NCBI RefSeq assembly: GCF_012933465.1
Contig: NZ_JABBND010000017.1
Span: 1-64,000, forward strand
Direction: 5' to 3'
DNA from: Actinomycetospora sp. TBRC 11914
GTDB lineage: Bacteria > Actinomycetota > Actinomycetes > Mycobacteriales > Pseudonocardiaceae
Length of the DNA: 64,000 bases
The notes beneath the pieces are model-generated. The model saw only the letters and a program-made list of their open reading frames with translations, ran no database searches and was not told where the DNA came from. Shown piece by piece: positions 1 through 64,000 of the stretch (positions are counted from its first letter, which is position 1; every line of letters starts with the position of its first letter). Made by a program: the position numbers and the translations under genes.

Positions 1-121
1 GGCGACGGGCCGGCGAAGAAAGGAGTCGCACAGCGCTCCATCGACCGGCCCGTCAACGCCACAGCCTACGACCGCGGCTTGACCTCCGTTAGGAACTCAG
101 TCTCGTGGGTCTTCCGCCGAG

Positions 122-1432
122 GTGCGCGAGGCCACCACGTCGGAACGGTTGACGGAGTGGTTGTTGACCAGCAGCCGAGACGCGACGGCGGCTGCAGGTC
201 GGGTCATGATGGCCGGGATGCGGGGGATCTCCGGCGGTGCCGTCGCGACCTACCGCCGGGTGTGGGAGCTGCCGGGGCTGGCCTGGTTGACCGGGGTCGG
301 GTTCGCGGCGCGGCTGCCGGTGACCGCCGTCGGGGTGGTGCTGACGCTGCACATGGTGGTCGGGCTGCACCGTGGATTCGCCGAGGCCGGGCTGGTCGGC
401 GGTGCGGTCACCGCCGGCATCGCGGTGGGGGCTCCGCTGCTGGGCTGCGCGATCGACAGGGTGGGGCTGCGTCCGGTGCTCGCGGTCTGCGCCGTGGCCC
501 AGTCCGGGTTCTGGGGTGCCGCGCCCGCGCTGGGTCCCTCGGTGCTCACGGTCACCGCGTGCGGAGCCGGGCTGCTGACCCCTCCGGCCTTCCCCGTGGT
601 GCGTCAGTCGATGGCCGCCGCGGTCCCGGCCGCCCAGCAGCGACCGGCGTTCGCGCTGGACGCGATGTCGGTGGAAATCACCTACATCCTCGGGCCGGCG
701 CTGGGCACCGCCGCCGTCCTCGCCCTGCCCGCGACGGTGGCGTTGTGGCTGGTCGGCGCGTGGTTCCTCGCCGGGTGCGTCGCGCTCGGCAGGCTCGACC
801 CACCCCTGACCGAGCCGTCCCCGACGAGCTCGGACCTCCGACGGCGTCCGCGGATGTGGTCCGGCCCGATGCTGGCGGCACTGGCCGTCACCGCAGCGGC
901 GATCCTGGTGCTCAGCGCCACCGAGCTCGCGGTGGTGGCCACGCTGACCGGTCGTGGCCAGACCGGGTGGTGGCCGCTGGTCAACGCCGTCTGGGGCGGC
1001 GCCTCGCTGCTCGGCGGCGCGGTCTACGGCGCCGCGGCCCGCCCTCGCTCCCCGGCCCTGCTGCTCGGCCTGCTCGCCGCCGGCTCGCTGCCGGTCGCCC
1101 TCGGGGGCCCGTGGTGGGTCATGGCACTGCTGCTGGTGCCGGCCGGGGCGTGCTGCGCACCCGCGCTGGCGGCCGCCGCGGAGGCGGTCGGCCGGCTGGC
1201 TCCCGACGCTTCCCGGGGTCTGGCCACCGGGCTCCACGGCTCGGCGACCACGGTCGGTGCCACGATCGCCTACCCGCTGTCCGGGATGCTCATCGACGCG
1301 ATCGCCCCGGCGGCCGCGACCGGCGCGGCGGTCGGCATCGCCGCCGTCGTCGCGCTGCTCGCCGGTCGCTCGGGCCGCCGACCCGGTGGCTCGGGCAGAG
1401 CGGCCCGCCGAGCTCCAGCCACGGAGCAGTGA
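122..1432 (+). CDS. MFS family transporter
   Basis: A 436-residue, strongly hydrophobic protein with roughly 12 membrane segments in two halves and a Pro/Ser/Arg-rich central loop near residues 225-245. The sequence GCAIDRVGLRP at residues 108-118 fits the cytoplasmic A-motif of the major facilitator superfamily (Gly...Asp-Arg...Gly), so the protein is expected to move a small solute across the membrane by proton coupling; the substrate cannot be read from sequence. The GTG at 122 gives the longest form, but residues 1-45 are not membrane-like and in-frame ATGs at 206, 209 and 218 are alternatives. It converges on the SDR gene 28 bases downstream. The 121 bases before it show no recognisable gene. 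Confidence 0.8.
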   Translation: MREATTSERLTEWLLTSSRDATAAAGRVMMAGMRGISGGAVATYRRVWELPGLAWLTGVGFAARLPVTAVGVVLTLHMVVGLHRGFAEAGLVGGAVTAGIAVGAPLLGCAIDRVGLRPVLAVCAVAQSGFWGAAPALGPSVLTVTACGAGLLTPPAFPVVRQSMAAAVPAAQQRPAFALDAMSVEITYILGPALGTAAVLALPATVALWLVGAWFLAGCVALGRLDPPLTEPSPTSSDLRRRPRMWSGPMLAALAVTAAAILVLSATELAVVATLTGRGQTGWWPLVNAVWGGASLLGGAVYGAAARPRSPALLLGLLAAGSLPVALGGPWWVMALLLVPAGACCAPALAAAAEAVGRLAPDASRGLATGLHGSATTVGATIAYPLSGMLIDAIAPAAATGAAVGIAAVVALLAGRSGRRPGGSGRAARRAPATEQ

Positions 1433-1460
1433 GCACGCCACGGGTCGCGCCCGACGCGGT

Positions 1461-2564
1461 CTAGACCATCGCGGCGCTGCCGACGTCCGGGTTCGCCCGG
1501 AAGAACTCGACCATGGGGCCCACGTGCTCGGCGAACGTCGGGCACCGCACCCCGACCTCGACGAGCAGGGCCGTCGTGGCGGTCGTGTCGTACAGCGTCG
1601 GGTGGGTGAGGTACTCGAGGGTGCTCGAGGGGACCTTGAACAGCCGCCCGACCCCGGGCACGTGGTCGATGCCGAACGCGGCGAGCCCGGTCGGCATCGG
1701 CACGGCGCGCAGGCGCCGGCCGGCCTGCCGCGCGAAGGCCTCCGACATCTCGACCACGGTCGGCGGGTCGGGCTGGGCGAGCGCGACCGTGCGCCCCAGG
1801 GCGGCGTCGTGCCCGGCGAGGGCGGCGATCCCGTCGACGACGAAGTCCGAGGGCACCAGGTTGAACGCGACCCGGTCGGCGCCCCGCGGCAGCGGCATCA
1901 GCGCCGTCCCGCGCTGGCGCAGCAGGAGCTGGAGCACGTAGTAGGGCCCGTCGAACTTCTGGGTCCGCCCGGTGGTCGAGTCGCCCACCACGACCGAGGG
2001 CCGGTAGATCGTCACCGGCAGCCCCGCGTCGCGGGCCTTCGCGACGACGCGCTCGGCCTCGTGCTTGGTGTGGTCGTAGTGGTTCGAGAACGGCTGGCCG
2101 AGCTCGAGGTCGTCCTCGAAGAAGAGGCCGTCGTAGCGCCCGGAGACGTAACAGGTGCTCACGTACTGCAGCCGCCGCAGCCCGGCCCCGTCGGCAGCGG
2201 CGCGGGCGAGCGCGACGACGTGCCGGGTCCCGTCGACGTTCACCCGCCAGGCGACGTCCGCGGCCACCGACAGGTCGTAGACCGCGGCGAGGTGGAAGAT
2301 CTCCAGAGGCTCGTCGAGGAGCCGGTCCCGGACGACGTCGTCGAGACCCAGACCGGGCGTCGTGATGTCCCCGACGACGAGGTCGGTCCGCCCGGCGATC
2401 GCCGGGTCCCCGCGCTCGATCTCCGCGAGCGCCTCGCGGGCCCGCCCGAGCCAGCGCTCCTGGACCAGGGCGACGGCGCGGGCCTCCGGGTCGCGGCGCA
2501 GCGTGCGGGGCAGGAGGGCCGAGCCGAGGAATCCGGGGAACCCGGTGAACAGCACGGCACTCAC
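1461..2564 (-). CDS. Extended SDR reductase (NAD-dependent epimerase / fatty acyl-CoA reductase-like)
   Basis: A 367-residue protein opening with a Rossmann motif TGFPGFLG (Gly at 8, 11 and 14) and carrying the short-chain dehydrogenase Tyr-x3-Lys pair in YDHTKHEAE. The N-terminus and the VNVDGT and YRPSVVVGDS blocks resemble the extended SDR branch that includes thioester and fatty acyl-CoA reductases (NAD_binding_4), so reduction of a carbonyl or thioester with NAD(P)H is likely; the substrate is unknown. The frame is open to 2651, but the GTG at 2564 is preceded by GGGAGG and starts directly at the nucleotide-binding fold, so I chose it. It is divergent from the NADH dehydrogenase gene. 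Confidence 0.82.
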   Translation of the reverse strand: MSAVLFTGFPGFLGSALLPRTLRRDPEARAVALVQERWLGRAREALAEIERGDPAIAGRTDLVVGDITTPGLGLDDVVRDRLLDEPLEIFHLAAVYDLSVAADVAWRVNVDGTRHVVALARAAADGAGLRRLQYVSTCYVSGRYDGLFFEDDLELGQPFSNHYDHTKHEAERVVAKARDAGLPVTIYRPSVVVGDSTTGRTQKFDGPYYVLQLLLRQRGTALMPLPRGADRVAFNLVPSDFVVDGIAALAGHDAALGRTVALAQPDPPTVVEMSEAFARQAGRRLRAVPMPTGLAAFGIDHVPGVGRLFKVPSSTLEYLTHPTLYDTTATTALLVEVGVRCPTFAEHVGPMVEFFRANPDVGSAAMV

Positions 2565-2744
2565 GAGAGCCTCCCGTCGGCGGTGGGATCGGGCCCCGGA
2601 CCACCGTGAGTCCGCGCACAGCGGGGCGGTGGGGCGAGGCGAGGGTGTCATTCGGGACGCCCGGGGGCATCTTGCGCCGCAGGAACGGTGATGAACGGCT
2701 CGTCGTCACAGTTGACGTCGACAGTGTGACGGGAGGGGCCGGGG

Positions 2745-4106
2745 ATGGCCGCGGAACGGATCGTCGTGGTGGGCGCGGGGTTCGCCGGGCTCGAGTGCGT
2801 GAAGCGCCTCGAGAAGCGGCTGCGCCACGAGATCGACCGGGGTGACGTCGAGGTCGTCGTGGTCAGCCCCCACGACTACATGCTCTACCTGCCGCTGCTC
2901 CCGCAGGTCGCGGCGGGGGTGATCACCACGCAGGCCGTCACCGTGTCGCTGCCGCGGGCGCTCAAGCGCGCCCACCGGCTGCCGGGCACCGTCGTCGGCG
3001 TGGACCTGGAGCGCTCCACCTGCATCGTCCACAAGATCTCCGGCGAGGAGATCGAGCTGCCCTACGACCGGCTGGTCCTCGCGCCGGGCAGCGTCACCCG
3101 CAAGTTCGACATCCCCGGGCTCGACGAGCACGCGCTGGGCATGAAGAACCTGGCCGAGGCGGCGTACCTGCGCGACCACGTCATCTCCCAGCTCGAGCTC
3201 GCCAACGCCTCGACCGACGACGAGGAGCGCGCCGCCCGGCTGCAGTTCGTGGTCGTCGGCGGCGGCTACGCCGGCACCGAGACGGCGGCCTGCCTGCAGC
3301 TGCTCACCGAGTCGGCCCTCAAGCGCTTCCCCCGGCTGGACCCGGGCCTGGTGCGCTGGACGCTCGTCGACATCGCCCCGCGGCTCATGCCCGAGCTCGG
3401 GGAGCGCCTCGGCGAGCAGGCGCTGGACCTGCTGCGCCGCCGTGGCATCGAGATCAAGCTCGAGACCGGCGTGCAGGAGGTCACCGACTCGGCGGTGACG
3501 TTCACCGACGGCACCACGCTCCCCACGCGCACCCTGGTGTGGACGGCGGGCGTGACCTCCAACCCGCTGGTGAAGAACCTCGACGTCGAGCTCGTCCGCG
3601 GCCGGCTGAAGGTCGGGGCGGACTTCCTGCTGCCCGGCCGTTCCGACGTGTTCTCGCTGGGCGACTGCGCCGCGGTGCCCGACCTCACCCAGGACGACCC
3701 CGACGCCATCTGCCCGCCGACCGCCCAGCACGCCACGCGGATGGCGGCCACGTGCGCGGACAACGTGGTGGCCTCGCTCCACGGGCAGGCGCTGAAGCAG
3801 TACAAGCACCACGACCTCGGCCTCGTCGTGGACCTCGGGGGCACCCAGGCCGTGGCGCACCCGCTCGGCCTCGAGCTCACGGGCGCCACGGCGCAGGTGG
3901 TGACCCGCGGGTACCACGTGTTCGCGCTGCCGCTGATGCGCACGCGGCTGCGGGTGATCGCGAACTGGATCCTGCACCTGTTCGGCGGCGACGAGTTCAT
4001 CCGCATCGGCTTCCTGTCCGGCCGCAAGGGCACCGTCGAGGACTTCGAGGGCGCGGACACCTACCTGTCGGCCGACCAGATCCGTGAGCGCGCCCGGGCG
4101 TCGTGA
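2745..4106 (+). CDS. ndh: Type II NADH dehydrogenase (NDH-2)
   Basis: A 453-residue flavoprotein with two dinucleotide-binding motifs: VVVGAGFAGLE at the N-terminus for FAD and VVVGGGYAGTET near residues 170-180 for NADH, followed by the SLGDCAAV FAD-contact block typical of the pyridine nucleotide-disulfide oxidoreductase fold. The C-terminal 60 residues, with a hydrophobic/aromatic stretch around WILHLFGG, match the membrane-anchoring tail of NDH-2, which oxidises NADH and reduces menaquinone without pumping protons. The length fits the family. It starts at ATG 2745 after GGAGGGGCCGGGG and lies 26 bases ahead of a co-directional hydrolase, so the two may be co-transcribed. Confidence 0.9.
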   Translation: MAAERIVVVGAGFAGLECVKRLEKRLRHEIDRGDVEVVVVSPHDYMLYLPLLPQVAAGVITTQAVTVSLPRALKRAHRLPGTVVGVDLERSTCIVHKISGEEIELPYDRLVLAPGSVTRKFDIPGLDEHALGMKNLAEAAYLRDHVISQLELANASTDDEERAARLQFVVVGGGYAGTETAACLQLLTESALKRFPRLDPGLVRWTLVDIAPRLMPELGERLGEQALDLLRRRGIEIKLETGVQEVTDSAVTFTDGTTLPTRTLVWTAGVTSNPLVKNLDVELVRGRLKVGADFLLPGRSDVFSLGDCAAVPDLTQDDPDAICPPTAQHATRMAATCADNVVASLHGQALKQYKHHDLGLVVDLGGTQAVAHPLGLELTGATAQVVTRGYHVFALPLMRTRLRVIANWILHLFGGDEFIRIGFLSGRKGTVEDFEGADTYLSADQIRERARAS

Positions 4107-4132
4107 TCGCCCGGGCTGGATAGCCTCGACCG

Positions 4133-4993
4133 ATGCCCCGCCTCGACGACGTCGTCGCCCCCGACGGGACCCGCATCCGCTGGTGGGACAACGGCTGCGT
4201 CGGCGACGCCGGCGTGCCCGTGGTGATCTCCAACGGCCTCGGGGCCAGCCCGGCCGCCTGGCCCTTCCTCGGTGGGGACGGCCGGCCCGGTCCCGGCACA
4301 CCGCGCGCGGTCACCTGGCACCACCGCGGTCTCGGGGGCTCCGAGCGCCCGCGCGACCCGTCGCGGATCAGGATCGGTGACCACGTCGACGACATGCTCG
4401 CCGTCATGGACGCGGCCGGCATCGAGCGGGCCGCGGTGGTCGGCTGGTCGGTCGGGGTGGCGGTGGCCTTCGAGGCCGCCCGCCGGGCCCCCGACCGGGT
4501 GGCGTCGCTGCTGGTGCTCGGCGGGGTGAACGGGGGCGGCTTCCGGGTCGGGCCGCGGTGGACGCCCGCCGTCGTCTCCCGGGGCCTGTCCCGGGCCAGC
4601 GCGTGGTCGTTGCGCGTGGTCGGACCGCCGGTGGCGGGCCTGATCTCGCTGCTGCCGCGGGGCCTCGACGCGTCCGGCGTGGCGGCGTGGGCGCCCGGGC
4701 CGCTGCAGACCCTCGCGGAGGTCGCGCGGGAGTTCTCTCACCACGACTGGACGTGGTTCTCGACGATGGTGCTGGCGGCGGGGGACGAGCCCCCGATCCC
4801 GGTCGACGACCTGCACGTGCCGGTGACGGTCGTGGCCGGCGAGTTCGACACGATGGCGCCGGTCGAGGACATGGTCGCGCTCGCCGACGGCATCCCGGGC
4901 GCGCGGCTGGTGCGGCTGCCTGGGACCCACTTCCTGCCGTTGCAGTTCCCCGAGGTGCTGCGCGAGGAGCTCGAGGCCCTCCGGGCCAGGTGA
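4133..4993 (+). CDS. Alpha/beta hydrolase
   Basis: A 286-residue alpha/beta-hydrolase-fold protein. The nucleophile elbow is GWSVG (Ser as nucleophile) near residue 105; the acid is probably in GEFDTMAP and the catalytic His in PGTHFLP close to the end, so the triad is complete. The oxyanion block SNGLGAS lies near residue 35. Members include esterases, dienelactone hydrolases and haloperoxidase-like enzymes; the substrate cannot be assigned. It follows ndh by 26 bases. Its stop codon (4991-4993) lies inside the 5' arm of a perfect hairpin that also contains the stop of the convergent aroQ gene. Confidence 0.85.
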   Translation: MPRLDDVVAPDGTRIRWWDNGCVGDAGVPVVISNGLGASPAAWPFLGGDGRPGPGTPRAVTWHHRGLGGSERPRDPSRIRIGDHVDDMLAVMDAAGIERAAVVGWSVGVAVAFEAARRAPDRVASLLVLGGVNGGGFRVGPRWTPAVVSRGLSRASAWSLRVVGPPVAGLISLLPRGLDASGVAAWAPGPLQTLAEVAREFSHHDWTWFSTMVLAAGDEPPIPVDDLHVPVTVVAGEFDTMAPVEDMVALADGIPGARLVRLPGTHFLPLQFPEVLREELEALRAR

Positions 4994-5029
4994 ACGGATG
5001 TGGTCGCCGGAGCGACCACATCCGTTCAC
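4990..5029. terminator. Bidirectional hairpin terminator, repeat family B copy 1
   Basis: A perfect inverted repeat: 17-base arms at 4990-5006 and 5013-5029 around CCGGAG, with one more C-G pair closing a CGGA loop. The hydrolase stop TGA (4991-4993) and the aroQ stop (TCA on the plus strand, 5026-5028) sit symmetrically in the two arms, so the element can serve both convergent genes. A copy differing at 3 of 40 bases lies at 31749-31788. Confidence 0.85.
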
Positions 5030-5484
5030 GTGCGCGCAGCGCAGACCCGCAGGGCCAGCTCGTAGCCGAGCGCGCCCGCGCCCGCGATGACCGCCGTCGC
5101 CACCGGTGACACGTACGAGTGGTGTCGGAACGGCTCGCGGGTGTGGATGTTCGAGAGATGGACCTCGACGACGGGCACCGGCAGCGCCGCAAGCGCGTCC
5201 CGCAGGGCCACCGAGGTGTGGGTGAAGCCGCCCGGGTTGATCACCACCGCGGCGAAGTCGGTCATGGCCTCCTGGACGGCGTCGATCAGCACACCCTCGT
5301 GGTTGCTCTGCCGGGCGTCGACCTCGAGCCCCAGCTCAGCGCCCAGATCCCGGCACCGGGCGTCGATGTCGGCCAGCGTCGTGGTCCCGTAGACCTCGGG
5401 CTCGCGTCGCCCGAGCAGGTTGAGATTGGGGCCGTGGAGCAGGAGCACCCGACTCGGCCGTTCAGCATCACGATTCTGCGACAT
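5026..5484 (-). CDS. aroQ: Type II 3-dehydroquinate dehydratase
   Basis: A 152-residue protein with the full set of AroQ signatures: [17 protein letters not shown] at the N-terminus (catalytic Arg and Tyr of the flexible lid), [10 protein letters not shown] in the middle, and [17 protein letters not shown] (catalytic His and the substrate-binding Ser/Asn) near the C-terminus. It dehydrates 3-dehydroquinate to 3-dehydroshikimate, step three of the shikimate pathway, as a dodecamer in the cytoplasm. The length is normal for the family. No other shikimate gene is adjacent. The 3' end lies within the family B hairpin shared with the convergent hydrolase. Confidence 0.95.
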
Positions 5485-5603
5485 GGGTCCTCCGCGCCAT
5501 CACGGAGCGATAACAACAGGGGTGTCATTCCAGGGTCAAGGTCTCGCCCGGGGACGCCGATGGAAGGACAGCGCCCACCGTGGGCCGCCTGACACATCCG
5601 TCG

Positions 5604-5625
5604 GTCCCGTCCCCGAGCGGGACCG
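5604..5625. promoter_or_regulatory. Leader hairpin upstream of the response regulator gene
   Basis: GGTCCCG and CGGGACC form a 7-base stem 20-40 bases before the ATG of the response regulator. It could be an operator or an mRNA leader structure. Only the inverted repeat is seen; its role is a guess. Confidence 0.25.
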
Positions 5626-5646
5626 CCACCGGGAACTGGAGTCTGA

Positions 5647-6249
5647 ATGAGGACGGTTCTGATCTGCGACGACCGCCGCAGCGTCCGCGAAGGGCTGACC
5701 CGCGTCATGTCGGCCGTGCCCGGCGTGCAGCGCATCGACTGCGTCGCGACCCCGGAGGACCTGCTCGCCCGCTACGCGCGCCAGCCCGTCGACGTCGTCT
5801 TCGTCGGCACCCAGCGCGCGGTCAGCTCGGGCGCGGAGGCCACCCGCCGCCTCGTCGCGGCCCACCACCAGGCGAACGTCATCGTCTTCGGGGCCCCCGA
5901 CGACGCGGGCAGCATCGCCTCCGCCATCGCCGGCGGCGCCCGCGGCTACCTGCGCTGGGACGCCTCGCGGCCCGAGCTGGTCGCCGCGCTCGCGAGCACC
6001 ACGATGGGCGACGTCTTCCCGACCCAGCGCGCGGCCTCGGAGCCCGGCGCCGGCATCAACCTCACCGAGCGCGAGATGCAGGTCCTGCGCGGGATGAGCC
6101 AGGGCAAGAGCAACGGCCAGATCGGGCGGGAGCTCTACCTGTCCGAGGACACCGTCAAGACCCACGCGCGGCGCCTGTTCCGCAAGCTCTCCGCCTCGGA
6201 CCGCGCGCAGGCGGTGGCCCAGGGCTTCCGCTGCGGTCTCGTCAGCTGA
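5647..6249 (+). CDS. Atypical BldM/WhiI-like response regulator (LuxR-type HTH)
   Basis: A 200-residue two-domain regulator. The C-terminal block TEREMQVLRGMSQGKSNGQIGRELYLSEDTVKTHARRLFRKL is a NarL/LuxR winged helix-turn-helix and closely resembles actinobacterial BldM. The receiver domain keeps the acidic pair D8-D9, but residue 54, the phospho-acceptor Asp of normal receivers, is Gly (VVFVGTQ), and the conserved Lys of the GYLxK block is Trp (GYLRWDAS). It is therefore unlikely to be controlled by phosphorylation and probably binds DNA constitutively or responds to another signal, as do other orphan regulators of this group. The ATG start follows a GGAG. There is no adjacent histidine kinase. 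Confidence 0.85.
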   Translation: MRTVLICDDRRSVREGLTRVMSAVPGVQRIDCVATPEDLLARYARQPVDVVFVGTQRAVSSGAEATRRLVAAHHQANVIVFGAPDDAGSIASAIAGGARGYLRWDASRPELVAALASTTMGDVFPTQRAASEPGAGINLTEREMQVLRGMSQGKSNGQIGRELYLSEDTVKTHARRLFRKLSASDRAQAVAQGFRCGLVS

Positions 6250-6400
6250 GCCGGCGCACGGTCCACGAGGACACCGGGCCGGGGACGACCCGCCGAGTCG
6301 GAGGCGGCGGAGTCGGACGGCGGCCCGGAGGTGCGGACCGGGAACCAGGCGGTGCGGGGGGCGCGGTCGACCGGGCAGGCCGGTCGCGTTCCCCGCGGCG

Positions 6401-6634
6401 TCAGCCGGCGGCGACGGGGCCCACGGTGGCCGCGATGCGGTCGTCCCGGATCTCGGTGCGTGCCCGGCGGTGCGCGCCGAAGCGGTGCCGGATGCCGTCC
6501 GGGCCGGCGAGCCAGCCCTGGTACGCGTCGAGTCGATGGTCCAGGCGCGCGCCGTCGTCGTCGACGACGGTCACGAGGTAGCGGGTGTCGCGCTGGAACC
6601 GGTAGCGGGGAGCGGGCCGGGGCTTGGCGGTCAT
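6401..6634 (-). CDS. Small hypothetical protein
   Basis: A short basic protein of 77 residues starting at ATG 6634 (MTAKPRPAPRYRFQ). The frame is open to 6712 but the extra residues are low-complexity. It has no membrane segment or cysteine motif; the middle part, RDTRYLVTVVDDDG then GWLAGPDGIRHRFG, looks like a small beta-rich domain. I do not recognise a family. It is divergent from the WYL regulator. Coding is supported by a clean open frame with normal codon bias, but it could still be spurious. Confidence 0.45.
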   Translation of the reverse strand: MTAKPRPAPRYRFQRDTRYLVTVVDDDGARLDHRLDAYQGWLAGPDGIRHRFGAHRRARTEIRDDRIAATVGPVAAG

Positions 6635-6744
6635 CGAGCTCGATCGTACGTCTACTGACGAGTCACGCGCCGGAGCGACGTGCCCATTGTCGTGGCTGGT
6701 CGTGGAGGTCACGTCCTGACCGCCTCCCGCGGGAGGATGGCCGG

Positions 6745-7761
6745 GTGCTCGAGACGTCCGCCCGCCTGCTGCGCCTGCTCTCGCTGCTCCAGACGCGGCC
6801 CGAGTGGTCCGGTCCGGAGCTCGCGGAGCGCCTCGGGGTCTCGGTGCGCACCGTGCGCCGCGACGTCGACAAGCTGCGCGCCCTCGACTACCCCGTCGAG
6901 GTCGACCTCGGGCCGACCGGCGGCTACCGCCTCGGCGCCGGGGCCGCGCTCCCGCCGCTGCTGCTCGACGACGAGGAGGCCGTCGCCGTCGCGGTGACGC
7001 TGCAGACCGCGGCCGGCTCGGGCGGTGTCGGGGTGGCCGGGCTGGGGGAGGCGGCGGTCCGCGCCCTGGTCAAGCTCGAGCGCATCCTGCCGAGCCGCCT
7101 GCGACGACGGGTCGCGGCCGTCCCCGTCACGACCGTCACGCCGTTGCGCGCGACCCCGACCGTCGACCCGGCGGCCCTCGTCGCCGTCGGCGCCGCCTGC
7201 CGGGACCGGCGCGTGCTCGACCTCGACTACACCGCGCACGACGGGACCGTGACCCGACGGCGGGTCGAACCGCACCACCTCGTCTCCTGGGGCCGGCGCT
7301 GGTACCTGCTCGCCCACGACCTCGGCCGCGACGACTGGCGCACCCTGCGCCTCGACCGCGTCCGCCCGCGGGTCGGGCCCGACGGCCTGGCGACCGGCCC
7401 GCGGTTCGAGCCGCGGGAGATCCCCGGCGGAGACCCGGCCGCCTACGTCGCCACGAAGGTCGCCGACGTCCGGTCCTTCCGCTGCCGGGTGCGGGTCCTC
7501 GCCCCGCCCGACGTCGTCAAGGCGAACCTGTGGACCGACCACGTGCGGCTCGACGACCTCGGCGACGGGACGTCGCGGTTGCACCTGGCGACCGACGCCG
7601 TCGACGGTGCGGTGCTCATGCTCGTCGGCCTCGGGCTGGAGGTCGTCGTCGAGTCCCCGGACGAGCTCACCGCGGCGATGCGCGAGCTCTCGCAGCGCTG
7701 CCTGCGGGCCGCGGGTGACGACACGGGGACCCGGGTTGGCGCGCCCGCCGAGTTAGGCTAG
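6745..7761 (+). CDS. HTH/WYL-domain transcriptional regulator (YafY/PafC type)
   Basis: A 338-residue regulator: an N-terminal HTH_11 helix-turn-helix (residues ~15-45, PELAERLGVSVRTVRRDVDKLRALDYPVEV), then the linker GPTGGYRLG, a WYL domain around residues 150-225 (VEPHHLVSWGRRWYLLAHDL, where the W-Y-L triad is visible) and a C-terminal WCX-type extension. WYL domains bind nucleic acid or small ligands and control transcription, often of DNA-damage or stress genes. The GTG at 6745 has GGGAGG eight bases upstream; the frame is open further but without coding-like sequence. The stop codon overlaps an iron-box-like sequence. Confidence 0.88.
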   Translation: MLETSARLLRLLSLLQTRPEWSGPELAERLGVSVRTVRRDVDKLRALDYPVEVDLGPTGGYRLGAGAALPPLLLDDEEAVAVAVTLQTAAGSGGVGVAGLGEAAVRALVKLERILPSRLRRRVAAVPVTTVTPLRATPTVDPAALVAVGAACRDRRVLDLDYTAHDGTVTRRRVEPHHLVSWGRRWYLLAHDLGRDDWRTLRLDRVRPRVGPDGLATGPRFEPREIPGGDPAAYVATKVADVRSFRCRVRVLAPPDVVKANLWTDHVRLDDLGDGTSRLHLATDAVDGAVLMLVGLGLEVVVESPDELTAAMRELSQRCLRAAGDDTGTRVGAPAELG

Positions 7762-7771
7762 GCTCACCTCA
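7753..7771 (+). promoter_or_regulatory. IdeR/DmdR iron-box-like operator
   Basis: TTAGGCTAGGCTCACCTCA matches the actinobacterial iron box TTAGGTTAGGCTCACCTAA (from my knowledge of IdeR/DmdR targets) at 17 of 19 positions. It overlaps the stop of the WYL gene. No plus-strand gene lies within the next 4 kb, and the neighbouring phosphatase is convergent, so its target is unclear. It may be a relic or may control an unannotated transcript. Confidence 0.55.
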
Positions 7772-7849
7772 TCGCGAGATCGACGAGGGTGATCTCGCCG
7801 CGGTCCGGCCGCGCGGGTGTTGTGGTGGCGCCCGTGGTGGCGGCGCAAG

Positions 7850-7890
7850 AGGAGGGCGCCGGGCTCGAGGGACGAGCCCGGCGCCGTCCT
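7850..7890. terminator. Hairpin terminator between convergent genes
   Basis: An 18-base stem with a single mismatch (arms 7850-7867 and 7873-7890) around an AGGGA loop. It lies between the WYL regulator and the phosphatase gene and can stop transcription from both sides. Confidence 0.7.
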
Positions 7891-7934
7891 CGTCATCGTA
7901 CCTCCGGGGCGCGATGCCGCCTCGTCGACGACGG

Positions 7935-9479
7935 TCAGGCCTGCTGCAGCCCCGGAGTCCGATCGGCGACGGTGAACGTCGCCGCGGTGCGGACGGGCGC
8001 GCCCGGCGTCGAGACCCGGTCGACGACCCGGACCGCCGCCTGCAGCCGCTCCGGGGTGAACCGCGCGGTGAGGTAGCCGCGCCGGGCGATGCCGTAGCGG
8101 ATGTGCGGGTTGCGGGCGAGCGCCCCGGCGACCTCGGCCGAGTGGTCGGAGCCGTCGCCCTCGGACGTGATCGAGCTCGACACCAGCTCCGTCCCGACCA
8201 CCGGCGAGGTCGGGTCGTCGTGGTCGGCGCGGATGTCGGCGACGTAGTGGGTGTGGATGTCCCCGGAGAGGACGACGGCGTTGCGGACCCGGGACCGCTG
8301 CCAGCTCGCCACGATGCGGTCGCGCTCCACGGGATAGCCGTCCCAGGCGTCCCCGTTGAACCCGCGCGGCGGGCCGGGCACGAGGTCGAGCTGGGAGAAG
8401 AACACCTGCTGGCCCAGCACGTCCCACCGCGCGCGGGAGGTCCGGAAGCCGTCGACGAGCCACCGCTCCTGGGCTCCGCCGGTGATCGTGCGGCGCGGGT
8501 CGGCGGCGCCGGGCCCACTCGTCTGGACGTCGCGGTACTGCCGGGTGTCGAGCATGTGGAACGTCGCGGTGGCGCCCCAGGACAGGCGGCGGAAGCACTG
8601 GATCGTCGAGCCCCGCGGTCGTTGCGGGAGCCGGACCGGGACGTTCTCGTACCAGGCCCGGAAGGCCGCCGCGCGGCGCGCGAGGAAGTCCCGCTGCGGC
8701 GTCTCCGGGTGGTCGCCCGCCCAGTTGTTCTGCACCTCGTGGTCGTCGAACACGGTGATCCACGGCGCGGCGGCGTGGGCGGCCTGCAGGTCGGGGTCGG
8801 CGTGGTGCAGGGCGTAGCGGTGCCGGTAGCCCTCGACGGTGGTCGGTTCCGCGTCCCCGTAGCTGCGGGGGTTGCCGGACTTCGCGCGGTAGGTGCCGGC
8901 CGCCTCCTCGTAGAGGTAGTCGCCGAGGAAGAGGACGAGGTCGGGCGACTCCTGCGCCAGGTGCCGGTAGGCGGTGAACCAGCCGTGCTCGTAGTTCGCG
9001 CACGAGGCGAACGCGATGTCGACGGGGGCCAGCGCGGTCGGGGGTGGGGCGGTCCGGGTGGTGCCGGTCCGCGAGAGCCGGCCCAGCGCCCCGAACCGGT
9101 AGAAGAAGGTCCCGCCGGCGGGGAGCCCGCCGACCTCGACGTGGACGGCGTACCCGTCCTGCGGTCCGGTGCGGGTGCGGCCGGCGGCGCGGACGCGGGT
9201 GAAGCGCTCGTCGTCGGCGACCTGCCAGTCGACGTCGACGGCGGCCTCGGTCATGCCGCCGTTCCGGCCGTGCGGGTCACGGGCGAGCCGGGTCCAGAGG
9301 ACGACGCCGTCGGGGGTGGGGTCGCCGGAGGCGACGCCGAGGGTGAAGACGTCGGGCCGGGTCGCCGAGGCGGCGGCCCTCGGCGTCGTGAGGGTGCTCA
9401 TCGAGGTGGCGGCGAGGGCGGCGGCGCCGCCCAGGAGGACGGCGCGGCGGGACAGGGCGGACGACGGGGGGCGGGGCAC
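7935..9479 (-). CDS. phoD: Tat-exported PhoD-like alkaline phosphatase
   Basis: A 514-residue secreted phosphatase. The N-terminus LSRRAVLLGGAAALAATS is a twin-arginine signal peptide. An N-terminal beta domain (RPDVFTLGVASGDPTPDGVVLWTRL) is followed by the metallophosphatase domain with FASCANYE, LGDYLYE, FDDHEVQNNW and LSGDIHTHY, which supply the Fe/Ca ligands of PhoD. It should hydrolyse phosphodiesters or phosphomonoesters outside the membrane to obtain phosphate. The frame is open to 9542, but the GTG at 9479 has GAGGAG just upstream and gives a normal-length signal peptide. No Pho box was recognised by eye. It converges with the WYL gene across a terminator. Confidence 0.9.
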   Translation of the reverse strand: MPRPPSSALSRRAVLLGGAAALAATSMSTLTTPRAAASATRPDVFTLGVASGDPTPDGVVLWTRLARDPHGRNGGMTEAAVDVDWQVADDERFTRVRAAGRTRTGPQDGYAVHVEVGGLPAGGTFFYRFGALGRLSRTGTTRTAPPPTALAPVDIAFASCANYEHGWFTAYRHLAQESPDLVLFLGDYLYEEAAGTYRAKSGNPRSYGDAEPTTVEGYRHRYALHHADPDLQAAHAAAPWITVFDDHEVQNNWAGDHPETPQRDFLARRAAAFRAWYENVPVRLPQRPRGSTIQCFRRLSWGATATFHMLDTRQYRDVQTSGPGAADPRRTITGGAQERWLVDGFRTSRARWDVLGQQVFFSQLDLVPGPPRGFNGDAWDGYPVERDRIVASWQRSRVRNAVVLSGDIHTHYVADIRADHDDPTSPVVGTELVSSSITSEGDGSDHSAEVAGALARNPHIRYGIARRGYLTARFTPERLQAAVRVVDRVSTPGAPVRTAATFTVADRTPGLQQA

Positions 9480-9623
9480 GGCGCTCCTCGAGGTGGGCGG
9501 CGACGTGCATGGTGATCGTTCCGGACCCCGTTCGTGTGACACGTGGCCGACGGGCAGCGGAGCGTCCGGTGTCGAGTGCGGGAACCGGCGGGCCGGCGCG
9601 TCGCAGGCGTCGCCGTGGACGGC

Positions 9624-9671
9624 ACGAACGGCCGGTCCGTCACCGAAGAAGGTGCCGAACCGGCCGTTCGT
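9624..9671. repeat. Dispersed palindromic repeat, family A copy 1
   Basis: A 48-base inverted repeat with 13-base perfect outer arms (ACGAACGGCCGGT at 9624-9636 and its complement at 9659-9671) and an inner CACC-GAAGAA-GGTG hairpin. It abuts the stop codon of the rtcB remnant. Related copies lie at 17790-17837 and 48198-48244. Confidence 0.8.
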
Positions 9672-10160
9672 TCACTCCCCCTTGACGTTCACGACCTGCC
9701 GCAGCGTGTGACGGACCTCCACCAGCTCGACGGCGTCGGCCATCACGACGTCCACGTCCTTGTACGCGACGGGGATCTCGTCGAGGAACGCCTCGGTGTC
9801 GCGGTACTCGATCCCCGCCATCGCCTCGCGGAGCTCCTCGACGGTGAAGGTCTTGCGGGCCTTCGACCGCGAGTAGGCCCGGCCGGCGCCGTGGGGCGAG
9901 CTGTTCAGGCTGGGCGGGAAGCCCTTGCCGCTCACCACGTAGGACGCCGTCCCCATCGAGCCGGGGACGAGGCCCGGCCGGCCCGCCTCGGCGTTGATGG
10001 CGCCCTTGCGCGAGACCCAGACCTTCCGGCCGAAGTGGGTCTCCTGCTCGGTGTAGTTGTGGTGACAGTTGACCCGTTCCTGCTCGTCGACCGGGTCACC
10101 CAGGTGCTCGGCGAGCCGGCGCACCACCCGGTCCATCATCTCCTCGCGGTTGAGCAGCGC
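9672..10160 (-). pseudogene. rtcB: rtcB RNA ligase, 5'-truncated remnant
   Basis: The last ~160 residues of RtcB, the GTP-dependent 3'-phosphate RNA ligase, are intact: NREEMMDRVVRRL, NCHHNYTEQE (metal-binding His region), SRKGAINAEAGRPGLVPGSMGT (guanylate-accepting neighbourhood) and HGAGRAYSRSKA with the GMP-linked His. A full RtcB is about 390-480 residues; here homology stops near 10160 in the block LLNREEM, and the frame upstream is unrelated until a stop at 10218-10220. The N-terminal half, with most Mn ligands, is gone, so no ligase activity is expected. An internal ATG at 10139 could still be translated. It lies next to another decayed gene and two dispersed repeats. Confidence 0.85.
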
Positions 10161-10217
10161 GGAGTGCTGGCTTTTCGGGTGGGTGCCGGGGAGGTGGGGG
10201 CGCCCATGATCAGGGAG

Positions 10218-10457
10218 TCACTGCGTGCCGAAAGGAGATCCGCTCGGCGGGTAGCCACTCCGTCGACGCGTCGGACGAGGGGGCAGGCCACGGCTGAGGC
10301 GGCGGCGACAGCACGACGACGACGAGGCCCACGACGAGCGCCGCGTTCGGGCGGCGGGGACGTCCTCGACGGCGAGGGCGTCACCGCGCACGAGGGCCGC
10401 GCCCCCGCGACGGCGCGCGAAGTCCTCGGACTCGATGAGCTCCCGCCGGCTCGCCAC
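10218..10457 (-). pseudogene. Possible frameshifted N-terminal remnant of a type VII secretion EccB-like protein
   Basis: The frame from GTG 10457 begins MASRRELIESEDFARRR...ALVRGDA, which resembles the start of EccB (a short basic cytoplasmic tail before one membrane segment). After about 40 residues this frame loses sense, while the +2-shifted minus-strand frame reads NAALVVGLVVVVLS, a good membrane segment in the place where EccB has one. I infer a frameshift plus loss of the remaining ~400 residues. The similarity is by eye to a short, variable region. If wrong, this is a non-coding segment between rtcB debris and a repeat. Confidence 0.35.
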
Positions 10458-10515
10458 GGCTCGGATGCTGCCGGGGCGGCCGTCGTCGTGGGTGCGGTTC
10501 CGGTCAATCGACGAG

Positions 10516-10554
10516 GGGGCTTTCCTGCCACTGGATGCATGTAACGACGCTTCG
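10516..10554 (+). repeat. Dispersed repeat, family C copy 1
   Basis: A 39-base element (starting GGGGCTTTCCTGCCACTGG, ending AACGACGCTTCG) that matches the reverse complement of 35174-35212 at 36 of 39 positions. It lies just upstream of the decayed EccB-like fragment and downstream of the antiporter gene. Confidence 0.8.
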
Positions 10555-10566
10555 CCGGCATCCCGA

Positions 10567-11736
10567 TCAGGTCACCGGCCGCCGCGCCACCCTCCGGTAC
10601 ACCGGCTCCACCACCCGCGCGCAGACCGGCCCGACGACGGCCATGAGCAGCACGTACGTCGTCGCGAGTGGCGCCAGCCCGGGCGCCACGGCCCCGGAGG
10701 TCAGCGCGATCCCCGCGATGACGATCGAGAACTCGCCGCGGGCCACCAGCGTCGCGCCCGCCCGCAGCCGCCCGAGCGACCCCACGCCGAGCTGCCCGGC
10801 CGCGAACCAGCCCGCGCCGAGCTTCGTCACCGTCGACACGAGCGCGAGCAGGACCGCCGCGGGCAGCACGCCGGGGATGAGCTCGGGATCGGTGTTGAGC
10901 CCGAACACCACGAAGAACACCGCCGCGAACAGGTCCCGCAGCGGCGAGAGCACCCGGGTGGCGTTCTCGGCGGTGTCCTCGGAGATGGCGATACCGAGCA
11001 GGAACGCGCCCACCCCCGCCGAGACCTGCAGCTCCGAGGCCACGCCGGCCACCAGCAGCGCCACCCCGAACACCCGGAGCAGGAACACCTCCGACGACGG
11101 CGACTCCACGATCGCCGACACGAACCGTCCGTACCGCAGCGCGATCACCAGCACGACGACGAGCAGCGCCAGCGCGATCCCCACGGTCCGCAGGCCGGCG
11201 AGGAAGGTCAGCCCGGCCAGGGCCGCCGTCGTCACCGGGAGGTAGACGGCCATGGCGAGGTCCTCCATGACCAGCACCGAGAGCACCGCCGGGGTCTCGC
11301 GGTTGCCGAGCCGCCCGAGCTCGTCGAGCAGCTTCGCGGCGATCCCCGACGACGACACCCACGTCACCCCGGCCATCGCGAGCGCCCCGAGCGGGCCCCA
11401 GCCCAGGACCAGCGCGGCGATCGCGCCCGGGGCGGCGTTGAGGAGCATGTCGACGATCCCGCCGAGCCAGGACCGGCGCAGCCCGGTGACGAGGTCGCTG
11501 GCCGAGTACTCGAGCCCGAGCAGCAGGAGCAGCAGGACGACGCCCACCTCGCTCGCGAGCCCGGTGAACGGCTCGATCCCGGTGAGCGGGAGCAGGCCGC
11601 CCTGCCCGAACGCCAGCCCGCCGAGCAGGTAGAGCGGCACGGGGGAGACCCCGATCCGCCCGGCGAGCCGACCGAGCACGCCCAGGGCGAACAGCAGCGC
11701 CCCGAGCTCGATCAGGGAGGCGGCGGTGGAGTGCAG
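10567..11736 (-). CDS. CPA2 cation:proton antiporter, membrane subunit (KhtU/KefB-like)
   Basis: A membrane protein with about 12 segments and the Na_H_exchanger fold: LLLLLLGLEYSASDL near residue 70, VTWVSSSGIAAKLLDE, VLVMEDLAM (the conserved acidic exchange site) and AGVGAFLLGIAISE. It probably exports K+ or Na+ in exchange for protons. The first ATG/GTG-type start in the frame is the GTG at 11679, but that truncates the first helix. The codons from CTG 11736 (HSTAASLIELGALLF) restore it and follow GAGGAGGGC seven bases upstream, so I propose a CTG start giving 389 residues. It lies four bases after the regulatory-subunit gene, so the two form an operon. Confidence 0.82.
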   Translation of the reverse strand: MHSTAASLIELGALLFALGVLGRLAGRIGVSPVPLYLLGGLAFGQGGLLPLTGIEPFTGLASEVGVVLLLLLLGLEYSASDLVTGLRRSWLGGIVDMLLNAAPGAIAALVLGWGPLGALAMAGVTWVSSSGIAAKLLDELGRLGNRETPAVLSVLVMEDLAMAVYLPVTTAALAGLTFLAGLRTVGIALALLVVVLVIALRYGRFVSAIVESPSSEVFLLRVFGVALLVAGVASELQVSAGVGAFLLGIAISEDTAENATRVLSPLRDLFAAVFFVVFGLNTDPELIPGVLPAAVLLALVSTVTKLGAGWFAAGQLGVGSLGRLRAGATLVARGEFSIVIAGIALTSGAVAPGLAPLATTYVLLMAVVGPVCARVVEPVYRRVARRPVT

Positions 11737-11740
11737 GCGC

Positions 11741-12223
11741 TCAGCCCTCCTCGAGGATCTGCGCCGCGGCCGTCAGGCCCTCGCCGGTCCCGACGATCAC
11801 GACGAGGTCGCCCGCGGTGAAGACGAAGTCGGGACGCGGCGACGGGGAGACCACGGAGTCGCGGACGACGGCGACGATCGAGGTCGCGGTGCGGGTGCGC
11901 ATCGCGGTGTCGGCGAGCGGGCGCCCGACGTACGGCGAGCCGACCGAGATCGGGAACTGCGCCGTCGAGATGCCCGCCACCTCCCGCTGCTGGTCCTGCA
12001 GCTTCGCGACGAGGTTGGGAGCGCCCAGGAGCGTGCCGAGCGCGTTGCACTCCGGCTCGGACAGCGCGACCGAGATGCCGGTGGCGTCCGGGTCGTCGGC
12101 CGAGGAGAGCATCAGCTCGCGGTGCCCGTCGCGGTGGGTGAGCACCCCGAGGCGACGCCCGTCGGCCGTCGTGAACTCCTGCTTGGTGCCGATCCCGGGG
12201 AGGCGGGTGATCTCGACGTCCAT
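11741..12223 (-). CDS. Antiporter regulatory subunit with TrkA-C (RCK_C) domain (KhtT-like)
   Basis: A 160-residue cytoplasmic protein. The N-terminal half (MDVEITRLPGIGTKQEF) is typical of the KhtT/CpaB-type partner of CPA2 antiporters; the C-terminal half, from about residue 85 (ISVGSPYVGRPLAD...DFVFTAGDLVVIVGTGEGL), is an RCK_C/TrkA-C ligand domain of the kind that senses cyclic di-AMP, nucleotides or ions and gates the transporter. It is directly upstream of the antiporter gene with a 4-base gap, which fits a two-subunit exchanger. The divergent gene is the iron-regulated formyltransferase. Confidence 0.85.
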   Translation of the reverse strand: MDVEITRLPGIGTKQEFTTADGRRLGVLTHRDGHRELMLSSADDPDATGISVALSEPECNALGTLLGAPNLVAKLQDQQREVAGISTAQFPISVGSPYVGRPLADTAMRTRTATSIVAVVRDSVVSPSPRPDFVFTAGDLVVIVGTGEGLTAAAQILEEG

Positions 12224-12316
12224 CGTCGGGAGATCGTAACGAACGGGTCGAGAGAGGACGTTTCCGGACGTTCAGTGTCAGGAACGCCACCTTCCTGACG
12301 GTTCCCGGCCTCCTAC

Positions 12317-12335
12317 TAAGGTCAGCCTCACCTGA
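12317..12335 (+). promoter_or_regulatory. IdeR/DmdR iron box of the formyltransferase gene
   Basis: TAAGGTCAGCCTCACCTGA matches the iron box TTAGGTTAGGCTCACCTAA at 15 of 19 positions and ends 23 bases before the GTG start of a siderophore-type formyltransferase, the place expected for repression by Fe(II)-IdeR/DmdR. Confidence 0.7.
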
Positions 12336-12358
12336 CCGACGGGGGCGAGGAGACGACC

Positions 12359-13300
12359 GTGCGCGTGGTGCTGTTCGGCTACCAGAAGTGGGGCGCGAGG
12401 CTGCTCGCCGACCTGCTGGCGAGCCGGCACGAGGTGGTGCTGTGCGTCAGCCATCCCGAGGAGAGCCCCGAGCCGGCGCCGGTCATCTTCGACGAGTCGA
12501 TGGGCGACCTCGCCCGCCAGCACGACATCCCCGTCGTCTACCGCGAGAAGGCCGTCGACGACGAGCTCGTCGCCGCGATCACCGACGCCGGCGCCGAGAT
12601 CGGGGTCGCGTGCAACTGGCGGACCTGGATCGCGCCGAAGGTCTTCTCCGCGCCCAGCCGCGGCACCGTCAACACCCACGACGCGCTGCTGCCGAAGTAC
12701 GCCGGCTTCTCGCCGCTGAACTGGGCGCTGATCAACGGCGAGTCGCAGGTCGGGATCACCGCGCACTGGATGGACGCGCACCTCGACCGCGGCGACATCA
12801 TCACCCAGCGCACCGTGCCGGTGACCCCCACCGACACCACCGAGGACCTCTTCCACCGCACCGTCCCGCTCTTCGGGCCGCTGACGGTCGACGCGCTCGA
12901 CCGCGTCGAGTTCGGCCCGCACGAGTGGCTGCGCCAGGACCCCGAGCACGCGAGCTTCTTCCACAAGCGCGCCGACCCCGACAACCGGATCCCCTGGGAC
13001 CGGCCCGCGAAGGACCTGGTCAACCTCGTCCGCGCGCAGACCGGGCCCTACCCCAACGCGTGGTGCTTGCACGAGGGCCGGCGCCTGCGCGTCCTCGAGG
13101 CGAGCGTCTCGGCCGAGCGGGCCGGCGGCACCCACGGCCGCGTCTTCGCCCGCGAGGGCACCGGCGTGGTCGTGGTGGCGGGTCCCGACGCCTGGCGTGG
13201 TCACCAGCACGGCCTCGTCCTGCAGCGGGTGCGCGACGAGGACGACGTCGAGCACGTCGCCGGCGAGTACTTCCGGCGGATGGGCGACTACCTGTCCTGA
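12359..13300 (+). CDS. Siderophore N5-hydroxyornithine formyltransferase (CchA-like)
   Basis: A 313-residue protein of the methionyl-tRNA formyltransferase fold. It has CNWRTWI, THDALLPKYAGFSPLNWALINGE and LDRGDIITQRTVPV, giving the catalytic Asn-His-Asp set, and a C-terminal OB-like domain ending EYFRRMGDYLS. Overall it resembles coelichelin CchA and rhodochelin Rft, which use 10-formyl-tetrahydrofolate to formylate N5-hydroxyornithine for hydroxamate siderophores; true Fmt proteins lack this C-terminal pattern. An iron box lies upstream, supporting that role. No ornithine hydroxylase, NRPS or siderophore transporter is nearby, so it acts as an orphan member of a pathway encoded elsewhere. 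The GTG start at 12359 follows GCGAGGAG. Confidence 0.85.
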   Translation: MRVVLFGYQKWGARLLADLLASRHEVVLCVSHPEESPEPAPVIFDESMGDLARQHDIPVVYREKAVDDELVAAITDAGAEIGVACNWRTWIAPKVFSAPSRGTVNTHDALLPKYAGFSPLNWALINGESQVGITAHWMDAHLDRGDIITQRTVPVTPTDTTEDLFHRTVPLFGPLTVDALDRVEFGPHEWLRQDPEHASFFHKRADPDNRIPWDRPAKDLVNLVRAQTGPYPNAWCLHEGRRLRVLEASVSAERAGGTHGRVFAREGTGVVVVAGPDAWRGHQHGLVLQRVRDEDDVEHVAGEYFRRMGDYLS

Positions 13301-13354
13301 AACCGCGGTCGTCACCCTGCCACACCATGTGGTGACGCAGCGTCAGGACGGACG

Positions 13355-13418
13355 GACCTCCCGGTCCCGTCGTCGAGGGACGTGACGGACACGCCCCCTC
13401 GGTCCGACCCGGGAGGTC
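13355..13418. promoter_or_regulatory. Long-range stem in the leader of the surface-protein operon
   Basis: GACCTCCCGG (13355-13364) and CCGGGAGGTC (13409-13418) are perfect 10-base complements separated by 44 bases. The second arm ends immediately before GAGGAAG, the ribosome binding site of the first surface-protein gene (start 13429). The stem could affect access to that site or mark an operator; this is inferred from position only. Confidence 0.35.
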
Positions 13419-13428
13419 GAGGAAGACC

Positions 13429-13884
13429 ATGACGCGCAATCGCAAGCGGCTCGCCGTGCTCGGCGGCGTCCTGCTGGTCCTGGCGGGCGCGGGCGTCGCG
13501 TTCGCCGCCTACCTGTCGAGCGGTGCCGGGTCAGGCACGACCACCGGCAGCGTCGCCGTGAGCTCGACGATCGGGGCGAACGGCACGGGGGCGGCGGCGC
13601 TCTACCCGGGCTCGACGACCACCTACAACGTCACGATCAACAACCCGAACCCCTACCCGGTGAAGGTCGTGAGCATCTCCGCGAGCAGCTCGAAGGTCGC
13701 GGGCAGCTGCCCGGCGGGCACGGTCACCAGCCCCGCCGTCGCGAACCCGTCCGGCACGATCGCGCCCAGCGGGTCCGGCTCCTACGCGCTCACGGCCACG
13801 ATGATCAACGATCCGGACAACAACTGTCAGGGTCAGACGTTCGAGATGCCGCTGACCGCGCAGCTCGCCTCCGCGGCCGGGTGA
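13429..13884 (+). CDS. Exported surface protein with Ig-like domain (cassette gene 1)
   Basis: A 151-residue protein with a signal segment at residues 8-28 (LGGVLLVLAGAGVAFAAYLSSG), the 'AA-x-LSSG' ending recalling SipW-type signals, and a small beta-sandwich-like domain rich in Ser, Thr, Gly and Asn containing YNVTINNPNPYPVKVVSI and one probable disulfide (SGSCPAG-like Cys to NNCQGQT). The pattern NPNPYPVKV recurs in the next gene, so the two are paralogues. No enzyme motif is visible. Start: ATG 13429 after AGGAAG. Its stop overlaps the next start in GTGA, so translation is coupled. The function is unknown; a pilus-, sheath- or matrix-type surface component is possible. Confidence 0.75.
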   Translation: MTRNRKRLAVLGGVLLVLAGAGVAFAAYLSSGAGSGTTTGSVAVSSTIGANGTGAAALYPGSTTTYNVTINNPNPYPVKVVSISASSSKVAGSCPAGTVTSPAVANPSGTIAPSGSGSYALTATMINDPDNNCQGQTFEMPLTAQLASAAG

Positions 13885-14774
13885 GGGTCGAGTCGCTGCT
13901 CCAGCGGGAGGGGCGCGGACCGATCGAGCGGACGGGCCCGATCCCGCTGCCGGGCCGGGGTCCGCGCCACGCGTCGGGTCGGCGGGCGGCCGCGGGCGCG
14001 GCGCGTCCGGGTGCCCCGCAGCCGGGTTTCCCGCGGCCGGTCGACCCGGACGCGCCGACCGACCCGCTCCCGACGCCGGCGGCCCGTGCCGCCGCCGCGA
14101 CCGTGCCGCGCACCCGTGACCCGCGGCCGCCGACACCACCGGCCGGGACCCCCGCGCCGACGCTGTCCCGCGGCAGGCCCGCCCGCCCGGCGGCGCCGCC
14201 CCACGGGCCGGCGGCGCCGTCGGCCGCCGCGGCCGACCGCCCTCGGTGGTGGCCCCTGCGCCGCCGGCCGGCGACCGCGCGGCAGCAGCGGGTCGGCCGG
14301 ATCTCCCGCGCGACGGTGCTCATCGCGATGGCCGCCGTCGCCGCGGCGCTCGCGGCGGCGGGCATCGCGGTGGCCGCCTGGCTGAGCTCGGGATCCGGGA
14401 AGTCGGGGGTGTCCGCGGGGAACGCGCTCGCGCCGACGACGAGCACCGTCGCCGGCAGCGCGGTCACCTCCGGGCTGCTCACACCCGGCGCCTCGGGCAC
14501 CGCGGTCGTCACCGTGACCAACCCGAACCGCTACCCGGTGAAGGTGCTGAGCATCGTCCCGAACGGCGCGGCCACCGCGGCCGGCGGCACCGGGACCTGC
14601 GCGATGACCGGCGTGACCTTCACCGCGCAGCAGCCCGGCGTCACCCTCGCGGCCGGCGCGAGCACCACTCTCACGCTCGCGAACGCGGTCGCCATGTCCA
14701 CGGCCTCGGAGACCGGATGCCAGGGAGCCACCTTCACCGTGCCGGTCACCGTCGCCGTCGCGAGCACGCCGTGA
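13881..14774 (+). CDS. Membrane-anchored surface protein with Pro-rich cytoplasmic region (cassette gene 2)
   Basis: A 297-residue protein in three parts: residues 1-140 are a disordered Pro/Ala/Arg-rich stretch; about 142-168 form one membrane helix ending AAWLSSGSG; the rest is a beta-rich domain with VTVTNPNRYPVKVLSI and two Cys, paralogous to the domain of cassette gene 1. The membrane helix lies far from the N-terminus, so it is more likely an anchor than a cleaved signal, placing the Pro-rich part in the cytoplasm. The start is the GTG of a GTGA overlap with gene 1. It overlaps gene 3 in the same way. An internal start nearer the helix is possible. Confidence 0.65.
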   Translation: MRVESLLQREGRGPIERTGPIPLPGRGPRHASGRRAAAGAARPGAPQPGFPRPVDPDAPTDPLPTPAARAAAATVPRTRDPRPPTPPAGTPAPTLSRGRPARPAAPPHGPAAPSAAAADRPRWWPLRRRPATARQQRVGRISRATVLIAMAAVAAALAAAGIAVAAWLSSGSGKSGVSAGNALAPTTSTVAGSAVTSGLLTPGASGTAVVTVTNPNRYPVKVLSIVPNGAATAAGGTGTCAMTGVTFTAQQPGVTLAAGASTTLTLANAVAMSTASETGCQGATFTVPVTVAVASTP

Positions 14775-15451
14775 GGCGGCTCGCCGTGACGGCCGTGGCC
14801 GCCGTCGTCGGGCTGCTCGTCGCCGGTGGGGTGGCGCTCGCGGCCTGGGCGAGCAGCGGCCCGGGCACCGCGACGGCCCGCGCCGGCACGCTGGGCACGA
14901 CGACGGCGAGCGCGACCGCCTGGGTGTGCACCGGGCTGCTCGGATCCGCGACCGCCAAGTTCGCGACGGGCGGCGGGGTCGAGGCGCTGCCCGCCCTGCC
15001 GCAGGCCACGACGACGACGACCGCGACCGCGCGGCCGTTGGCGGCGACCACCACGACCACCCCCGCGCCGTCGACGACCACGACCACCACGGCCCCGGTG
15101 ACGACGACCGCGCCGGCGGCCACGACGACGGCGGCGGCCGCGCCCACGACGACCACCCCCGCCACCCCGACGAGCACGACGACGGGGGCGGTCAGCGGGG
15201 TCGGGACGGTCGCGTCGACCCTGAGCTGGACGGCCGTGACCGGCGCGACGTCCTACCAGTTCCAGGCGGCGACGACGGCGGACTTCGCGGCGCCCGTCGC
15301 GTCCGGGACGACCACGGCCACGTCGAACACCGTGACCGTGCGCGCGCTCACGAAGACGACGGTGTCCCTGCGGGTGCGCGCCGCCGCGGGCGCCTGGACG
15401 GGGGCGTGGAGCCCGGTGCTGACGACCTCGGCGGGCCCCTGCCTGCTCTGA
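14771..15451 (+). CDS. Exported Thr-rich protein with fibronectin-like domain (cassette gene 3)
   Basis: A 226-residue protein: a signal or anchor helix at residues 3-25 ending AAWASSGPG (the same signature as genes 1 and 2), a stretch near 75-135 made mainly of Thr, Pro and Ala (likely an extended or glycosylated linker), and a C-terminal fibronectin type III-like domain (LSWTAVTGATSYQFQ...VTVRALTKTTVSLRVRAAAGAWTGAWSP). It ends in GPCLL. The start is the GTG in a GTGA overlap with gene 2, so all three genes should be made from one transcript in fixed ratio. The function is unknown; surface display is inferred from the architecture. Confidence 0.7.
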   Translation: MRRLAVTAVAAVVGLLVAGGVALAAWASSGPGTATARAGTLGTTTASATAWVCTGLLGSATAKFATGGGVEALPALPQATTTTTATARPLAATTTTTPAPSTTTTTTAPVTTTAPAATTTAAAAPTTTTPATPTSTTTGAVSGVGTVASTLSWTAVTGATSYQFQAATTADFAAPVASGTTTATSNTVTVRALTKTTVSLRVRAAAGAWTGAWSPVLTTSAGPCLL

Positions 15452-15481
15452 GCGCCGCGCCGGTCTCGCCATACTGATCAG

Positions 15482-16078
15482 GTGGAGATCCCCGACGGCC
15501 CCGAGCTCGTGGTGCTCCTCGACGCGGACGGCGCGGCCGTCGGGACGGCGCCCAAGGCCGAGGTGCACCACGCGGACACGCCGTTGCACCTGGCGTTCTC
15601 GTGCTACCTCGTCGACGACGCGGGCCGGCTACTCATGACCCGCCGCGCGACGACGAAGCGGACCTTCCCCGGCGTGTGGACCAACAGCTTCTGCGGCCAC
15701 CCCGCGCCGGGCGAGCCCCTCGACGACGCCGTGCGCCGCCGCGGCCGCCAGGAGCTCGGTGTCGACGTCGGGCCGCCGCGGCTGGTGCTCCCGCGGTTCC
15801 GCTACCGCGCCGAGCAGGACGGCGTCGTCGAGCGGGAGATGTGCCCGGTGTTCACCGCACGCGTCACCGGCGAGCCCGCGCCGGACCCGGCCGAGGTCGA
15901 CGACCTCCGGCCGGTGGCGTGGGAGGACCTCGTCGCGGCGGTGCGGAGGGACACCTGGTCGGGGCTCTCGCCGTGGTGCGTCGAGCAGGTCACCGAGCTG
16001 GCCGCGCTCGGCGCCGGCCCCGACGCCTGGCCGGCCGGCGACCCGGCGGCGCTCCCGCCCGCGGCGCGACTCGCCTGA
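15482..16078 (+). CDS. idi: Isopentenyl-diphosphate delta-isomerase, type 1
   Basis: A 198-residue Nudix-fold enzyme that interconverts isopentenyl and dimethylallyl diphosphate for isoprenoid synthesis. The signatures are TFPGVWTNSFCGHP (catalytic Cys in NSFCGHP and its metal-binding His), the Nudix-like AVRRRGRQELG, and a conserved Glu in EREMCPVF. The length matches bacterial type 1 Idi. It starts at GTG 15482 after a 30-base gap from the surface-protein cassette and shares its direction. No carotenoid or terpene genes are adjacent. Confidence 0.93.
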   Translation: MEIPDGPELVVLLDADGAAVGTAPKAEVHHADTPLHLAFSCYLVDDAGRLLMTRRATTKRTFPGVWTNSFCGHPAPGEPLDDAVRRRGRQELGVDVGPPRLVLPRFRYRAEQDGVVEREMCPVFTARVTGEPAPDPAEVDDLRPVAWEDLVAAVRRDTWSGLSPWCVEQVTELAALGAGPDAWPAGDPAALPPAARLA

Positions 16079-16167
16079 GGTGGGAGCTCAGCGCGCGACC
16101 GGGTGCCGCGGCTCGTAGAGCCCGAGCGCCCCGCCGCCGGGCAGCCGGATCACGGGTCCTCCCGGGG

Positions 16168-16665
16168 TCACTCTCCGAGCTGGGTGAGGAACAGCCAGGC
16201 GTTGGCGACCCCGCCGACGATCGCGACCACCGTCGAGAGCACGAGCAGGTAGAGGCCCCACCCGTGCCCGGTGAGCACGACGACGCCGGCCGCGGCGATC
16301 AGCAGGAGCGTCGCCACGTTCGGGCTCGCGTAGTCGAGGGTCCGCGCCAGCGCCGGGGTCTGCGCCTCCCGCTTCGCGCGGCGGTCGAGGGCCAGGAGCC
16401 CCGCGCCGGCGATGGCGACGAGGACCAGCAGCTCGACGCCGAACGCGCGGAATCCCTGGTCGGGCACCGCGAGGACGATCGAGACCACGAGCGTCACCAC
16501 GAACAGCACGAGCGTCTGCCCGCCACGGGAGCGCAGGCTGATCGACCGCCCGATCGTCCCGACGTTGATCGAGATGGCCACGAACAGCAGGCCAGTGAGT
16601 GCTGCGCTGGCCCCGCCGACGACGACGGCGAAGTCCGTCCACCGCTCGAGCGCCACCGTCTCCAC
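16168..16665 (-). CDS. Small integral membrane protein (FtsH-modulator-like annotation group)
   Basis: A 165-residue protein with four or five hydrophobic helices. The N-terminal block ERWTDFAVVVGGASAALTGLLF followed by VAISINV is a recognisable actinobacterial membrane family often labelled 'modulator of FtsH protease', though I know of no firm evidence for that role. No catalytic motif is seen. The GTG at 16665 starts just before the conserved block; the frame runs much further upstream only because GC-rich sequence lacks stops. It lies 23 bases after the EamA transporter gene in the same direction and may be in its operon. Confidence 0.7.
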   Translation of the reverse strand: METVALERWTDFAVVVGGASAALTGLLFVAISINVGTIGRSISLRSRGGQTLVLFVVTLVVSIVLAVPDQGFRAFGVELLVLVAIAGAGLLALDRRAKREAQTPALARTLDYASPNVATLLLIAAAGVVVLTGHGWGLYLLVLSTVVAIVGGVANAWLFLTQLGE

Positions 16666-16688
16666 GGGCGCAACCCTGCCAGGGACGA

Positions 16689-17558
16689 TCAGAACTCGAC
16701 CAGGACGATCCCGGCGGCGACGACGACGGCCGCGAGGACCCGCCCCCGGCCGAACCGCTCGCCGAGGAAGACCGCGCCGATGACGGCCCCGATGACGATG
16801 CTCGTCTCGCGCAGCGCCGCGACCGCCGCCGTGGCGCCGCTGGTCTGCGCGACGAGCACCAGCCCGTAGGCCGCGAGCGACACCACCCCGCCCCCGAACC
16901 CGGCGGCGAGCACCGACCAGGAGGTCGTACGCAGGCGGCGGCCGCGTCGCGCCAGGGCCACGACCGGCATCACCGGGCCCTGGAGCAGGAACATCCAGGT
17001 GGCGTAGACGAGCACCGGGGTGGTGGCCACCGCGGCCGCGTCGATCACCGTGTAGGTCGCGATGAAGATCCCCGTCGCGACCGCGGCACCCAGCGCCGGC
17101 AGCGTCGCCCGCGAGGGGCGGCCGCCGTCGAAGGCCAGGACGAGCAGTCCGAGCGAGATCACGACGATCCCGAGCAGTTGCAGGGCCGGCAGGTGGTGGC
17201 CGAGCGCCACCTCGACGACCGCCACCAGCCACGGCGCCGTGCCGCGGGCCACCGGGTAGACCTGGCTGAACTCGCCGAGCTGGTAGCTCGCCCAGAGCAT
17301 CAGGGTGTAGAGGACGTGGGCGAGCGCGGAGGTCAGCACGAACGGCCACGCGGCGGCCGGGGGAAGACCGACGACGAGCGCGGTGCCCCCGCCGATGACG
17401 GTGTACGCCGCCCCGATGAGGGCGAAGCCCACGAGGCGGTCCGGGACCGCGTGCGCGACGGCGTTCCACACGGCGTGCAGCACGGCCGCGACCAGGGTGA
17501 TCGCGACGACGCCCGCGGACAGGCCGGAGGGGGAGAGGACGGGGAGTGCGGTGGCCAC
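16689..17558 (-). CDS. EamA/DMT family transporter
   Basis: A 289-residue protein with ten hydrophobic helices arranged as two five-helix EamA repeats, the hallmark of drug/metabolite transporters (the repeat boundary is near residue 145). VWNAVAHAVPDRL and YPVARGTAPWLVAV in the first half and SIVIGAVIGAVFLGERFG in the second are family signatures. It probably exports a metabolite or amino acid; the substrate is unknown. The GTG at 17558 has GAGGAG eight bases upstream and is preferred over the GTG at 17600. A membrane protein of unknown function follows 23 bases downstream. Confidence 0.85.
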   Translation of the reverse strand: MATALPVLSPSGLSAGVVAITLVAAVLHAVWNAVAHAVPDRLVGFALIGAAYTVIGGGTALVVGLPPAAAWPFVLTSALAHVLYTLMLWASYQLGEFSQVYPVARGTAPWLVAVVEVALGHHLPALQLLGIVVISLGLLVLAFDGGRPSRATLPALGAAVATGIFIATYTVIDAAAVATTPVLVYATWMFLLQGPVMPVVALARRGRRLRTTSWSVLAAGFGGGVVSLAAYGLVLVAQTSGATAAVAALRETSIVIGAVIGAVFLGERFGRGRVLAAVVVAAGIVLVEF

Positions 17559-17789
17559 CAGGGAGGCTCCTCGGCGTCGGGCCCACCGTGGAGTGGGCAC
17601 GTCGAACTGGAGCCCTCGGGGTTTCTCTCCCGTCAGGTGTCGGTCGGGGGGCCCGACCGTGGCGCCGCTCGGTCCAGACCCCGGCCACCCTGGTTGTGGG
17701 ATGGAAGACGGGCGGCGGACGGAACCCTAGGCGCAAGCGTCGCCCACCCTACGTCGGTCGGACGACTCGATCTACCGGGACCTCGCCGG

Positions 17790-17837
17790 ACGAACGGCCC
17801 GTTCATGACCCAAGAAGGTGACGAACGAGCCGTTCGT
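17790..17837. repeat. Dispersed palindromic repeat, family A copy 2
   Basis: A 48-base element made of two palindromes, ACGAACGGCCCGTTCAT at 17790-17806 and ACGAACGAGCCGTTCGT at 17821-17837, which can also fold into one long hairpin with the loop CAAGAA. It lies 20 bases beyond the stop of the VOC gene and may terminate it. Other copies: 9624-9671 and 48198-48244. Confidence 0.8.
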
Positions 17838-17856
17838 GCATATCCCAGCCCAGGGA

Positions 17857-18312
17857 TCAGGCCGGGGCGGGGCGCTCGTGTCCGGGGTAGGTCCCGAACT
17901 GCCAGTGGTTGCCCTCGGGGTCGAGGAGCGTGCAGTCGTGCGAGCCGTAGTCGGTGTCGTAGGGCTCGGCGACCACCGTCGCGCCGGCCGCCACCGCGCG
18001 GGCGAACACCTCGTCGGTGTGCGCGGCGTCGCGGGTCACGACGTAGCCGCCGAAGGAGCCGACCCGGATCGGCCAGTGGCCGTCGGACGTCTCGCGCTCC
18101 TGGCCCATCATGAGCCCGCCGCCGAGCGGCCAGGCGAGCTCGGCGTGGACGATCACGCCCGCGTCGTCGGTGTACGCCACCGTCTCGGTGAACCCGAACG
18201 CCGCGACGTAGAAGTCGATGAGGGCCCGGGCGTCGCGGGCACGCAGCGTCGGCCACACCTGGGCCGGGGGCGTGGTGGTCGAGTGCGGCTGGGTCACGGT
18301 CGTCTCGCTCAT
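17857..18312 (-). CDS. VOC (glyoxalase/bleomycin resistance) family protein
   Basis: A 151-residue single VOC unit of two beta-alpha-beta-beta-beta modules: VWPTLRARDARALIDFYVAAFGFTE near the N-terminus and a C-terminal CTLLDPEGNHWQFGTYPG, where the Glu/Asp-Pro-Glu-Gly-Asn turn is the usual family end. Such proteins act as lyases, dioxygenases or antibiotic-binding proteins, and this subgroup resembles PhnB-like members; the function is unassigned. Its ATG overlaps the stop of the AraC regulator gene in ATGA, so the two are translationally coupled and probably share a pathway. Confidence 0.85.
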   Translation of the reverse strand: MSETTVTQPHSTTTPPAQVWPTLRARDARALIDFYVAAFGFTETVAYTDDAGVIVHAELAWPLGGGLMMGQERETSDGHWPIRVGSFGGYVVTRDAAHTDEVFARAVAAGATVVAEPYDTDYGSHDCTLLDPEGNHWQFGTYPGHERPAPA

Positions 18313-19220
18313 GTCGTCGAGGATCGCGGCCGGGGTGCCGCGCCGTCTTGAACGGATCCGAGGCCGGCGCCGGGATCGTCGGCACCGCCCGACATGCCGG
18401 TGAGGACCTCCTCGGCGACCCAGCGGCTCGGCGCGCAGCCGGCCAGCGCGCGGAACTCGCGGGTGAGGTGGGCCTGGTCGGCGTAGCCGTGGTCGGCGGC
18501 GACGTCGGCGAGCACGAGCGACCCGCCGCCGGCGCGCCGGGCCACGTCGCGCCGCGCGCGGTCGAAGCGCGCCATGCGGGCGGCGACCTTCGGGCCCACG
18601 CCGAACTCGGCGCGGAACCGCCGGCCCAGGTGGTCGCCGCTCCAGCCGACCTCGCTGGCGAGGGCGCCGACCCCGCCCGGCTCCGGCCCGGTGAGGACCC
18701 GCCAGGCGTGGCGCACCTCGTCGGCCGCCTCCCCGGTGTCGTCGTGGCGGCGCAGCTGGCGGGTCAGGACGTCGTCGAGCGCGGCGTAGCGGGTCTCCCA
18801 CCCGGCGTCCTCGGTCTCGGCCACCCGCTCGGCGAGCTCGCGGCCCGCGGCGCCCAGGACGTCCTGCGCGTCGACGGTGACCTCCGCGAGCTCGGCGGCC
18901 GGCAGGCCGAACAGGACCCGGGCCGCCAGCGGGTGGACGGTCAGGTGCACGCCGGACTGGCGGCCGTCGTGGACGATCCGCTCCGGGGTGTCGTGCAGCC
19001 CGCCGACGCAGGCCGCGAACCGGTCGCGCCCGCCGTCGGGACGCTCCAGCTCCAGCCCGGGACCGAAGGTGACGACGAACGTCAGGGACGGCGACGGCAG
19101 GCCGCGGTGGCGTCCGGGAGCGTGTCCGCGCAGGTCGTAGCCGTGGTAGGCGACGAGGCCGCGCAGGGCCGGGGCGGGCGCGCGGTGGCCGGGCGGGGCG
19201 AGGACGACCGGCGGGCCCAT
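18309..19220 (-). CDS. AraC-family transcriptional regulator
   Basis: A 303-residue protein with a C-terminal pair of helix-turn-helix units (ALASEVGWSGDHLGRRFRAEFGVGPKVAARMARFDRA and LADVAADHGYADQAHLTREFRALAGCAPSRW), the diagnostic AraC/XylS DNA-binding region, at residues ~190-275. The N-terminal 180 residues are a ligand- or dimerisation-type domain without a clear motif. I chose ATG 19220, close to the sequence where homologues begin; the frame continues to 19466. It overlaps the VOC gene, which it may regulate, and is divergent from a small monooxygenase. Confidence 0.85.
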   Translation of the reverse strand: MGPPVVLAPPGHRAPAPALRGLVAYHGYDLRGHAPGRHRGLPSPSLTFVVTFGPGLELERPDGGRDRFAACVGGLHDTPERIVHDGRQSGVHLTVHPLAARVLFGLPAAELAEVTVDAQDVLGAAGRELAERVAETEDAGWETRYAALDDVLTRQLRRHDDTGEAADEVRHAWRVLTGPEPGGVGALASEVGWSGDHLGRRFRAEFGVGPKVAARMARFDRARRDVARRAGGGSLVLADVAADHGYADQAHLTREFRALAGCAPSRWVAEEVLTGMSGGADDPGAGLGSVQDGAAPRPRSSTT

Positions 19221-19320
19221 GGCCCCAGTGTCGGCGATGTCCGGTCCGGGCCGCCAGCACTCCGGCACGCCCGCCGCCCGGACGGTGTGCCCGGCGCCAC
19301 GTCCGTGCCAGGATCGGGTC

Positions 19321-19644
19321 ATGATCTTCATCGCGGTCAAGTGGACCGTCAAGCCGGAGTACGCCGACCGCTTCCCCGAGCTGACGAAGGAGTTCACCGA
19401 CGCCACCCGGTCCGAGCCCGGCAACATCTTCTTCGAGTGGAACAAGTCCCTCGAGGAGGAGAACACCTACACCCTCGTCGAGGCGTTCCAGGACGACGCG
19501 GGCGGCGACCACGTCAACTCCGACCACTTCAAGAAGTTCGTCTCCGAGGCGCCGGACTACGTCGACACCACCCCGCGGATCATCAGCGTCCAGGGCGTCG
19601 ACGGGAACGGCTGGGGCGAGATGGGCGAGGTGAAGCCCCGCTGA
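19321..19644 (+). CDS. Putative quinol monooxygenase (ABM domain)
   Basis: A 107-residue ferredoxin-like alpha/beta-barrel protein (MIFIAVKWTVKPEYADRFPELTKEFTDATRSEPGN, then FFEWNKS and YTLVEAFQDDAGGDHVNSDHFKKF), matching the antibiotic biosynthesis monooxygenase/YgiN family. These cofactor-free enzymes oxidise quinols or related aromatics, usually as dimers. The start at ATG 19321 is clear. Its stop codon overlaps the proposed CTG start of the amidase, so the two are probably expressed together, under the divergent promoter region shared with the AraC gene. Confidence 0.85.
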   Translation: MIFIAVKWTVKPEYADRFPELTKEFTDATRSEPGNIFFEWNKSLEEENTYTLVEAFQDDAGGDHVNSDHFKKFVSEAPDYVDTTPRIISVQGVDGNGWGEMGEVKPR

Positions 19645-21164
19645 GCGGAGCCGCACCCGCCGTCGTCGTCCCGCCGCTCTGCGAGCTCGGCCTGGTCGAC
19701 CTCGCGGCGGCGATCGCCGCCCGCGAGGTCTCGTGCCGGGAGGTGGCACGCGCCCACCTCGAGCACGCCGACGCGGTGAACCCGACGGTCAACGCCCTGA
19801 TCGCGCGCCGCGACGCCGACGACGTCCTGGCCGACGCCGACGCGCGGGACGCCGAGCTGGCGCGCGGTGAGCACCGCGGGCCGCTGCACGGCGTGCCGCA
19901 GGCGCTCAAGGACCTCGCCGAGGCCGCCGGGCAGCCGTTCACGGCGGGCTCGCCCGTGTTCGCGGCGCGGGTCGGGGTCACCGACGCGCCGCACGTGGCG
20001 CGGATGCGCGCGGCCGGGGCGGTCTTCGTCGGGCGCACCAACACCCCGGAGCTCGGGCTCGGATCCCAGACCCACAACCCGGTCTGGGGTACGACCCGCA
20101 ACCCCTACGACCGCGCGCGCACCGTCGGGGGCTCGTCCGGCGGAGCGGCGGCCGCTCTGGCCACGCGGATGCTCCCGGCCGCGGACGGCAGCGACTACAT
20201 GGGCTCGCTGCGCAACCCGGCGGCCTGGGCGAACGTGTACGGGCTGCGGCCCTCGCGCGGTCGCGTCCCGGGGACGCCCGGCTTCGTCGCCCAGCTCGGC
20301 GAGGCCGGACCGATGGCCCGGACGGTCACCGACCTCGCCGCGCTGTTCGGGGTGATGACGGCGGGTGGGCCGGTGGGGCCGCTCGACCGCGCGGACCCGC
20401 TCGACCTCGCCGACCTGCGCCCGGCCGACCCGGCGGGGCTGCGGGTGGGGTGGCTCGGCGACCTCGGGGGCCGGCTGGCGACCGAGCCCGGCCTGCTCGC
20501 GCTCGCGCGCGGCCCGGTCGACGTCCTCGCCGGGCTCGGGGCGGTGGTCGAGGACGTGGTACCGGCGTTCGACCTCGACCGCCTCTGGGACGCCTTCCTG
20601 GTCTGGCGCTGGTGGAACTCGGTCGAGATGGCCCCGCTGGTCGCCGATCCCGACCTGCGCGCGCAGCTCAAGCCCGAGCTCGTGTGGGAGATCGAGCACG
20701 GGACGGAGCTCTCCGCGCGGCAGGTGTCGTGGGCGGCGGGCGTGCGCGCGGAGTGGTGGGCGGCCGTCGTCGGGCTGTTCGAGCGGTTCGACGTGCTCCT
20801 CGCCCCGGCCACCCAGGTCCACCCGTTCCCCGCCGAGGTGTCGTGGCCGGCCGAGATCGCCGGCCGGCCGATGGACACCTACCACCGGTGGATGGAGACG
20901 GTGATGCCGTGGTCGATGGCCGGCGTCCCGGTGCTCGGGATGCCGGCGGGGTTCACCGCGGACGGCCTGCCGGTGGGGGTCCAGCTGATCGGGCCGCCCG
21001 GCGGGGACCGTCGGGTGCTCGAGGTGGCGCTGACGCACGAGGCGGCGACGGACTGGTCGGCCCGCCGCCCGCCCCTGCTGACTCCGGCAGCAACCGCGAC
21101 TGCGCCGCCGCCCCGAGGAGCACCAGCGCCGCGACCGCCCCGACCACCGCGAGGGCCGTCGTGA
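19641..21164 (+). CDS. Amidase (amidase-signature family)
   Basis: A 507-residue enzyme of the amidase signature family. The Ser-cisSer-Lys triad can be placed: Lys90 in QALKDLAEA, the Ser pair in TVGGSSGGAAAALA, and the nucleophile in GSDYMGSLRNPA. It hydrolyses a carboxamide or aryl-acylamide; the substrate is unknown. I see no ATG or GTG near the homology start, so I take the CTG at 19641, in a CTGA overlap with the previous gene and preceded by GAGGTG. The catalytic domain ends near 21080, and the last ~28 codons (Pro/Arg/Ala) overlap the convergent exporter gene by 212 bases in total. Confidence 0.85.
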   Translation: MSGAAPAVVVPPLCELGLVDLAAAIAAREVSCREVARAHLEHADAVNPTVNALIARRDADDVLADADARDAELARGEHRGPLHGVPQALKDLAEAAGQPFTAGSPVFAARVGVTDAPHVARMRAAGAVFVGRTNTPELGLGSQTHNPVWGTTRNPYDRARTVGGSSGGAAAALATRMLPAADGSDYMGSLRNPAAWANVYGLRPSRGRVPGTPGFVAQLGEAGPMARTVTDLAALFGVMTAGGPVGPLDRADPLDLADLRPADPAGLRVGWLGDLGGRLATEPGLLALARGPVDVLAGLGAVVEDVVPAFDLDRLWDAFLVWRWWNSVEMAPLVADPDLRAQLKPELVWEIEHGTELSARQVSWAAGVRAEWWAAVVGLFERFDVLLAPATQVHPFPAEVSWPAEIAGRPMDTYHRWMETVMPWSMAGVPVLGMPAGFTADGLPVGVQLIGPPGGDRRVLEVALTHEAATDWSARRPPLLTPAATATAPPPRGAPAPRPPRPPRGPS

Positions 21165-22512
21165 ACGACGCGGACGCGGCCGCCACGAGCGACGGCTCGG
21201 TCGCCGCGGCGAGCATGCCGCCGAGGGTGTCGCCGGGGACGCCCGCCGGCAGCCCGGCGCGGTAGGCCGCCGCCGCGACGCTGCCCAGCACCGCCACCCC
21301 GAGCGCCCCGCCGAGCTCGAAGCCGGTCTCGGAGATCGCCGACGCGGCCGCGGCCCGCTCGGGCGGCGCGTGGGCGAGCACGAGGTCGGTGGTCAGCGGC
21401 TCCACCGTCGCGATCGCCATCCCCGCCAGCGCCATCCCGACGACGACGGCCACCGGACCGGCCCCGACGAGCAGCAGCGCGAGCGATCCGAAGCCGGCCG
21501 CGGCGACGACGAGCGCCCCGCCGACCAGCCGCCGGACCGTGACCCGACGGGCGAGCCGGCCCGCCACGAGCGCGCCCGCCATCCCGGCGAGGGTGCCCGG
21601 CACCAGCCACAGCGCGGCCGTCAGCGGGGACATCCCGGCCACCAGTTGCAGGTACTGCGGCACGAGGACCAGCAGCCCGACCAGGGCGAACACGCTGAGG
21701 AGGTTGGTGAGCACCGGGACGGAGAACGCCCGGCGGGAGAAGAGCGCCAGGTCGAGCAGCGGGTCGGCGACGGTCCGCTGCCGGTGCACGAACCACGCGC
21801 CCGCGCCGAGCCCGAGCACCCCGGCCACCACGCCCGCCGTCGTGACCCCCTCGGTCGCGAGGGACTTCAGCGCGTAGACCAGCGGCAGCAGCGTCGTGAG
21901 CGCCAGCGCCGCCGAGGGCAGGTCGAACCGGCCCGGGCGGGGGTCGCGGCTCTCGGGCAGCAGGAACGGGCCGACGGCGAGCAGCGCGACGCAGATCGGG
22001 ACGGCGACGAGGAACACCGACCCCCACCAGAAGTGCTCGAGCAGCCACCCGCCGACGACGGGTCCCGCGGCGGCGCCCGCCGAGAACGTGGCCGCCCAGA
22101 CGCCGATCGCCCGACGGCGGGCCCCGGGCTCCGGGAAGATCGTGCGGATCAGGGAGAGCGTCGAGGGCATGAGGGTCGCCCCGCCGACGCCGAGCAGGGC
22201 GCGGGCGGCCACGAGCGCGCCGGCGGTGGGCGCGAAGGCCGCGGCGAGCGAGGCGAGGCCGAACACCGCGGACCCGGCGAGCAGCAGCCGACGACGGCCG
22301 AGCCGGTCGCCGAGCCCGCCCGCGACGACGAGCAGGCCGGCGAGCACGAACGAGTAGACGTCGACGATCCACAGCTGCTCGGCCGCGCCGGGACGCAGGT
22401 CCTCGGAGATGGCGGGCAGGGCCGCCCCGAGGACGGTCATGTCGAGGGTGATCAGCAGGACGGGGGTGGTCAGGGTCGCGAGGGCGAGTCGGCGCTGGGC
22501 CCGGACGGACAT
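20953..22512 (-). CDS. DHA2-type MFS drug exporter
   Basis: A 519-residue exporter with 14 hydrophobic helices. LDMTVLGAALPAISEDL in helix 1 (the D1 motif of the 14-helix family), GGLGDRLGRRRLLL (A-motif) and GPVVGGWLLEHFWWGSVFL (C-motif of antiporters) identify DHA2 multidrug or antiseptic exporters such as QacA/EmrB. The last ~40 residues are low-complexity and overlap the amidase. ATG 22512 is the natural start. The divergent TetR gene and a 17-base inverted repeat between the two starts make a classic self-regulated export module. Confidence 0.88.
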   Translation of the reverse strand: MSVRAQRRLALATLTTPVLLITLDMTVLGAALPAISEDLRPGAAEQLWIVDVYSFVLAGLLVVAGGLGDRLGRRRLLLAGSAVFGLASLAAAFAPTAGALVAARALLGVGGATLMPSTLSLIRTIFPEPGARRRAIGVWAATFSAGAAAGPVVGGWLLEHFWWGSVFLVAVPICVALLAVGPFLLPESRDPRPGRFDLPSAALALTTLLPLVYALKSLATEGVTTAGVVAGVLGLGAGAWFVHRQRTVADPLLDLALFSRRAFSVPVLTNLLSVFALVGLLVLVPQYLQLVAGMSPLTAALWLVPGTLAGMAGALVAGRLARRVTVRRLVGGALVVAAAGFGSLALLLVGAGPVAVVVGMALAGMAIATVEPLTTDLVLAHAPPERAAAASAISETGFELGGALGVAVLGSVAAAAYRAGLPAGVPGDTLGGMLAAATEPSLVAAASASFTTALAVVGAVAALVLLGAAAQSRLLPESAGAGGGPTSPSPPRASAPPRAPDGPRRAARSAGPPPAGRPR

Positions 22513-22532
22513 GACGGCTCCGTTTCTCAACA

Positions 22533-22575
22533 GTCCGGACGGTACAGTTACAGATCGAAACTGTACCAGCCGGAC
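22533..22575. promoter_or_regulatory. TetR operator between exporter and regulator
   Basis: An inverted repeat with 17-base arms (22533-22549 and 22559-22575), matching except at two positions; the inner arms GGTACAGTT and AACTGTACC are perfect. It lies 21 bases before the exporter ATG and 31 bases before the regulator ATG, so binding would block both genes. Confidence 0.75.
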
Positions 22576-22605
22576 GGTGCAGGAACGGGGCGATAGGGTG
22601 CCCGC

Positions 22606-23151
22606 ATGCCCCGGCCCTCCCAGCGGGACGCCATCGTCCGGGCGTACGTCGACCACGTCGTCGCCCACGGGCCGGACGCGGTGACCCTCGAGGGGGTCGC
22701 GACGCGGGCCGGGGTCTCCAAGGGCGGGCTGCTGTACCACTTCGGCTCGAAGGAGGCCCTGCTCACCGGGTTCCTCGACTGGGTCCGGGAGCTCACCGAG
22801 GCCGACATCGCCACCGCGCGCGCGGCCGCGGCGGCGGGGGAGGAGCCGGTGGCGCGCTACTACCTGCGGACCTCGGCCGACGACCCGCAGCGCGACACCG
22901 CGATGTTCCGCAGCATGGTCGCGCTGCTGACCCTCGCGGGGGCGGAGGAGGCGGCCGCGGTCGCGGCGCGCGAGGTCATGGCGTCGTGGCGCGACGTGCT
23001 CGTCGAGGAGGCGGGCGACACCCTGACCGGCGACCTCGTCGCCGCGCTCGGCGACGGCATCTACCTGCGCGCCATCGCGGGCGAGCCCTCGACGGAGCTC
23101 GCCCGCGACTGGGACGCGGTGCTCGCGCGGCTCGGTCCGCGCGGCGGATGA
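22606..23151 (+). CDS. TetR-family repressor
   Basis: A 181-residue TetR protein. The N-terminal HTH (residues ~8-52: AIVRAYVDHVVAHGPDAVTLEGVATRAGVSKGGLLYHFGSKEALL) is complete, and the remainder is the helical ligand and dimer domain. It probably represses the divergent DHA2 exporter and itself through the inverted repeat between them, and is released by an exporter substrate. ATG 22606 is the natural start. Its last codons and stop lie in a 24-base tandem repeat that continues to the 3' end of mosA. Confidence 0.88.
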   Translation: MPRPSQRDAIVRAYVDHVVAHGPDAVTLEGVATRAGVSKGGLLYHFGSKEALLTGFLDWVRELTEADIATARAAAAAGEEPVARYYLRTSADDPQRDTAMFRSMVALLTLAGAEEAAAVAAREVMASWRDVLVEEAGDTLTGDLVAALGDGIYLRAIAGEPSTELARDWDAVLARLGPRGG

Positions 23152-23206
23152 GCCCGTGGTCCGCGCGGCGGGTGAGCCCGGTCAGTCCGCGCGGAGGGTG
23201 AACCCG
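23134..23206. repeat. 24-base tandem direct repeat across two convergent 3' ends
   Basis: Three adjacent copies of a unit like GGTCCGCGCGGCGGGTGAGC at 23134, 23158 and 23184; the third is degenerate. The first holds the stop of the TetR gene, and the stop of the convergent mosA gene lies at the start of the third. It looks like a local duplication. Confidence 0.6.
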
Positions 23207-24015
23207 CCGGGCCGCCCCGCGAGGGCGTCGGCGATCCGGCCGCGCACGGTGCCGTCGACGACGGCGAGCGAGCGGACGTGCTTGGCCCGCGGCAGCAGGT
23301 CGAGCACCACGCGGTCGAACGGCAGCGCGCCGTCGCGGTCCGCGGCGTCGGGCACGGTCAGCGAGGCGCCCTCGAGCCCGGCGAGCGCCTCGGTGTCGCG
23401 CACGTAGGTCAGCGACCGGGCCCCGAACGCGTCGGCGAGCAGGAGCGCGCCCGCGTCGCTGCGGTGCACCGGCAGCCGGCCCCCGGCGGCGGGGAACTCG
23501 TGCACGCCGTACGGCGGGTAGCCGGTGGAGACGGCGGCCGGGGCGGCCGCGAGGTGCACGGGCAGCTGGCGGGCGACGGTGCCGCGCGGCAGGTACGAGA
23601 CGCCGTCGGCGGCCAGCAGCGCCGCGACCAGGTGGCCGTTCTGCTCGGCCTCGGTGGCCGCGAGACCGGCCAGCGCGCCGGCGGGCAGGCCGAGGTCGAG
23701 GCCGACCCCGAGCACGTGGCGGGCGCGCACGCCCGCGCCGGTGAGCACGAGCAGCCGGCCGCCGCCGTCGGGCCGGGCGCCGCCGGCGAACGTGGCGCGC
23801 AGCTCCTCGACGACGCCGAGCAGCACGTCACCGCCGCGGTCGACGATCGACGAGCCGCCGAGGACCACGACGTCGAGCCAGGGCAGCAGCCGGCGCGGGG
23901 GCTGCTCGCGGTGCGGCTCGGCGGCGGCGAGGCGCTCGGGGTCGAGCAGGGTCTGGCGCATGAGCGCCGACGGCACGTCCTTGGGCTGAACGTCCTTGGT
24001 GTCCTGGGCCGTCAC
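23182..24015 (-). CDS. mosA: Molybdenum storage protein, alpha subunit
   Basis: A 277-residue amino-acid-kinase-fold protein that aligns by eye along its length with MoSto alpha of Azotobacter: SALMRQTLLDPE, RLLPWLDVVVLGGSSIVDRG, LVLTGAGVRARHVLGVGLDLGLP, AEQNGHLVAALLAADGVSYL, TGYPPYGVHEFP, PVHRSDAGALLLADAFGA and ARHVRSL-type helices. In MoSto, alpha and beta subunits form a heterohexameric cage that packs polyoxomolybdate/tungstate clusters using ATP. The GTG at 24015 follows GAGGAGG; an upstream extension to 24090 would overlap mosB. It sits 31 bases after mosB, so the two are an operon. No nif, modABC or molybdopterin genes are nearby. Confidence 0.88.
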   Translation of the reverse strand: MTAQDTKDVQPKDVPSALMRQTLLDPERLAAAEPHREQPPRRLLPWLDVVVLGGSSIVDRGGDVLLGVVEELRATFAGGARPDGGGRLLVLTGAGVRARHVLGVGLDLGLPAGALAGLAATEAEQNGHLVAALLAADGVSYLPRGTVARQLPVHLAAAPAAVSTGYPPYGVHEFPAAGGRLPVHRSDAGALLLADAFGARSLTYVRDTEALAGLEGASLTVPDAADRDGALPFDRVVLDLLPRAKHVRSLAVVDGTVRGRIADALAGRPGGFTLRAD

Positions 24016-24046
24016 GACGGCCACCTCCTCGTGGGGTGCGGGGCGA

Positions 24047-24841
24047 TCAGGCCGTGATGAGGGTGCCGACGTGCTCGCCGGCGAGGGCACGGGTCAGCAG
24101 GCCGGGCCGCAGTCCGTTGACGACCTGGACCGTGCGGACGTGGCGGGCCGAGCGCATGAGCTCGAGGACGCCGCGCTCGACGACGAGGTCGGGCAGGTCG
24201 GCCCGGAGCAGCTCGTCGACGGTGATCCGGGGGATCAGTTCGGCCGACGGGTCGTTCTTCGGGTTCGCCGTGTAGAGGCCGTCCTCGTCCTTGACGTAGA
24301 TCATCCCGGCGCAGCCGTAGGTCTCGGCGACGAGGTAGCACCCGGCGTCGGTGCGGTAGGGCGGGATGACGCCCGCGTCGGGCACCCGCTGCCACATGTC
24401 GTAGGGCGGCATGCCGGCGAAGACGGCCGCGCGCACCTCGGAGAGGCGCAGCGGCAGCGACGCGAGCGCGTCCGGCTCGACCACGGGGATGCCGTGCTTG
24501 GCGAGCAGGTAGCCGAGCATCGTCGCGTTCTGCCCGGCGACCGAGGCGCCGAGGTCGGAGAGCACGCCGGTGGGCAGCCCGACGCCGGCCGCGGTCGCGT
24601 AGGCGTGGCGGGCGCGGGTCCCGCCCCCGGTGCCGATGAGCAGCCGGTGCGTCGCGGTCGCGGCGACGATCTCCTCCAGCAGGGGGAAGACCGCCTCCCG
24701 TCCCCGATCGATGAGACTCTGGCCACCCACCTTGACCACGGTCACGTCCGGGAGGATGCGCTCCTCGGGGGCCGCGGCCACGGCCGCCACCACGTCGGGA
24801 TCATCGAGTGAACCGCTCGTGAGCAGCGGCGCGAGGTCCAT
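24047..24841 (-). CDS. mosB: Molybdenum storage protein, beta subunit
   Basis: A 264-residue amino-acid-kinase-fold protein with close similarity by eye to MoSto beta: ILPDVTVVKVGGQSLIDRGR, LLIGTGGGTRARHAYATAAG, LGASVAGQNATMLGYLLAKH, GMPPYDMWQRVPDAGVIPPY, TDAGCYLVAETYGCAGMIYV, KDEDGLYTANPKN and QVVNGLRPGLLTRALAGEHV ending GTLITA. The last block is nearly diagnostic. It binds ATP and, with the alpha subunit, builds the cage that stores Mo or W as polyoxometalate. First gene of the mosB-mosA pair, starting at ATG 24841 and divergent from a DUF3040 membrane gene. A metal-responsive promoter was not recognised. Confidence 0.92.
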   Translation of the reverse strand: MDLAPLLTSGSLDDPDVVAAVAAAPEERILPDVTVVKVGGQSLIDRGREAVFPLLEEIVAATATHRLLIGTGGGTRARHAYATAAGVGLPTGVLSDLGASVAGQNATMLGYLLAKHGIPVVEPDALASLPLRLSEVRAAVFAGMPPYDMWQRVPDAGVIPPYRTDAGCYLVAETYGCAGMIYVKDEDGLYTANPKNDPSAELIPRITVDELLRADLPDLVVERGVLELMRSARHVRTVQVVNGLRPGLLTRALAGEHVGTLITA

Positions 24842-24931
24842 GTCCCCAGTGTGGCCGAACCCCCGGCGGTGCCCGCTTCACCGAGGGTGGCCGACCCCAC
24901 GGTGTGCACCGGGGGGTCCTGCGGTCACTCT

Positions 24932-25285
24932 GTGGAGGTGCAGCAGGGTGACCAGGCCGGCGACGACCCCACGGCGGAGAAGGACACGCGTCCCGAACGC
25001 TCCCCCATAGACCGGCGGTTCGCCGCGATCGTCGGCGCCCTGCGCGCCGCGGACCCGCGGTTCGCGCGGCGCGTCTCCGAGCCCCGTCGGCTGCGCAGCG
25101 GCTCGATCATGATGCTCACCGGGCTCGTCGCCACCGTGCTCGTCGGCATCCTGCCGCTCGCGGTGGGCATCCAGACCCAGGTCGCGGTGCTGCTGACGAT
25201 CGGCGCGATCGGGATCGCGTGCGCCCCGGTCGTCGTGCCGCCGCTGGTCGGCGTGCTGCTGCACCGCATGCGTCCGGCCTGGTAG
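24932..25285 (+). CDS. DUF3040-like small membrane protein
   Basis: A protein of ~117 residues: a charged N-terminus, then IDRRFAAIVGALRAADPRFARRV (the DUF3040 pattern of an acidic amphipathic helix with 'DPRF'), and two hydrophobic helices near residues 60-105. The family is common in actinomycetes and of unknown function. The frame is open from a GTG at 24851, only 10 bases from the mosB start, which leaves no room for promoters; I therefore prefer GTG 24932 or 24938, but the start is uncertain. It converges with the lipase gene four bases downstream. Confidence 0.65.
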   Translation: MEVQQGDQAGDDPTAEKDTRPERSPIDRRFAAIVGALRAADPRFARRVSEPRRLRSGSIMMLTGLVATVLVGILPLAVGIQTQVAVLLTIGAIGIACAPVVVPPLVGVLLHRMRPAW

Positions 25286-25289
25286 GCGC

Positions 25290-26168
25290 CTACCGGAGGG
25301 CCCCCTCGATCCACTCGAGCAGCTCGCCCTCGACCTCGTCGCGGTTCGTCTCGTTGAGGATCTCGTGGCGCCCGCCCGGCCACACCCGGAACGTGACGTC
25401 CTTGAGCCCCGCGCCGCGGTAGCGCTCGGAGAGGGCCTGGGCGACGACGACGGGCCCGCCCACCGGGTCGTGCTCGCCGACCGCGATGTACACCGGCAGG
25501 TCCGGGCGCATCGCCGCGAGCCGCTCCGGGTCGGCCACCGCCCGCCCGCCCGCGATCATCTCGGAGCCGCCGGCCGGGTCGAGCCCGAAGCCGCACCACG
25601 GGTCCGCCACGTAGGCGTCGACCTGGGCCTCGTCGCGGGAGAGCCAGTCGTAGTCGGTGCGCGCGGGGGCGAACGGCGCGTTGAAGGCGGACAGGTCGAT
25701 CGGGGCCGAGGTGTCGATGGCGCCCTCGATCTGGTCGAGCAGCGTCGTGCCGGTGAGCACGACCGCGTCGACGTCCTCGGAGTGGTCGAGCAGGTACTGC
25801 TGCGCGGCGAAGGAGCCCATGCTGTGCCCGAGCAGGACCAGCGGGACCCCCGGGACGTCCTGGCGGCCGAGCTCGACCAGCCGGCCGATGTCCCCGACGA
25901 GCTCGCCCCACCCGCCGGGTCCGAGCACGCCGGGCTCGGTCCCGTTCGCCTGCGCGGTGGCGCCGTGGCCGCGGTGGTCCTGGCCCTGCACGACGAAGCC
26001 CGCGGCGGTGAGCCGGTCGGCGAGGTGCCCGTAGCGCCGCACGTGCTCGCCCATCCCGTGCGTGAGCTGGACGACGCCCCGCGGATCGCCCGCGGGGAGC
26101 CAGCGGAACACCGCGACGGTGTGTCCCCCCGCGGAGGGCAGGTCGATACGGGTGGGCTCCGTCGGCAT
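25290..26168 (-). CDS. Alpha/beta hydrolase, monoacylglycerol lipase-like
   Basis: A 292-residue serine hydrolase of the Hydrolase_4 (monoglyceride lipase/lysophospholipase) type. LTHGMGEHVRRYGHLADRL is the N-terminal HGxGEH oxyanion motif, GHSMGSFAAQQYLL contains the nucleophile Ser, GEHDPVGGP the acid and GGRHEILNE the catalytic His. DHRGHGAT is also family-typical. It should split monoacylglycerols or lysophospholipids in the cytoplasm or at the membrane; no signal peptide is present. ATG 26168 is the start. It converges with the DUF3040 gene. Confidence 0.88.
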   Translation of the reverse strand: MPTEPTRIDLPSAGGHTVAVFRWLPAGDPRGVVQLTHGMGEHVRRYGHLADRLTAAGFVVQGQDHRGHGATAQANGTEPGVLGPGGWGELVGDIGRLVELGRQDVPGVPLVLLGHSMGSFAAQQYLLDHSEDVDAVVLTGTTLLDQIEGAIDTSAPIDLSAFNAPFAPARTDYDWLSRDEAQVDAYVADPWCGFGLDPAGGSEMIAGGRAVADPERLAAMRPDLPVYIAVGEHDPVGGPVVVAQALSERYRGAGLKDVTFRVWPGGRHEILNETNRDEVEGELLEWIEGALR

Positions 26169-26261
26169 CGGCGGCTCCTGACGCTCGCGTGGGTCGTCGC
26201 CCGGGACGGGCGGGAGGAGTCTGGCCCGCGCGCCCCGTCGTCGGGAAGACCCGCGAGTCGA

Positions 26262-26762
26262 TCAGGTGCCGTGCGGTCCGCGGCGCAGCCGCCGCCACCA
26301 CGGGCGACGCCCGGCGGGCGCCGGGGGCTCGGGACGCGGCGGCGCCGCGGCCAGGGCCTCCTCGCGCGCCGCCCGCCACCGGGCGACGACGGCGTCGGCC
26401 GAGGGCCGCCGGACCGGCACCCGGGGCCCGGACGGGACCCGGAGGAAGTCGACGACCCGGCGATCGAGCTCCGCGACGACCGCCCGCACCTCCGCCTCCG
26501 TGCGCAGCTCGCGCACGGCCGCGTCGAGACCCTCGATCTCCTTGCGCAGCCGCAGCGACGGGGGCAGCAGCGCGTCGGTCGGCACCCCCTCGGAGCGCAG
26601 CTTCGAGCGGATCCACCAGTTCTCGTCGCCGTGCGCGGGCAGCCTCAGCGGCTTCCCCGCCCCCGGCAGGTCGTCGAACTGTCCCGACTCGATCGCCGTG
26701 CGGATCTGCTCGTCGACGATCGACTCGTACCGCCTCCGGAAGGCCTCGCCGTCCCCGCGCAC
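26262..26762 (-). CDS. DUF1992 / DnaJ-homologue C28-like protein
   Basis: A 166-residue protein whose first half is the DUF1992 domain: YESIVDEQIRTAIESGQFDDLPGAGKPL, where FDDLPGxGKPL is the signature, followed by ENWWIRSKL. The second half is helical and charged and ends in a basic Arg/Pro tail. The domain is conserved from bacteria to the vertebrate DNAJC28, with no established biochemical activity that I know of. It starts with GTG at 26762. A 21-base-pair terminator lies between it and the upstream membrane protein gene, so it should have its own promoter or depend on readthrough. Confidence 0.8.
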   Translation of the reverse strand: MRGDGEAFRRRYESIVDEQIRTAIESGQFDDLPGAGKPLRLPAHGDENWWIRSKLRSEGVPTDALLPPSLRLRKEIEGLDAAVRELRTEAEVRAVVAELDRRVVDFLRVPSGPRVPVRRPSADAVVARWRAAREEALAAAPPRPEPPAPAGRRPWWRRLRRGPHGT

Positions 26763-26793
26763 ACCTCCACGGTGCCATCGACGGCGGGGCGCC

Positions 26794-26839
26794 GCCGTCG
26801 GTCCAGGGCGCGGCGCGGGCCGCGCCCTGGACCGACGGC
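26794..26839. terminator. Strong hairpin terminator
   Basis: Perfect 21-base arms (26794-26814 and 26819-26839) around a GCGG tetraloop, beginning eight bases past the stop of the membrane protein gene on the minus strand. It separates that gene from the DUF1992 gene. Confidence 0.85.
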
Positions 26840-26847
26840 CCGGCTCG

Positions 26848-27870
26848 TCAGTCCGCCTGCAGCACCACCGTCTGGACCGCCCACGGCGCCAGCGGCGCGC
26901 TCGGGGTCAGGCTGACCGGGGCCGCCGGGTCGTCGGAGAGCGCCGGCCGGGTGACCAGCGAGGTCGTGGCCTTGACGACATTGTCGACCTTGACCACCCA
27001 CGCGTCGGAGAGCGGCTCCGGCGGGGTCAGGTCGGCCACCCCGGTGCCGGCCACGAAGTAGAGGACCTGGGTGGAGTGGTCGTCGGGCGCGGGGACCGGG
27101 GTGATCGCGCCGCCGCTGCCGGTGGCCTCGCCCGGCGCGGTGACCGCGGCGACGTGCGACCACGCGCCGACGCCGCCCAGCAGCGTGGCCGGGGTGTCGA
27201 CGGTGAAGGTGGCGGGCCCGCTCGCGTCGGTCGCCGTCGACGTGAACAGCGAGACCGAGCCGGTGCCGCCGGGCAGCGTCGTCGTCCGCAGCACCGTCCA
27301 GCCCGCCGACGGGTGGATCTCGCCGGCGCCGGAGCGGAACACCTGCGCGACGAGCACGTCGCCGCTCTTCGCGCCGCCGGGCACGTCGAGGCGCAGCGTG
27401 GTGGCGTTGTCGGCGCTGGTGTAGGAGATGGCCCGCGAGAGCGGGAGGTAGGGCACCGTCGTCCCGGCGACGACCCCGAGGACGAGCGCGACGGCGGCCA
27501 CCACGGCCGCGATGCCCCACAGCGCCGTCGGGGTGGGCGCCGAGCGCGCGGCCGCGACGCCGACGACGACGAGCAGCCCGCCGACGCCGACCAGCAGGCC
27601 CAGCAGCGGGGCGCTCGAGGCGGTGCGGTACCCGCGGACGCCGAGCTCGACGATGGCGAGGGCGATGCCGGCGAGCGCGATCAGGGCCCCGAGGGCGACC
27701 ACGACGCGCTGCACCGCGGGGGTGAGGCTCAACGTGGCGACGGCGGCCGCGGTGGCGACGACGAGCACGGCGGCGGCCGCCCACGCGATCGGGCTGGCCA
27801 GCGCCCCCGCGGACACCACGGCCAGCACCGCGACCACGACGGCCGCGATCATGGCGACGGTCTTGCGCAC
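26848..27870 (-). CDS. Membrane protein with large extracytoplasmic domain, unknown function
   Basis: A 340-residue protein: four hydrophobic helices in residues 5-145 (MIAAVVVAVLAVVSAGALAS, then three more), followed by ~190 residues of Ser/Thr/Gly-rich beta-type sequence without Cys (DNATTLRLDVPGGAKSGDVL...) that is probably outside the cell. I recognise no catalytic motif or named family. ATG 27870 is the natural start. It is followed by a perfect terminator and preceded by a 425-base region shared with the divergent resolvase-like gene. Confidence 0.7.
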   Translation of the reverse strand: MRKTVAMIAAVVVAVLAVVSAGALASPIAWAAAAVLVVATAAAVATLSLTPAVQRVVVALGALIALAGIALAIVELGVRGYRTASSAPLLGLLVGVGGLLVVVGVAAARSAPTPTALWGIAAVVAAVALVLGVVAGTTVPYLPLSRAISYTSADNATTLRLDVPGGAKSGDVLVAQVFRSGAGEIHPSAGWTVLRTTTLPGGTGSVSLFTSTATDASGPATFTVDTPATLLGGVGAWSHVAAVTAPGEATGSGGAITPVPAPDDHSTQVLYFVAGTGVADLTPPEPLSDAWVVKVDNVVKATTSLVTRPALSDDPAAPVSLTPSAPLAPWAVQTVVLQAD

Positions 27871-28295
27871 GTCGACCTCTCCTCTCTCCGGGCCGGGTGG
27901 CCCTGCTCCGTCCGGCCGAGTGCAGGGTGCACCCGGTATCCGGTCCGAGGAGTGTCGTCGCGCGACGCTCCACCGTTTCGGACGTTCGGGTCACCCGCTC
28001 GGACGGTAGGTGAGGTCACGTTCTCATCACGATGTGACGGGTGGGCGTCCGACCCGACCGTGAGCGCACGCGACCGGCCGGGACGGCGTCGCGGCGACCC
28101 GCCGGCCGCGGGACCAGCGGCGACGCCGGATCTCCGCTGCGGACCGGGATCGCGGCGCCACCGTCGGTACACCTTTCCGGACGCTGATCGAGGTGACAGT
28201 CGGCACCCGGTTAACCGGTTACACGGCTCGAGGTCGTCTCGATGCCACTCCCGAGGGACGTGACGGGGTCGTCCCGGTGACAGGGGGTAGGGAAG
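27871..28295. other. Divergent intergenic region
   Basis: 425 bases without a convincing gene, between the membrane protein (minus) and the resolvase-like gene (plus). It holds GTCAC and GTGAC half-sites around 28015-28040 and a 12-base perfect palindrome at 28207-28218. Promoters for both genes must lie here; I cannot place -10/-35 boxes with confidence. Confidence 0.5.
28207..28218. promoter_or_regulatory. Palindrome upstream of the resolvase-like gene
   Basis: CCGGTTAACCGG is a perfect 12-base palindrome, AT-containing in otherwise GC-only surroundings, 78 bases before the GTG start at 28296. It is a candidate operator, possibly for the adjacent recombinase-like protein itself. Confidence 0.35.
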
Positions 28296-28853
28296 GTGCT
28301 GCGGGGATACGCGAGGGTCGCGCTCCACGGCGGGGACGCGTCGGACCAGGTCGCCCGCCTGCACGAGGCGGGCGTGGAGCCCGCCCAGGTGTGGGTGGAC
28401 CACTCCAACGGGACACGCGCGCCGCGCCCGGAGCTCGAGGCGGTGCTGGCCGGGCTGGGCTCCGGGGACGTGCTCGTCGTGACCGCGCTGGACCGGCTGG
28501 CGTCGTCGGTGCTGCACCTCGTGACCGTCGGGGTGCGGCTCCGGGCCGCCGGTGCCGATCTGTGGTCGCTCGACGAGGGCGTCGACACCCGGGCGCCGGG
28601 CGGGGAGGGGCTGCTCCCGGCGCTGGAGGTGCTCGCGGGGCTGCAGCGCACCCTCACCTCGAGCAGCACGCGGGCGGGTCTGGACGCCGCCCGCTCCCGC
28701 GGCCGGCGGGGTGGCCGGCCCCCGCGCCTCGGCCCGGACGCCTCCGCCGAGGCGCGGCGCCTCTACGACGAGGGCCGGTCGGTCACCGAGATCGCCGAGC
28801 GCCTCGGGGTGCCGCGCACCACCCTCTACGGGCACCTGCACCGGCCGTCCTGA
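28296..28853 (+). CDS. Resolvase/invertase-family protein lacking catalytic residues
   Basis: A 185-residue protein with the serine-recombinase N-terminal fold (LRGYARVALHGG...DVLVVTALDRLASSV) and a C-terminal Hin-type helix-turn-helix (SAEARRLYDEGRSVTEIAERLGVPRTTLYGHL). In active resolvases the segment reads GYARVS with the nucleophile Ser; here residue 9 is Ala. The DRLxR motif is D66-R67-L-A-S70, so the second catalytic Arg is also missing. Recombination activity is therefore unlikely, and a DNA-binding or regulatory role is more probable. No inverted repeats or transposase accompany it. The start is GTG 28296 after GTAGGGAA. CtaG follows 43 bases later. Confidence 0.85.
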   Translation: MLRGYARVALHGGDASDQVARLHEAGVEPAQVWVDHSNGTRAPRPELEAVLAGLGSGDVLVVTALDRLASSVLHLVTVGVRLRAAGADLWSLDEGVDTRAPGGEGLLPALEVLAGLQRTLTSSSTRAGLDAARSRGRRGGRPPRLGPDASAEARRLYDEGRSVTEIAERLGVPRTTLYGHLHRPS

Positions 28854-28896
28854 CCGCCCTACCCCGGCTTCACGGTCCGGGGTCTGGGGTGGCGCG

Positions 28897-29934
28897 GTGC
28901 CGGCCCTCCACGTGCTCGCCGCCGCCGTCCCGGGCGCCGGGCTGCCACCGCTGACCCCGGGCCGCGTCCTCACCACCTGGACCGCCCGCCCCGCCGTCCT
29001 CGCCGGCGTCGCGGTGCTCGCGGGCGGCTACCTCGCGGGCGTGCGCCGGGCCCGCGTCGTGGGGCTCGCCTGGTCGGCCCGGCGCACCGTCGCGTTCCTC
29101 GCCGGGGTCGTGCTGCTGGCGCTGATCGGCGCGTCGGTCGTGGCGGTGTACGACGACACGCTCTTCTGGGCCCGCGCGCTGCAGGGGGTGGTGCTGCTGG
29201 TCGTCGCCCCGATGCTCCTCGCGGCCGGGGCGCCGCTGACCCTCGCGCGCGACACCCTGCCCCCGGGCGCGGTCGGCCGGCTCGGGCGGATCCGCCGCTC
29301 GGGCGTCGCGCGGGCGGTCGGCTCGCCGGGTATCGCGACGATCGCGCTGATCGCGCCGCCGTTCCTGCTCTACCTCACCGGGCTCTACCCGCTGGAGCTG
29401 CGCAGCGGCGTGGTCAGCGGGCTGGTGTCGCTCGGGCTGCTGGCCGCGGGCCTGCTCTACGTCGTCAGCCGGCTGCAGATCGACCCGGTGCCCCGCGAGA
29501 CGAACCACGGCCTGACCCTCGGGATCGCGATCGCGGAGGTCGTGGCCGACGGCGTGCTGGGGCTCGTGCTCTGGATGGGGCCGCTGCTGGCCGTCGGCCA
29601 CTACGCCGCGGTGGACCGCACCTGGGGTCCCGACCTGCGCGACGACCAGGCGATCGGCGCCGGGGTGTGGTGGATCGGCGGCGACCTCGCCGGGCTGCCG
29701 TTCCTCGGGGCGATCGCGGTGCGCTTCGCGGCCGCCGACGCCCGCGAGGCCCGGCGCGTCGACGCCGAGCTCGACGCCGCGGAGGAGGCGGCGGCCGCGG
29801 CGCGGGTCCGGGCGGTCGACGGTGGGGACGGCGAACCCGGGGAAGGCGGGGGCGGGGACGGTGCGGACGGCGGGCGGCCGCGGCTCTGGTGGGAGGACGA
29901 CCCCCGCTTCGCCGACCGGTTCCGCCGCCGCTGA
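28897..29934 (+). CDS. ctaG: Cytochrome c oxidase assembly protein, CtaG/Caa3 family
   Basis: A 345-residue membrane protein with about eight hydrophobic helices and an acidic/Gly-rich C-terminal tail ending WWEDDPRFADRFRRR. The blocks ALQGVVLLVVAPMLLAAGAPLTLA and PPFLLYLTGLYP match the Caa3_CtaG family, which helps insert copper into cytochrome c oxidase. The His residues usual in many family members (HMxxHM) are absent here: helix 4 reads VAPMLLAAGAP, so metal handling may differ. The GTG at 28897 has GGGGTGG upstream; the longer frame is not coding-like. A second CtaG domain is encoded at 55706-57691. Confidence 0.78.
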   Translation: MPALHVLAAAVPGAGLPPLTPGRVLTTWTARPAVLAGVAVLAGGYLAGVRRARVVGLAWSARRTVAFLAGVVLLALIGASVVAVYDDTLFWARALQGVVLLVVAPMLLAAGAPLTLARDTLPPGAVGRLGRIRRSGVARAVGSPGIATIALIAPPFLLYLTGLYPLELRSGVVSGLVSLGLLAAGLLYVVSRLQIDPVPRETNHGLTLGIAIAEVVADGVLGLVLWMGPLLAVGHYAAVDRTWGPDLRDDQAIGAGVWWIGGDLAGLPFLGAIAVRFAAADAREARRVDAELDAAEEAAAAARVRAVDGGDGEPGEGGGGDGADGGRPRLWWEDDPRFADRFRRR

Positions 29935-30030
29935 CGCGGGAGCGCGTTCGTCCGGTTGCGGCGTGCTCGTGCCGGGGCACGCAGTCCGCGGGTGCCCGGC
30001 CGGACCGCCCGCCGGTGCCAGGCTCGAGGG

Positions 30031-31260
30031 GTGACGACGGCCCCGACCGCGAGCCCGATCGCCCGGCAGGTGATCGCGGCGCGCCGGGCCGTGGCGGCGA
30101 CGCTGCGCCGGCCGCTGGCGTCCTGGTACCTCGTCGTCGGCCTCACGGTCGTCCTCGCCGGCCTCGGGCTGGTGATGGTCCTCTCGGCGTCGTCGATCGA
30201 CTCGCTGCGCAGCACCGGAAGCCCCTACGGCGTGTTCCTCCACCAGCTCGTCTACTGCGCCGTCGGCGGGGTGGCGTTCGTGCTGGTGGGACGGGTGCCG
30301 GTGGCACGGTGGCGGGCGGCGAGCCCGTGGCTGCACGGCCTGTCGCTGCTGGCGCTCGCCGCCGTGCTCGTGCCCGGCCTGGGGTCGGCGGTGGCCGGGG
30401 CGCAGAAGTGGTTCGTCGTCGCCGGGCTCTCGCTGCAGCCCAGCGAGCCGGCCAAGCTGACCCTCGTCCTGTGGGGCGCGCACGTGCTCCTCGCGCGGCG
30501 CGGGCCCGGCTCCGGGCGCCGGGGGTGGGGCTGGCAGGCGCTGCTCCCGGTGGTGCCGGTCGCGCTGCTCACCGCGGGCCTCGTCGTCGTCGAGCCGGAC
30601 CTCGGATCCGCGCTCGGCATCGTCGTCGTGCTCTTCGCCCTGCTGTGGTTCGCCGGCGTGCCCGGCCGGCTGCTGGGGCTGCTCGGCGGCGGGGCGCTCG
30701 GCGCCGTCGCCGTGCTGGCGGTGACGGCGAGCTACCGGCTGGCGCGCCTGACGTCGTTCCTGGGCGGCGGCGGGGACGACTCCCTCGGCGCCGGCTACCA
30801 GTCCCAGCAGGCGCTGTACTCGCTCGCCGACGGCGGGCTGCTCGGCGACGGGCTCGGGCAGGGCGCGGCGCAGTGGAGCTACCTGCCCAACGCGTCGAAC
30901 GACTTCGTCTTCGCGATCCTCGGCGAGGAGCTGGGCCTCGTCGGGTCCGTCGCCGTGCTCGGCCTGTTCGCCCTGCTCGGCTGGGTCGGCCTGCGCATCG
31001 CCGCGCGCACCGTCGACCCCTGGAACCGGGTCGTCGTCGCCACCCTGACCGTGTGGCTCGTCGCGCAGGCCGTCATCAACATCGGCTACGTGCTCGGCCT
31101 GCTGCCGGTCACCGGGATCACGCTCCCGCTGATCTCCGCCGGCGGCAGCTCGGTGATCGTCAGCATGGTCTCCCTGGGACTGCTCGCCGCCGCCGCCCGC
31201 GACGAGCCCGAGGCCCGCGTCGCGCTCGGGCGCGGCGCTAGGGTCGACCGGGCCCCGTGA
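30031..31260 (+). CDS. FtsW/RodA/SpoVE-family lipid II polymerase
   Basis: A 409-residue SEDS protein with ten hydrophobic helices. The signatures are VMVLSASSIDS after helix 1, QKWFVVAGLSLQPSEPAKL, VVVEPDLGSALGIVVV (the essential Asp of SEDS glycosyltransferases), YQSQQALYSLADGGLLGDGLG and GLLPVTGITLPLISAGGSS. SEDS proteins polymerise lipid II into glycan strands, paired with a class B PBP. Septal FtsW motifs dominate, but it lies outside any division cluster and without a PBP partner, so it may be a second copy. The GTG at 30031 has GAGGGG unusually close; the frame starts at 29956. Confidence 0.85.
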   Translation: MTTAPTASPIARQVIAARRAVAATLRRPLASWYLVVGLTVVLAGLGLVMVLSASSIDSLRSTGSPYGVFLHQLVYCAVGGVAFVLVGRVPVARWRAASPWLHGLSLLALAAVLVPGLGSAVAGAQKWFVVAGLSLQPSEPAKLTLVLWGAHVLLARRGPGSGRRGWGWQALLPVVPVALLTAGLVVVEPDLGSALGIVVVLFALLWFAGVPGRLLGLLGGGALGAVAVLAVTASYRLARLTSFLGGGGDDSLGAGYQSQQALYSLADGGLLGDGLGQGAAQWSYLPNASNDFVFAILGEELGLVGSVAVLGLFALLGWVGLRIAARTVDPWNRVVVATLTVWLVAQAVINIGYVLGLLPVTGITLPLISAGGSSVIVSMVSLGLLAAAARDEPEARVALGRGARVDRAP

Positions 31261-31285
31261 TCACGGGGCGGTCGAGGAGCGGAGG

Positions 31286-31747
31286 GTGGACGTGGACGTC
31301 CTGGCCGGAGCGGACGCGGTGTACCAGGCCAAGGGGCGCGAGCTCGGGCCCGGCGAGTGGTTCACGATCGACCAGCAGCGGGTCGACGGCTTCGCCGACG
31401 TCACCGAGGACCACCAGTGGATCCACATCGACCCGGAGCGCGCGAAGGCCGGCCCCTTCGGCGGCCCGATCGCGCACGGCTTCCTGACGCTCTCGCTGGT
31501 GCCCTACCTCGCCAACTCGGCCCGCTCGTTCGAGGGCGTGACGATGGGCGTGAACTACGGGCTCAACAAGGTCCGCTTCCCCAAGCCGGTGCGCGTGGGG
31601 GACCGGGTGCGGGCGCGGGTGGTCATCGTCGACGTCACCGACCTGCCCGACGGCGGGCTGCAGATCGTCTCCCGGATCACGGTCGACATCGACGGCGACG
31701 AGAAGCCCGCCTGCGTCGCCGACATGGTCTCCCGGACGTACTTCTGA
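31286..31747 (+). CDS. MaoC-type (R)-specific enoyl-CoA hydratase
   Basis: A 153-residue hot-dog-fold protein with the hydratase motif: FADVTEDHQWIHIDPERAKAGPFGGPIAHGFLTLSL holds the catalytic Asp-x4-His (D42 and H47) and the loop that follows. It should add water to trans-2-enoyl-CoA to give (R)-3-hydroxyacyl-CoA, in fatty acid degradation or polyketide/lipid supply. The length is normal for a single-domain MaoC. The start is GTG 31286 after GGAGCGGAGG. Acyl-CoA dehydrogenase and SDR genes lie within 4 kb. A family B hairpin follows its stop. Confidence 0.88.
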   Translation: MDVDVLAGADAVYQAKGRELGPGEWFTIDQQRVDGFADVTEDHQWIHIDPERAKAGPFGGPIAHGFLTLSLVPYLANSARSFEGVTMGVNYGLNKVRFPKPVRVGDRVRARVVIVDVTDLPDGGLQIVSRITVDIDGDEKPACVADMVSRTYF

Positions 31748-31748
31748 C

Positions 31749-31788
31749 GTGGACGGACGTGGTCGTCGGAGCGACCACATCCGTTCAC
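31749..31788. terminator. Hairpin terminator, repeat family B copy 2
   Basis: A 40-base inverted repeat identical to 4990-5029 except at three positions; arms 31749-31765 and 31772-31788 pair with one G-T wobble and one C-A mismatch. It begins two bases after the MaoC stop codon and ends 23 bases before the LLM monooxygenase start. Confidence 0.8.
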
Positions 31789-31811
31789 ATGCGACCGGAG
31801 GGAGCTCGCGC

Positions 31812-33128
31812 GTGAGCCGCCGCATCCACCTCAACGCCTTCGCCATGATGTGCGCCGGGCACCAGTCCCCGGGGCTGTGGCGCCACCCCGACGACCAGGG
31901 CTACCGCTACACCGACCTCGACCACTGGACCTCGCTGGCGCGCCTGCTCGACGACGCCGGGTTCGACGCGCTCTTCCTCGCCGACGTCCTCGGCATCTAC
32001 GACGTGGCCGGCGGGTCGCGCGACGCCGCGGTCCGGGCCGGCATCCAGGTGCCGCTGGGCGACCCGATGATGCCGGTGTCGGCGATGGCGGCGGTGACCT
32101 CGTCGTTGGGCTTCGGGGTGACGGTGTCGACGAGCTACGAGCACCCGTACGCGCTGGCGCGCCGGTTCACGACGCTGGACCACCTGACCAAGGGCCGCAT
32201 CGGGTGGAACGTCGTCACCGGCTACCTGGAGTCGGCGGCGGCGAACCTGGGGCTGGGCGCGCAGCTCCCGCACGACGAGCGCTACGCGCAGGCCGACGAG
32301 TACCTCGAGGTGTGCTCGCGGCTCTGGCGCGACTCGTGGGAGGACGACGCCGTGGTGCGCGACGCCGCCGGCGGCGTCTACACCGACCCGGCCAAGGTGC
32401 ACGACGTCGAGTTCCACGGCCGCTGGTACGACGTCCCCGGCCCGTTCCTCTGCGAGCCCTCCCCGCAGCGCTCGCCGGTGGTCTTCCAGGCCGGGGCGTC
32501 GCCGCGCGGGCTGGCGTTCGCCGGCCGGCACGCCGAGGCGGTGTTCGTCTCCGGGCCGTCGGCGGCCGTCGTCGGGAAGTCCGTGGCCGCGCTGCGCGAC
32601 GCGGTGTCCGACGCCGGGCGCGACCCGGCGTCGGTGACGGTGTTCGCGCAGCTCGCGCCGGTGGTGGCCGCGTCGTCGGCGGAGGCCGCCGAGCTGTACG
32701 CCTCCTACCTGGACGCGTTCTCGCTCGAGGGCGCGCTGGCGCTCTTCGCCGGCTGGACCGGGCTCGACCTCTCGGGCATCGACCCCGACGAGCCGCTGCG
32801 CTACGTCGAGTCCGACGCCGGACGGTCGGCGCTCGCCTCCTTCACCACCGACGACCCGTCGCGGGAGTGGACGGTCGGCGAGGTCGCGCGCCACCTCGCC
32901 GTCGGGGGCCGCGGGCCGGTGGCGGTGGGGTCGGGTCCGGAGGTGGCCGACGCGATGGAGGCGTGGATCGACGAGACCGGCGCCGACGGGTTCAACCTCG
33001 CCTACGCCGTCACGCCGGGCACGTTCGAGCAGGTCGCCCGGTTCGTGGTGCCCGAGCTGCGGCGCCGCGGCCGGATGCCGGCGACGCCGGAGCCCGGGAT
33101 GCTGCGGGAGCGGCTGGCGCGGCGCTAG
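31812..33128 (+). CDS. LLM-class flavin monooxygenase (NtaA/SnaA/DszA-like)
   Basis: A 438-residue FMNH2-dependent monooxygenase. HLNAFAMMCAGHQSPGLWRHP at the N-terminus, LARLLDDAGFDALFLADVLG, TSYEHPYALARRFTTLDHLT, GRIGWNVVTGYLESAAANLG and PVVFQAGASPRGLAFAGRHAE-type blocks place it in the NtaA/SnaA/DszA/SoxA group. These enzymes oxidise substrates such as nitrilotriacetate, dibenzothiophene sulfone or alkanesulfonates with reduced flavin from a separate reductase, none of which is adjacent. The GTG at 31812 follows GGAGGGAGC. Its stop overlaps that of the convergent SDR gene in CTAG. Confidence 0.88.
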   Translation: MSRRIHLNAFAMMCAGHQSPGLWRHPDDQGYRYTDLDHWTSLARLLDDAGFDALFLADVLGIYDVAGGSRDAAVRAGIQVPLGDPMMPVSAMAAVTSSLGFGVTVSTSYEHPYALARRFTTLDHLTKGRIGWNVVTGYLESAAANLGLGAQLPHDERYAQADEYLEVCSRLWRDSWEDDAVVRDAAGGVYTDPAKVHDVEFHGRWYDVPGPFLCEPSPQRSPVVFQAGASPRGLAFAGRHAEAVFVSGPSAAVVGKSVAALRDAVSDAGRDPASVTVFAQLAPVVAASSAEAAELYASYLDAFSLEGALALFAGWTGLDLSGIDPDEPLRYVESDAGRSALASFTTDDPSREWTVGEVARHLAVGGRGPVAVGSGPEVADAMEAWIDETGADGFNLAYAVTPGTFEQVARFVVPELRRRGRMPATPEPGMLRERLARR

Positions 33129-33898
33129 AGCAGCGAGGCGTCCAGGCCGCCGTCGAGCACCAGGCCGCTCCCGGTGCAGAACCCGGAGCGGTCGGAGGCG
33201 AAGAAGAGCGCCGCGTCGGCGACCTCCTCCGGGGTGCCGTAGCGGCCCTGCTTCTGCTCGATGAGGCCGTCGAACCCACCCGCGGGCAGGCCGAGCAGCT
33301 CCTCGAACCCGGGGCGGGCGGCGGTGACGAGGTCGGTGCCCACGAACCCCGGCAGCAGCGCGTTCACCCGCACGTTCTGGGGCCGCAGCTCGGTGGCGGC
33401 GGTCTTGGTCAGGTTCACGACGGCGGCCTTCGCCGCCGCGTAGTGACCGATCAGCGGGCTGCCGGTGGTGGCCGTGACCGACGCGAGCGTGACGATGCTG
33501 CCGCCGCCGGCGGCGATGATCGCCGGGGCCGCGTAGCGCAGCGTGAGGAACACGCCGTCGAGGTTCACCGACAGGACCGAGCGCCACGCGGCGAGGTCCA
33601 TCGCGAGCAGCGGGCACGGCGAGCCGACCCCGGCGTTGGGGACCGCGACGTGCAGCGCCCCGTGGTCGGCGACCGTGCGCTCCACCAGACCCTGGACCTG
33701 GTCCTCGTCGCGGACGTCGCACGTGATCGCGTGCCCGCGCCCGCCCGGCAGCTCCGCGGCGGCGGCCTGCGCGCCGTCGGCGTCGATGTCGGACACCACG
33801 ACGGTCGCACCCTCCGCGGCGAAGCGGGTCGCGATCGCCCGGCCCAGGCCCTTCGCGCCCCCGGTGACGAGGGCGACCTTGCCGTCGAGCTCGGTCAT
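33125..33898 (-). CDS. SDR-family dehydrogenase (FabG-like)
   Basis: A 257-residue classical short-chain dehydrogenase: TGGAKGLGRAIA (TGxxxGxG cofactor motif, ~residues 12-23), PNAGVG in the NAG position, the Ser of LASVTATTGS and Tyr-x3-Lys in HYAAAKAAVV, and a C-terminal RYGTPEEVADAALFFASDRS...GSGLVLDGG. It should oxidise or reduce a hydroxyl/keto group with NAD(P). ATG 33898 is the start. The gene is 74 bases downstream of an acyl-CoA dehydrogenase in the same direction. Its TAG stop overlaps the LLM gene's TAG by two bases in the palindrome CTAG. Confidence 0.9.
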   Translation of the reverse strand: MTELDGKVALVTGGAKGLGRAIATRFAAEGATVVVSDIDADGAQAAAAELPGGRGHAITCDVRDEDQVQGLVERTVADHGALHVAVPNAGVGSPCPLLAMDLAAWRSVLSVNLDGVFLTLRYAAPAIIAAGGGSIVTLASVTATTGSPLIGHYAAAKAAVVNLTKTAATELRPQNVRVNALLPGFVGTDLVTAARPGFEELLGLPAGGFDGLIEQKQGRYGTPEEVADAALFFASDRSGFCTGSGLVLDGGLDASLL

Positions 33899-33972
33899 GG
33901 CGGTTCTCCTCCGACGTACGGCTGTGGTGGGGGCCACAGCGTCCCGGCAGGAGGGGTCGTGATCAAGCCTCG

Positions 33973-35148
33973 TCAGCCGCGGGCGGCCTTCCCCAGCGCC
34001 CCCCGCGCGATGATCACCTGCTGGATCTGGCTGGTGCCCTCGTAGATGCGGAAGAGCCGGACGTCGCGGTAGATCCGCTCGACCGGGACGCCCCGCATGT
34101 AGCCCGACCCGCCGTGCACCTGCACCGCCCGGTCCGCGATCCGCCCGACGGCCTCGGAGCAGAAGTACTTCGCGGTCGACGGCCCGGTGACCTTGTCGGA
34201 CCCGTCGTCGTAGGCGCGCGCCGCCTCGCGGACCAGGGCGCGCCCGGCGTGCCAGTCGGTCACCGAGTCGGCGACGAGACCCTGGACGAGCTGGTAGGTC
34301 GCGATCGCGTGCCCGCCCTGCTCGCGGGTCGAGGCGAACTCGACGGTCTCGTGCACCAGACGGGCCGCCATCCCCATGCACAGCGCCGCGATGTGCAGCC
34401 GGCCGTGGGCCAGGCACTTCAGGGCCGTGACGTACCCGCGGTGCAGGCCGCCCTGTCCCTCCTCCTGGCTCTCGCCGCCGATCAGGTTGACCGCCGGCAC
34501 CCGCACGTCGTCGAGGTAGACCTCGCAGGTCCAGGAGCCGCGCTGCCCCATCTTCGCGTCGTGGGGGCTGAACGAGACGCCGGGCGACGACGTCGGGACG
34601 AGGAACGTCGAGATGCCGCGCGCGGGGGCCGCGTCGGGATCGGTGCGGGCGAAGACCATGAGGACGTCGGCGAGCGGGGCGTTGGTGATCCAGCGCTTCG
34701 TCCCGGAGATGACGAACTCGTCCCCGTCCCGCACCGCCTTCGTCGTCAGCGACGACGGGTCCGACCCGGCGTCGGGCTCGGTGAGCGCGAAGCTCGCCAC
34801 GACCTCCCCGGACGCGAGCCGCGGCAGCCACTCCGCGCGCTGGGCCTCGGTGCCGCCGGTCAGCAGCACCTGGCCGGCGATCCCGTTGTTGGTGCCGAAC
34901 AGCGAGCGCAGCGAGGGCGTGGTCCAGCCGAGCTCCATGGCGAGCTCGACCTCCTCGCTCATCGACAGCCCGATCCCGCCGTAGGTCTCGGGGATCGCGA
35001 ACCCGTAGAGCCCCATCGCCTTGCACGCCTCGCGCAGCGGCTCTCCGACCTCGTCGGCCTCCTCGATCTCGTCCTCGCGCGGGACGACCTGCTCGCGCAC
35101 GAACTCGCGGACCGACGCGAGGACGTCGGCGAAGTCGGACGGGTCCAC
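33973..35148 (-). CDS. Acyl-CoA dehydrogenase
   Basis: A 391-residue flavoprotein with standard ACAD blocks: ASFALTEPDAGSDPSSLTTKA (signature 1), GTKRWITNAPLADVLMVFAR, MGQRGSWTCEVYLDDVRVP, QVHGGSGYMRGVPVERIYRD and RIYEGTSQIQQVIIARG (signature 2, with the catalytic base Glu in the YEGT position). It oxidises acyl-CoA to enoyl-CoA and passes electrons to ETF. ATG 35148 is the start. With the downstream SDR and the nearby MaoC hydratase, the region could encode several steps of one acyl-CoA pathway, though they are not a single operon. Confidence 0.92.
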   Translation of the reverse strand: MDPSDFADVLASVREFVREQVVPREDEIEEADEVGEPLREACKAMGLYGFAIPETYGGIGLSMSEEVELAMELGWTTPSLRSLFGTNNGIAGQVLLTGGTEAQRAEWLPRLASGEVVASFALTEPDAGSDPSSLTTKAVRDGDEFVISGTKRWITNAPLADVLMVFARTDPDAAPARGISTFLVPTSSPGVSFSPHDAKMGQRGSWTCEVYLDDVRVPAVNLIGGESQEEGQGGLHRGYVTALKCLAHGRLHIAALCMGMAARLVHETVEFASTREQGGHAIATYQLVQGLVADSVTDWHAGRALVREAARAYDDGSDKVTGPSTAKYFCSEAVGRIADRAVQVHGGSGYMRGVPVERIYRDVRLFRIYEGTSQIQQVIIARGALGKAARG

Positions 35149-35167
35149 GGAACTCCTCCGGGCTCAG

Positions 35168-35212
35168 TGCAAGCGAAGCGTCGTTGCTTGCAACCAGTGG
35201 CAGGAAAGCCCC
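35168..35212 (-). repeat. Dispersed repeat, family C copy 2
   Basis: The reverse complement of 35174-35212 matches 10516-10554 at 36 of 39 positions. Here the element also has a perfect 7-base stem, TGCAAGC (35168-35174) with GCTTGCA (35186-35192), which is degraded in the other copy. It lies between an SDR gene and the acyl-CoA dehydrogenase. Confidence 0.8.
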
Positions 35213-35226
35213 ATCGTCGCGCGGGT

Positions 35227-35913
35227 TCAGCCCGTCGGCCGGACGACGATCTCGGCGATGTGCGCGTCGGGCGACGCCGTCACCGCGGCCAGTACCGCCG
35301 CGGCGACCGACTCCGGACGCAGGTAGCGGTCCGGGTCGTAGGCCCCGCCCTCGTACGCCACGACCGATCGCTGCATGTCGGTGTCCACCCGTCCGGGGTG
35401 CACCGAGCAGACCCGCAGCGTCGGCTCCTCGCCGCGCAGCGAGTCCGCGAACGCCCGCAGCGCGAACTTCGACGCCGCGTACGCCCCCCATCCCGGCCGC
35501 GCCGCCAGACCGGCGCCGGAGTTCACGCACACGACGGTGCCCCGGGCGGCCCGCAGCGCCGGGAGCAGCAGGCGCGTCAGCTCCGCCACCGCCACGACGT
35601 TCACCTCGAACTGCCGCCGCCACGTCTCGGCGTCGAGCTCCTCGACGGTGCCGAGCACACCCACCCCCGCGGAGTGGACCAGGACGTCAAGCTCGTCGAT
35701 CCGCTCCGTCGCCCCGGCCAGCGCCCCGGCGTCGGTGAGGTCCACCGGCCACGGGAGCGCCCGGGCGCCGAGCCCCTCGGCCACGGCCCCCAGCGCCGCC
35801 GCGTCCCGCCCGCCGAGCAGCAGGTCATGGGTGGGGGCGAGCGCCGCCGCGACGGCCGCGCCGATCCCGCGGGACGCGCCCGTGACGAGGGCGAGCGGGC
35901 GTGGAGAAGTCAC
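35227..35913 (-). CDS. SDR-family oxidoreductase
   Basis: A 228-residue short-chain dehydrogenase with TGASRGIGAAVAAAL at the N-terminus, HSAGVG in the NAG position, NSGAG carrying the active-site Ser and YAASKFALRAFADSLR with Tyr-x3-Lys. It ends near the minimum length for the family. The substrate is unknown. ATG 35913 is the natural start; a palindrome CGTGACGCGTCACG lies 79 bases upstream. It is followed by repeat family C and the acyl-CoA dehydrogenase, all on the minus strand. Confidence 0.88.
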   Translation of the reverse strand: MTSPRPLALVTGASRGIGAAVAAALAPTHDLLLGGRDAAALGAVAEGLGARALPWPVDLTDAGALAGATERIDELDVLVHSAGVGVLGTVEELDAETWRRQFEVNVVAVAELTRLLLPALRAARGTVVCVNSGAGLAARPGWGAYAASKFALRAFADSLRGEEPTLRVCSVHPGRVDTDMQRSVVAYEGGAYDPDRYLRPESVAAAVLAAVTASPDAHIAEIVVRPTG

Positions 35914-35991
35914 CGACGCACCCTAACGAGACACCCTTCCCGCGACTCACACCTGGAATCGTGCATCCCACCCCACCGGGTGGTGACCGCG

Positions 35992-36005
35992 CGTGACGCG
36001 TCACG
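35992..36005. promoter_or_regulatory. 14-base palindrome upstream of the SDR gene
   Basis: CGTGACGCGTCACG is a perfect palindrome; its 12-base core GTGACGCGTCAC recurs at 50628-50639 between two divergent genes. It is a candidate operator for a dimeric regulator, inferred from symmetry and recurrence only. Confidence 0.35.
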
Positions 36006-36145
36006 GGTCCGCATGTCGCACGTTGGACGGGGCGACACTCCGCAACACGGAGCGTCACGGGCCGGAACCGCGCGACTTTCGTTCCCCAGCTGGGTCGCGC
36101 GCCGGCTCGACGGGACCGCCCCGAACGGTCCCGGCGGCACGACGG

Positions 36146-36176
36146 CCGGCGCCCCGCGAGGACGGCGGGGCGCCGG
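36146..36176. terminator. Hairpin terminator
   Basis: CCGGCGCCCCGC (36146-36157) pairs perfectly with GCGGGGCGCCGG (36165-36176) around a GAGGACG loop, four bases beyond the stop of the L,D-transpeptidase gene on the minus strand. Confidence 0.8.
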
Positions 36177-36180
36177 ACCG

Positions 36181-36792
36181 TCACCGTTGGACGACCACGG
36201 TGTCCCCGACGTGCAGAGTGCGGAAGAACGTCCGGGCCGCCGCGTCCGAGAGGTGCACGCAGCCCGCGGACTGCCGGGAGAGGCTCCCGGTGTGGAACGC
36301 GATGCCGCCGTCGAAGAACACCGACCACGGCATCGGGGCGTCGTCGAACTCGCGGGAGCGGTGGTCGGCGTCCTTCCAGGTGACGTGGAAGGTGCCCGGC
36401 TCGGTCCGCTCGCCGGGGCGGCCGGTGGTGATCGGCGCGGAGTACACGACGTGGCCGTCGCGCACCAGCCACGCCCGCTTCCGCGAGATCGACACGCACG
36501 CCCCGTCGGTGATCCCGCAGGGCGAGTCCGACGTCGAGGTGGTCGGGCGGGTCGCGGGCTTCGCCGTCCGGGTGGTGACGCCGTGGGCGGCCGACGGGGC
36601 CGCGACGGCGGCCGGCACGACGGCGGGTGCGGCAGGCGCGGCGGGTGCCGGGGCGGCCGTCGTCGGGACCGTGGCGGCGACCGGGCGCGGCGCGGGAGAC
36701 CCGGCGGCCCCCGGGAGCCCGAGACCCGCCGTCACCCCCAGCGCACCGACCAGTGCGACGGCCGAACCCAGCATCGTCGTCCTCGCCCGCAT
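36181..36792 (-). CDS. L,D-transpeptidase (YkuD domain)
   Basis: A 203-residue exported protein: a signal peptide at residues 5-30, a low-complexity Ala/Pro/Thr linker to about residue 90, then a YkuD catalytic domain with YSAPITTGRPGERTEPGTF, the conserved His in IAFHTGSLS and the catalytic Cys in SAGCVHLSDAAA. It should make 3-3 cross-links in peptidoglycan. The domain is short, of the minimal type. ATG 36792 is chosen at the signal peptide; the frame extends to 36921 without coding-like sequence. A second L,D-transpeptidase gene lies at 45197-45700. Confidence 0.88.
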   Translation of the reverse strand: MRARTTMLGSAVALVGALGVTAGLGLPGAAGSPAPRPVAATVPTTAAPAPAAPAAPAVVPAAVAAPSAAHGVTTRTAKPATRPTTSTSDSPCGITDGACVSISRKRAWLVRDGHVVYSAPITTGRPGERTEPGTFHVTWKDADHRSREFDDAPMPWSVFFDGGIAFHTGSLSRQSAGCVHLSDAAARTFFRTLHVGDTVVVQR

Positions 36793-36950
36793 GGCCGTCC
36801 CCGATCCCCCTGGCGGACCCGGGAGGAGCCGCTCGTGTCCTGGTGATCGGTCGGATGGGCCGTCGGTGTTATCCGCCTGCCCCGAAGGGATGACCCGCGG
36901 TCGTCGGCGGGGAGACGGCACCCGGGCCGGCGCTGGCTAGGGTCGGCGGC

Positions 36951-38216
36951 GTGGCGGACTTGGTGGTGGTCGGGGCGTCGTTGGCGGGGCTGCGCGCGGT
37001 GGAGGCGGTGCGGGGCGACGGGTTCGAGGGGTCGGTGACGCTGGTCGGCGCCGAGGAGCACCTGCCCTACGACCGCCCGCCCCTGTCGAAGGAGCACCTC
37101 GCCGCCGACGACCACGGCGACTCCACCTACCGCGAGCGCGAGAAGCTCGACGAGATCGGGGTGGAGCTGCTGCTGGGCGCCGAGGCGACCGCCCTCGACG
37201 TCGGGAACCGCACGGTGACGGTCGGGGACCGCGAGCTGGGCTTCGACGGGCTGGTCATCGCGACCGGCGCGGCCGCGAAGCAGCTCCCGACCTCGCTGTG
37301 CGCCCCCGACCTCGCCGGGGTGGTCACGCTGCGGACCCGCGACGACTCGCTGCACCTGCACCAGCTGCTGCGCCGCGGCCACCCGCGCGTGACGGTGATC
37401 GGCGCCGGGTTCATCGGCTCGGAGATCGCCGCGGTCGCCCGCAAGCGCGGCCACGAGGTGACGATCGTGGAGGCGCTGCCGGTGCCGCTGGTCCGCGGGG
37501 TCGGCGAGCGGATGGGCCGGGCGCTGACCGCGATCCACGAGCGCCACGGCACCCGGGTGCTCACCGGGGCCTCGGTGGCCGAGATCCGCGGGGACGGGGC
37601 GGTGGAGGCCGTCGTGCTGGAGGACGGCACCGTGATCGACACCGACGTGCTGGTGGTCGGGATCGGCGCCGCGCCGAACACGGCGTGGCTGGAGGGCTCG
37701 GGACTGACGCTCGACGACGGCGTCGTCGCCGACGCGACGCTCGCCGCGGCGCCGGGGGTCTACGTCGCCGGCGACGTGGCGCGCTGGCCCAACGGGCTCT
37801 TCGACGACGTCGTCGGGGGCACGATGCGCCTCGAGCACTGGACGGCGGCCTCGGAGCAGGGGGCGCGGGCGGCCCGCAACGCGGTCGACCCGGCCTCGGC
37901 GCAGGAGTACACGACGGTGCCCTACTTCTGGTCGGACTGGTACGACAGCCGCATCCAGTTCGTCGGGGTGTCGAGCTCGGGGGAGGGCAGGCCCGACGTC
38001 GAGATCGAGGTCGTCATGGGCTCCGAGGACGAGCGGTTCGTCGCGCTGTACCGCTGCGGGGACCGGCTCGCCGGAGCCCTGGCGGTCGACCGGCCCGCCG
38101 AGGTCATGCAGTACCGGCGGCTGCTCATGAAGCGCGCGAGCTGGGCGGAGGCCCTCGAGAAGGCCGAGGAGCGCCGGCAGCGGGCCGCGAAGAAGGCGGC
38201 GGAGGCGGGGTCCTAG
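36951..38216 (+). CDS. Ferredoxin reductase-type FAD/NAD oxidoreductase
   Basis: A 421-residue flavoprotein: VVVGASLAGLRAVEAVR (FAD), YDRPPLSKEHL (characteristic of ferredoxin/rubredoxin reductases of oxygenase systems), VTVIGAGFIGSEIAAVARK (NAD) and YVAGDVARWPN followed by LEHWTAASEQG. The C-terminal reductase domain contains FWSDWYDSRIQFVG. It transfers electrons from NADH to a ferredoxin, often for a cytochrome P450 or dioxygenase; neither is adjacent. The tail is Lys/Arg/Ala-rich. It starts at GTG 36951 and converges with a small membrane protein, one base between the stops. Confidence 0.9.
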   Translation: MADLVVVGASLAGLRAVEAVRGDGFEGSVTLVGAEEHLPYDRPPLSKEHLAADDHGDSTYREREKLDEIGVELLLGAEATALDVGNRTVTVGDRELGFDGLVIATGAAAKQLPTSLCAPDLAGVVTLRTRDDSLHLHQLLRRGHPRVTVIGAGFIGSEIAAVARKRGHEVTIVEALPVPLVRGVGERMGRALTAIHERHGTRVLTGASVAEIRGDGAVEAVVLEDGTVIDTDVLVVGIGAAPNTAWLEGSGLTLDDGVVADATLAAAPGVYVAGDVARWPNGLFDDVVGGTMRLEHWTAASEQGARAARNAVDPASAQEYTTVPYFWSDWYDSRIQFVGVSSSGEGRPDVEIEVVMGSEDERFVALYRCGDRLAGALAVDRPAEVMQYRRLLMKRASWAEALEKAEERRQRAAKKAAEAGS

Positions 38217-38217
38217 C

Positions 38218-38598
38218 TCAGCGGAGCAGCCCGACGACGGCGGCCCCGACCAGCCCGCCGCTGGTCAGCGTGAACGACACCAGGCTCGTCACCTGGAACC
38301 ACCGCCGCGTCGCGGCGCGGGGCGCGAACGCCAGCGGCAGGAACAGCGTCGGGTTCACCCAGGTCCCGACGACGAGCGCCGCGGCGAGCCAGGCGGGCAG
38401 GCCCGGCACGGCCAGCCCGACGGCGATCAGGATGACGCCCATGATCACGTAGTCGAGGTGGGCCTGGAGGATGCGCCGGGGCTTGCGCACCCCCACGCGT
38501 TCCACCCGGGCGGGCGTGATCATCGACGCCGCGACCGCCCACCCGAGCACCGCCCCGAGCGCGAGCTCCACCAGACCGATCCGCGTGAGCACGTCCAC
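38218..38598 (-). CDS. Small membrane protein
   Basis: A 126-residue protein with four hydrophobic helices and a conserved-looking loop VRKPRRILQAHLDYVIMG, where the His after the first helix pair recalls the RxxLxxHxx pattern of hydroxylaminobenzene mutase/styrene oxide isomerase-like proteins; I offer that only as a possibility. No Cys. GTG or ATG choice: the frame begins at 38598 with MDVLTRIGLVELALG, which places helix 1 correctly. It converges with the ferredoxin reductase gene. Confidence 0.65.
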   Translation of the reverse strand: MDVLTRIGLVELALGAVLGWAVAASMITPARVERVGVRKPRRILQAHLDYVIMGVILIAVGLAVPGLPAWLAAALVVGTWVNPTLFLPLAFAPRAATRRWFQVTSLVSFTLTSGGLVGAAVVGLLR

Positions 38599-38640
38599 GA
38601 CGCGTGATCGTGCCGGGCCGCGGCGGTGCTGTGCCAGGTC

Positions 38641-38718
38641 ACACTCAACGTCCGAGAACCCACACCGTCGATCTGAGCTGCCGCTGTCATGAGTGCGGCT
38701 TCTCGGACACTCAACGTC
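38641..38718. repeat. Repeat with inverted arms flanked by direct repeats
   Basis: GTCCGAGAA (38650-38658) and TTCTCGGAC (38700-38708) are perfect inverted repeats, and ACACTCAACGTC occurs as a direct repeat at 38641-38652 and 38707-38718. The arrangement recalls a small inserted element between duplicated ends. It lies between the 5' end of a small membrane gene and the 3' end of the Lrp regulator. Confidence 0.55.
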
Positions 38719-38740
38719 TGCGATGCGACACCGCTGACTC

Positions 38741-39268
38741 TCAGACCCCGTGCGCCGGCCGGATGTGCTCGAAGATCAGGCTGGTGACGGTCCCCGCCAC
38801 GTCCTGGTGCCCGTTGAGGGTCGCGACGAGGTCCCGCAGCGCCGCGGTGCCCGCCACCGCGACGTGCAGCAGGTAGTCGTCCTCGCCGGCCACGAAGTAC
38901 ACGTCGCGCACCGCGGGCAGGCGCCGCACGAGACCCAGGAACTCGCCGAGACGGCCCCGGGCGTCGCTCTGCAGGCGCACCGAGATCATGGCCTGGAGCG
39001 GCAGGCCGACGGCGGCCGGGTCGACGTCGGCGTGGTACCCGCGGATCACCCCGCGCTCGCGCAGCGACCGCACCCGGGCCAGGCACGTGGAGGGCGCGAC
39101 GCCCACCGCCTCGGCCAGCGCGGCGTTGGTGATCCGGGCGTCGCGGGCGAGGTGGTCGAGCAGGGCGCGGTCGGTGTCGTCGAGCTCGGCGGGCTCCGGT
39201 TCGCCCCGCCGCAGAACATTCGGCGCGCCACCCGGCGGGACCCCGGCGTCGTCGTGATGTTCACTCAC
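38741..39268 (-). CDS. aldR: Lrp/AsnC-family regulator, probable AldR
   Basis: A 175-residue regulator: an N-terminal extension of ~28 residues, then the AsnC HTH (LDDTDRALLDHLARDARITNAALAEAVGVAPSTCLARVRSL) and a RAM/Lrp ligand domain (LQAMISVRL...VRDVYFVAGEDDYLLHVAV). It lies divergently next to ald, the arrangement of mycobacterial AldR and Ald, so it probably controls alanine dehydrogenase in response to alanine or another amino acid. The name rests on context. The 95 bases between the genes should hold its operators. Confidence 0.85.
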   Translation of the reverse strand: MSEHHDDAGVPPGGAPNVLRRGEPEPAELDDTDRALLDHLARDARITNAALAEAVGVAPSTCLARVRSLRERGVIRGYHADVDPAAVGLPLQAMISVRLQSDARGRLGEFLGLVRRLPAVRDVYFVAGEDDYLLHVAVAGTAALRDLVATLNGHQDVAGTVTSLIFEHIRPAHGV

Positions 39269-39363
39269 ACGGGCAGGTTACAGAACCTTCTTCAGCGCGG
39301 TTCCCACGTTTACGCAGGACGTTCATCATGGTGGCCACCACGACGGTGAACGGAGGAGCAGCC

Positions 39364-40461
39364 ATGAAGGTCGCGGTGCCCGCCGAGGTCAAGGACAACG
39401 AGTTCCGGGTGGCCCTCACGCCAGGCGGCGTGCGCGAGCTGGTCGCCCACGGCCACGAGGTCACCGTCGAGCAGGGTGCCGGGGCCGGCTCCGCGTTCGG
39501 CGACGACGAGTACAAGGAGGCCGGCGCGCGCATCGTCGCGGACCCGGACGCCGTGTGGGCCGAGGCCGACATGGTCGTCAAGGTCAAGGAGCCGATTGCG
39601 TCCGAGTACCACCGCCTGCGCGCCGACCTCACGCTCTTCACCTACCTGCACCTCGCCGCGAGCCGCGAGTGCACCCAGGCCCTCCTCGACGCCGGCACCA
39701 CGGCGATCGCCTACGAGACCGTCACCCGCGGCGGCCGCCTGCCGCTGCTCGCCCCGATGAGCGAGGTCGCGGGCCGGCTGGCACCGCAGGTCGGCGCCTA
39801 CCACCTCATGCGCTCCCACGGCGGCCGCGGCCTGCTGCTCGGCGGCGTCCCCGGCGCGCCCGCGGGTCACGTCGTCGTCCTCGGCGGCGGGGTCTCGGGC
39901 CGCGCGGCCACCCAGATGGCCGTCGGGATGCACGCGCGCGTCACGGTGCTCGACACCAACCTCGACACGCTGCGCGACCTCGACGCCCAGTACGCGGGCC
40001 GGGTCCAGACGCTCTACTCGAACGTCGACAACCTCGAGCGCGCGGTGCTCGACGCCGACCTCGTCGTCGGCGCCGTCCTCATCCCCGGCGCCCGGGCCCC
40101 GAAGCTCGTGACCAACGACCTGGTCCGGCGGATGCGTCCCGGCGCGGTCCTCGTCGACATCGCGATCGACCAGGGCGGGTGCTTCGAGGACTCGCACCCG
40201 ACCACGCACTCCGACCCGACGTTCCGCGTGCACGACACGCTCTTCTACTGCGTCGCGAACATGCCCGGCGCGGTGCCGAACACCTCGACGCACGCGCTGA
40301 CCCACGCCACGGCCCCGTTCGTCACCGCGCTCGCCGACCTCGGGTGGCGGGACGCGCTGGCCGCCGACGCCGGGCTCGCGGCGGGGCTCGCGACCCACGC
40401 CGGCGAGCTCTACAGCGCCACCGTGGGGGAGGCCCACGGGCTGCCGGTCACCTCGCTCTGA
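39364..40461 (+). CDS. ald: Alanine dehydrogenase
   Basis: A 365-residue enzyme that reversibly deaminates L-alanine to pyruvate and ammonia with NAD. It opens [20 protein letters not shown] with the substrate-binding Arg and carries KVKEP (catalytic Lys), FTYLHLAA with the active-site His, [20 protein letters not shown] (Rossmann motif), and [14 protein letters not shown] and [11 protein letters not shown] toward the end. The length matches the family. ATG 39364 follows GGAGGAGC; the longer frame from 39328 is not favoured. Divergent Lrp-type gene as above. It overlaps the convergent membrane protein gene by 52 bases. Confidence 0.95.
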
Positions 40462-41138
40462 ACCCGGGCCAGCGCGGCCGCGAGCTCCCGCGCGGCCGCC
40501 ACGGAGGTGAGGTCGTAGGTGACGGTGCGGCCGGCGACCCGCAGCGTCAGCCGGCCCAGCCGGCCGCCCTCGGCCCGCTCGCGGACCGTCGCCGTGGCCT
40601 CGAGCTCGTCGAGCCCGAGCACGTGGTGGCGGCGCCCTTCACGCAGCACGAGCCGGTCGGGCAGGAACGCGACGTCGCGGTGCCCGCTCGCGAGCGCCGG
40701 GACGGCGACGTCGGCCCGCAGGTGGCGGGGACCGTCGACCCGGCGGGCCACCGCGTGGTGCACCCCCTGCGGCGCGACCTCCCACACGGCGGGCTCCCAG
40801 GCCGCCGCCTGACAAGCCGCGACCCGGTGCCGCTCCCACAGGGCCACCAGCCGCTCGTGGCGGGGCGACGGCGGGCACGCGACGGTGACGGTGCGACGGC
40901 TCCGGTCGAGGGCGTGCACGACGACGACCGCGGGCGCGACGAGCAGGGTCACGACGACGGCGAGCACCGGCCCGGCCAGGGCAGCGGTCCCGACGACGGC
41001 GAGGGCCGCGGCTGCGGCGAGCGGGGCCCGGCGGCGGGCGCGGGCGGCGTCGTCGAGCCGGTGGGACAGGCCGTCGGCGTCGGGCGCCGCGGCATCGGGC
41101 AGGTGCGGCGCGGGGCGGGGCATGTCGAGCGTGGTCAC
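40410..41138 (-). CDS. Hypothetical membrane protein
   Basis: A 242-residue protein: an N-terminal cytoplasmic part (~1-42), two adjacent hydrophobic helices (PLAAAAALAVVGTAALAGPV and LAVVVTLLVAPAVVVVHAL), then ~150 residues of soluble, charged sequence containing RLVALWERHRVAACQAAAWEP and a beta-rich C-terminal half. I do not recognise the family, although similar 'two helices plus cytoplasmic domain' proteins are common in actinomycetes. GTG 41138 follows GGAGGAGG. The 3' end overlaps that of ald by 52 bases. Confidence 0.65.
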   Translation of the reverse strand: MTTLDMPRPAPHLPDAAAPDADGLSHRLDDAARARRRAPLAAAAALAVVGTAALAGPVLAVVVTLLVAPAVVVVHALDRSRRTVTVACPPSPRHERLVALWERHRVAACQAAAWEPAVWEVAPQGVHHAVARRVDGPRHLRADVAVPALASGHRDVAFLPDRLVLREGRRHHVLGLDELEATATVRERAEGGRLGRLTLRVAGRTVTYDLTSVAAARELAAALARVQSEVTGSPWASPTVAL

Positions 41139-41262
41139 GGTCGGCCTCCTCCGAGGTCGGGCTTCGTGACCGTGTGTCGTCGTTCGCGCCGATTTCGTTA
41201 CGTCAAGTGATGTCACACGATGGGCTGCCCGGCCGAACGGCGCTGGACGGTGTCCGAGGGGT

Positions 41263-41302
41263 ACGTGGGGCAGCTCGCGGCCCCTCTGAAGCTGCCCCAT
41301 GT
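41263..41302. terminator. Hairpin, probable terminator of ilvE
   Basis: GTGGGGCAGCT around 41265-41275 pairs with AGCTGCCCCA at 41290-41299 plus flanking bases; the 14-base loop is CGCGGCCCCTCTGA. It lies 33 bases beyond the ilvE stop on the minus strand. The following bases CTCGCAAGCGAG form another short palindrome. Confidence 0.6.
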
Positions 41303-41334
41303 GCCCCTCGCAAGCGAGCGGCACCGCCCGCCCC

Positions 41335-42441
41335 TCAGACGACCGGGACCCGCCAGCCCCGTGGGTCGGGCACCCGCCCGAACTGCAGGTCGACCAGCTC
41401 GGCCCGCAGCGCCAGCGTCCGGGGTCCCGGCTCCCCGCCGCCGACCGTGAACTCCCCGGCCGGCTCGCGGAAGCGCACGATCGGGCTGATCACCGCCGCG
41501 GTCCCGGCGGCGAACACCTCGGTGATCGCCCCGGTCCGGGCCCCCTCGCGGAGCTCCTCCACCGACACCGGGCGCTCGACCGGCGTCAGCCCGTGCCCCG
41601 CGGCGATCTCGAGCACGCTGCGGCGGGTGACGCCGTCGAGGATCGTCCCCAGCGGCGGCGTCACCAGCTCGCCGTCGGCGGTCACCAGCAGCACGTTCAT
41701 CGTCCCGGACTCCTCGAGCCACCGGTGCGCCACGGCGTCGAGGAAGAGCACCTGGTCGCAGGCGTGCTCCCGCGCGACCGCCTGGGCGGCGAGCCCGGCC
41801 GCGTAGTTCCCGCCGCACTTGGCGTCGCCGGTCCCGCCGGGCGCCGCGCGGGAGAGCTCCGGGTCGATCCAGAGCGTCAGCCCGACCTCGCGACCGGAGA
41901 AGTACGGCCCGGCCGGCGAGGCGAGCACCGCGAACCGGGCCTCGGTCGCCGGGCGCACCCCGAGGAACGCCTCGGTGGCGACCGTGTAGGGGCGCAGGTA
42001 GAGCGTCGCCGGGGGGTCGGGCACCCAGGCCGCGTCGAGGCGGACCAGCTCGGTGACCGCGGTGAGGAAGTCCTCGGGCGGCAGCTCGGGCAGCGAGAGC
42101 CGGCGGGCCGAGCGGGCGAAGCGGGCCGCGTTGAGGTCGGGGCGGAAGAGCGCCACGGACCCGTCCGGCTGCCGGTACGCCTTGAGCCCCTCGAAGATCT
42201 CCTGGGCGTAGTGCAGGACGGCCGCCGCCGGGTGCAGCACCAGCGGCTCCGCGCCCCGCACGGCGTCGTCGTGCCAGCCCCGCTCCGCGCTCCACGACGC
42301 GACCGCGACGTGGTCGGAGAACACCCGCCCGAACCCCGGGTCCGCCAGCAGGGCCGCGCGCTGGCCGTCGGGCGTCGGCGTCGTGGGCGTGGCAGGGAAG
42401 CGCAGGGCGGAGAGACGGGGGCCGGCGACGCTGCTCACCAC
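41335..42441 (-). CDS. ilvE: Branched-chain amino acid aminotransferase
   Basis: A 368-residue fold-type IV PLP enzyme. The markers are LHYAQEIFEGLKAYRQPDGSVALFRPDLNAARFARSARRL, the PLP-binding Lys in GDAKCGGNYAAGL, EESGTMNVLLV and TRRSVLEIA. It performs the last step of leucine, isoleucine and valine synthesis, using glutamate. The length is standard for the actinobacterial type. The frame continues upstream to 42636 without coding character; I use the GTG at 42441 (or the adjacent GTG at 42438), with GGAGGGGG upstream. It is divergent from the sigma factor gene. Confidence 0.93.
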   Translation of the reverse strand: MVSSVAGPRLSALRFPATPTTPTPDGQRAALLADPGFGRVFSDHVAVASWSAERGWHDDAVRGAEPLVLHPAAAVLHYAQEIFEGLKAYRQPDGSVALFRPDLNAARFARSARRLSLPELPPEDFLTAVTELVRLDAAWVPDPPATLYLRPYTVATEAFLGVRPATEARFAVLASPAGPYFSGREVGLTLWIDPELSRAAPGGTGDAKCGGNYAAGLAAQAVAREHACDQVLFLDAVAHRWLEESGTMNVLLVTADGELVTPPLGTILDGVTRRSVLEIAAGHGLTPVERPVSVEELREGARTGAITEVFAAGTAAVISPIVRFREPAGEFTVGGGEPGPRTLALRAELVDLQFGRVPDPRGWRVPVV

Positions 42442-42511
42442 CGCACCGTGCCACCCCCTCCGGTCGGGCACCAGGCGGTTCCGCCTGCCGGAGCCGGGGT
42501 AGTGGCAGGCC

Positions 42512-43144
42512 GTGACGTCCGCGGGCGCCGCCCCGGACGGCGGCACGGATCCCGACGACGGCATCGTCCCGGACGACGGCGTTCCCGACGACGGCGTGGG
42601 CCGGGAGGCGCGGATCGACCGCTGGCTCGTCGGCAAGGCCCGCGACGGCGACCTCGGCGCCTACGAGGAGCTGATCCGCCGCCACCGCGACCGCATCTAC
42701 CGCATCGCGCTGCGCATCACCGGGGATCCGGCCGACGCCGACGACGTCACCCAGGAGGTCGTCATCCAGCTCTGGACGGCGCTCTCCGGGTTCGTGGGCT
42801 CGTCGGCGTTCACCACCTGGCTCTACCGGGTCGTGGTCAACCGCAGCCTCGACCACCAGCGGCGGACGCGCCGGCTCACCGGCGACGAGCCCGGGGACGA
42901 CGACCTGCTGCCGGTCGCGGCCCCGGAGCGCTCGGTGCTCGCCGCGGCCGAACTGCGGGCGGGCCTGGAGGCGATCGCCCGCCTGCCGGAGAGTCAGCGC
43001 GTGCCGTTCGTGCTCTGCCAGATCGAGGGTCTGGGCTACGCGCAGGCCGCCGCGATCACCAAGGTCTCCGAGGCCACCGTGCGCGGCCGGCTCGCCCGCG
43101 CCCGGGCCACCCTGCTCGCCGAGATGAGGAGCTGGTCCGCATGA
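42512..43144 (+). CDS. ECF-type RNA polymerase sigma factor
   Basis: A 210-residue sigma-70 family protein: an acidic/Gly-rich N-terminus (~1-34), region 2 (GAYEELIRRHRDRIYRIALRITGDPADADDVTQEVVIQLW) and region 4 (LPESQRVPFVLCQIEGLGYAQAAAITKVSEATVRGRLARAR). The family is recruited by extracytoplasmic or stress signals. It begins at GTG 42512, and its stop overlaps the ATG of an anti-sigma-like gene in ATGA, so the two proteins should be made together. Confidence 0.9.
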   Translation: MTSAGAAPDGGTDPDDGIVPDDGVPDDGVGREARIDRWLVGKARDGDLGAYEELIRRHRDRIYRIALRITGDPADADDVTQEVVIQLWTALSGFVGSSAFTTWLYRVVVNRSLDHQRRTRRLTGDEPGDDDLLPVAAPERSVLAAAELRAGLEAIARLPESQRVPFVLCQIEGLGYAQAAAITKVSEATVRGRLARARATLLAEMRSWSA

Positions 43145-43734
43145 CCGGTCCCGCGCTGCCCGACACCCGGCTGCCCTGCGGCCGGTCGACGGGCCCCCTC
43201 CTCGAGCAGGTCGCCGAGGGGCGCGCCGGCGAGCTCGACGCCCACCAGCGCACGTGCCCGCACTGCCGCGCCGCGCTCGCCGAGTTCGACCGGCTGTGGG
43301 CGCCGGTGCGCGCGGTCGCCGCCGACCGGCCGCAGGCCCCGCCGTCGGTGGTCGAGGCGGCCCTGTTGCGGGTGCGCGGCGCGAGCGCCGGACCGGAGTA
43401 CGGGCGGATCGACTCCCCGCTGGGACACACCCGGGTCGCCGCCCGGGTGGTCGTGGCCCTCGCGCGGCACCTGGCCGCGCAGGTGCCCGGCGTCGAGGTG
43501 GCGCTCGGTGGCCTCGTCACCGACGGTCACCAGGACGCCGGCGAGGTGGTGCCCGACGTCGAGGCCGGGGTCACCGGCGGTTCCACCGCCGTGCAGATCA
43601 CGCTGGCCGCCGCCTACGGGCAGGATCTCCAGGCACTCGGCGAGCGCATCCGCGCCGTCGTGGCCCGCGGGGTGCGCGAGGTGACCGGGCTGGAGCCGGT
43701 CGACGTCACCGTCCACGTCGACGACGTCTGGTAG
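43141..43734 (+). CDS. Zinc-finger anti-sigma factor fused to an Asp23/Gls24 domain
   Basis: A 197-residue protein. Residues 35-42, H-x3-C-x2-C (HQRTCPHC), form a ZAS-type zinc finger as in RsrA-like anti-sigma factors; from about residue 98 a complete Asp23/Gls24 domain follows (TRVAARVVVALARHLAAQVPGVEVALGG, then AVQITLAAAYGQDLQALGERIRAVVARGVREVTGLEP). There is no membrane helix. I infer that it holds the sigma factor inactive in the cytoplasm, with the envelope-stress Asp23 part as sensor or partner-binding domain. It is coupled to the sigma gene by an ATGA overlap. Confidence 0.82.
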   Translation: MTGPALPDTRLPCGRSTGPLLEQVAEGRAGELDAHQRTCPHCRAALAEFDRLWAPVRAVAADRPQAPPSVVEAALLRVRGASAGPEYGRIDSPLGHTRVAARVVVALARHLAAQVPGVEVALGGLVTDGHQDAGEVVPDVEAGVTGGSTAVQITLAAAYGQDLQALGERIRAVVARGVREVTGLEPVDVTVHVDDVW

Positions 43735-43821
43735 TCGACCGCCGGGATGCGGAATAGTGCCGGGACGCGGGGAGTTCGCACCCCAGTAGGTGAAGATTCA
43801 ACCAATGGCCGGGGGGTCGAC

Positions 43822-44568
43822 GTGCCGGGCACCACGACCGTCGACGTGCGCCGCGGAGGCGACCGCGCCGTGACGACCGGCGCCGGGATCGAGACCCGGC
43901 ACGCGTTCTCCTTCGGGGACCACCACGAGCCCGGGAACACCCACCACGGCCTGCTGCTCGCCCACAACGAGGACCGCCTCGCGCCGGGCGCCGGCTACGA
44001 CACCCACACCCACCGCGACACCGAGATCGTGACCTGGGTGCTGGCGGGGACGCTCGCCCACGCGGACTCCCTGGGGCACTCCGGGATGCTGCGCCCCGGC
44101 GTCGTCGGCGCGATGAGCGCGGGCCGCGGGGTCGAGCACTCCGAGCGGCACGCGGGGGACGGCGGGCCGGTGCACCTGGTGCAGATGTGGCTGGTCCCCG
44201 ACCGGCCCGGCACCGAGCCCGCCCACGAGCAGCGCGACCTCACCGCGGCGCTCGCCGACGGCGGCCTCGTCGTCGCCGCCTCGGGCCTGGCCCGCGACGC
44301 GGGCGGCCCCGGGGCGCCCCTCGGTGTCGCCTCGGCGGCGCTGCACGTGGCCCGCCCGCCGGCGGGCCGCGCGCTCGACCTGCCCGCGGCACCCCACGTG
44401 CACGTCCACCTCGCCCGCGGCCGTGCCGCGCTGGCCGTCGGGGACGGGGAGGTGGCGCTCGAGGGCGGCGACGCCGTGCGCCTGACCGACGCCGGGCCGG
44501 CGGCCCTGACCGCCGTCACCGACGCCGAGGTCCTCGTGTGGGAGATGCACGAGGGACTCGGCGGCTGA
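43822..44568 (+). CDS. Pirin-family protein
   Basis: A 248-residue bicupin. The metal site is visible as HTHRDTEIVTWVLAGTLAHADSLGH (two His and Glu) with the later His in GVEHSERHAGDGGPVHLVQMW. Pirins bind Fe and act as quercetin dioxygenases or as transcription cofactors; the choice cannot be made here. The frame is open from 43747, but the GTG at 43822 has GGGGGG five bases upstream and starts at the family's normal N-terminus. It precedes a VOC protein by 51 bases on the same strand. Confidence 0.85.
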   Translation: MPGTTTVDVRRGGDRAVTTGAGIETRHAFSFGDHHEPGNTHHGLLLAHNEDRLAPGAGYDTHTHRDTEIVTWVLAGTLAHADSLGHSGMLRPGVVGAMSAGRGVEHSERHAGDGGPVHLVQMWLVPDRPGTEPAHEQRDLTAALADGGLVVAASGLARDAGGPGAPLGVASAALHVARPPAGRALDLPAAPHVHVHLARGRAALAVGDGEVALEGGDAVRLTDAGPAALTAVTDAEVLVWEMHEGLGG

Positions 44569-44619
44569 AGCACCCACGGGTCGACGACCGGCCCGTCACC
44601 ACCTGAGGAGGAGCGAGCG

Positions 44620-45192
44620 ATGACCACCGACGCCACCGTCACCGGAGAACCGACCCGGGCCGACGAGCACGAGGGCGGCGACAAGTCCAGCCTGATCACC
44701 GAGGACGAGCGCCGGAGCCTCACCGAGGCCCGCGACCGGATCCGCGCCGAATTCCTCTTCTCGCGCGAGAACCGGCCACGCTCCACGGGCCGCGGCATCC
44801 ACCACACCGCGCTCATCTGTTCCGACGTCCGAACGACGGTGGACTGGTACCAGAACGTCGCGGGGTTCCCGGTCACCGTGCTGTTCGAGAACCGCGACCT
44901 GGCCGGCTCCACGCATTTCTTCTTCGACGTGGGGAACGGGAACCACCTGGCGTTCTTCGACCTCCCCGGCGTCGACCCGTCGCCCTACCAGGAAGTGCTC
45001 GGCGGGCTGCACCACCTCGCCATCTCGGTCTCCGAGGAGCACTGGCACCAGATCAAGGCCCGGCTCGACGAGCGGGGTACGGAGTACATGGTGGAGTCCG
45101 GCACCTCGATCTACACCACCGATCCCGACGGTGCCCGCATCGAGTTCCTCCACGACCCGCTCGGGCGCATGTACGGGCACGACACGATGTGA
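44620..45192 (+). CDS. VOC-family protein (extradiol dioxygenase-like)
   Basis: A 190-residue VOC protein with a ~55-residue charged N-terminal extension (LTEARDRIRAEFLFSRENRPRS), then two modules: GIHHTALICSDVRTTVDWYQNVAGFPV and GLHHLAISVSEEHWHQIKARLDERG, ending DPDGARIEFLHDPLGR. His in the first and second modules and Glu in IEF would make the metal triad of extradiol dioxygenases and glyoxalases. The substrate is unknown. ATG 44620 follows GAGGAGCGAGCG. It converges with an L,D-transpeptidase, four bases between the stops. Confidence 0.85.
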   Translation: MTTDATVTGEPTRADEHEGGDKSSLITEDERRSLTEARDRIRAEFLFSRENRPRSTGRGIHHTALICSDVRTTVDWYQNVAGFPVTVLFENRDLAGSTHFFFDVGNGNHLAFFDLPGVDPSPYQEVLGGLHHLAISVSEEHWHQIKARLDERGTEYMVESGTSIYTTDPDGARIEFLHDPLGRMYGHDTM

Positions 45193-45196
45193 CCCG

Positions 45197-45700
45197 TCAG
45201 GACACGACCTGGACGGGGTCGCCCGGCTTCAGCGCGTTGTAGAACTGCTGCGACGCGGACCAGGACAGGTGGACGCACCCGTTCGACGGGATGCGGGTGC
45301 TGTCCTCGTGGAAGGCGATGCCGGGCTGGAAGAACACCGCGTTGGGCATCGGGGCGTCGAACTCCTTGCTCCAGTAGTTCTTGACCTTCTTCTCGACGGT
45401 GAAGGTCCCGACCGGCGTCGGCGCCCTCGACGTCCCGCCGCGGGCGGCGAAGGGACCGGCGACGACGTGGCCGGCGCCGTCGGTGAGCCAGGCCGTCCGC
45501 CCGGAGAGGTCCAGGCAGGCCTTGGCGGTCGCGGCGCACGGGGTCCCCGGCGTGGTCGCGGGTGCGGGTGCGGCGGTCGGCTGCGCCGAGGCGGTGCCGA
45601 GACCGAGCGCCAGGGTGGCCGCGCACGCGGTCCCGACGGCGCCCAGGCGTGCCGTCCAACGCCCGGGCCGGGGGCGGACGGGGCGGTCCTCGCCGTTCAC
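45197..45700 (-). CDS. L,D-transpeptidase (minimal YkuD domain)
   Basis: A 167-residue exported protein: an N-terminal basic segment, a signal peptide near residues 18-40 (AVGTACAATLALGLGTASAQ), a short Pro/Ala/Thr linker, and a YkuD domain with PTPVGTFTVEKK, IAFHEDST (catalytic His) and RIPSNGCVHLSW (catalytic Cys). It is about 35 residues shorter than the paralogue at 36181, with the same minimal layout. It should act on peptidoglycan stems outside the membrane. ATG 45700 is the natural start. An inverted GTGAC/GTCAC pair lies upstream at 45818-45833. Confidence 0.88.
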   Translation of the reverse strand: MNGEDRPVRPRPGRWTARLGAVGTACAATLALGLGTASAQPTAAPAPATTPGTPCAATAKACLDLSGRTAWLTDGAGHVVAGPFAARGGTSRAPTPVGTFTVEKKVKNYWSKEFDAPMPNAVFFQPGIAFHEDSTRIPSNGCVHLSWSASQQFYNALKPGDPVQVVS

Positions 45701-45817
45701 GATCGATCAGCTCCTCAGGGGTCGGTGATCACCTCTGCTGATCGGTTCCCCGGAGCGTGCGGGCGACATTCCCGCGGATTTCGGCGAAACGGTGGTGATC
45801 GAATCACTGCACATATC

Positions 45818-45833
45818 GTGACCGACTCGTCAC
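45818..45833. promoter_or_regulatory. Inverted GTGAC/GTCAC repeat upstream of the L,D-transpeptidase
   Basis: GTGAC (45818-45822) and GTCAC (45829-45833) separated by six bases, 118 bases before the transpeptidase ATG. It could be an operator for a dimeric regulator; short arms mean chance is possible. Confidence 0.25.
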
Positions 45834-45845
45834 CGTGTGCAGGGG

Positions 45846-46739
45846 TCAGCCGCGCAATTCGTGCCGCAATGCCCGGTGTCGCCGGCGCGCGAGCCGGCCG
45901 GCCGCTGCGAGACCCAGCGCCCAGCAGCCGAGCCCCAGCAGGAGCGCGCCGGCGGGCCCGGTGAGACCCACGGCGTGGTCGGCGGCCCCGAGCGCGGGCT
46001 CGAGGGCGAGCACGACGACCCACGGGGTGGTCAGGCACACCGCCCAGCGCAGCCAGGTGTGGCGCGCGCGGAGCCGGGCGCGCCAGGGCAGCGGGCGGTA
46101 GGGCAGCAGCACCGACAGCACACTGCCGACGCCGAGCCAGCAGAAGACGGCGCCGACGTCGGCGAACGAGGCCCGCTCGAGGTCCGGGGCGTGCCGTGCG
46201 AGGAGCTGGGCGCCGAGGGTGACGCCCATCGCGAGGGGCACGATCACCGCCGCGAGCGCGAGGTTCTTGGTCGCGAGGATGCGGGCGGCGCCGCGGCCGC
46301 GGGCGAGCTGGTCCGCGACCTCCTCGCCGTCCGCGCCGAGCTGGTTGGTGTTGACGACGTCGGCCATGATCCAGACGACGACGGCCACGCCCAGGTGCGC
46401 GGCGGCGAACGCCTCGGGCCGGTTCGGGTGCCAGTGCGACCACCCGACGTAGGCCAGGGCCAGCACCAGGTTCAGCACGACCCCGGCCAGGCGGGCCCGA
46501 CGGTGCCCGAAGGTCGCGGCCACCTCGGCGAGGACGTCGAGGGCGAACCGGGGTGCGGCGGCGAGTGCCGCCAGGGTGCGGGGCGCCGGGGGCGCGGTGG
46601 GCGTCCCGGGGCGTGGTGGGACCGCGACGACGCCGTCCGCACGACGACCCACGAGCACGACGACCTCCACCGGACCCGGCCCGCACCACGACGGCGCGTG
46701 TCGACGACGAGATCGACGGTAGCGCCCGGAGCGAAACAT
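45846..46739 (-). CDS. Polytopic membrane protein, unknown function
   Basis: A 297-residue protein with about six hydrophobic helices after a ~75-residue soluble N-terminus. The segment FGHRRARLAGVVLNLVLALAYVGWSHWHPN, then WIMADVVNTNQLGADGEEVADQLARG, recalls actinobacterial membrane proteins related to ABC-2-type permeases, but no ATPase gene is near. The start is unsure: ATG 46739 opens a basic N-terminus, and GTG 46658, preceded by GTGGAGG, is a good alternative. No catalytic motif seen. Confidence 0.65.
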   Translation of the reverse strand: MFRSGRYRRSRRRHAPSWCGPGPVEVVVLVGRRADGVVAVPPRPGTPTAPPAPRTLAALAAAPRFALDVLAEVAATFGHRRARLAGVVLNLVLALAYVGWSHWHPNRPEAFAAAHLGVAVVVWIMADVVNTNQLGADGEEVADQLARGRGAARILATKNLALAAVIVPLAMGVTLGAQLLARHAPDLERASFADVGAVFCWLGVGSVLSVLLPYRPLPWRARLRARHTWLRWAVCLTTPWVVVLALEPALGAADHAVGLTGPAGALLLGLGCWALGLAAAGRLARRRHRALRHELRG

Positions 46740-46796
46740 CGCCGGTGACCCGCCCGTCCCGCGGCGCGGCCGGGTGACGGCGCCGGGGCGGCCGGG

Positions 46797-47144
46797 CTAC
46801 GAGGCGAGCGCCTCCGGCCCCGTCCGCGCCGTGCCCTCGCCGTCGGGTCGGTGGTGGCGCACGACGGTCACGACGACGTCGGTGAGGTCGCCCTCGTCGA
46901 GGCCGTGCCGGCGGCGGGCGGCGTCGAGGAGTGCCTCGGTGCCGTCGAAGGGCCCGTAGGAGTCGATCGCGCCGGTCGCGGGGTCGGAGACGAGCACGAC
47001 GTAGCCGTCGCAGGAGTCCAGCCGGTCCTCCAGCGACTCGGCGTCCTCGAGCACCGCGTCGACCAGGTGGTGCAGGGCCTGCGGGGCCAGCTCGGCGCGA
47101 GCGCTCGGCCCGTCGTGCTGGTGGTCAGGGGTGCGGTCGTCCAC
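46797..47144 (-). CDS. Hypothetical soluble protein
   Basis: A 115-residue acidic protein (GTG 47144 after GAGGGGG). The core LHHLVDAVLEDAESLEDRLDSCDGYVVLVSDPATGAIDSYGPFDG, then TEALLDAARRRHGLDEGDL, looks like a small alpha/beta domain. No membrane helix and no motif that I recognise. The frame is open to 47327 but the extra part is basic and unlike the core, so the start at 47144 is preferred. It follows the membrane protein gene in order on the minus strand, with 57 bases between. Confidence 0.55.
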   Translation of the reverse strand: MDDRTPDHQHDGPSARAELAPQALHHLVDAVLEDAESLEDRLDSCDGYVVLVSDPATGAIDSYGPFDGTEALLDAARRRHGLDEGDLTDVVVTVVRHHRPDGEGTARTGPEALAS

Positions 47145-47575
47145 GAGAGTCGTCCCCCTCGGTGATCCGGCGGCCGGACGTCGGTCACGGCCGTTCCTCC
47201 GGACGCGTCCCGACCCCGACATCGTTCGGCATCCTGACAATGACCGGAGCAGGCTAGGGGTGACGGCAGGGACCGCGGAACCGCGGCCGTGAACGATCAC
47301 GGGCGGGTCACGCGCTGATGTCGACACCCTTGGTGACGCCGTGCCCGAGTCCGGGTGAGCCGCTCGTCCGTCGGGCCGGAAAGGGTGTGCGCACGGCGAT
47401 GAGGTCGCGGTGCAACCGGGTGCCGGGCCACCCGCTCAGGTGAGTTGCAGATCACACGGCGGTTGCGTTGACAGCGATACGGAGCGCAGTCGGATCGGTC
47501 ACGATGCGTACCACTGCGCGGCGGCGCCGGGACTCGGCATGGTGGCGGACCGATTGGTCCGCTACTGTGGACGGC
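47145..47575. other. Divergent intergenic region
   Basis: 431 bases between the hypothetical gene (minus) and the TetR gene (plus). It contains CCGCGGAACCGCGG (a hairpin with an AA loop) and CGTGA/TCACG arms near 47277-47305, a TTGACA at 47468-47473 without a clear -10 partner, and the TetR operator at 47545-47562. I see no gene in it; open frames on both strands are GC-driven. Confidence 0.45.
47545..47562. promoter_or_regulatory. TetR operator at its own promoter
   Basis: GCGGACC-GATT-GGTCCGC, a perfect 7-base inverted repeat, 14 bases before the TetR ATG. The 14-base palindrome GGACCGATCGGTCC at 48272-48285, before the exporter gene, shares GGACCGAT/ATxGGTCC, which supports a common regulator. 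Confidence 0.7.
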
Positions 47576-48160
47576 ATGGCACGCACCCCGGCGCCCGGCA
47601 CCCGTGAGCGGATCCTGGGCGTCGCGTCCCGGCTGTTCTACGAGAACGGTGTCCGGGCCGTCGGGATGAACCGCATCATCATCGAGGCCGGCACCGGCAA
47701 GAACCTGCTGTACCAGCACTTCCCGGCCAAGTCCGACCTGGTGGCCGCCTACCTCGAGGGCGCCCGCGAGCGCCGTGCCCGCACCACCGCCCGGGCGCTC
47801 GAGGCCGCGGGGGACGACCCGCGGGAGCAGCTCGTCGCCCTCGTCGCCGAGGTGGCGACGACGGTGCGCCGCCCGGGGTTCCGGGGCTGCGCGTTCCGCA
47901 ACTACCTCGCCGAGTTCCCCGAGGACGACGGCGACGCGCCCGCCGCCGTGGCCCACGCCCAGCTCGCGGAGACCCGCGCGCAGCTCGCCGAGCTCGTCGG
48001 ACGGCTCGGCGTCCCCGACCCCGACCGGCTCGTCGAGCAGCTCTGGCTGATCGTCGACGGGCTCTTCCTCCAGGCCGCGTACCGCGACCGGATGGACGAC
48101 CGCCTCGACCCCGCCGCCGACGCCGCGGTCGACCTGGCCCGCCGCCTCGTCGGCGCCTAG
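47576..48160 (+). CDS. TetR-family regulator
   Basis: A 194-residue TetR protein. The N-terminal HTH is ERILGVASRLFYENGVRAVGMNRIIIEAGTGKNLLYQHFPAKSDLV, and the ligand domain carries GCAFRNYLAEFPED and ends with a helical dimer region. ATG 47576 is the start. Its own promoter and that of the downstream MFS exporter contain matching palindromes, so it probably represses both and responds to the exported compound. Confidence 0.88.
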   Translation: MARTPAPGTRERILGVASRLFYENGVRAVGMNRIIIEAGTGKNLLYQHFPAKSDLVAAYLEGARERRARTTARALEAAGDDPREQLVALVAEVATTVRRPGFRGCAFRNYLAEFPEDDGDAPAAVAHAQLAETRAQLAELVGRLGVPDPDRLVEQLWLIVDGLFLQAAYRDRMDDRLDPAADAAVDLARRLVGA

Positions 48161-48197
48161 CTCCCGCCCCGGTCGGCTCCATCCCGGCCCTACCGGG

Positions 48198-48244
48198 ACG
48201 AACGACCCGTTCGTGCCGGTAGACGCCACGAACGAGTCGTTCGT
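48198..48244. repeat. Dispersed palindromic repeat, family A copy 3
   Basis: Two 17-base palindromes, ACGAACG-ACC-CGTTCGT (48198-48214) and ACGAACG-AGT-CGTTCGT (48228-48244), separated by 13 bases. It has the same layout as 9624-9671 and 17790-17837. It lies 37 bases after the TetR stop and may end that transcript. Confidence 0.8.
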
Positions 48245-48271
48245 CCCGCGGGACCCCGCGCGGACCACCCG

Positions 48272-48285
48272 GGACCGATCGGTCC
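48272..48285. promoter_or_regulatory. TetR operator at the exporter promoter
   Basis: GGACCGATCGGTCC, a perfect 14-base palindrome, 37 bases before the exporter ATG at 48323. Core shared with the site at 47545-47562. Confidence 0.7.
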
Positions 48286-48322
48286 GTCTCCACTCCTCTG
48301 CCACCCTCCGGAAGGAACGCCC

Positions 48323-50032
48323 GTGAGCACCGCCCGTCCCGGCGCCGTCCTGATCGTCACGTCGGCCGCGGCGTTCCTGTCCAGCCTCGACCTGTTCATC
48401 GTGAACATCGCGTTCCCGGACATCCGCGCCGACTTCCCGGGCACCGACCTCGGGCAGATGTCCTGGATCCTCAACGGCTACACGGTGGTGTTCGCGGCGT
48501 TCCTCGCCCTCGCCGGGAGGGTCGCCGACCGCTTCGGCCACACCCGCGTGTTCCTCACCGGGCTCGCGGTCTTCACTCTCGCCTCGGCCGCCTGCGCGGC
48601 CGCGCCGAGCGTGTGGCTGCTCGTCGGCGCGCGGGCGGTCCAGGCCGTCGGCGCGGCCCTGGTGATGCCGACGTCGCTCTCGTTGCTGCTCGCGGCCTAC
48701 CCGGCCGAGCGTCGCACCCGCGCCGTCGGGGCCTGGGCCTCGATCGGCGCCGTCGCCGCCGCGCTGGGCCCGCCGCTGGGTGGGCTGCTCGTCGAGCTCT
48801 CGTGGCACTGGGTGTTCCTGGTCAACGTGCCCGTCGGGATCGTCGCGTTCGTCGCGGGCCTGCGGGTGCTGCGCGACGGCGAGGTCCCCCGCACCGGGAT
48901 GCCGGACCTGCTGGGGGCACTCGGGATCGTCGTCGGGGTCGGGGCCCTCGCGTTCGCACTGGTCCGCACCCCCGACTCGGGCTGGGCCGGCCCCGAGGTG
49001 CTGACCGGGTTCGCCGTCGCCGTGGTCGGCCTCGTCGTCGTGGTGGCGCGGTCGCTGCGCCACCCGGTCCCGGCGCTCGACCTCGCGGTGCTGCGGGTGC
49101 CGGTCGTCGCGCTCGCCGCGCTGGTCATGGTCGCGTTCACCACCGGGTTCGCCGGGATGCTCGTGGTCAACGTGCTCTACATGACCGGCACCTGGGGCTG
49201 GTCGCCGCAGCTGGCCGGTCTCGGGCTCGCGGCCGGGCCGCTCGTCGTCGTGGTGGTGTCCCGGCTGGCCGGCCACCTGTCGGCCCGGATCGGCATCGGT
49301 CCGGTGGCCCTGCTCGGCACGCTCGCCTTCGCGGCCGGCCCCACGTGGTGGCTGCTGCACCTGGGCCTGACCCCCGACTACGCGGCCGGCATGCTGCCCG
49401 GCCAGCTGCTGACCGGGCTCGGGGTCGGGCTGATCCTGCCGACGCTGTCGTCGGTGGTCGGCTCCGCGCTGCCCGCCCCGCAGTGGGGGTCGGGCTCGTC
49501 GCTGATCAACACCGCGCGTCAGGTGGGGTCGGTGCTCGGCGTGGCGCTGCTCGTCTCCGTCATCGGCGCGCACACCACCGGCCGACCCTCCGAGTTCGGC
49601 TCGGTGCGCGCCGGGTGGACGCTGCTGGTGACGGCGGCCCTGGTCGGGACGGTGCTGGCGGCGGTGCTGTCGGTCGTCGAGCGCCGTCGTCGGTCGGTCA
49701 CGCCGGCGCCGGCCGACGTCGCGGTGACCGACGCCGTCGTCGACCCGCTCGGCACCGCGCTGCGCGGGACCGTGCGCGACGAGCGGGGGCGCGGCGTCCC
49801 GGGTGCGGTGGCGACCGTCATCGACGCGGCCGGGGCGCAGCTCGCCCGGGCGGACACCGCCGACGACGGCGGGTTCGCCGCACCCCTCGACCCGGCGCGG
49901 GTGCAGGCGGGCGAGCACGTGATCGTGCTGGTCAGCGCCCCGGGGCACGAGCCGCGGGCGCACCGGGTGCCGCTCGACGACGGGCCCGCGCTCGAGCTCG
50001 CCCTCGTCCGCCGGCCGGCGCTCGCCGGCTGA
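48323..50032 (+). CDS. DHA2-type MFS exporter with C-terminal carboxypeptidase-regulatory-like domain
   Basis: A 569-residue protein. Residues 1-450 are a 14-helix exporter: LDLFIVNIAFPDIRADF (D1 motif), GRVADRFGHTRVFL (A-motif) and GPPLGGLLVELSWHWVFLVN (C-motif). After a basic linker, residues ~475-569 form a soluble domain, GTALRGTVRDERGRGVPGAVATVIDAAGAQLARADTADDGGFAAPLDP, a clear carboxypeptidase regulatory-like beta-sandwich pattern. Such a fusion at the end of an MFS protein is unusual. ATG 48323 after GGAAGG. Preceded by a TetR gene and operator, so drug-type efflux under ligand control is likely. Confidence 0.85.
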   Translation: MSTARPGAVLIVTSAAAFLSSLDLFIVNIAFPDIRADFPGTDLGQMSWILNGYTVVFAAFLALAGRVADRFGHTRVFLTGLAVFTLASAACAAAPSVWLLVGARAVQAVGAALVMPTSLSLLLAAYPAERRTRAVGAWASIGAVAAALGPPLGGLLVELSWHWVFLVNVPVGIVAFVAGLRVLRDGEVPRTGMPDLLGALGIVVGVGALAFALVRTPDSGWAGPEVLTGFAVAVVGLVVVVARSLRHPVPALDLAVLRVPVVALAALVMVAFTTGFAGMLVVNVLYMTGTWGWSPQLAGLGLAAGPLVVVVVSRLAGHLSARIGIGPVALLGTLAFAAGPTWWLLHLGLTPDYAAGMLPGQLLTGLGVGLILPTLSSVVGSALPAPQWGSGSSLINTARQVGSVLGVALLVSVIGAHTTGRPSEFGSVRAGWTLLVTAALVGTVLAAVLSVVERRRRSVTPAPADVAVTDAVVDPLGTALRGTVRDERGRGVPGAVATVIDAAGAQLARADTADDGGFAAPLDPARVQAGEHVIVLVSAPGHEPRAHRVPLDDGPALELALVRRPALAG

Positions 50033-50034
50033 TC

Positions 50035-50520
50035 TCAGAGCAGGAGCCGCATCCGGGACTCCTCGGCCTCGGGCCGGCCCGGTACCGGCTGGCGTTCCCC
50101 CGTGGCCTCGAAGCCCACGCGCTCGTAGAACGCGAGGGCCCGGTCGTTGCCGTCGACGACCCACAGCGCCAGGAACTCCGCCCGCTCGCGGCGAGCCCAC
50201 GCCATGACCCCGGCGACGAGCAGGTCCGACAGGCCGCGCCCGCGGAACGCCGGCTCGACCCACATGCCCACGAGGTGGCGCCCGGACCCGTCGTCGGGCT
50301 CGGGGATGCCGCACGCCAGGCCCACCGTCGCCCCGTCGGCGCGGGCGAGGAACCAGGCGTTCGTCGTCACCCGGCGGTGCCACTCGTCGTCGTCGAACCC
50401 CTGCTCGCGCTCCAGGGTCGAGGCGAACGCACCGGGAGCCTCGGCGAGGGCGCGCAGCCGGACGTCCCGGGCGTCCTCCCGGTCGTCGGCGCCGGCCCGG
50501 ACCACCTGGACGTCGGCCAC
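50035..50520 (-). CDS. GNAT-family N-acetyltransferase
   Basis: A 161-residue acetyltransferase. Motif A, GMWVEPAFRGRGLSDLLVAGVMAWARRE, carries the R/Q-x-x-G-x-G/A acetyl-CoA loop (RGRGLS), and LWVVDGNDRALAFYERVGFEATGE is motif B. The N-terminal part (REDARDVRLRALAEAPGAFASTLERE) matches the subgroup that includes putative amino acid or antibiotic N-acetyltransferases. Substrate unknown. Start GTG 50520; converges with the exporter gene two bases away and is divergent from VKOR. Confidence 0.87.
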   Translation of the reverse strand: MADVQVVRAGADDREDARDVRLRALAEAPGAFASTLEREQGFDDDEWHRRVTTNAWFLARADGATVGLACGIPEPDDGSGRHLVGMWVEPAFRGRGLSDLLVAGVMAWARRERAEFLALWVVDGNDRALAFYERVGFEATGERQPVPGRPEAEESRMRLLL

Positions 50521-50627
50521 GGGGGGAGCGTGCCACGACCGGGCCGGGAGATCAGCGGTGGACCGTCGCTGACACCCGACGTCAGGATGGAGGCTTCCTC
50601 ACACGGGCCGCGTGCCACCACGCCCGG

Positions 50628-50639
50628 GTGACGCGTCAC
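50628..50639. promoter_or_regulatory. 12-base palindrome between GNAT and VKOR genes
   Basis: GTGACGCGTCAC, perfect, 108 bases before the GNAT start and 92 before the VKOR start. The same core lies at 35993-36004. Candidate shared operator. Confidence 0.3.
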
Positions 50640-50730
50640 GATGGACTCCGAGCGCGGGAACCAGCCCGCCCGCGGCAGCGACGTGCAGTGCGGCGCGGGA
50701 GCCCGCGGGAGGACCGAGGAGACGACGAGC

Positions 50731-51582
50731 ATGGCCGAGCAGGACAGGGGAGCGGGGCGCCACGCGGCGCCCGCGGCAGCGACGGCGGGCACCGGCACGG
50801 TGGAGGCCGCCGCCCCGACCGCGCCCTTCGCGAGCGCACCCCCGCAGCCGGGCACGACGACGGCCCGGGGCGCCGCCCCGGCGACCGGACCCGCCGTCGG
50901 GACCCCCGCGACGGGCCGCCGCGCGGCGGACGACCCGGAGCCGGCCGCCGTCGACGACCTCGACGACCTCGCCGACGACGACGAGGCCCTCGACCTCGGC
51001 GCCCCCGTCCGCGGCGTCGGTTGGGTGCTGCTGATCGGCGGGCTCGTCGGCGCGGTCGTGGCGCTGGTGCTGACGATCGAGAAGCTCGATCTGCTCGAGA
51101 ACCCGGACTACATCCCGAGCTGCTCGATCGACCCCGTCCTCTCCTGCGGGACGATCATGAAGACCTGGCAGGCGTCGGTGCTCGGGTTCCCGAACCCGGT
51201 GATCGGCCTGCTGACCTTCCCGGTGGTGGCGGCGTGCGGCGCGGTCGTCGTCTCCCGCACGGAGCTGCCCCGCTGGGTGTGGCTGGCGCTGCAGGCCGGC
51301 TCGTTCGCCGGCGTGCTGTTCATCCACTGGCTGATCGTGCAGAGCCTCGTCGTCATCCACGCCCTGTGCCCGTACTGCATGGTCGCGTGGGTCGCTGTCA
51401 TCGCGATCTTCTGGTTCACGACGGTGCACAACCTGCGCGAGGGCAACCTCGGCGGTGCGCCCGCGGGCGAGACGCTGGCCCGCCGTCACGGGTGGGGCCT
51501 CGCGGGGTGGTACCTGCTCGTCGTCGTCGCGGTGGTCGCCTCGTTCCCGGCCTACTTCGGCGCGATGGTCGGCCTGGGCTGA
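50731..51582 (+). CDS. Vitamin K epoxide reductase-family thiol oxidase
   Basis: A 283-residue membrane protein: a long acidic, low-complexity N-terminus (to ~residue 92), then four or five helices with the VKOR cysteines: C131 and C139 in SCSIDPVLSCG (loop pair) and C213-x2-C216 in CPYC (quinone-side pair). VKOR re-oxidises DsbA-type partners with menaquinone and so drives disulfide formation in exported proteins. A DsbA-like gene lies 3.2 kb further on. ATG 50731 has GAGGAG upstream; an ATG at 50641 gives 30 extra basic residues. CopA follows in the same direction. Confidence 0.9.
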   Translation: MAEQDRGAGRHAAPAAATAGTGTVEAAAPTAPFASAPPQPGTTTARGAAPATGPAVGTPATGRRAADDPEPAAVDDLDDLADDDEALDLGAPVRGVGWVLLIGGLVGAVVALVLTIEKLDLLENPDYIPSCSIDPVLSCGTIMKTWQASVLGFPNPVIGLLTFPVVAACGAVVVSRTELPRWVWLALQAGSFAGVLFIHWLIVQSLVVIHALCPYCMVAWVAVIAIFWFTTVHNLREGNLGGAPAGETLARRHGWGLAGWYLLVVVAVVASFPAYFGAMVGLG

Positions 51583-51754
51583 GAGCCCGCCCGCCGCGCC
51601 TGCTCCGGACGGACCAGCCCGGCGACCGCTCGTCCGGCGCGTCCCGCCGGTCGACGGCTCCCGACCCCGCGGTCCTCAGCTCCGGCGGGTGCGACAGGGA
51701 GCGCTGCCTACCGTCGGCGCGCCCCGGACCCCGCTCCCCAGGAGTCTCGCGCCG

Positions 51755-54229
51755 ATGACCGTGTCGTCCCCCGCGCCCACCTGCGTCACCGAGCTCGCCG
51801 TCACCGGCATGACGTGCGGGGCGTGCACCTCCCGGATCGAGCGGCGCCTCGGCAAGCTCGGCGGCACCACGGCCGAGGTCAACCTCGCGACCGGCCGGGC
51901 CCGGGTCACCCACGTCGGCGACCCCGAGGTCCTCGTGCGCACCGTCGAGAAGCTCGGGTTCGGCGCGTCGGTGGTGACGACGACGGCGGGTGCTGCTCCG
52001 GACTCGAGCGAAGGGGCCCTTCGCTCGGTAGAGCCGGTCGACGGGGACCCTCGCGCATCGTTGCCCGGCCCGCGAGTTCCGAGCGAGGGGGCCCTTCGCT
52101 CGGTAGAGCCGACCGAAGGTGCCCTTCGCCCGAGCGCGCCCGGCTCGGACACGCAGGGGGCCGACGACGACGGGCCGGACCCCGACGCCGACCCCGAGGT
52201 CGCCGATCTGCGCCACCGCGCCCTCGTCTGCCTCGCCCTCGCGCTGCCGGTGATCGCGGTCGCGATGACCGAGGCCATCCAGTTCCGGTACTGGCAGTGG
52301 TTCTCGCTGGTGCTGGCCACGCCGGTCGTGTTCTGGGGCGGGTGGCGGTTCCACCAGGCGGCGTGGCGCCACCTCCGGCACGCCTCGTTGACCATGGACA
52401 CGCTGGTCTCGGTGGGCGTGCTCTCGGCGTACGGCTGGTCGGTCGGCACGCTGTTCTACGGTGAGGCGGGCCTCGGCGGGGTCCGGCACGGCCTGACGAT
52501 CATCCCGACGCCCGACCTCTACGGCGGCACCCGGACGATCTACCTCGAGGCGGCCGTCGCGATCATCACGGCCGTCCTCATCGGGCGCTGGATCGAGATG
52601 CGCGGCCGCAAGCAGGCGCTCGCCGCGGGCGGGGCGGGCGCCGGCGAGCCCACGCTGTCCGACGCGGTCCTCGTCGTCGCGGACCGCGCTCTGCGGGTGC
52701 CGGTCGGCAACGTGGTCGTCGGCGACCACGTCGTCGTCGCCGAGGGCGCGACGGTGCCGGTGGACGGGGTCGTGGCCGAGGGGGTCGCGACCCTCGACGT
52801 CGCCGCGATGACCGGCGAGTCGGTCCCCGCCGAGGCGGCGGTCGGCACCCGCGTGCTGGCGGGCACCCGATGCGTGTCGGGCCGGGTCCTGGTCCGCGCG
52901 ACCCAGGTCGGCACCGACACCCAGTGGGCCCGCCTGACCCGACGGGTCCAGGACGCCCAGCTCGGCAAGGCGTCGGTCCAGCGGCTGGCGGACAAGATCG
53001 CCGGCCGGTTCGTCCCGGTCGTGCTCGTGCTCGCGGCCTACACCTTCGGCTTCTGGTGGTTCGCCGACGCCGACGCGGGCTTCGCGATCGCCGCCGCCAT
53101 GGCGGTGCTCGTCGTCGCCTGCCCCTGCGCGCTCGGCCTCGCCACCCCGACGGCGCTCGCCGTCGCGGCCGGCCGCGGCCGCCGGCTGGGCATCCTCATC
53201 CGCGGCCCGCAGGTGCTCGAGACGTCGCGGAAGGTCGACACCGTGGTGCTCGACAAGACCGGCACCGTGACCACCGGCCGGATGGGCCTGCGCAGCGCAC
53301 ACCTCGGTGCGGGCGTCGACGCCGAGGCGGTCTGGCGCCGCGTCGTCGCGCTCGAGACCGACGTCGACCACCCGGTGGCGCGGGCGCTCGTGGAGGCCGG
53401 ACGCGCAGCGGAGCGGAGCCGGACCATCGAGACAGCGCCGGTCGCCGGGGTCGGGATCGCCGAGGGGGTCGAGGTCGTCGACGGGCTCGGCGTCCGCGGC
53501 ACCGTCGACGGGACCACGGCCGTCGTCGGGCGCCGTCGCCTCGTGGAGTCGGCCGGCGCGGACCTGCCCGACGACCTCGACATTGCCCACCGCGACGCGG
53601 AGGCCACCGGCGCGACGGCGGTCGTGCTCGCCTGGGCGGGCCCCGACGGGGTCCTCGCCGCCCGGGCCGTGCTCGCGGTCGCCGACACCGTCCGGCCGAC
53701 GTCGGCGGAGGCGGTCGCTCGGATGCGGTCGATGGGGCTGCGCCCGGTGCTCCTGACCGGCGACAACGCGGCCGCGGCGCACGCGGTGGCCGCCGAGGTC
53801 GGGATCGCGGCCGAGGACGTCGTGGCCGAGGTGCTGCCGACCGAGAAGGCCGACGTCGTCGAGCGACTGCGCGGGGAGGGCCGGGTCGTCGCGATGGTCG
53901 GCGACGGCGTCAACGACGCGGCCGCCCTGGCCCGTGCCGACCTCGGCCTCGCGATGGGCGGCGGGTCGGCGCTCGCCGTCGACGCCGGGGACCTGACGCT
54001 GGTCGGGGACGACCTGCGCGGCGTCACCGACGCCCTGCGCCTCGCCCGCCGCACGCTGTCGACGATCCGCGGGAACCTCTTCTGGGCGTTCGTCTACAAC
54101 GTCGCGGCGCTGCCGCTGGCCGTGTCCGGACTGCTCAACCCCATGATCGCGGGCGCCGCGATGGGCCTGTCGAGCGTGTTCGTCGTCGGCAACAGCCTGC
54201 GGCTGCGCCGCTTCCGGCCGGAGGCCTGA
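51755..54229 (+). CDS. copA: Copper-exporting P1B-type ATPase
   Basis: An 824-residue heavy-metal P-type ATPase. One N-terminal HMA domain (MTCGACTSRIE, C21 and C24), an odd linker (~residues 84-125) that encodes three partial copies of a palindromic repeat (SEGALRSVEP...), then eight helices with the CPC motif at ~455 (ACPCALGLATP), MTGESVP, the phosphorylated Asp500 in DKTGT, and MVGDGVNDAAALARADLGLAMGGG. CPC identifies Cu(I) transport, so copper export from the cytoplasm is expected. ATG 51755 follows AGGAG. No CsoR or CopZ gene lies next to it. The remaining length is normal; only the linker is unusual. Confidence 0.93.
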   Translation: MTVSSPAPTCVTELAVTGMTCGACTSRIERRLGKLGGTTAEVNLATGRARVTHVGDPEVLVRTVEKLGFGASVVTTTAGAAPDSSEGALRSVEPVDGDPRASLPGPRVPSEGALRSVEPTEGALRPSAPGSDTQGADDDGPDPDADPEVADLRHRALVCLALALPVIAVAMTEAIQFRYWQWFSLVLATPVVFWGGWRFHQAAWRHLRHASLTMDTLVSVGVLSAYGWSVGTLFYGEAGLGGVRHGLTIIPTPDLYGGTRTIYLEAAVAIITAVLIGRWIEMRGRKQALAAGGAGAGEPTLSDAVLVVADRALRVPVGNVVVGDHVVVAEGATVPVDGVVAEGVATLDVAAMTGESVPAEAAVGTRVLAGTRCVSGRVLVRATQVGTDTQWARLTRRVQDAQLGKASVQRLADKIAGRFVPVVLVLAAYTFGFWWFADADAGFAIAAAMAVLVVACPCALGLATPTALAVAAGRGRRLGILIRGPQVLETSRKVDTVVLDKTGTVTTGRMGLRSAHLGAGVDAEAVWRRVVALETDVDHPVARALVEAGRAAERSRTIETAPVAGVGIAEGVEVVDGLGVRGTVDGTTAVVGRRRLVESAGADLPDDLDIAHRDAEATGATAVVLAWAGPDGVLAARAVLAVADTVRPTSAEAVARMRSMGLRPVLLTGDNAAAAHAVAAEVGIAAEDVVAEVLPTEKADVVERLRGEGRVVAMVGDGVNDAAALARADLGLAMGGGSALAVDAGDLTLVGDDLRGVTDALRLARRTLSTIRGNLFWAFVYNVAALPLAVSGLLNPMIAGAAMGLSSVFVVGNSLRLRRFRPEA
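52006..52127. repeat. Palindromic repeat inside the copA coding sequence
   Basis: Two copies of a 21-base perfect inverted repeat (10-base arms around one base) at 52006-52026 and 52081-52101, each followed by GGTAGAGCCG, and a third partial copy (CGAAGG-TGC-CCTTCG) at 52113-52127. All are in frame and translate to SEGALRSVEP-like units between the HMA domain and the first helix. The neighbouring sequence is ordinary coding DNA. Confidence 0.85.
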
Positions 54230-54233
54230 CGGA

Positions 54234-54710
54234 CTACCCCGTGACCTGGCTCGGGTGCGGACGCGGCACCGGGCAGGTCATCGGGTAGCCGCGGCCCGCG
54301 TAGTCGAAGCCCTCGAGGGCCAACTCGCGGCGGCCCGGGTCGAGCGGGGACGCGTAGTAGGCGCGGATCTCGGCGATGAGCCCGGACCCGGCGTCGAACA
54401 CGTACCACTCGTCGCCGCGCAGCACCGTGTCCTGCGCGGTCCGGAAGTGGCTCCACTCGATGACGGCCTGGGCGCTCGCGGGGTCGGTGAGGACGCGGTC
54501 GACCGTCCACGCCGAGCCGAGCGTCGCGACCCGGTGCGCCCAGTTCTCGGCGATCGTCCGCGCTCCCCGCCACGCCCCGCCGTACATCCCCGGCGGGAAG
54601 TAGTGCACCGCGTCGGGGGTGAAGCACGCCGTCATGCCCTCGACGTCGGCGTCGTTGCACCCGTCGAAGTAGCGGCGGATCAGCGACTCCATGTGCTCGG
54701 CGGTGAGCAT
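54234..54710 (-). CDS. SnoaL/NTF2-like protein
   Basis: A 158-residue cone-shaped-fold protein: MESLIRRYFDGCNDADVEGMTACFTPDAVHYFPPGMYGGAWRGARTIAENW and WSHFRTAQDTVLRGDEWYVFDAGSGLIAEIRAYYAS are typical of the SnoaL-like/NTF2 family. Members are isomerases, cyclases or lyases, or simply binding proteins; the active site cannot be assigned. ATG 54710 follows AGGAG. It converges with copA, four bases between stops. The neighbouring DsbA-like gene on the same strand is upstream. Confidence 0.82.
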   Translation of the reverse strand: MLTAEHMESLIRRYFDGCNDADVEGMTACFTPDAVHYFPPGMYGGAWRGARTIAENWAHRVATLGSAWTVDRVLTDPASAQAVIEWSHFRTAQDTVLRGDEWYVFDAGSGLIAEIRAYYASPLDPGRRELALEGFDYAGRGYPMTCPVPRPHPSQVTG

Positions 54711-54793
54711 CGGCGCTCCTCGGCTCGGGGCCACCGAGTCTGGCGCCGGCGGCCCGCGGCGGGCGAGGGCAGGGTTCGCCAGGCCGGGACGTG

Positions 54794-55564
54794 TCAGGAG
54801 CTCGCGGGCACCAGCTTGTCGAGGCGCATGTCGCCGGGCTGGAGCAGCGTCCCGTCGAGGACCATCGTCGGGGTGCCGAAGCCGTTCTGGCCCTGCCGGA
54901 CCAGCTTCGGGTCGTGGGAGGCCGCGGCGAAGTTCGCGGCGACCTCCTTCGCGTGCGCCCCGTTGCGGACGCAGGCCTCGAAGCCGGGCCGGGCGCCGAG
55001 GCGCTTGCCGAGGTCGACGACCTGGTCGACGGTCCAGCCCGTCCCGCCCTCGTCGGGCTGCGCGGTGTACAGGCTGACGTGCAGGTCGGGGAAGATCCCG
55101 TTCTCGGCGCCGCACATCATCGCGTTGCCGCCGAGGGTGGAGTAGCCCGCCGGCTGGGAGCGCTGGTCGAGCATGTTGAGCAGGTGGTAGCGGATCTTCA
55201 GCGTCCCGTTCGCGACCGCCTGGGCCAGCCGCGCGCCGCCGCGGGACTCCAGCGCCTGGCACGCCGGGCACTGGGCGTCCTCGTAGAGGTCGAGGACGTG
55301 CGGGGCGGCCTTGCCCTTGGCCGGCTTCGCGGTGGAGCCGGCGACGACGACGCCGTCCACGACGCTCGCCGGGAACTGCACGGCGGCGCGGGTGATCGGG
55401 ATCGGGCCGACGGTCGAGGAACCCCCGGAGGCGTCGGCGTCGTCACCACGGCTGAACAGGGTGCTGCCGATGACCAGCGCGAGCACCCCGACGACGATGA
55501 TGCCGACGATCAAGGGCGTGCGGGACCTGCTGCTGGTCTCCTTCACGGCCGAGCGCTTGCCCAT
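54794..55564 (-). CDS. Membrane-anchored DsbA-like thioredoxin-fold protein
   Basis: A 256-residue protein with one N-terminal helix (residues ~17-37) and an extracytoplasmic thioredoxin fold. The active site is C99-P-A-C102 (EDAQCPACQAL), and a cis-Pro loop appears as FGTPTMVLDG. A second Cys pair, in MMCGAEN and ACVRNGAH, may form a structural disulfide. It resembles mycobacterial DsbA-type oxidases, which pair with VKOR (encoded at 50731). ATG 55564 has GGGGAGG upstream; the frame runs to 55606 without coding value. It lies 141 bases after the CopD-CtaG gene on the minus strand. Confidence 0.88.
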   Translation of the reverse strand: MGKRSAVKETSSRSRTPLIVGIIVVGVLALVIGSTLFSRGDDADASGGSSTVGPIPITRAAVQFPASVVDGVVVAGSTAKPAKGKAAPHVLDLYEDAQCPACQALESRGGARLAQAVANGTLKIRYHLLNMLDQRSQPAGYSTLGGNAMMCGAENGIFPDLHVSLYTAQPDEGGTGWTVDQVVDLGKRLGARPGFEACVRNGAHAKEVAANFAAASHDPKLVRQGQNGFGTPTMVLDGTLLQPGDMRLDKLVPASS

Positions 55565-55705
55565 CGCTGCCTCCCCGACAGTCGGCGGATGCCTCGTCGG
55601 GACCAACGACCCGGCGCGCCGGCCGGGGGCGTGTCCTGCGGGGTGCGGTCGGCGCGCGGCGCCCAGCGGATCTGCCGGGCGGTCCCGCGCGGCCGAACGG
55701 ACGAA

Positions 55706-57691
55706 TCAGTGCCGACGACGGGCGAGGTCGGCGAGCATCGCGTTGTAGGCGGCGAGCTCGCCGTCGCCGTCCCGGTCGGCGTGGCGGTCGTGCCGCGTGC
55801 CCTCCCGGTCGTCGTGGCGCGACCACTGCACGAGCAGCGCGATCACCACGGCGAGCAGCGGGACCTCGCCGGCCGCCCACGCGAGGCCGCCGCCGAGGCT
55901 CTGGTCCGCCAGGAGGTCGGGCACCCACGGCAGCGCGAGGTCGCCGAAGAATCGCTGCCCGATCACGGTGTCCGCCCCGAAGATGGCCACGCCGAAGAAC
56001 GCGTGGAAGGGCATCGAGGCGAGCAGCAGCGCGAGCCGCGCGACGTGCGGCAGCGTCCGCGGGGCCCGGTCCACCCCGATGACCAGCCAGAAGAACAGGT
56101 AGCCGGTCACCACGAAGTGCAGGTTCATCAGCTGGTGGGCCCAGTGGTAGGGCAGCGCCGCGCCGTAGAGCGGCGAGAGGTACAGCGCGTAGAAGGAGCC
56201 GACGAAGAGCACGAGCGCGACGACGGGGTGGGTCAGGAACCGCGACACCGGCGAGCCGAGCAGCGAGAGCAGCCAGGCGCGGGGCCCGTCGAGCGCCGAC
56301 CCGTCCTCGCCGGCGGGCGCCGGCGGCACCGCGCGCAGCGCGAGCGTCACCGGCCCGCCGAGCACGAGCAGGATCGGCACCAGCATCGAGAGCAGCATGT
56401 GGCTGCCCATGTGCACGCTGAACATCGCCATCGCGTACTCGCCGAGCCCGCTCGTCGTCGTCCACGCGGCCAGGGCGCAGCCGGCGAGCCAGGCGACGGT
56501 CCGTCCCGGCGGCCAGGTGTCGCCGCGCCGGCGCAGCCGCAGCACCCCCGCGACGTAGAGCCCGGCGAGCGCCACGCACACCACGTCGGCCAGCACGTTC
56601 ACCCGTCCCGGCCCGAGCAGTCCGAGCACGGTCGGCGGACCCGGCAGGTCGAACCCGAGCAGCGTCTCCTGCGCGGACGCCGGGCGCAGCAGCCCCGGGG
56701 GCAGCCCGCTCGCGGCCAGCCCCGTCGTGACCGCCGCGAGCCCCAGCGCCGTCACCGTCCACCCCACGGGCAGCCGCGGGAGCACCAGCGGCAGCGCGGC
56801 CGCGACGACCAGCACGAGCGTGGCGCCCGCGACCAGGCCGTAGAGCGTCGTCCACCCGCCGCGGACCAGGTACAGGTCCACGACGACGAGGCCGGCGAAC
56901 GCCGCCGGCGCGGCGACGCGGGCGACGTCCCGGGTCCGGCGCGCGACGACCTCGCCGTCGGGACGACGCCGGGCGCGGTGGCGGTCGAGCGCGACGGTGG
57001 TCCCGAACCAGGCGGCCAGCGCGACGGCGGTGAGGACCGCCGCGTCGGTGGCGATGTCGTGGCCCGCGCCGACGCTCGCGACGTGGCCGGTGGCGACGGG
57101 TGCGACGACGGCGAGCAGGGCGGGGACCAGCGCGCCCACCGCGGTCCGCCAGGAGAACGTGACCCGGCACATCACCGCGACGACGCCGGCGGCCACCGCG
57201 GCGACGAGGAAGCCCGCGGGCTCCTCGAGGGCGCCGACCGAGGCGAGGAAGGCTTCGGGGGTCCCGAGGACCCGCGCGTCACCGCCGGTCCCGACGACGA
57301 CCGTGAGCGGCACCGTGACCGAGGCGGCCAGTGCCCAGAGCGCGGCGGCGGTGCCGGCGCGGCGCACCGCGGCGTAGCCGTCGGCCGACAGGGCGCGGGC
57401 CCCGGTGCGGGAGGGGAGCACGCCGACGGCCGCGACGAGGCTCCCGAGCGTCAGGCCCGCCGCGAGGACGACGACGGCCCGGACCAGCGGTAGGGCCACC
57501 CGCAGCGCCGTCGCGGGGGCGCTGACGCCGAGGGCGCGGTAGGGCGCCTCGCCCCAGGCGCCGACGGTGAGGACGACGGCGACCACGGCGAGCGCCGTCG
57601 CGGCGAGCGCGACGACGACGCGCAGGGCGGCGCGCGGGGGTGCCGGGTCGGGCGCGGGCGCGCGGTCGAGCGGGGGAGCGGTGGTGCTCAC
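55706..57691 (-). CDS. CopD-CtaG fusion membrane protein
   Basis: A 661-residue membrane protein with about 16 helices. The N-terminal ~330 residues are a CopD-type copper-resistance domain (ATGHVASVGAGHDIATDAAVLTAVALAAWFG and VVVDLYLVRGGWTTLYG); the C-terminal half is a Caa3/CtaG domain with MFSVHMGSHMLLSMLVPILLVLGGPVTLALR and HWAHQLMNLHFVVTGYLFFW, keeping the His/Met residues missing from the CtaG at 28897. It is probably a copper-handling protein that feeds cytochrome oxidase. Its GTG (57691) overlaps the stop of the anti-sigma gene in GTGA. The His/Asp-rich tail ends in an acidic region. Confidence 0.88.
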   Translation of the reverse strand: MSTTAPPLDRAPAPDPAPPRAALRVVVALAATALAVVAVVLTVGAWGEAPYRALGVSAPATALRVALPLVRAVVVLAAGLTLGSLVAAVGVLPSRTGARALSADGYAAVRRAGTAAALWALAASVTVPLTVVVGTGGDARVLGTPEAFLASVGALEEPAGFLVAAVAAGVVAVMCRVTFSWRTAVGALVPALLAVVAPVATGHVASVGAGHDIATDAAVLTAVALAAWFGTTVALDRHRARRRPDGEVVARRTRDVARVAAPAAFAGLVVVDLYLVRGGWTTLYGLVAGATLVLVVAAALPLVLPRLPVGWTVTALGLAAVTTGLAASGLPPGLLRPASAQETLLGFDLPGPPTVLGLLGPGRVNVLADVVCVALAGLYVAGVLRLRRRGDTWPPGRTVAWLAGCALAAWTTTSGLGEYAMAMFSVHMGSHMLLSMLVPILLVLGGPVTLALRAVPPAPAGEDGSALDGPRAWLLSLLGSPVSRFLTHPVVALVLFVGSFYALYLSPLYGAALPYHWAHQLMNLHFVVTGYLFFWLVIGVDRAPRTLPHVARLALLLASMPFHAFFGVAIFGADTVIGQRFFGDLALPWVPDLLADQSLGGGLAWAAGEVPLLAVVIALLVQWSRHDDREGTRHDRHADRDGDGELAAYNAMLADLARRRH

Positions 57692-58521
57692 GCCACCTCC
57701 CGGCCCCGCCGGCGCTCGCGGGCCACCGGCCCGAGACCGTTCCGCCGCGGGGGCACCGGCCTCCCGGTCTCGGCCGGGGGCGTGTCGACGACGACGGCGT
57801 CGTCGGGGGTCCGCACCGCGCGCGGCGCCGGACCCGGGTCGTGGCGCGCGCGGCCGCGGGCGACCGCGACGGCGAGCACGAACCCGACGAGCAGCACCCC
57901 GTGGCTCGCCACCCGGTCGGGCTCGACCCGGCCCGCGGCGAGGTCGAGGCCGCTCAGGACGGCCAGCGCGACGATGAACACCCCGAGCACGGGGAGCAGG
58001 CCCGCGAGGTGGCGGGTCCACCAGGCGCCCGCCAGGAAGGCCGCGCCGAGTGCCAGGTTCCAGGCCGCGGTCTCGTGGCCCATGTGCGCCATGTCGGCGC
58101 CGCCGAGCATGGCCGAGCCGTCGCCGTGGCCGATGAGCCCGACGAGCGCCGCCACCCCCAGCAGGATCTGGACGACGCCGACCGCGGCGAGCGCCAGCCG
58201 CGCCGCCGCCCGCCGTCGGGAAGGCCGGGGCGCGGCCGGGAGCACCCGCGCGACGAGGTCGGGGCCCGCCTCGGCGGGGCCGGTCCGCGTGAGCCGGGTG
58301 ACGACGGCGGCCTGTTCGCGCCAGTGGGTGCAGGCCGGGCAGCCCGTCAGGTGGGCCGCGACGGCGTACCGCAGCGCCGGGTCGCCCTCGCCGTCGAGCT
58401 CGGCCGAGAGCTCCTCACGGCAGGCGGCACAGTCCAGGAGACCCATGCCGGTCAGGTCGTCCGGGAGGCCACGCCGGTTCCCGGCGAGGGGCACGACCCG
58501 GCGGGGGCGGTCAGGGTTCAC
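57688..58521 (-). CDS. Zinc-finger anti-sigma factor with membrane domain
   Basis: A 277-residue protein. The N-terminus carries DCAACREELSAELDGEGD and AVAAHLTGCPACTHW, a ZAS zinc finger (H57-x3-C61-x2-C64 with C34), followed by four or five hydrophobic helices with DMAHMGHETAAW in a loop, whose Met/His cluster could bind copper. The C-terminus is Pro/Arg-rich. It should sequester the SigC-like factor encoded just upstream; the genes overlap by 11 bases. GTG 58521 has GGGAGAGG upstream; ATG 58446 is an alternative that begins nearer the zinc finger. Confidence 0.85.
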   Translation of the reverse strand: MNPDRPRRVVPLAGNRRGLPDDLTGMGLLDCAACREELSAELDGEGDPALRYAVAAHLTGCPACTHWREQAAVVTRLTRTGPAEAGPDLVARVLPAAPRPSRRRAAARLALAAVGVVQILLGVAALVGLIGHGDGSAMLGGADMAHMGHETAAWNLALGAAFLAGAWWTRHLAGLLPVLGVFIVALAVLSGLDLAAGRVEPDRVASHGVLLVGFVLAVAVARGRARHDPGPAPRAVRTPDDAVVVDTPPAETGRPVPPRRNGLGPVARERRRGREVA

Positions 58522-59071
58522 GGGTCGCCGCCTCTCCCGCCGAGGGCTGCTCGAGGGCGTCCACCAGGTCGGCCCGGGCGCGGGCGACCCGCGAGCGGAT
58601 GGTGCCGACCGGGCAGCCCAGTACCTCGGCCGCCTCGGCGTAGCCGAGCCCGAGCAGCTGGGTGAGCACGAAGGCCTCGCGGCGGTCGGCGGTCAGCGCG
58701 TCCACGGCGAGGCGCAGCGCGATGCCCTCGGCCACGTCGCCGGACCGCACGACGCCGACCGGTTCGTCGGCGTCGGCGACCGGGGCGGGAGCCACGGGCC
58801 GCCGGGCGCGCCGCCGGAGGTGGTCGGCGGCGACGTGGCGGGCGATGGCCAGCAGCCAGGTGCGCGCCGGCGACTCGGCCCGGTAGCGGCGCAGGGCGCC
58901 GAAGGCCCGCTCGTAGGTCTCCTGGGCCAGGTCGGCGGCCGACCCGCGGTCGGCGAGGTGGGCGAGCAGGCGCCACACCTGCTGCTGGGTGAGCTCCACG
59001 AACCGTGCCGCGGCCGCCCGGTCACCGTCGCGGGCGGCCAGCGCCGCGGCGGTGATGACGGCGTCGTCCAT
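58511..59071 (-). CDS. sigC: ECF sigma factor, SigC-like
   Basis: A 186-residue ECF sigma factor. Region 2 is FVELTQQQVWRLLAHLADRGSAADLAQETYERAFGALRRYRAESPARTWLLAIARHVAADHLR, and region 4 is LTADRREAFVLTQLLGLGYAEAAEVLGCPVGTIRSRVARARADLVDAL. This is close by eye to Mycobacterium SigC, which as I recall is linked to copper acquisition. It is followed by its zinc-finger anti-sigma (11-base overlap) and by the CopD-CtaG fusion, an operon that fits copper control. The frame continues upstream to 59959 but ATG 59071 starts the conserved domain. Divergent from the DUF5134 gene. Confidence 0.87.
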   Translation of the reverse strand: MDDAVITAAALAARDGDRAAAARFVELTQQQVWRLLAHLADRGSAADLAQETYERAFGALRRYRAESPARTWLLAIARHVAADHLRRRARRPVAPAPVADADEPVGVVRSGDVAEGIALRLAVDALTADRREAFVLTQLLGLGYAEAAEVLGCPVGTIRSRVARARADLVDALEQPSAGEAATREP

Positions 59072-59296
59072 CGCCTGCCGATCCTCCGCTCCGCCGTCCG
59101 GTACGACGGTCTGTCGTGGACCAGTGTCCCCGTTCTCCGCGGCGGTGCACGACGGCGGGGTCGGGCGGTGGCCGCGCGTGTCCGCCCGGGTGCGGAAGAT
59201 GAGAGAACGCCCTCGGGGCTCCCGATCCGCGGCCCGGTGCTCGTACGGTCTCTCCGAGGCCCCGAGCTCCCCCGACGTCCCCTGGAGGCCCGGCGC

Positions 59297-60028
59297 ATGG
59301 TCGACGGCTGGTTCGGCATGACGGTGGCGACCGTCTTCGTGCTCACGACGCTGCTGTGCGCGGTCTCCCTGGCCGCGCACGGGCCGCGCCGCGGGCGCCG
59401 CATCGCCGCCGCCGAGGCGAACCACGTCGTCATGGGCGTGGCGATGGTGCTCATGGCGACGCCGGTGACGGCGGGTCTGGTGCCGGCCGCGCTCGGCGCG
59501 GCGGTGTTCGCGGCGGCGGGGGCCGGGTGGTTGGCCGTGCTCGTCGTCGCCCGGCGGCGCGGCGAGGCGCTGGGCTCGGCGATCGGCGTCGACCGCTGCA
59601 CCGCCCACCCGACGCACCTGGCGCTCGTCGACGCGTCGATGGTCGTGATGTACCTCGCGATGGCGCCGGCGGCCCCGGCTTCGTCGGCGACGCCGGAGAT
59701 GGCGATGCCCGGCATGGACATGACGGAGCACGCGACGCACGGCGCGCCGCCGGTCGGGCTGCTCGTGCTCGCGGCGATGCTCGCCCTCTACCTGGTGGCC
59801 CACGCGGTGGCGACCGTCGTCGTGGTCGCCCGCCGAACCCGCGCGGCGCAGGCGCCCGAGCCGGCCACCCTCGCCGTCGGGACCCCGGCGGGCACTGCGG
59901 GTGGTGCCGCCGTGGCCGAGGCGCCCGCCCTCCCGCGGGCCGTGTCCGTGCTCGCGCACGGCCCGGTGCAGCTCATCGGCCAGGCGGGGATGAGCCTGGC
60001 GATGGCCGTGATGCTCTGTCTCCTGTAG
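59297..60028 (+). CDS. DUF5134 membrane protein with Met/His-rich loop
   Basis: A 243-residue protein with six or seven helices. A loop near residues 135-150 reads EMAMPGMDMTEHATHG, a cluster of Met, His and Asp typical of copper-binding sequences; the rest contains LLCAVSLAAHGPRRG and AEANHVVMGVAMVLMATP, fitting the actinobacterial DUF5134 group. It is divergent from sigC, so the 225-base gap could hold a shared metal-regulated promoter. ATG 59297 follows GGAGG. Copper handling is an inference from the loop and context. A 28-base-pair terminator begins at its stop codon. Confidence 0.8.
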   Translation: MVDGWFGMTVATVFVLTTLLCAVSLAAHGPRRGRRIAAAEANHVVMGVAMVLMATPVTAGLVPAALGAAVFAAAGAGWLAVLVVARRRGEALGSAIGVDRCTAHPTHLALVDASMVVMYLAMAPAAPASSATPEMAMPGMDMTEHATHGAPPVGLLVLAAMLALYLVAHAVATVVVVARRTRAAQAPEPATLAVGTPAGTAGGAAVAEAPALPRAVSVLAHGPVQLIGQAGMSLAMAVMLCLL

Positions 60029-60100
60029 GTGGCCTCCGGCCTCGTGAGCAGAAAATGTCGGTATAGCGGCACTTTCTGCTCACGAGGCCGAAGGCCACCT
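60027..60100. terminator. Long hairpin terminator
   Basis: Arms of 28 bases (60027-60054 and 60073-60100) that match except for one C/T difference (a G-T-type or C-A mismatch), with an 18-base loop. The 5' arm starts inside the TAG stop of the DUF5134 gene. Very stable and without a T-run. Confidence 0.85.
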
Positions 60101-60316
60101 CGTTGGGCCATTCGGGAGAACCTGGCGGGTAACTCTCACCGTGCGTATTGATGGCGGTCCCCGCCACCAACGCTGCGTGCTGTGGTTGTGTGTCCCGGGT
60201 CGTGGGTCGGAGCCGCTGGCGGCGCCGTCGGGGCCCTCGTCGTGAACCGCGTCGGTGCAGGTGGATCGCAGAATTCGCCGGAGCCGACGCCTCACCGCGA
60301 CCCGGACGGAGAACCC

Positions 60317-61858
60317 ATGCGCACCCGGCTCGACCCGGTTCGATCGCGTTGCTCCATCAGCACGATGCTGGTGGCGGCATCAGCTCTCGTGGTTGCTCTG
60401 AGTGTCGGAGCGTGCGGCTCGGCCGCCCCGCCGCCCCCGCAGACCGTGCGCGTGGATCGGACGTCGGTCAGCACCGGGGTGGACTCGACGGGCTCCGTCT
60501 CCTCCGTCGGCTCGACCAACCTCGGCTTCCCCACCGGCGGGCAGCTGACCTCGGTGCGGGTGAAGGTGGGCGACCGGGTGACGGCCGGCGAGGTGCTCGC
60601 GACGATCGACGATGCCGCGGCCCGTCACGCGCTCCAGCAGGCGCGCGCCCAGCTCGCCGGCCAGCAGGCGCAGTACGACAAGGTCGCGGACAGCACCTCC
60701 GTGCAGGGCGCCCAGAACTCGGTCGACGCGGCGGCCTCGGTCGTCTCGGCGACCCAGCGGCAGGTCGACGCGACCCTCGCCGCCGACGACGCCGCGATCG
60801 CCGCCGCCGGACAGGCCGGGGCCGGCGGCGCGGGTGCCGGCAGCACCGGCGACGGGGACGCTGCGACCGGTGGCGGAACGGTCGTCGGGACGGTGGCCGG
60901 CGCGGCGTCGGGTGCGATGGGTGCCGCCTCCGCCGCGACGGGCGCCGCCACGGGCGCGGTGGGCGCCGCGACCGGTGCCGCCACCCAGCAGTCGGTCGCC
61001 CAGGCCCGCGCGAAGCGCCAGGCCGACGCCGCGGCCGGCCAGGTCCAGATCGCCAACGCCCGCCAGGGGCAGGTCACCGCGCAGAACGGCCTCGACTCGG
61101 CGAGCGCGGCGCGGCCCGACGACCTCGCCGCGGCACGGGCCGCCGTCGACGGCGCCCGGGCGCAGGTCGCCACCGCCCAGCAGAACCTGGCGAACACCAC
61201 CCTGCGGGCCCCGGCCGACGCCACCGTCACCGCCCTCAACGGCGTCGTCGGGGAGTTCATCGCGCCCAGCGCCGCCACCACCCCCGTCGCGCCGGGCACC
61301 GACGCCGCCATCCCCGGGGCCGCCCAGGCCGCGGGCGCGGCGGGAGCCGGCGCCGCCGCGGCCGCGGGGGGTGCCTCGCCGACACGGCCCGGCGGCACCC
61401 AGTTCCTGGTGCTGCAGAACCTCACGCAGTACGCGGTCGTCGTGCCCTTCCAGGAGATCGACGCCGAGAAGATCGCGCCGCAGCAGCACGTCGAGGTCTC
61501 CCTGGACGCCGTGCCGGACGGGACGCTCGACGGCACCGTGCTCGCGGTCGCGCCGTCGGGGACTGCGATCTCCGGCAGCATGGAGTACTACGTGACGGTC
61601 GGGCTGCCCGACGATCCCCGCCTCCACGACGGGCAATCGGCCCGCGCCACGGTGATCACGGCCGCCTCCGGCCCGACGATCAGCGTCCCGAACTCCGCGC
61701 TGCACCGGCAGGGCGGCGCGACCACGGTCACCGTCGTGACCCCGGACGGCCGGCAGGTGCCGACCCCGGTGACGACGGGTCTGGCCGGGCCCGACCGCAC
61801 CCAGATCACGAGCGGCCTCGCCGAGGGGCAGCAGGTCGTGGTCAGGGCGTCGGGGTGA
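60317..61858 (+). CDS. HlyD/RND-type membrane-fusion lipoprotein
   Basis: A 513-residue protein: a lipoprotein signal (LVAASALVVALSVGAC; lipid-bearing C33), a biotinyl-lipoyl half-motif (GQLTSVRVKVGDRVTAGEVLATID), an alpha-helical hairpin of ~200 residues with coiled-coil-like Ala/Gln repeats, the second half-motif (TTLRAPADATVTALNGVVGEF) and a beta-barrel (SMEYYVTVGLPDDPRLHDGQSARATVI). The hairpin contains a 60-residue Gly/Ala/Thr insert near 165-225, and another Ala/Gly insert sits near 320-355. It should link an exporter to the envelope, but no ABC or RND partner is encoded nearby. ATG 60317 follows GGAG. Confidence 0.85.
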   Translation: MRTRLDPVRSRCSISTMLVAASALVVALSVGACGSAAPPPPQTVRVDRTSVSTGVDSTGSVSSVGSTNLGFPTGGQLTSVRVKVGDRVTAGEVLATIDDAAARHALQQARAQLAGQQAQYDKVADSTSVQGAQNSVDAAASVVSATQRQVDATLAADDAAIAAAGQAGAGGAGAGSTGDGDAATGGGTVVGTVAGAASGAMGAASAATGAATGAVGAATGAATQQSVAQARAKRQADAAAGQVQIANARQGQVTAQNGLDSASAARPDDLAAARAAVDGARAQVATAQQNLANTTLRAPADATVTALNGVVGEFIAPSAATTPVAPGTDAAIPGAAQAAGAAGAGAAAAAGGASPTRPGGTQFLVLQNLTQYAVVVPFQEIDAEKIAPQQHVEVSLDAVPDGTLDGTVLAVAPSGTAISGSMEYYVTVGLPDDPRLHDGQSARATVITAASGPTISVPNSALHRQGGATTVTVVTPDGRQVPTPVTTGLAGPDRTQITSGLAEGQQVVVRASG

Positions 61859-62972
61859 ACCACCCCGACGGCGCGAGCGAGGTGCTGTCGACCCGCGGGG
61901 CGTAGAAGTCGTTGACGATCCGCGCGATGAGTTCGCGCCGGCTGCGCACGCCGACCTTCGCGAACACCTGCTTGAGGTGGTCCTGCACGGTGTAGGCGGA
62001 CAGGTGCAGCGAACGCGCGATGTCGGCGGTGTCGACGCCCTGGAGCACCAGCCCGACGACGTCGCGCTCCCGCCCGGTCAGCCCGTAGGCCGACACCACC
62101 AGCGGCACGATCTCCGGGGGACGGGCGTCGTCGATGGTCACGACGACGTCGCGCCCGGTGCCCGAGGCGTCGACGAGCAGGGACGCGTCCGCGACGACCC
62201 ACCGGCCGTCCTGGGCGCGCAGCCGGGCCCGCGGGTTGACCGAGCCCGGCGTCGTCGCGCTGCGCCGCGCGGCCGCGACGAGGCAGTCGACGACGTGGGG
62301 CAGCGGGCCCGCGTCGAGCCGGTCGCAGCCGAGGGCGGCCAGGCGGGCGGCCGCCCCGGCGTTGGCCTGCCGCAGCTCCCCGTCGGTCCCGACGACGAGC
62401 ACAGCCGGTCCGCTCGGGCCGAGCGCCTCGCCCTGCGTGGCCATCCCGGTGACGATGCCGGCGCGCAGGCCCCGGGCGAAGGCGGGCGCCACCGACGCCA
62501 CGAACTCCTGCTCGGCGGCGGTGAACGTCCGCGTCCCGTCGTGGAAGAGGGCCAGGCCGCCCCAGGTCGCGTCGTCGATCCGCAGCGTCGCGCGCAGCTC
62601 GTCGGTGTAGTCCCAGACGGGCGCGAACAGCTCGGTGTAGCGGCGGGAGCGGCCGACGTCCCCGCTGGTCGTCGTCGCCAGGCCGACCACGCGGGTCCCC
62701 GCGGCGGTGAGCGAGCGGAAGTCGTAGAGGTCGTCGGCGACGTACTCGTGGAAGGCCCACTCGGCGTCGTGATCGTCGTCGAGGGCCCCGGTCTTCACCG
62801 TCGAGGTGACGATGTGGGTGGCCGGGTCCATCGTCGCGAGGCACGCCGACGCGAACGGCATGCCCTGGCGGAGCACCTCGAGAGCGGTGTTCCCGAAGGT
62901 CCGCCAGTCGAGCCCCGCGCCCGCGAGCCCGTCGAGCTGTGCGCGGACGCGATCGGCGGTCATTCCCCCCAT
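61842..62972 (-). CDS. LuxR-family regulator with GAF/PAS-like sensor region
   Basis: A 376-residue regulator. Residues ~20-170 resemble a GAF-like sensor (FASACLATMDPATHIVTSTVKTG, then LRATLRIDDATWGGLALFHDGTRTFTAAEQEFVASVAPAFA), ~190-275 a PAS-like region, and 300-350 the LuxR HTH (YGLTGRERDVVGLVLQGVDTADIARSLHLSAYTVQDHLKQVFAKVG). It probably senses a small ligand and activates transcription. It starts at ATG 62972, with ATGs at codons 1 and 4. It overlaps the 3' end of the HlyD gene by 17 bases and is divergent from the RidA gene, a plausible target. Confidence 0.87.
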   Translation of the reverse strand: MGGMTADRVRAQLDGLAGAGLDWRTFGNTALEVLRQGMPFASACLATMDPATHIVTSTVKTGALDDDHDAEWAFHEYVADDLYDFRSLTAAGTRVVGLATTTSGDVGRSRRYTELFAPVWDYTDELRATLRIDDATWGGLALFHDGTRTFTAAEQEFVASVAPAFARGLRAGIVTGMATQGEALGPSGPAVLVVGTDGELRQANAGAAARLAALGCDRLDAGPLPHVVDCLVAAARRSATTPGSVNPRARLRAQDGRWVVADASLLVDASGTGRDVVVTIDDARPPEIVPLVVSAYGLTGRERDVVGLVLQGVDTADIARSLHLSAYTVQDHLKQVFAKVGVRSRRELIARIVNDFYAPRVDSTSLAPSGWFTPTP

Positions 62973-63086
62973 GTGACGCAGAGTAGATCACCCTGCTCTG
63001 ATCGGGTACCCCCAGAAATCTGGGGCACGGAGTCCCCAGATCGCTGGGATGGGCCGCCGGCGTCGGGGCGCGCAGGCTTCTCCCCC

Positions 63087-63500
63087 ATGACGAACACCGA
63101 AGTCAACGCCCCGGTCCGCATCAACCCGACCACGTGGAACCTCGGCTTCCACTACGACCAGGCCCAGCTCCGCCCCGCCCCGAGCCAGCTACTCACCGTG
63201 GCAGGCCAGGGACCGATCGACGCCGACGGCGCCTTCCTGCACGCCGGCGACGTCGCCGCCCAGATGGCCCTCGCCGTCGCCAACGTCGAGGACCTCCTCG
63301 CCCGCGGCGGCATGGACCTGCGCGACGTGCTGCGGCTGACGATCTACGTCACCGACATGGACGCCGCCCTCGGCGCCTACGGCTCGCTCGTCGAGCGGCT
63401 CGCCGCCCTCGGCGCCACCCCGCCGGCGACGCTCGTCGAGGTCCGCCGCCTCGCGATCCCCGGCATGGCCGTCGAGATCGACGCCACCGCCGGCCGATGA
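63087..63500 (+). CDS. RidA/YjgF-family protein
   Basis: A 137-residue YjgF/YER057c/UK114 protein: QLLTVAGQGPIDADGAFLHAGDVAAQMALAVANVEDLLARGGMDLRDVLRLTIYVTDMD and PATLVEVRRLAIPGMAVEIDATA are standard. The Arg that contacts the substrate carboxylate in deaminating RidA is in VRRLAIPG, so imine/enamine deamination is possible, though many relatives only bind small molecules. ATG 63087 is clear. It lies 78 bases before the FAD-oxidase gene on the same strand and may act in the same pathway. Confidence 0.87.
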   Translation: MTNTEVNAPVRINPTTWNLGFHYDQAQLRPAPSQLLTVAGQGPIDADGAFLHAGDVAAQMALAVANVEDLLARGGMDLRDVLRLTIYVTDMDAALGAYGSLVERLAALGATPPATLVEVRRLAIPGMAVEIDATAGR

Positions 63501-63578
63501 GCCCCGCTCCCGTGCGGGAGCTCCCGCCCGGGAGCCGTCCGCACTCCCCCGCCACCCCCACCCGCAAGGAGACCCGCC

Positions 63579-64000
63579 ATGTCCGTCGCCCCGTCCACCT
63601 CCGCCGGGATCGACTCCCCCGCGACCCTTTCGCCCGCTGACCCCGGGTACGAGGCCGCCGTCGCCGCCTTCAACACCACCGTCACCCCACGCCCGGCCCT
63701 GGTCGTGGAGGCCCGCAGTCCCGACGACGTCGTCGCCGCGGTCCGCCGGGCGGCCGCCGAGGGCCTGGCGGTCACCGTCCAGGCCACCGGCCACGGGCTG
63801 GTCGACGACCTCGCCGGCTCGCTGCTCGTCTCCACCCGCCACCTCGACACGGTGCGCGTCGATCCCGCGACCGCCACGGCCGTCGTCGGGGGCGGTGCCA
63901 CCTGGAAGCAGGTCATCGCGGCCGCCGCGCCGCACGGCCTCATGCCGATCTGCGGCTCGTCGTCCGGGGTCGGCGTCGCGGGCTTCCTGCTCGGCGGCGG
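63579..64000 (+). CDS. FAD-linked oxidase, PCMH type (5' part only)
   Basis: The first 140 residues of a berberine-bridge/6-hydroxynicotine-oxidase-like flavoprotein; the window ends inside it. VTPRPALVVEARSPDDVVAAVRRAAAEGLAVTVQATGHGL is the start of the PCMH FAD domain, TGHG being the site where such enzymes attach FAD through His, and DPATATAVVGGGATWKQVIAAAAPHGLMPICGSSSGVGVAGFLLGGG continues it. The full length should be about 450 residues. The ATG at 63579 follows AAGGAGACC. It is probably co-transcribed with the RidA gene. Confidence 0.85.
   Translation, partial: MSVAPSTSAGIDSPATLSPADPGYEAAVAAFNTTVTPRPALVVEARSPDDVVAAVRRAAAEGLAVTVQATGHGLVDDLAGSLLVSTRHLDTVRVDPATATAVVGGGATWKQVIAAAAPHGLMPICGSSSGVGVAGFLLGG

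Follow-up and report, generated by a model that had tools for sequence, protein, structure and literature searches.

The closest described counterpart of the genes reported here is the molybdenum storage protein (MoSto) of Azotobacter vinelandii, AvMoSto, which is built from an alpha (MosA) and a beta (MosB) subunit. MoSto is defined by an (alpha-beta)3 hexamer that takes up about 100 Mo atoms at the expense of ATP. Its loading is reportedly driven by ATP through pumping at beta, with beta Met149 as a gate and a role for the arm of alpha. In the available part of a study of the metal clusters, Glu129 and His156 of alpha are covalent ligands of an octamolybdate (Mo8), a W3 cluster is bound by three symmetry-related histidines and the other clusters are held mainly by van der Waals contacts (PMC4504029). 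MoSto is elsewhere described, in the accessible portions of the texts, as being without known homologs (PMC6448029) and as belonging to "some N2-fixing organisms" (PMC11980592). A literature search for molybdenum storage in actinobacteria or MoSto in Pseudonocardia returned no paper, in a coverage with most subscription journals outside it, and prior notice is possible.

The window, a stretch of 64,000 nucleotides from Actinomycetospora sp. TBRC 11914 with 72-79% G+C (host genome of 6.52 Mb in 63 contigs), carries at 23182-24841 two adjacent minus-strand frames that match MoSto beta and alpha over nearly their full length. The first-pass annotation had reported a mosBA locus at this place in an actinomycete, and both points were confirmed: the host is an Actinomycetospora, and the nearest named relative at the locus is A. 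endophytica, with a beta subunit 92% identical to that of the window. The two genes and the residues discussed below, numbered as in AvMoSto, are the following.

24047..24841, minus strand: mosB, MoSto beta subunit of 264 aa, first of the two genes (from sequence match, tree and selection)
24731..24733, minus strand: beta Lys corresponding to AvMoSto beta K42 of the ATP site, kept
24410..24412, minus strand: beta Met corresponding to AvMoSto beta M149, kept
24260..24292, minus strand: beta nucleotide loop KDEDGLYTANP, intact
23182..24015, minus strand: mosA, MoSto alpha subunit of 277 aa (from sequence match, tree and predicted model)
23863..23865, minus strand: alpha Val replacing Lys45 of the ATP site (alignment)
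23587..23589, minus strand: alpha Pro replacing Glu129, a covalent Mo8 ligand (alignment and ligand paper)
23554..23556, minus strand: alpha His corresponding to His140, kept (alignment)
23506..23508, minus strand: alpha Gly replacing His156, a covalent Mo8 ligand (alignment and ligand paper)
23326..23400, minus strand: alpha stretch replacing the nucleotide loop, 11 residues shorter and without the DGIYTADP motif (alignment)

The mosB product was matched to AvMoSto beta (2ogx_B) with an E-value of 7.9e-109 over query residues 2-264, at 66% identity and with zero gaps. The best UMP kinase reached only 1.3e-8, more than 300 bits below MoSto. For the mosA product the match to 2ogx_A had an E-value of 2.4e-62 (53% identity to AvMoSto alpha); no UMP kinase was found in this search, and besides MoSto chains the entries with E < 1 were three adenylate cyclase chains (E 0.04-0.05). 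An AlphaFold2 model of alpha based on a 45-row alignment (pLDDT 83.5, pTM 0.80) gave MoSto chains as top matches in VIA-align, with Z scores of 28.7-30.2 against 21.6 for the top-ranked UMP kinase; the same list contained entries with H156A (6h6w) and Kb42S (6ris) in their titles. The mosB product scored below the cut-offs of both PyrH models, with 27.9 bits for the bacterial (cut-off 243.9) and 54.3 bits for the archaeal one (cut-off 158.05), and the mosA product had no match to either. In both proteins AA_kinase was the sole Pfam family above cut-off, and no NCBIfam model passed, which may be the reason why eight of ten records of MoSto-like genes on Azospirillum plasmids carry a uridine or UMP kinase label.

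On the coding strand the gene order is mosB followed by mosA, the same as in A. vinelandii (locus L081). With its start taken at GTG 24015, mosA begins 31 nt past the mosB stop. A GAGGAGG, read from the window sequence, lies 8 nt upstream of this GTG, which appears better placed as the start than 24090. This is the single MoSto pair of the genome, the third match lying at the position of the genome's own pyrH on contig C23. Comparison with A. endophytica yielded dN/dS values of 0.127 for beta and 0.193 for alpha, and both genes are under purifying selection.

MoSto beta was detected in five of 396 sampled genomes of the phylum, the window's own included, and in 30 of 297 genomes of the family. 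There it occurs in three genera, with nine of the 18 same-genus genomes listed, 12 genomes of a second genus, taken as Pseudonocardia, and nine of genus g239. The related loci used for comparison were the best 80 of 133 relatives, a sample in which distant forms are under-represented. Each of the 15 named loci of Pseudonocardia and Actinomycetospora had both genes, with one alpha truncated at a contig end. Three less typical arrangements were also encountered. The genome of Rhodoblastus sphagnicola (G696) has two MoSto loci (L065, L109). At L123 (3162-4873, genome G213) two adjacent MoSto-like genes, both nearer to beta than to alpha, stand beside MerR-TOBE, ModA and ModB genes and form a divergent pair that perhaps branched early. 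A lone MoSto-like gene at L124 (857-1657, genome G306), for which no second match was found in the genome at E 1e-30, is possibly a one-subunit form; this type of gene occurs in one of 36 genomes of its class, G306 itself.

The nucleotide site of beta is strictly conserved. K42, G44, G45, M149, P150, P151 and Y152, as well as K189, D190, E191, D192, G193, N198 and P199, are invariant in all 43 full-length rows (32 distinct) from three genera, the window included.

The alpha subunit differs by phylum at both covalent Mo8 ligands. Glu129 was found in none of the 35 distinct actinobacterial rows, that of the window included, vs 64 of 65 proteobacterial rows, and His156 in none of the 35 (one gapped: L049, which ends before residue 156) vs again 64 of 65. 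Three loci have no alpha-type row (L007, L038, L006) and are hence outside the 35. His140, which we take to be the residue that supplies the three symmetry-related histidines on the threefold axis, is present in 34 of the 35 actinobacterial rows, the window's among them, and in 65/65 proteobacterial ones. Loss of the cage-lining residues, which the first-pass annotation had named as evidence against its reading, is thus seen in part: Glu129 and His156 are replaced by Pro and Gly, and His140 is retained.

At the ATP site of alpha, Lys45 occurs in a single actinobacterial row of 35 as against all 65 proteobacterial rows. Since Lys stands at this position in 47 of 48 beta rows, the other being a gap, and also in the UMP kinase of the genome, loss of Lys45 from alpha is the likely direction of change. 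The loop motif DG[IV][YFC][TS] was present in 0/9 Actinomycetospora, 0/16 Pseudonocardia (one truncated), 6/8 g239, 2/2 other and 58/65 proteobacterial rows, the pattern being strict enough to be missed in seven of the 65 proteobacterial rows also. To judge from the alignment, the ATP site of Actinomycetospora alpha is degenerate, with Lys45 and the loop motif both gone. Residues V11, S13, Q18, T19 and L20 of the N-terminal arm of alpha are each conserved at 95% or more in both phyla.

In a quick tree of 104 rows, the proteobacterial alpha and beta sequences each formed one clade (SH-aLRT 100 and 99) and the actinobacterial rows fell outside both. In each subunit the window sequence forms a pair with that of A. 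endophytica (support 99 and 100), and one alpha type descends through three genera. UMP kinase, on a long outgroup branch, lies outside both subunit groups; neither subunit groups with it, in line with the assignment to MoSto. Several branches of this tree are long and the order among the actinobacterial lineages is unsure. A recent acquisition from Proteobacteria was considered and is unsupported, the actinobacterial rows not being nested in the proteobacterial clades.

Close to mosBA in the window are genes for an amidase, a DUF3040 protein, an alpha/beta hydrolase and an MFS transporter paired with a TetR regulator, together with proteins of the CtaG and FtsW types. Four states of the site between the amidase and DUF3040 genes were seen in congeners and the window. 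Both mosBA and the MFS-TetR pair are present in the window (19500-26168); G614 has amidase-mosBA-DUF3040; G437 and G513 have amidase-MFS-TetR-DUF3040, with mosBA at another place in the genome; and G653 (L138) has amidase-DUF3040-hydrolase without mosBA, the first two matches being 40 bp apart, in an assembly 59% complete in which mosBA could be elsewhere in the genome. These states indicate that mosBA is gained and lost, or relocated, as one unit. Presence and absence of mosBA and of the MFS-TetR pair appear independent between the same amidase and DUF3040 genes (L138, L139, L140, L141). Further along the window, at 51455-54226 and 55709-58021, an HMA-domain P-type ATPase lies near a Caa3_CtaG protein, perhaps for copper handling.

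The nifD model (TIGR01282) was unmatched in all 34 MoSto-bearing actinobacterial genomes, the window's genome among them, whereas 41 of 45 MoSto-bearing proteobacterial genomes had a match (46 loci in the 45 genomes, 19 Bradyrhizobium loci left out). Other molybdenum enzymes are encoded in the window's genome, with six PF00384 matches, all off the mosBA contig C9, and 12 PF20256 matches, none on C9 among the matches listed (3 of 12). No nif, mod, moa or molybdoenzyme gene was found among the 42 Pfam-scanned genes of the 61 in the window, mosA and mosB included. The genome's ModB above cut-off lies, among the matches listed, on contig C1, clustered with relatives of MerR-TOBE and ModA. The absence of nitrogenase, molybdate-transport and cofactor genes around mosBA, as first described from the window, was thus borne out among the 42 scanned genes and, as far as matches were listed, in the genome searches.

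The possible recipients of stored metal were compared within the genus. PF20256 counts were 7-12 in nine MoSto-positive genomes and 5-10 in nine MoSto-negative ones, and PF00384 counts 3-6 and 1-10 respectively, so that co-occurrence points to no client enzyme, these counts showing no trend with MoSto presence. Two PF00384 genes of the window's genome (G000:C1:491023-492282 and G000:C1:481947-483326) have one in-frame TGA each and probably encode selenocysteine formate dehydrogenases. A PF00384 gene with one in-frame TGA occurs in all 18 congeners, MoSto-bearing or not. A. chiangmaiensis DSM 45062, which carries MoSto (L050), is reported in the available part of PMC7176365 to have three selenocysteine formate dehydrogenases and to remove formate in a selenium-dependent manner.

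A link with molybdate transport was found in other actinobacteria. Outside Pseudonocardia and Actinomycetospora, 13 MoSto-bearing actinobacterial genomes were available (nine of g239 and four others), and in eight of these a ModB-like permease lies within about 5 kb of mosBA, among the matches listed. Seven of the eight also have a MerR-TOBE regulator and a ModA-type protein, recognized by Pfam in four (L120-L123) and by similarity in three (L125-L127). In the eighth (G306, L124) the neighbours of the MoSto-like gene are a ModB-like permease, a TOBE-domain ABC ATPase and a binding protein of the PBP_like_2 type. In the other five (G475, G497, G533, G549, G597) ModB is on other contigs than mosBA, among the matches listed. 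The MerR-TOBE, ModA and ModB genes beside mosBA in seven relatives support a putative molybdenum or tungsten role for the actinobacterial clade. No such linkage was seen at the 21 Pseudonocardia and Actinomycetospora loci (L040-L054, L129-L134, some sharing a genome), and the role in these two genera is therefore suggested by descent. At proteobacterial loci a ModB-like match above 100 bits was found in the available flank, short in some cases, at five of 65.

A promoter motif shared between mosB and the MerR-TOBE/mod operon was also sought: the upstream regions of 13 mosB loci, of 10 TOBE loci and of five from g239 and G092 were aligned set by set, and no common block was visible by eye. In G100 the mod genes near mosBA have a gene for a Ferritin_2 domain protein immediately upstream (L122, 3573-4193).

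We take the pair in the window to be a distinct actinobacterial MoSto variant and not the Azotobacter type, since the predicted alpha subunit is without Glu129 and His156, the marks of that type. The contrasts in residues and in nif follow one deep phylum split and count as about one event, so that ligand loss and nif absence are not independently replicated. A Mo8 site driven by nitrogen fixation was rejected: four Proteobacteria with no nifD match (L058, L060, L100, L104) keep both Glu129 and His156, and the site thus tracks descent, not nif.

The reading that we favour, and hold to be probable, is that mosBA encodes a MoSto-type molybdenum or tungsten cage loaded by the ATP sites of beta, with alpha as wall and lid, altered clusters and clients other than nitrogenase. 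The products of mosB and mosA would assemble into an (alpha-beta)3 cage, into which molybdate or tungstate is taken up and kept as a reserve of oxo-clusters. ATP at the intact beta sites would drive loading much as in Azotobacter, and the alpha subunit of Actinomycetospora, which presumably no longer binds nucleotide, would serve as cage wall, its conserved N-terminal arm forming a lid above the beta site. The stored clusters are probably unlike the Azotobacter set, because both covalent Mo8 anchors are gone and His140 is retained; clusters may still form at the threefold histidines and along a nonpolar wall. The reserve would supply ordinary molybdenum or tungsten enzymes, such as formate dehydrogenases and those of the xanthine/CO-dehydrogenase type. 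A reserve for enzymes other than nitrogenase had been suggested from the window, and this proposal stands in part: the lack of a nifD match, the molybdenum enzymes present and the mod linkage in other actinobacteria speak for it, and the enzyme counts, which do not follow MoSto in the genus, against it.

Beyond this, it is conceivable, and we put it forward tentatively, that a second MoSto class exists in Actinobacteria. Use of ATP would be limited to its three beta subunits, alpha would be a kinase that is dead but retained as wall and lid, and the metal core would start at the His140 site and grow there with no Mo8 anchors. On this view the octamolybdate site of Glu129 and His156 would have been added later, in the branch of the Proteobacteria, most of which fix nitrogen. 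This polarity, with the site putatively gained later in Proteobacteria, is weakly supported. In the paralogous beta, the place of alpha His156 holds His in none of 48 rows (one gap), one divergent relative having His, and that of Glu129 holds Glu in seven of 48.

It is unlikely that tungstate is the main cargo of the cage, with tungsten-dependent formate dehydrogenases being served and an altered alpha wall suited to tungsten clusters. The divergent relative G306 adjoins a PBP_like_2 binding protein, a type that presumably includes the tungstate-binding TupA, which would agree with such a cargo. AvMoSto also takes tungsten (PMC6448029, in its accessible part; titles of PDB 2ogx and 7zse), and the probable selenocysteine enzymes of the 18 congeners can be molybdenum or tungsten enzymes, according to the available text of PMC7176365. 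However, in seven relatives the transporter beside mosBA has a binding protein of the ModA type (SBP_bac_11), and among the matches listed a ModB above the cut-off of the molybdate model occurs in 34 of 43 genomes, that of the window being one of them.

Equally improbable is that storage has been lost or is fading, the changes in alpha being decay and the pair a relic or a protein with another task (sensing, buffering or an ATP hydrolysis that depends on molybdate). Decay is argued against by purifying selection on mosB and mosA, their conserved pairing, the invariant beta site, His140 in all but one of 35 rows and the long inheritance of one alpha type across three genera, although alpha is without both Mo8 ligands, the ATP-site Lys and the loop, and the genes are patchy in the genus and show no mod linkage there. 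That the two genes encode nothing other than amino-acid kinases of a common kind, UMP kinases for example, as AA_kinase as sole Pfam family and the weak PyrH matches of beta might suggest, can practically be dismissed in view of the bit-score difference for beta, the lack of any PyrH match for alpha, the separate pyrH and the position of UMP kinase on the tree.

Under the favoured reading of a molybdenum or tungsten cage, a conserved actinobacterial MoSto clade without a nifD match, several members of which lie by molybdate-type transporters, would point to a system not tied to nitrogenase. Because these natural variants have neither the alpha ATP site nor the Mo8 ligands, they allow direct tests of what each subunit and each individual cluster site contributes.

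Among known systems, a reserve of molybdenum or tungsten oxyanions is also provided by molbindin-type storage proteins (Mop, and the tungsten-binding Tub of Eubacterium limosum), as described in the available part of PMC11980592. These are small TOBE-domain proteins, and neither protein of the window matches TOBE in Pfam. Bacterial and archaeal UMP kinases (PyrH) share the amino-acid-kinase fold, with Z of about 20-21.6 to the modelled alpha, but the sequence match to them is weak for beta and absent for alpha, and the genome has its pyrH elsewhere, on C23. The pair is most like the MoSto of Azotobacter vinelandii (MosA/MosB; PDB 2ogx, 4f6t, 6gu5), with which it shares paralogous adjacent subunits in the same order, near-full-length homology, the predicted fold of alpha, the ATP-site residues and Met149 of beta, and His140 and the N-terminal arm of alpha. 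It differs from AvMoSto in its alpha subunit, where the ATP site is degenerate and the Mo8 ligands Glu129 and His156 are missing, and in its host, in which nifD had no match. In this comparison the actinobacterial pair appears to be a second form of a rare storage system, one that has been little described.
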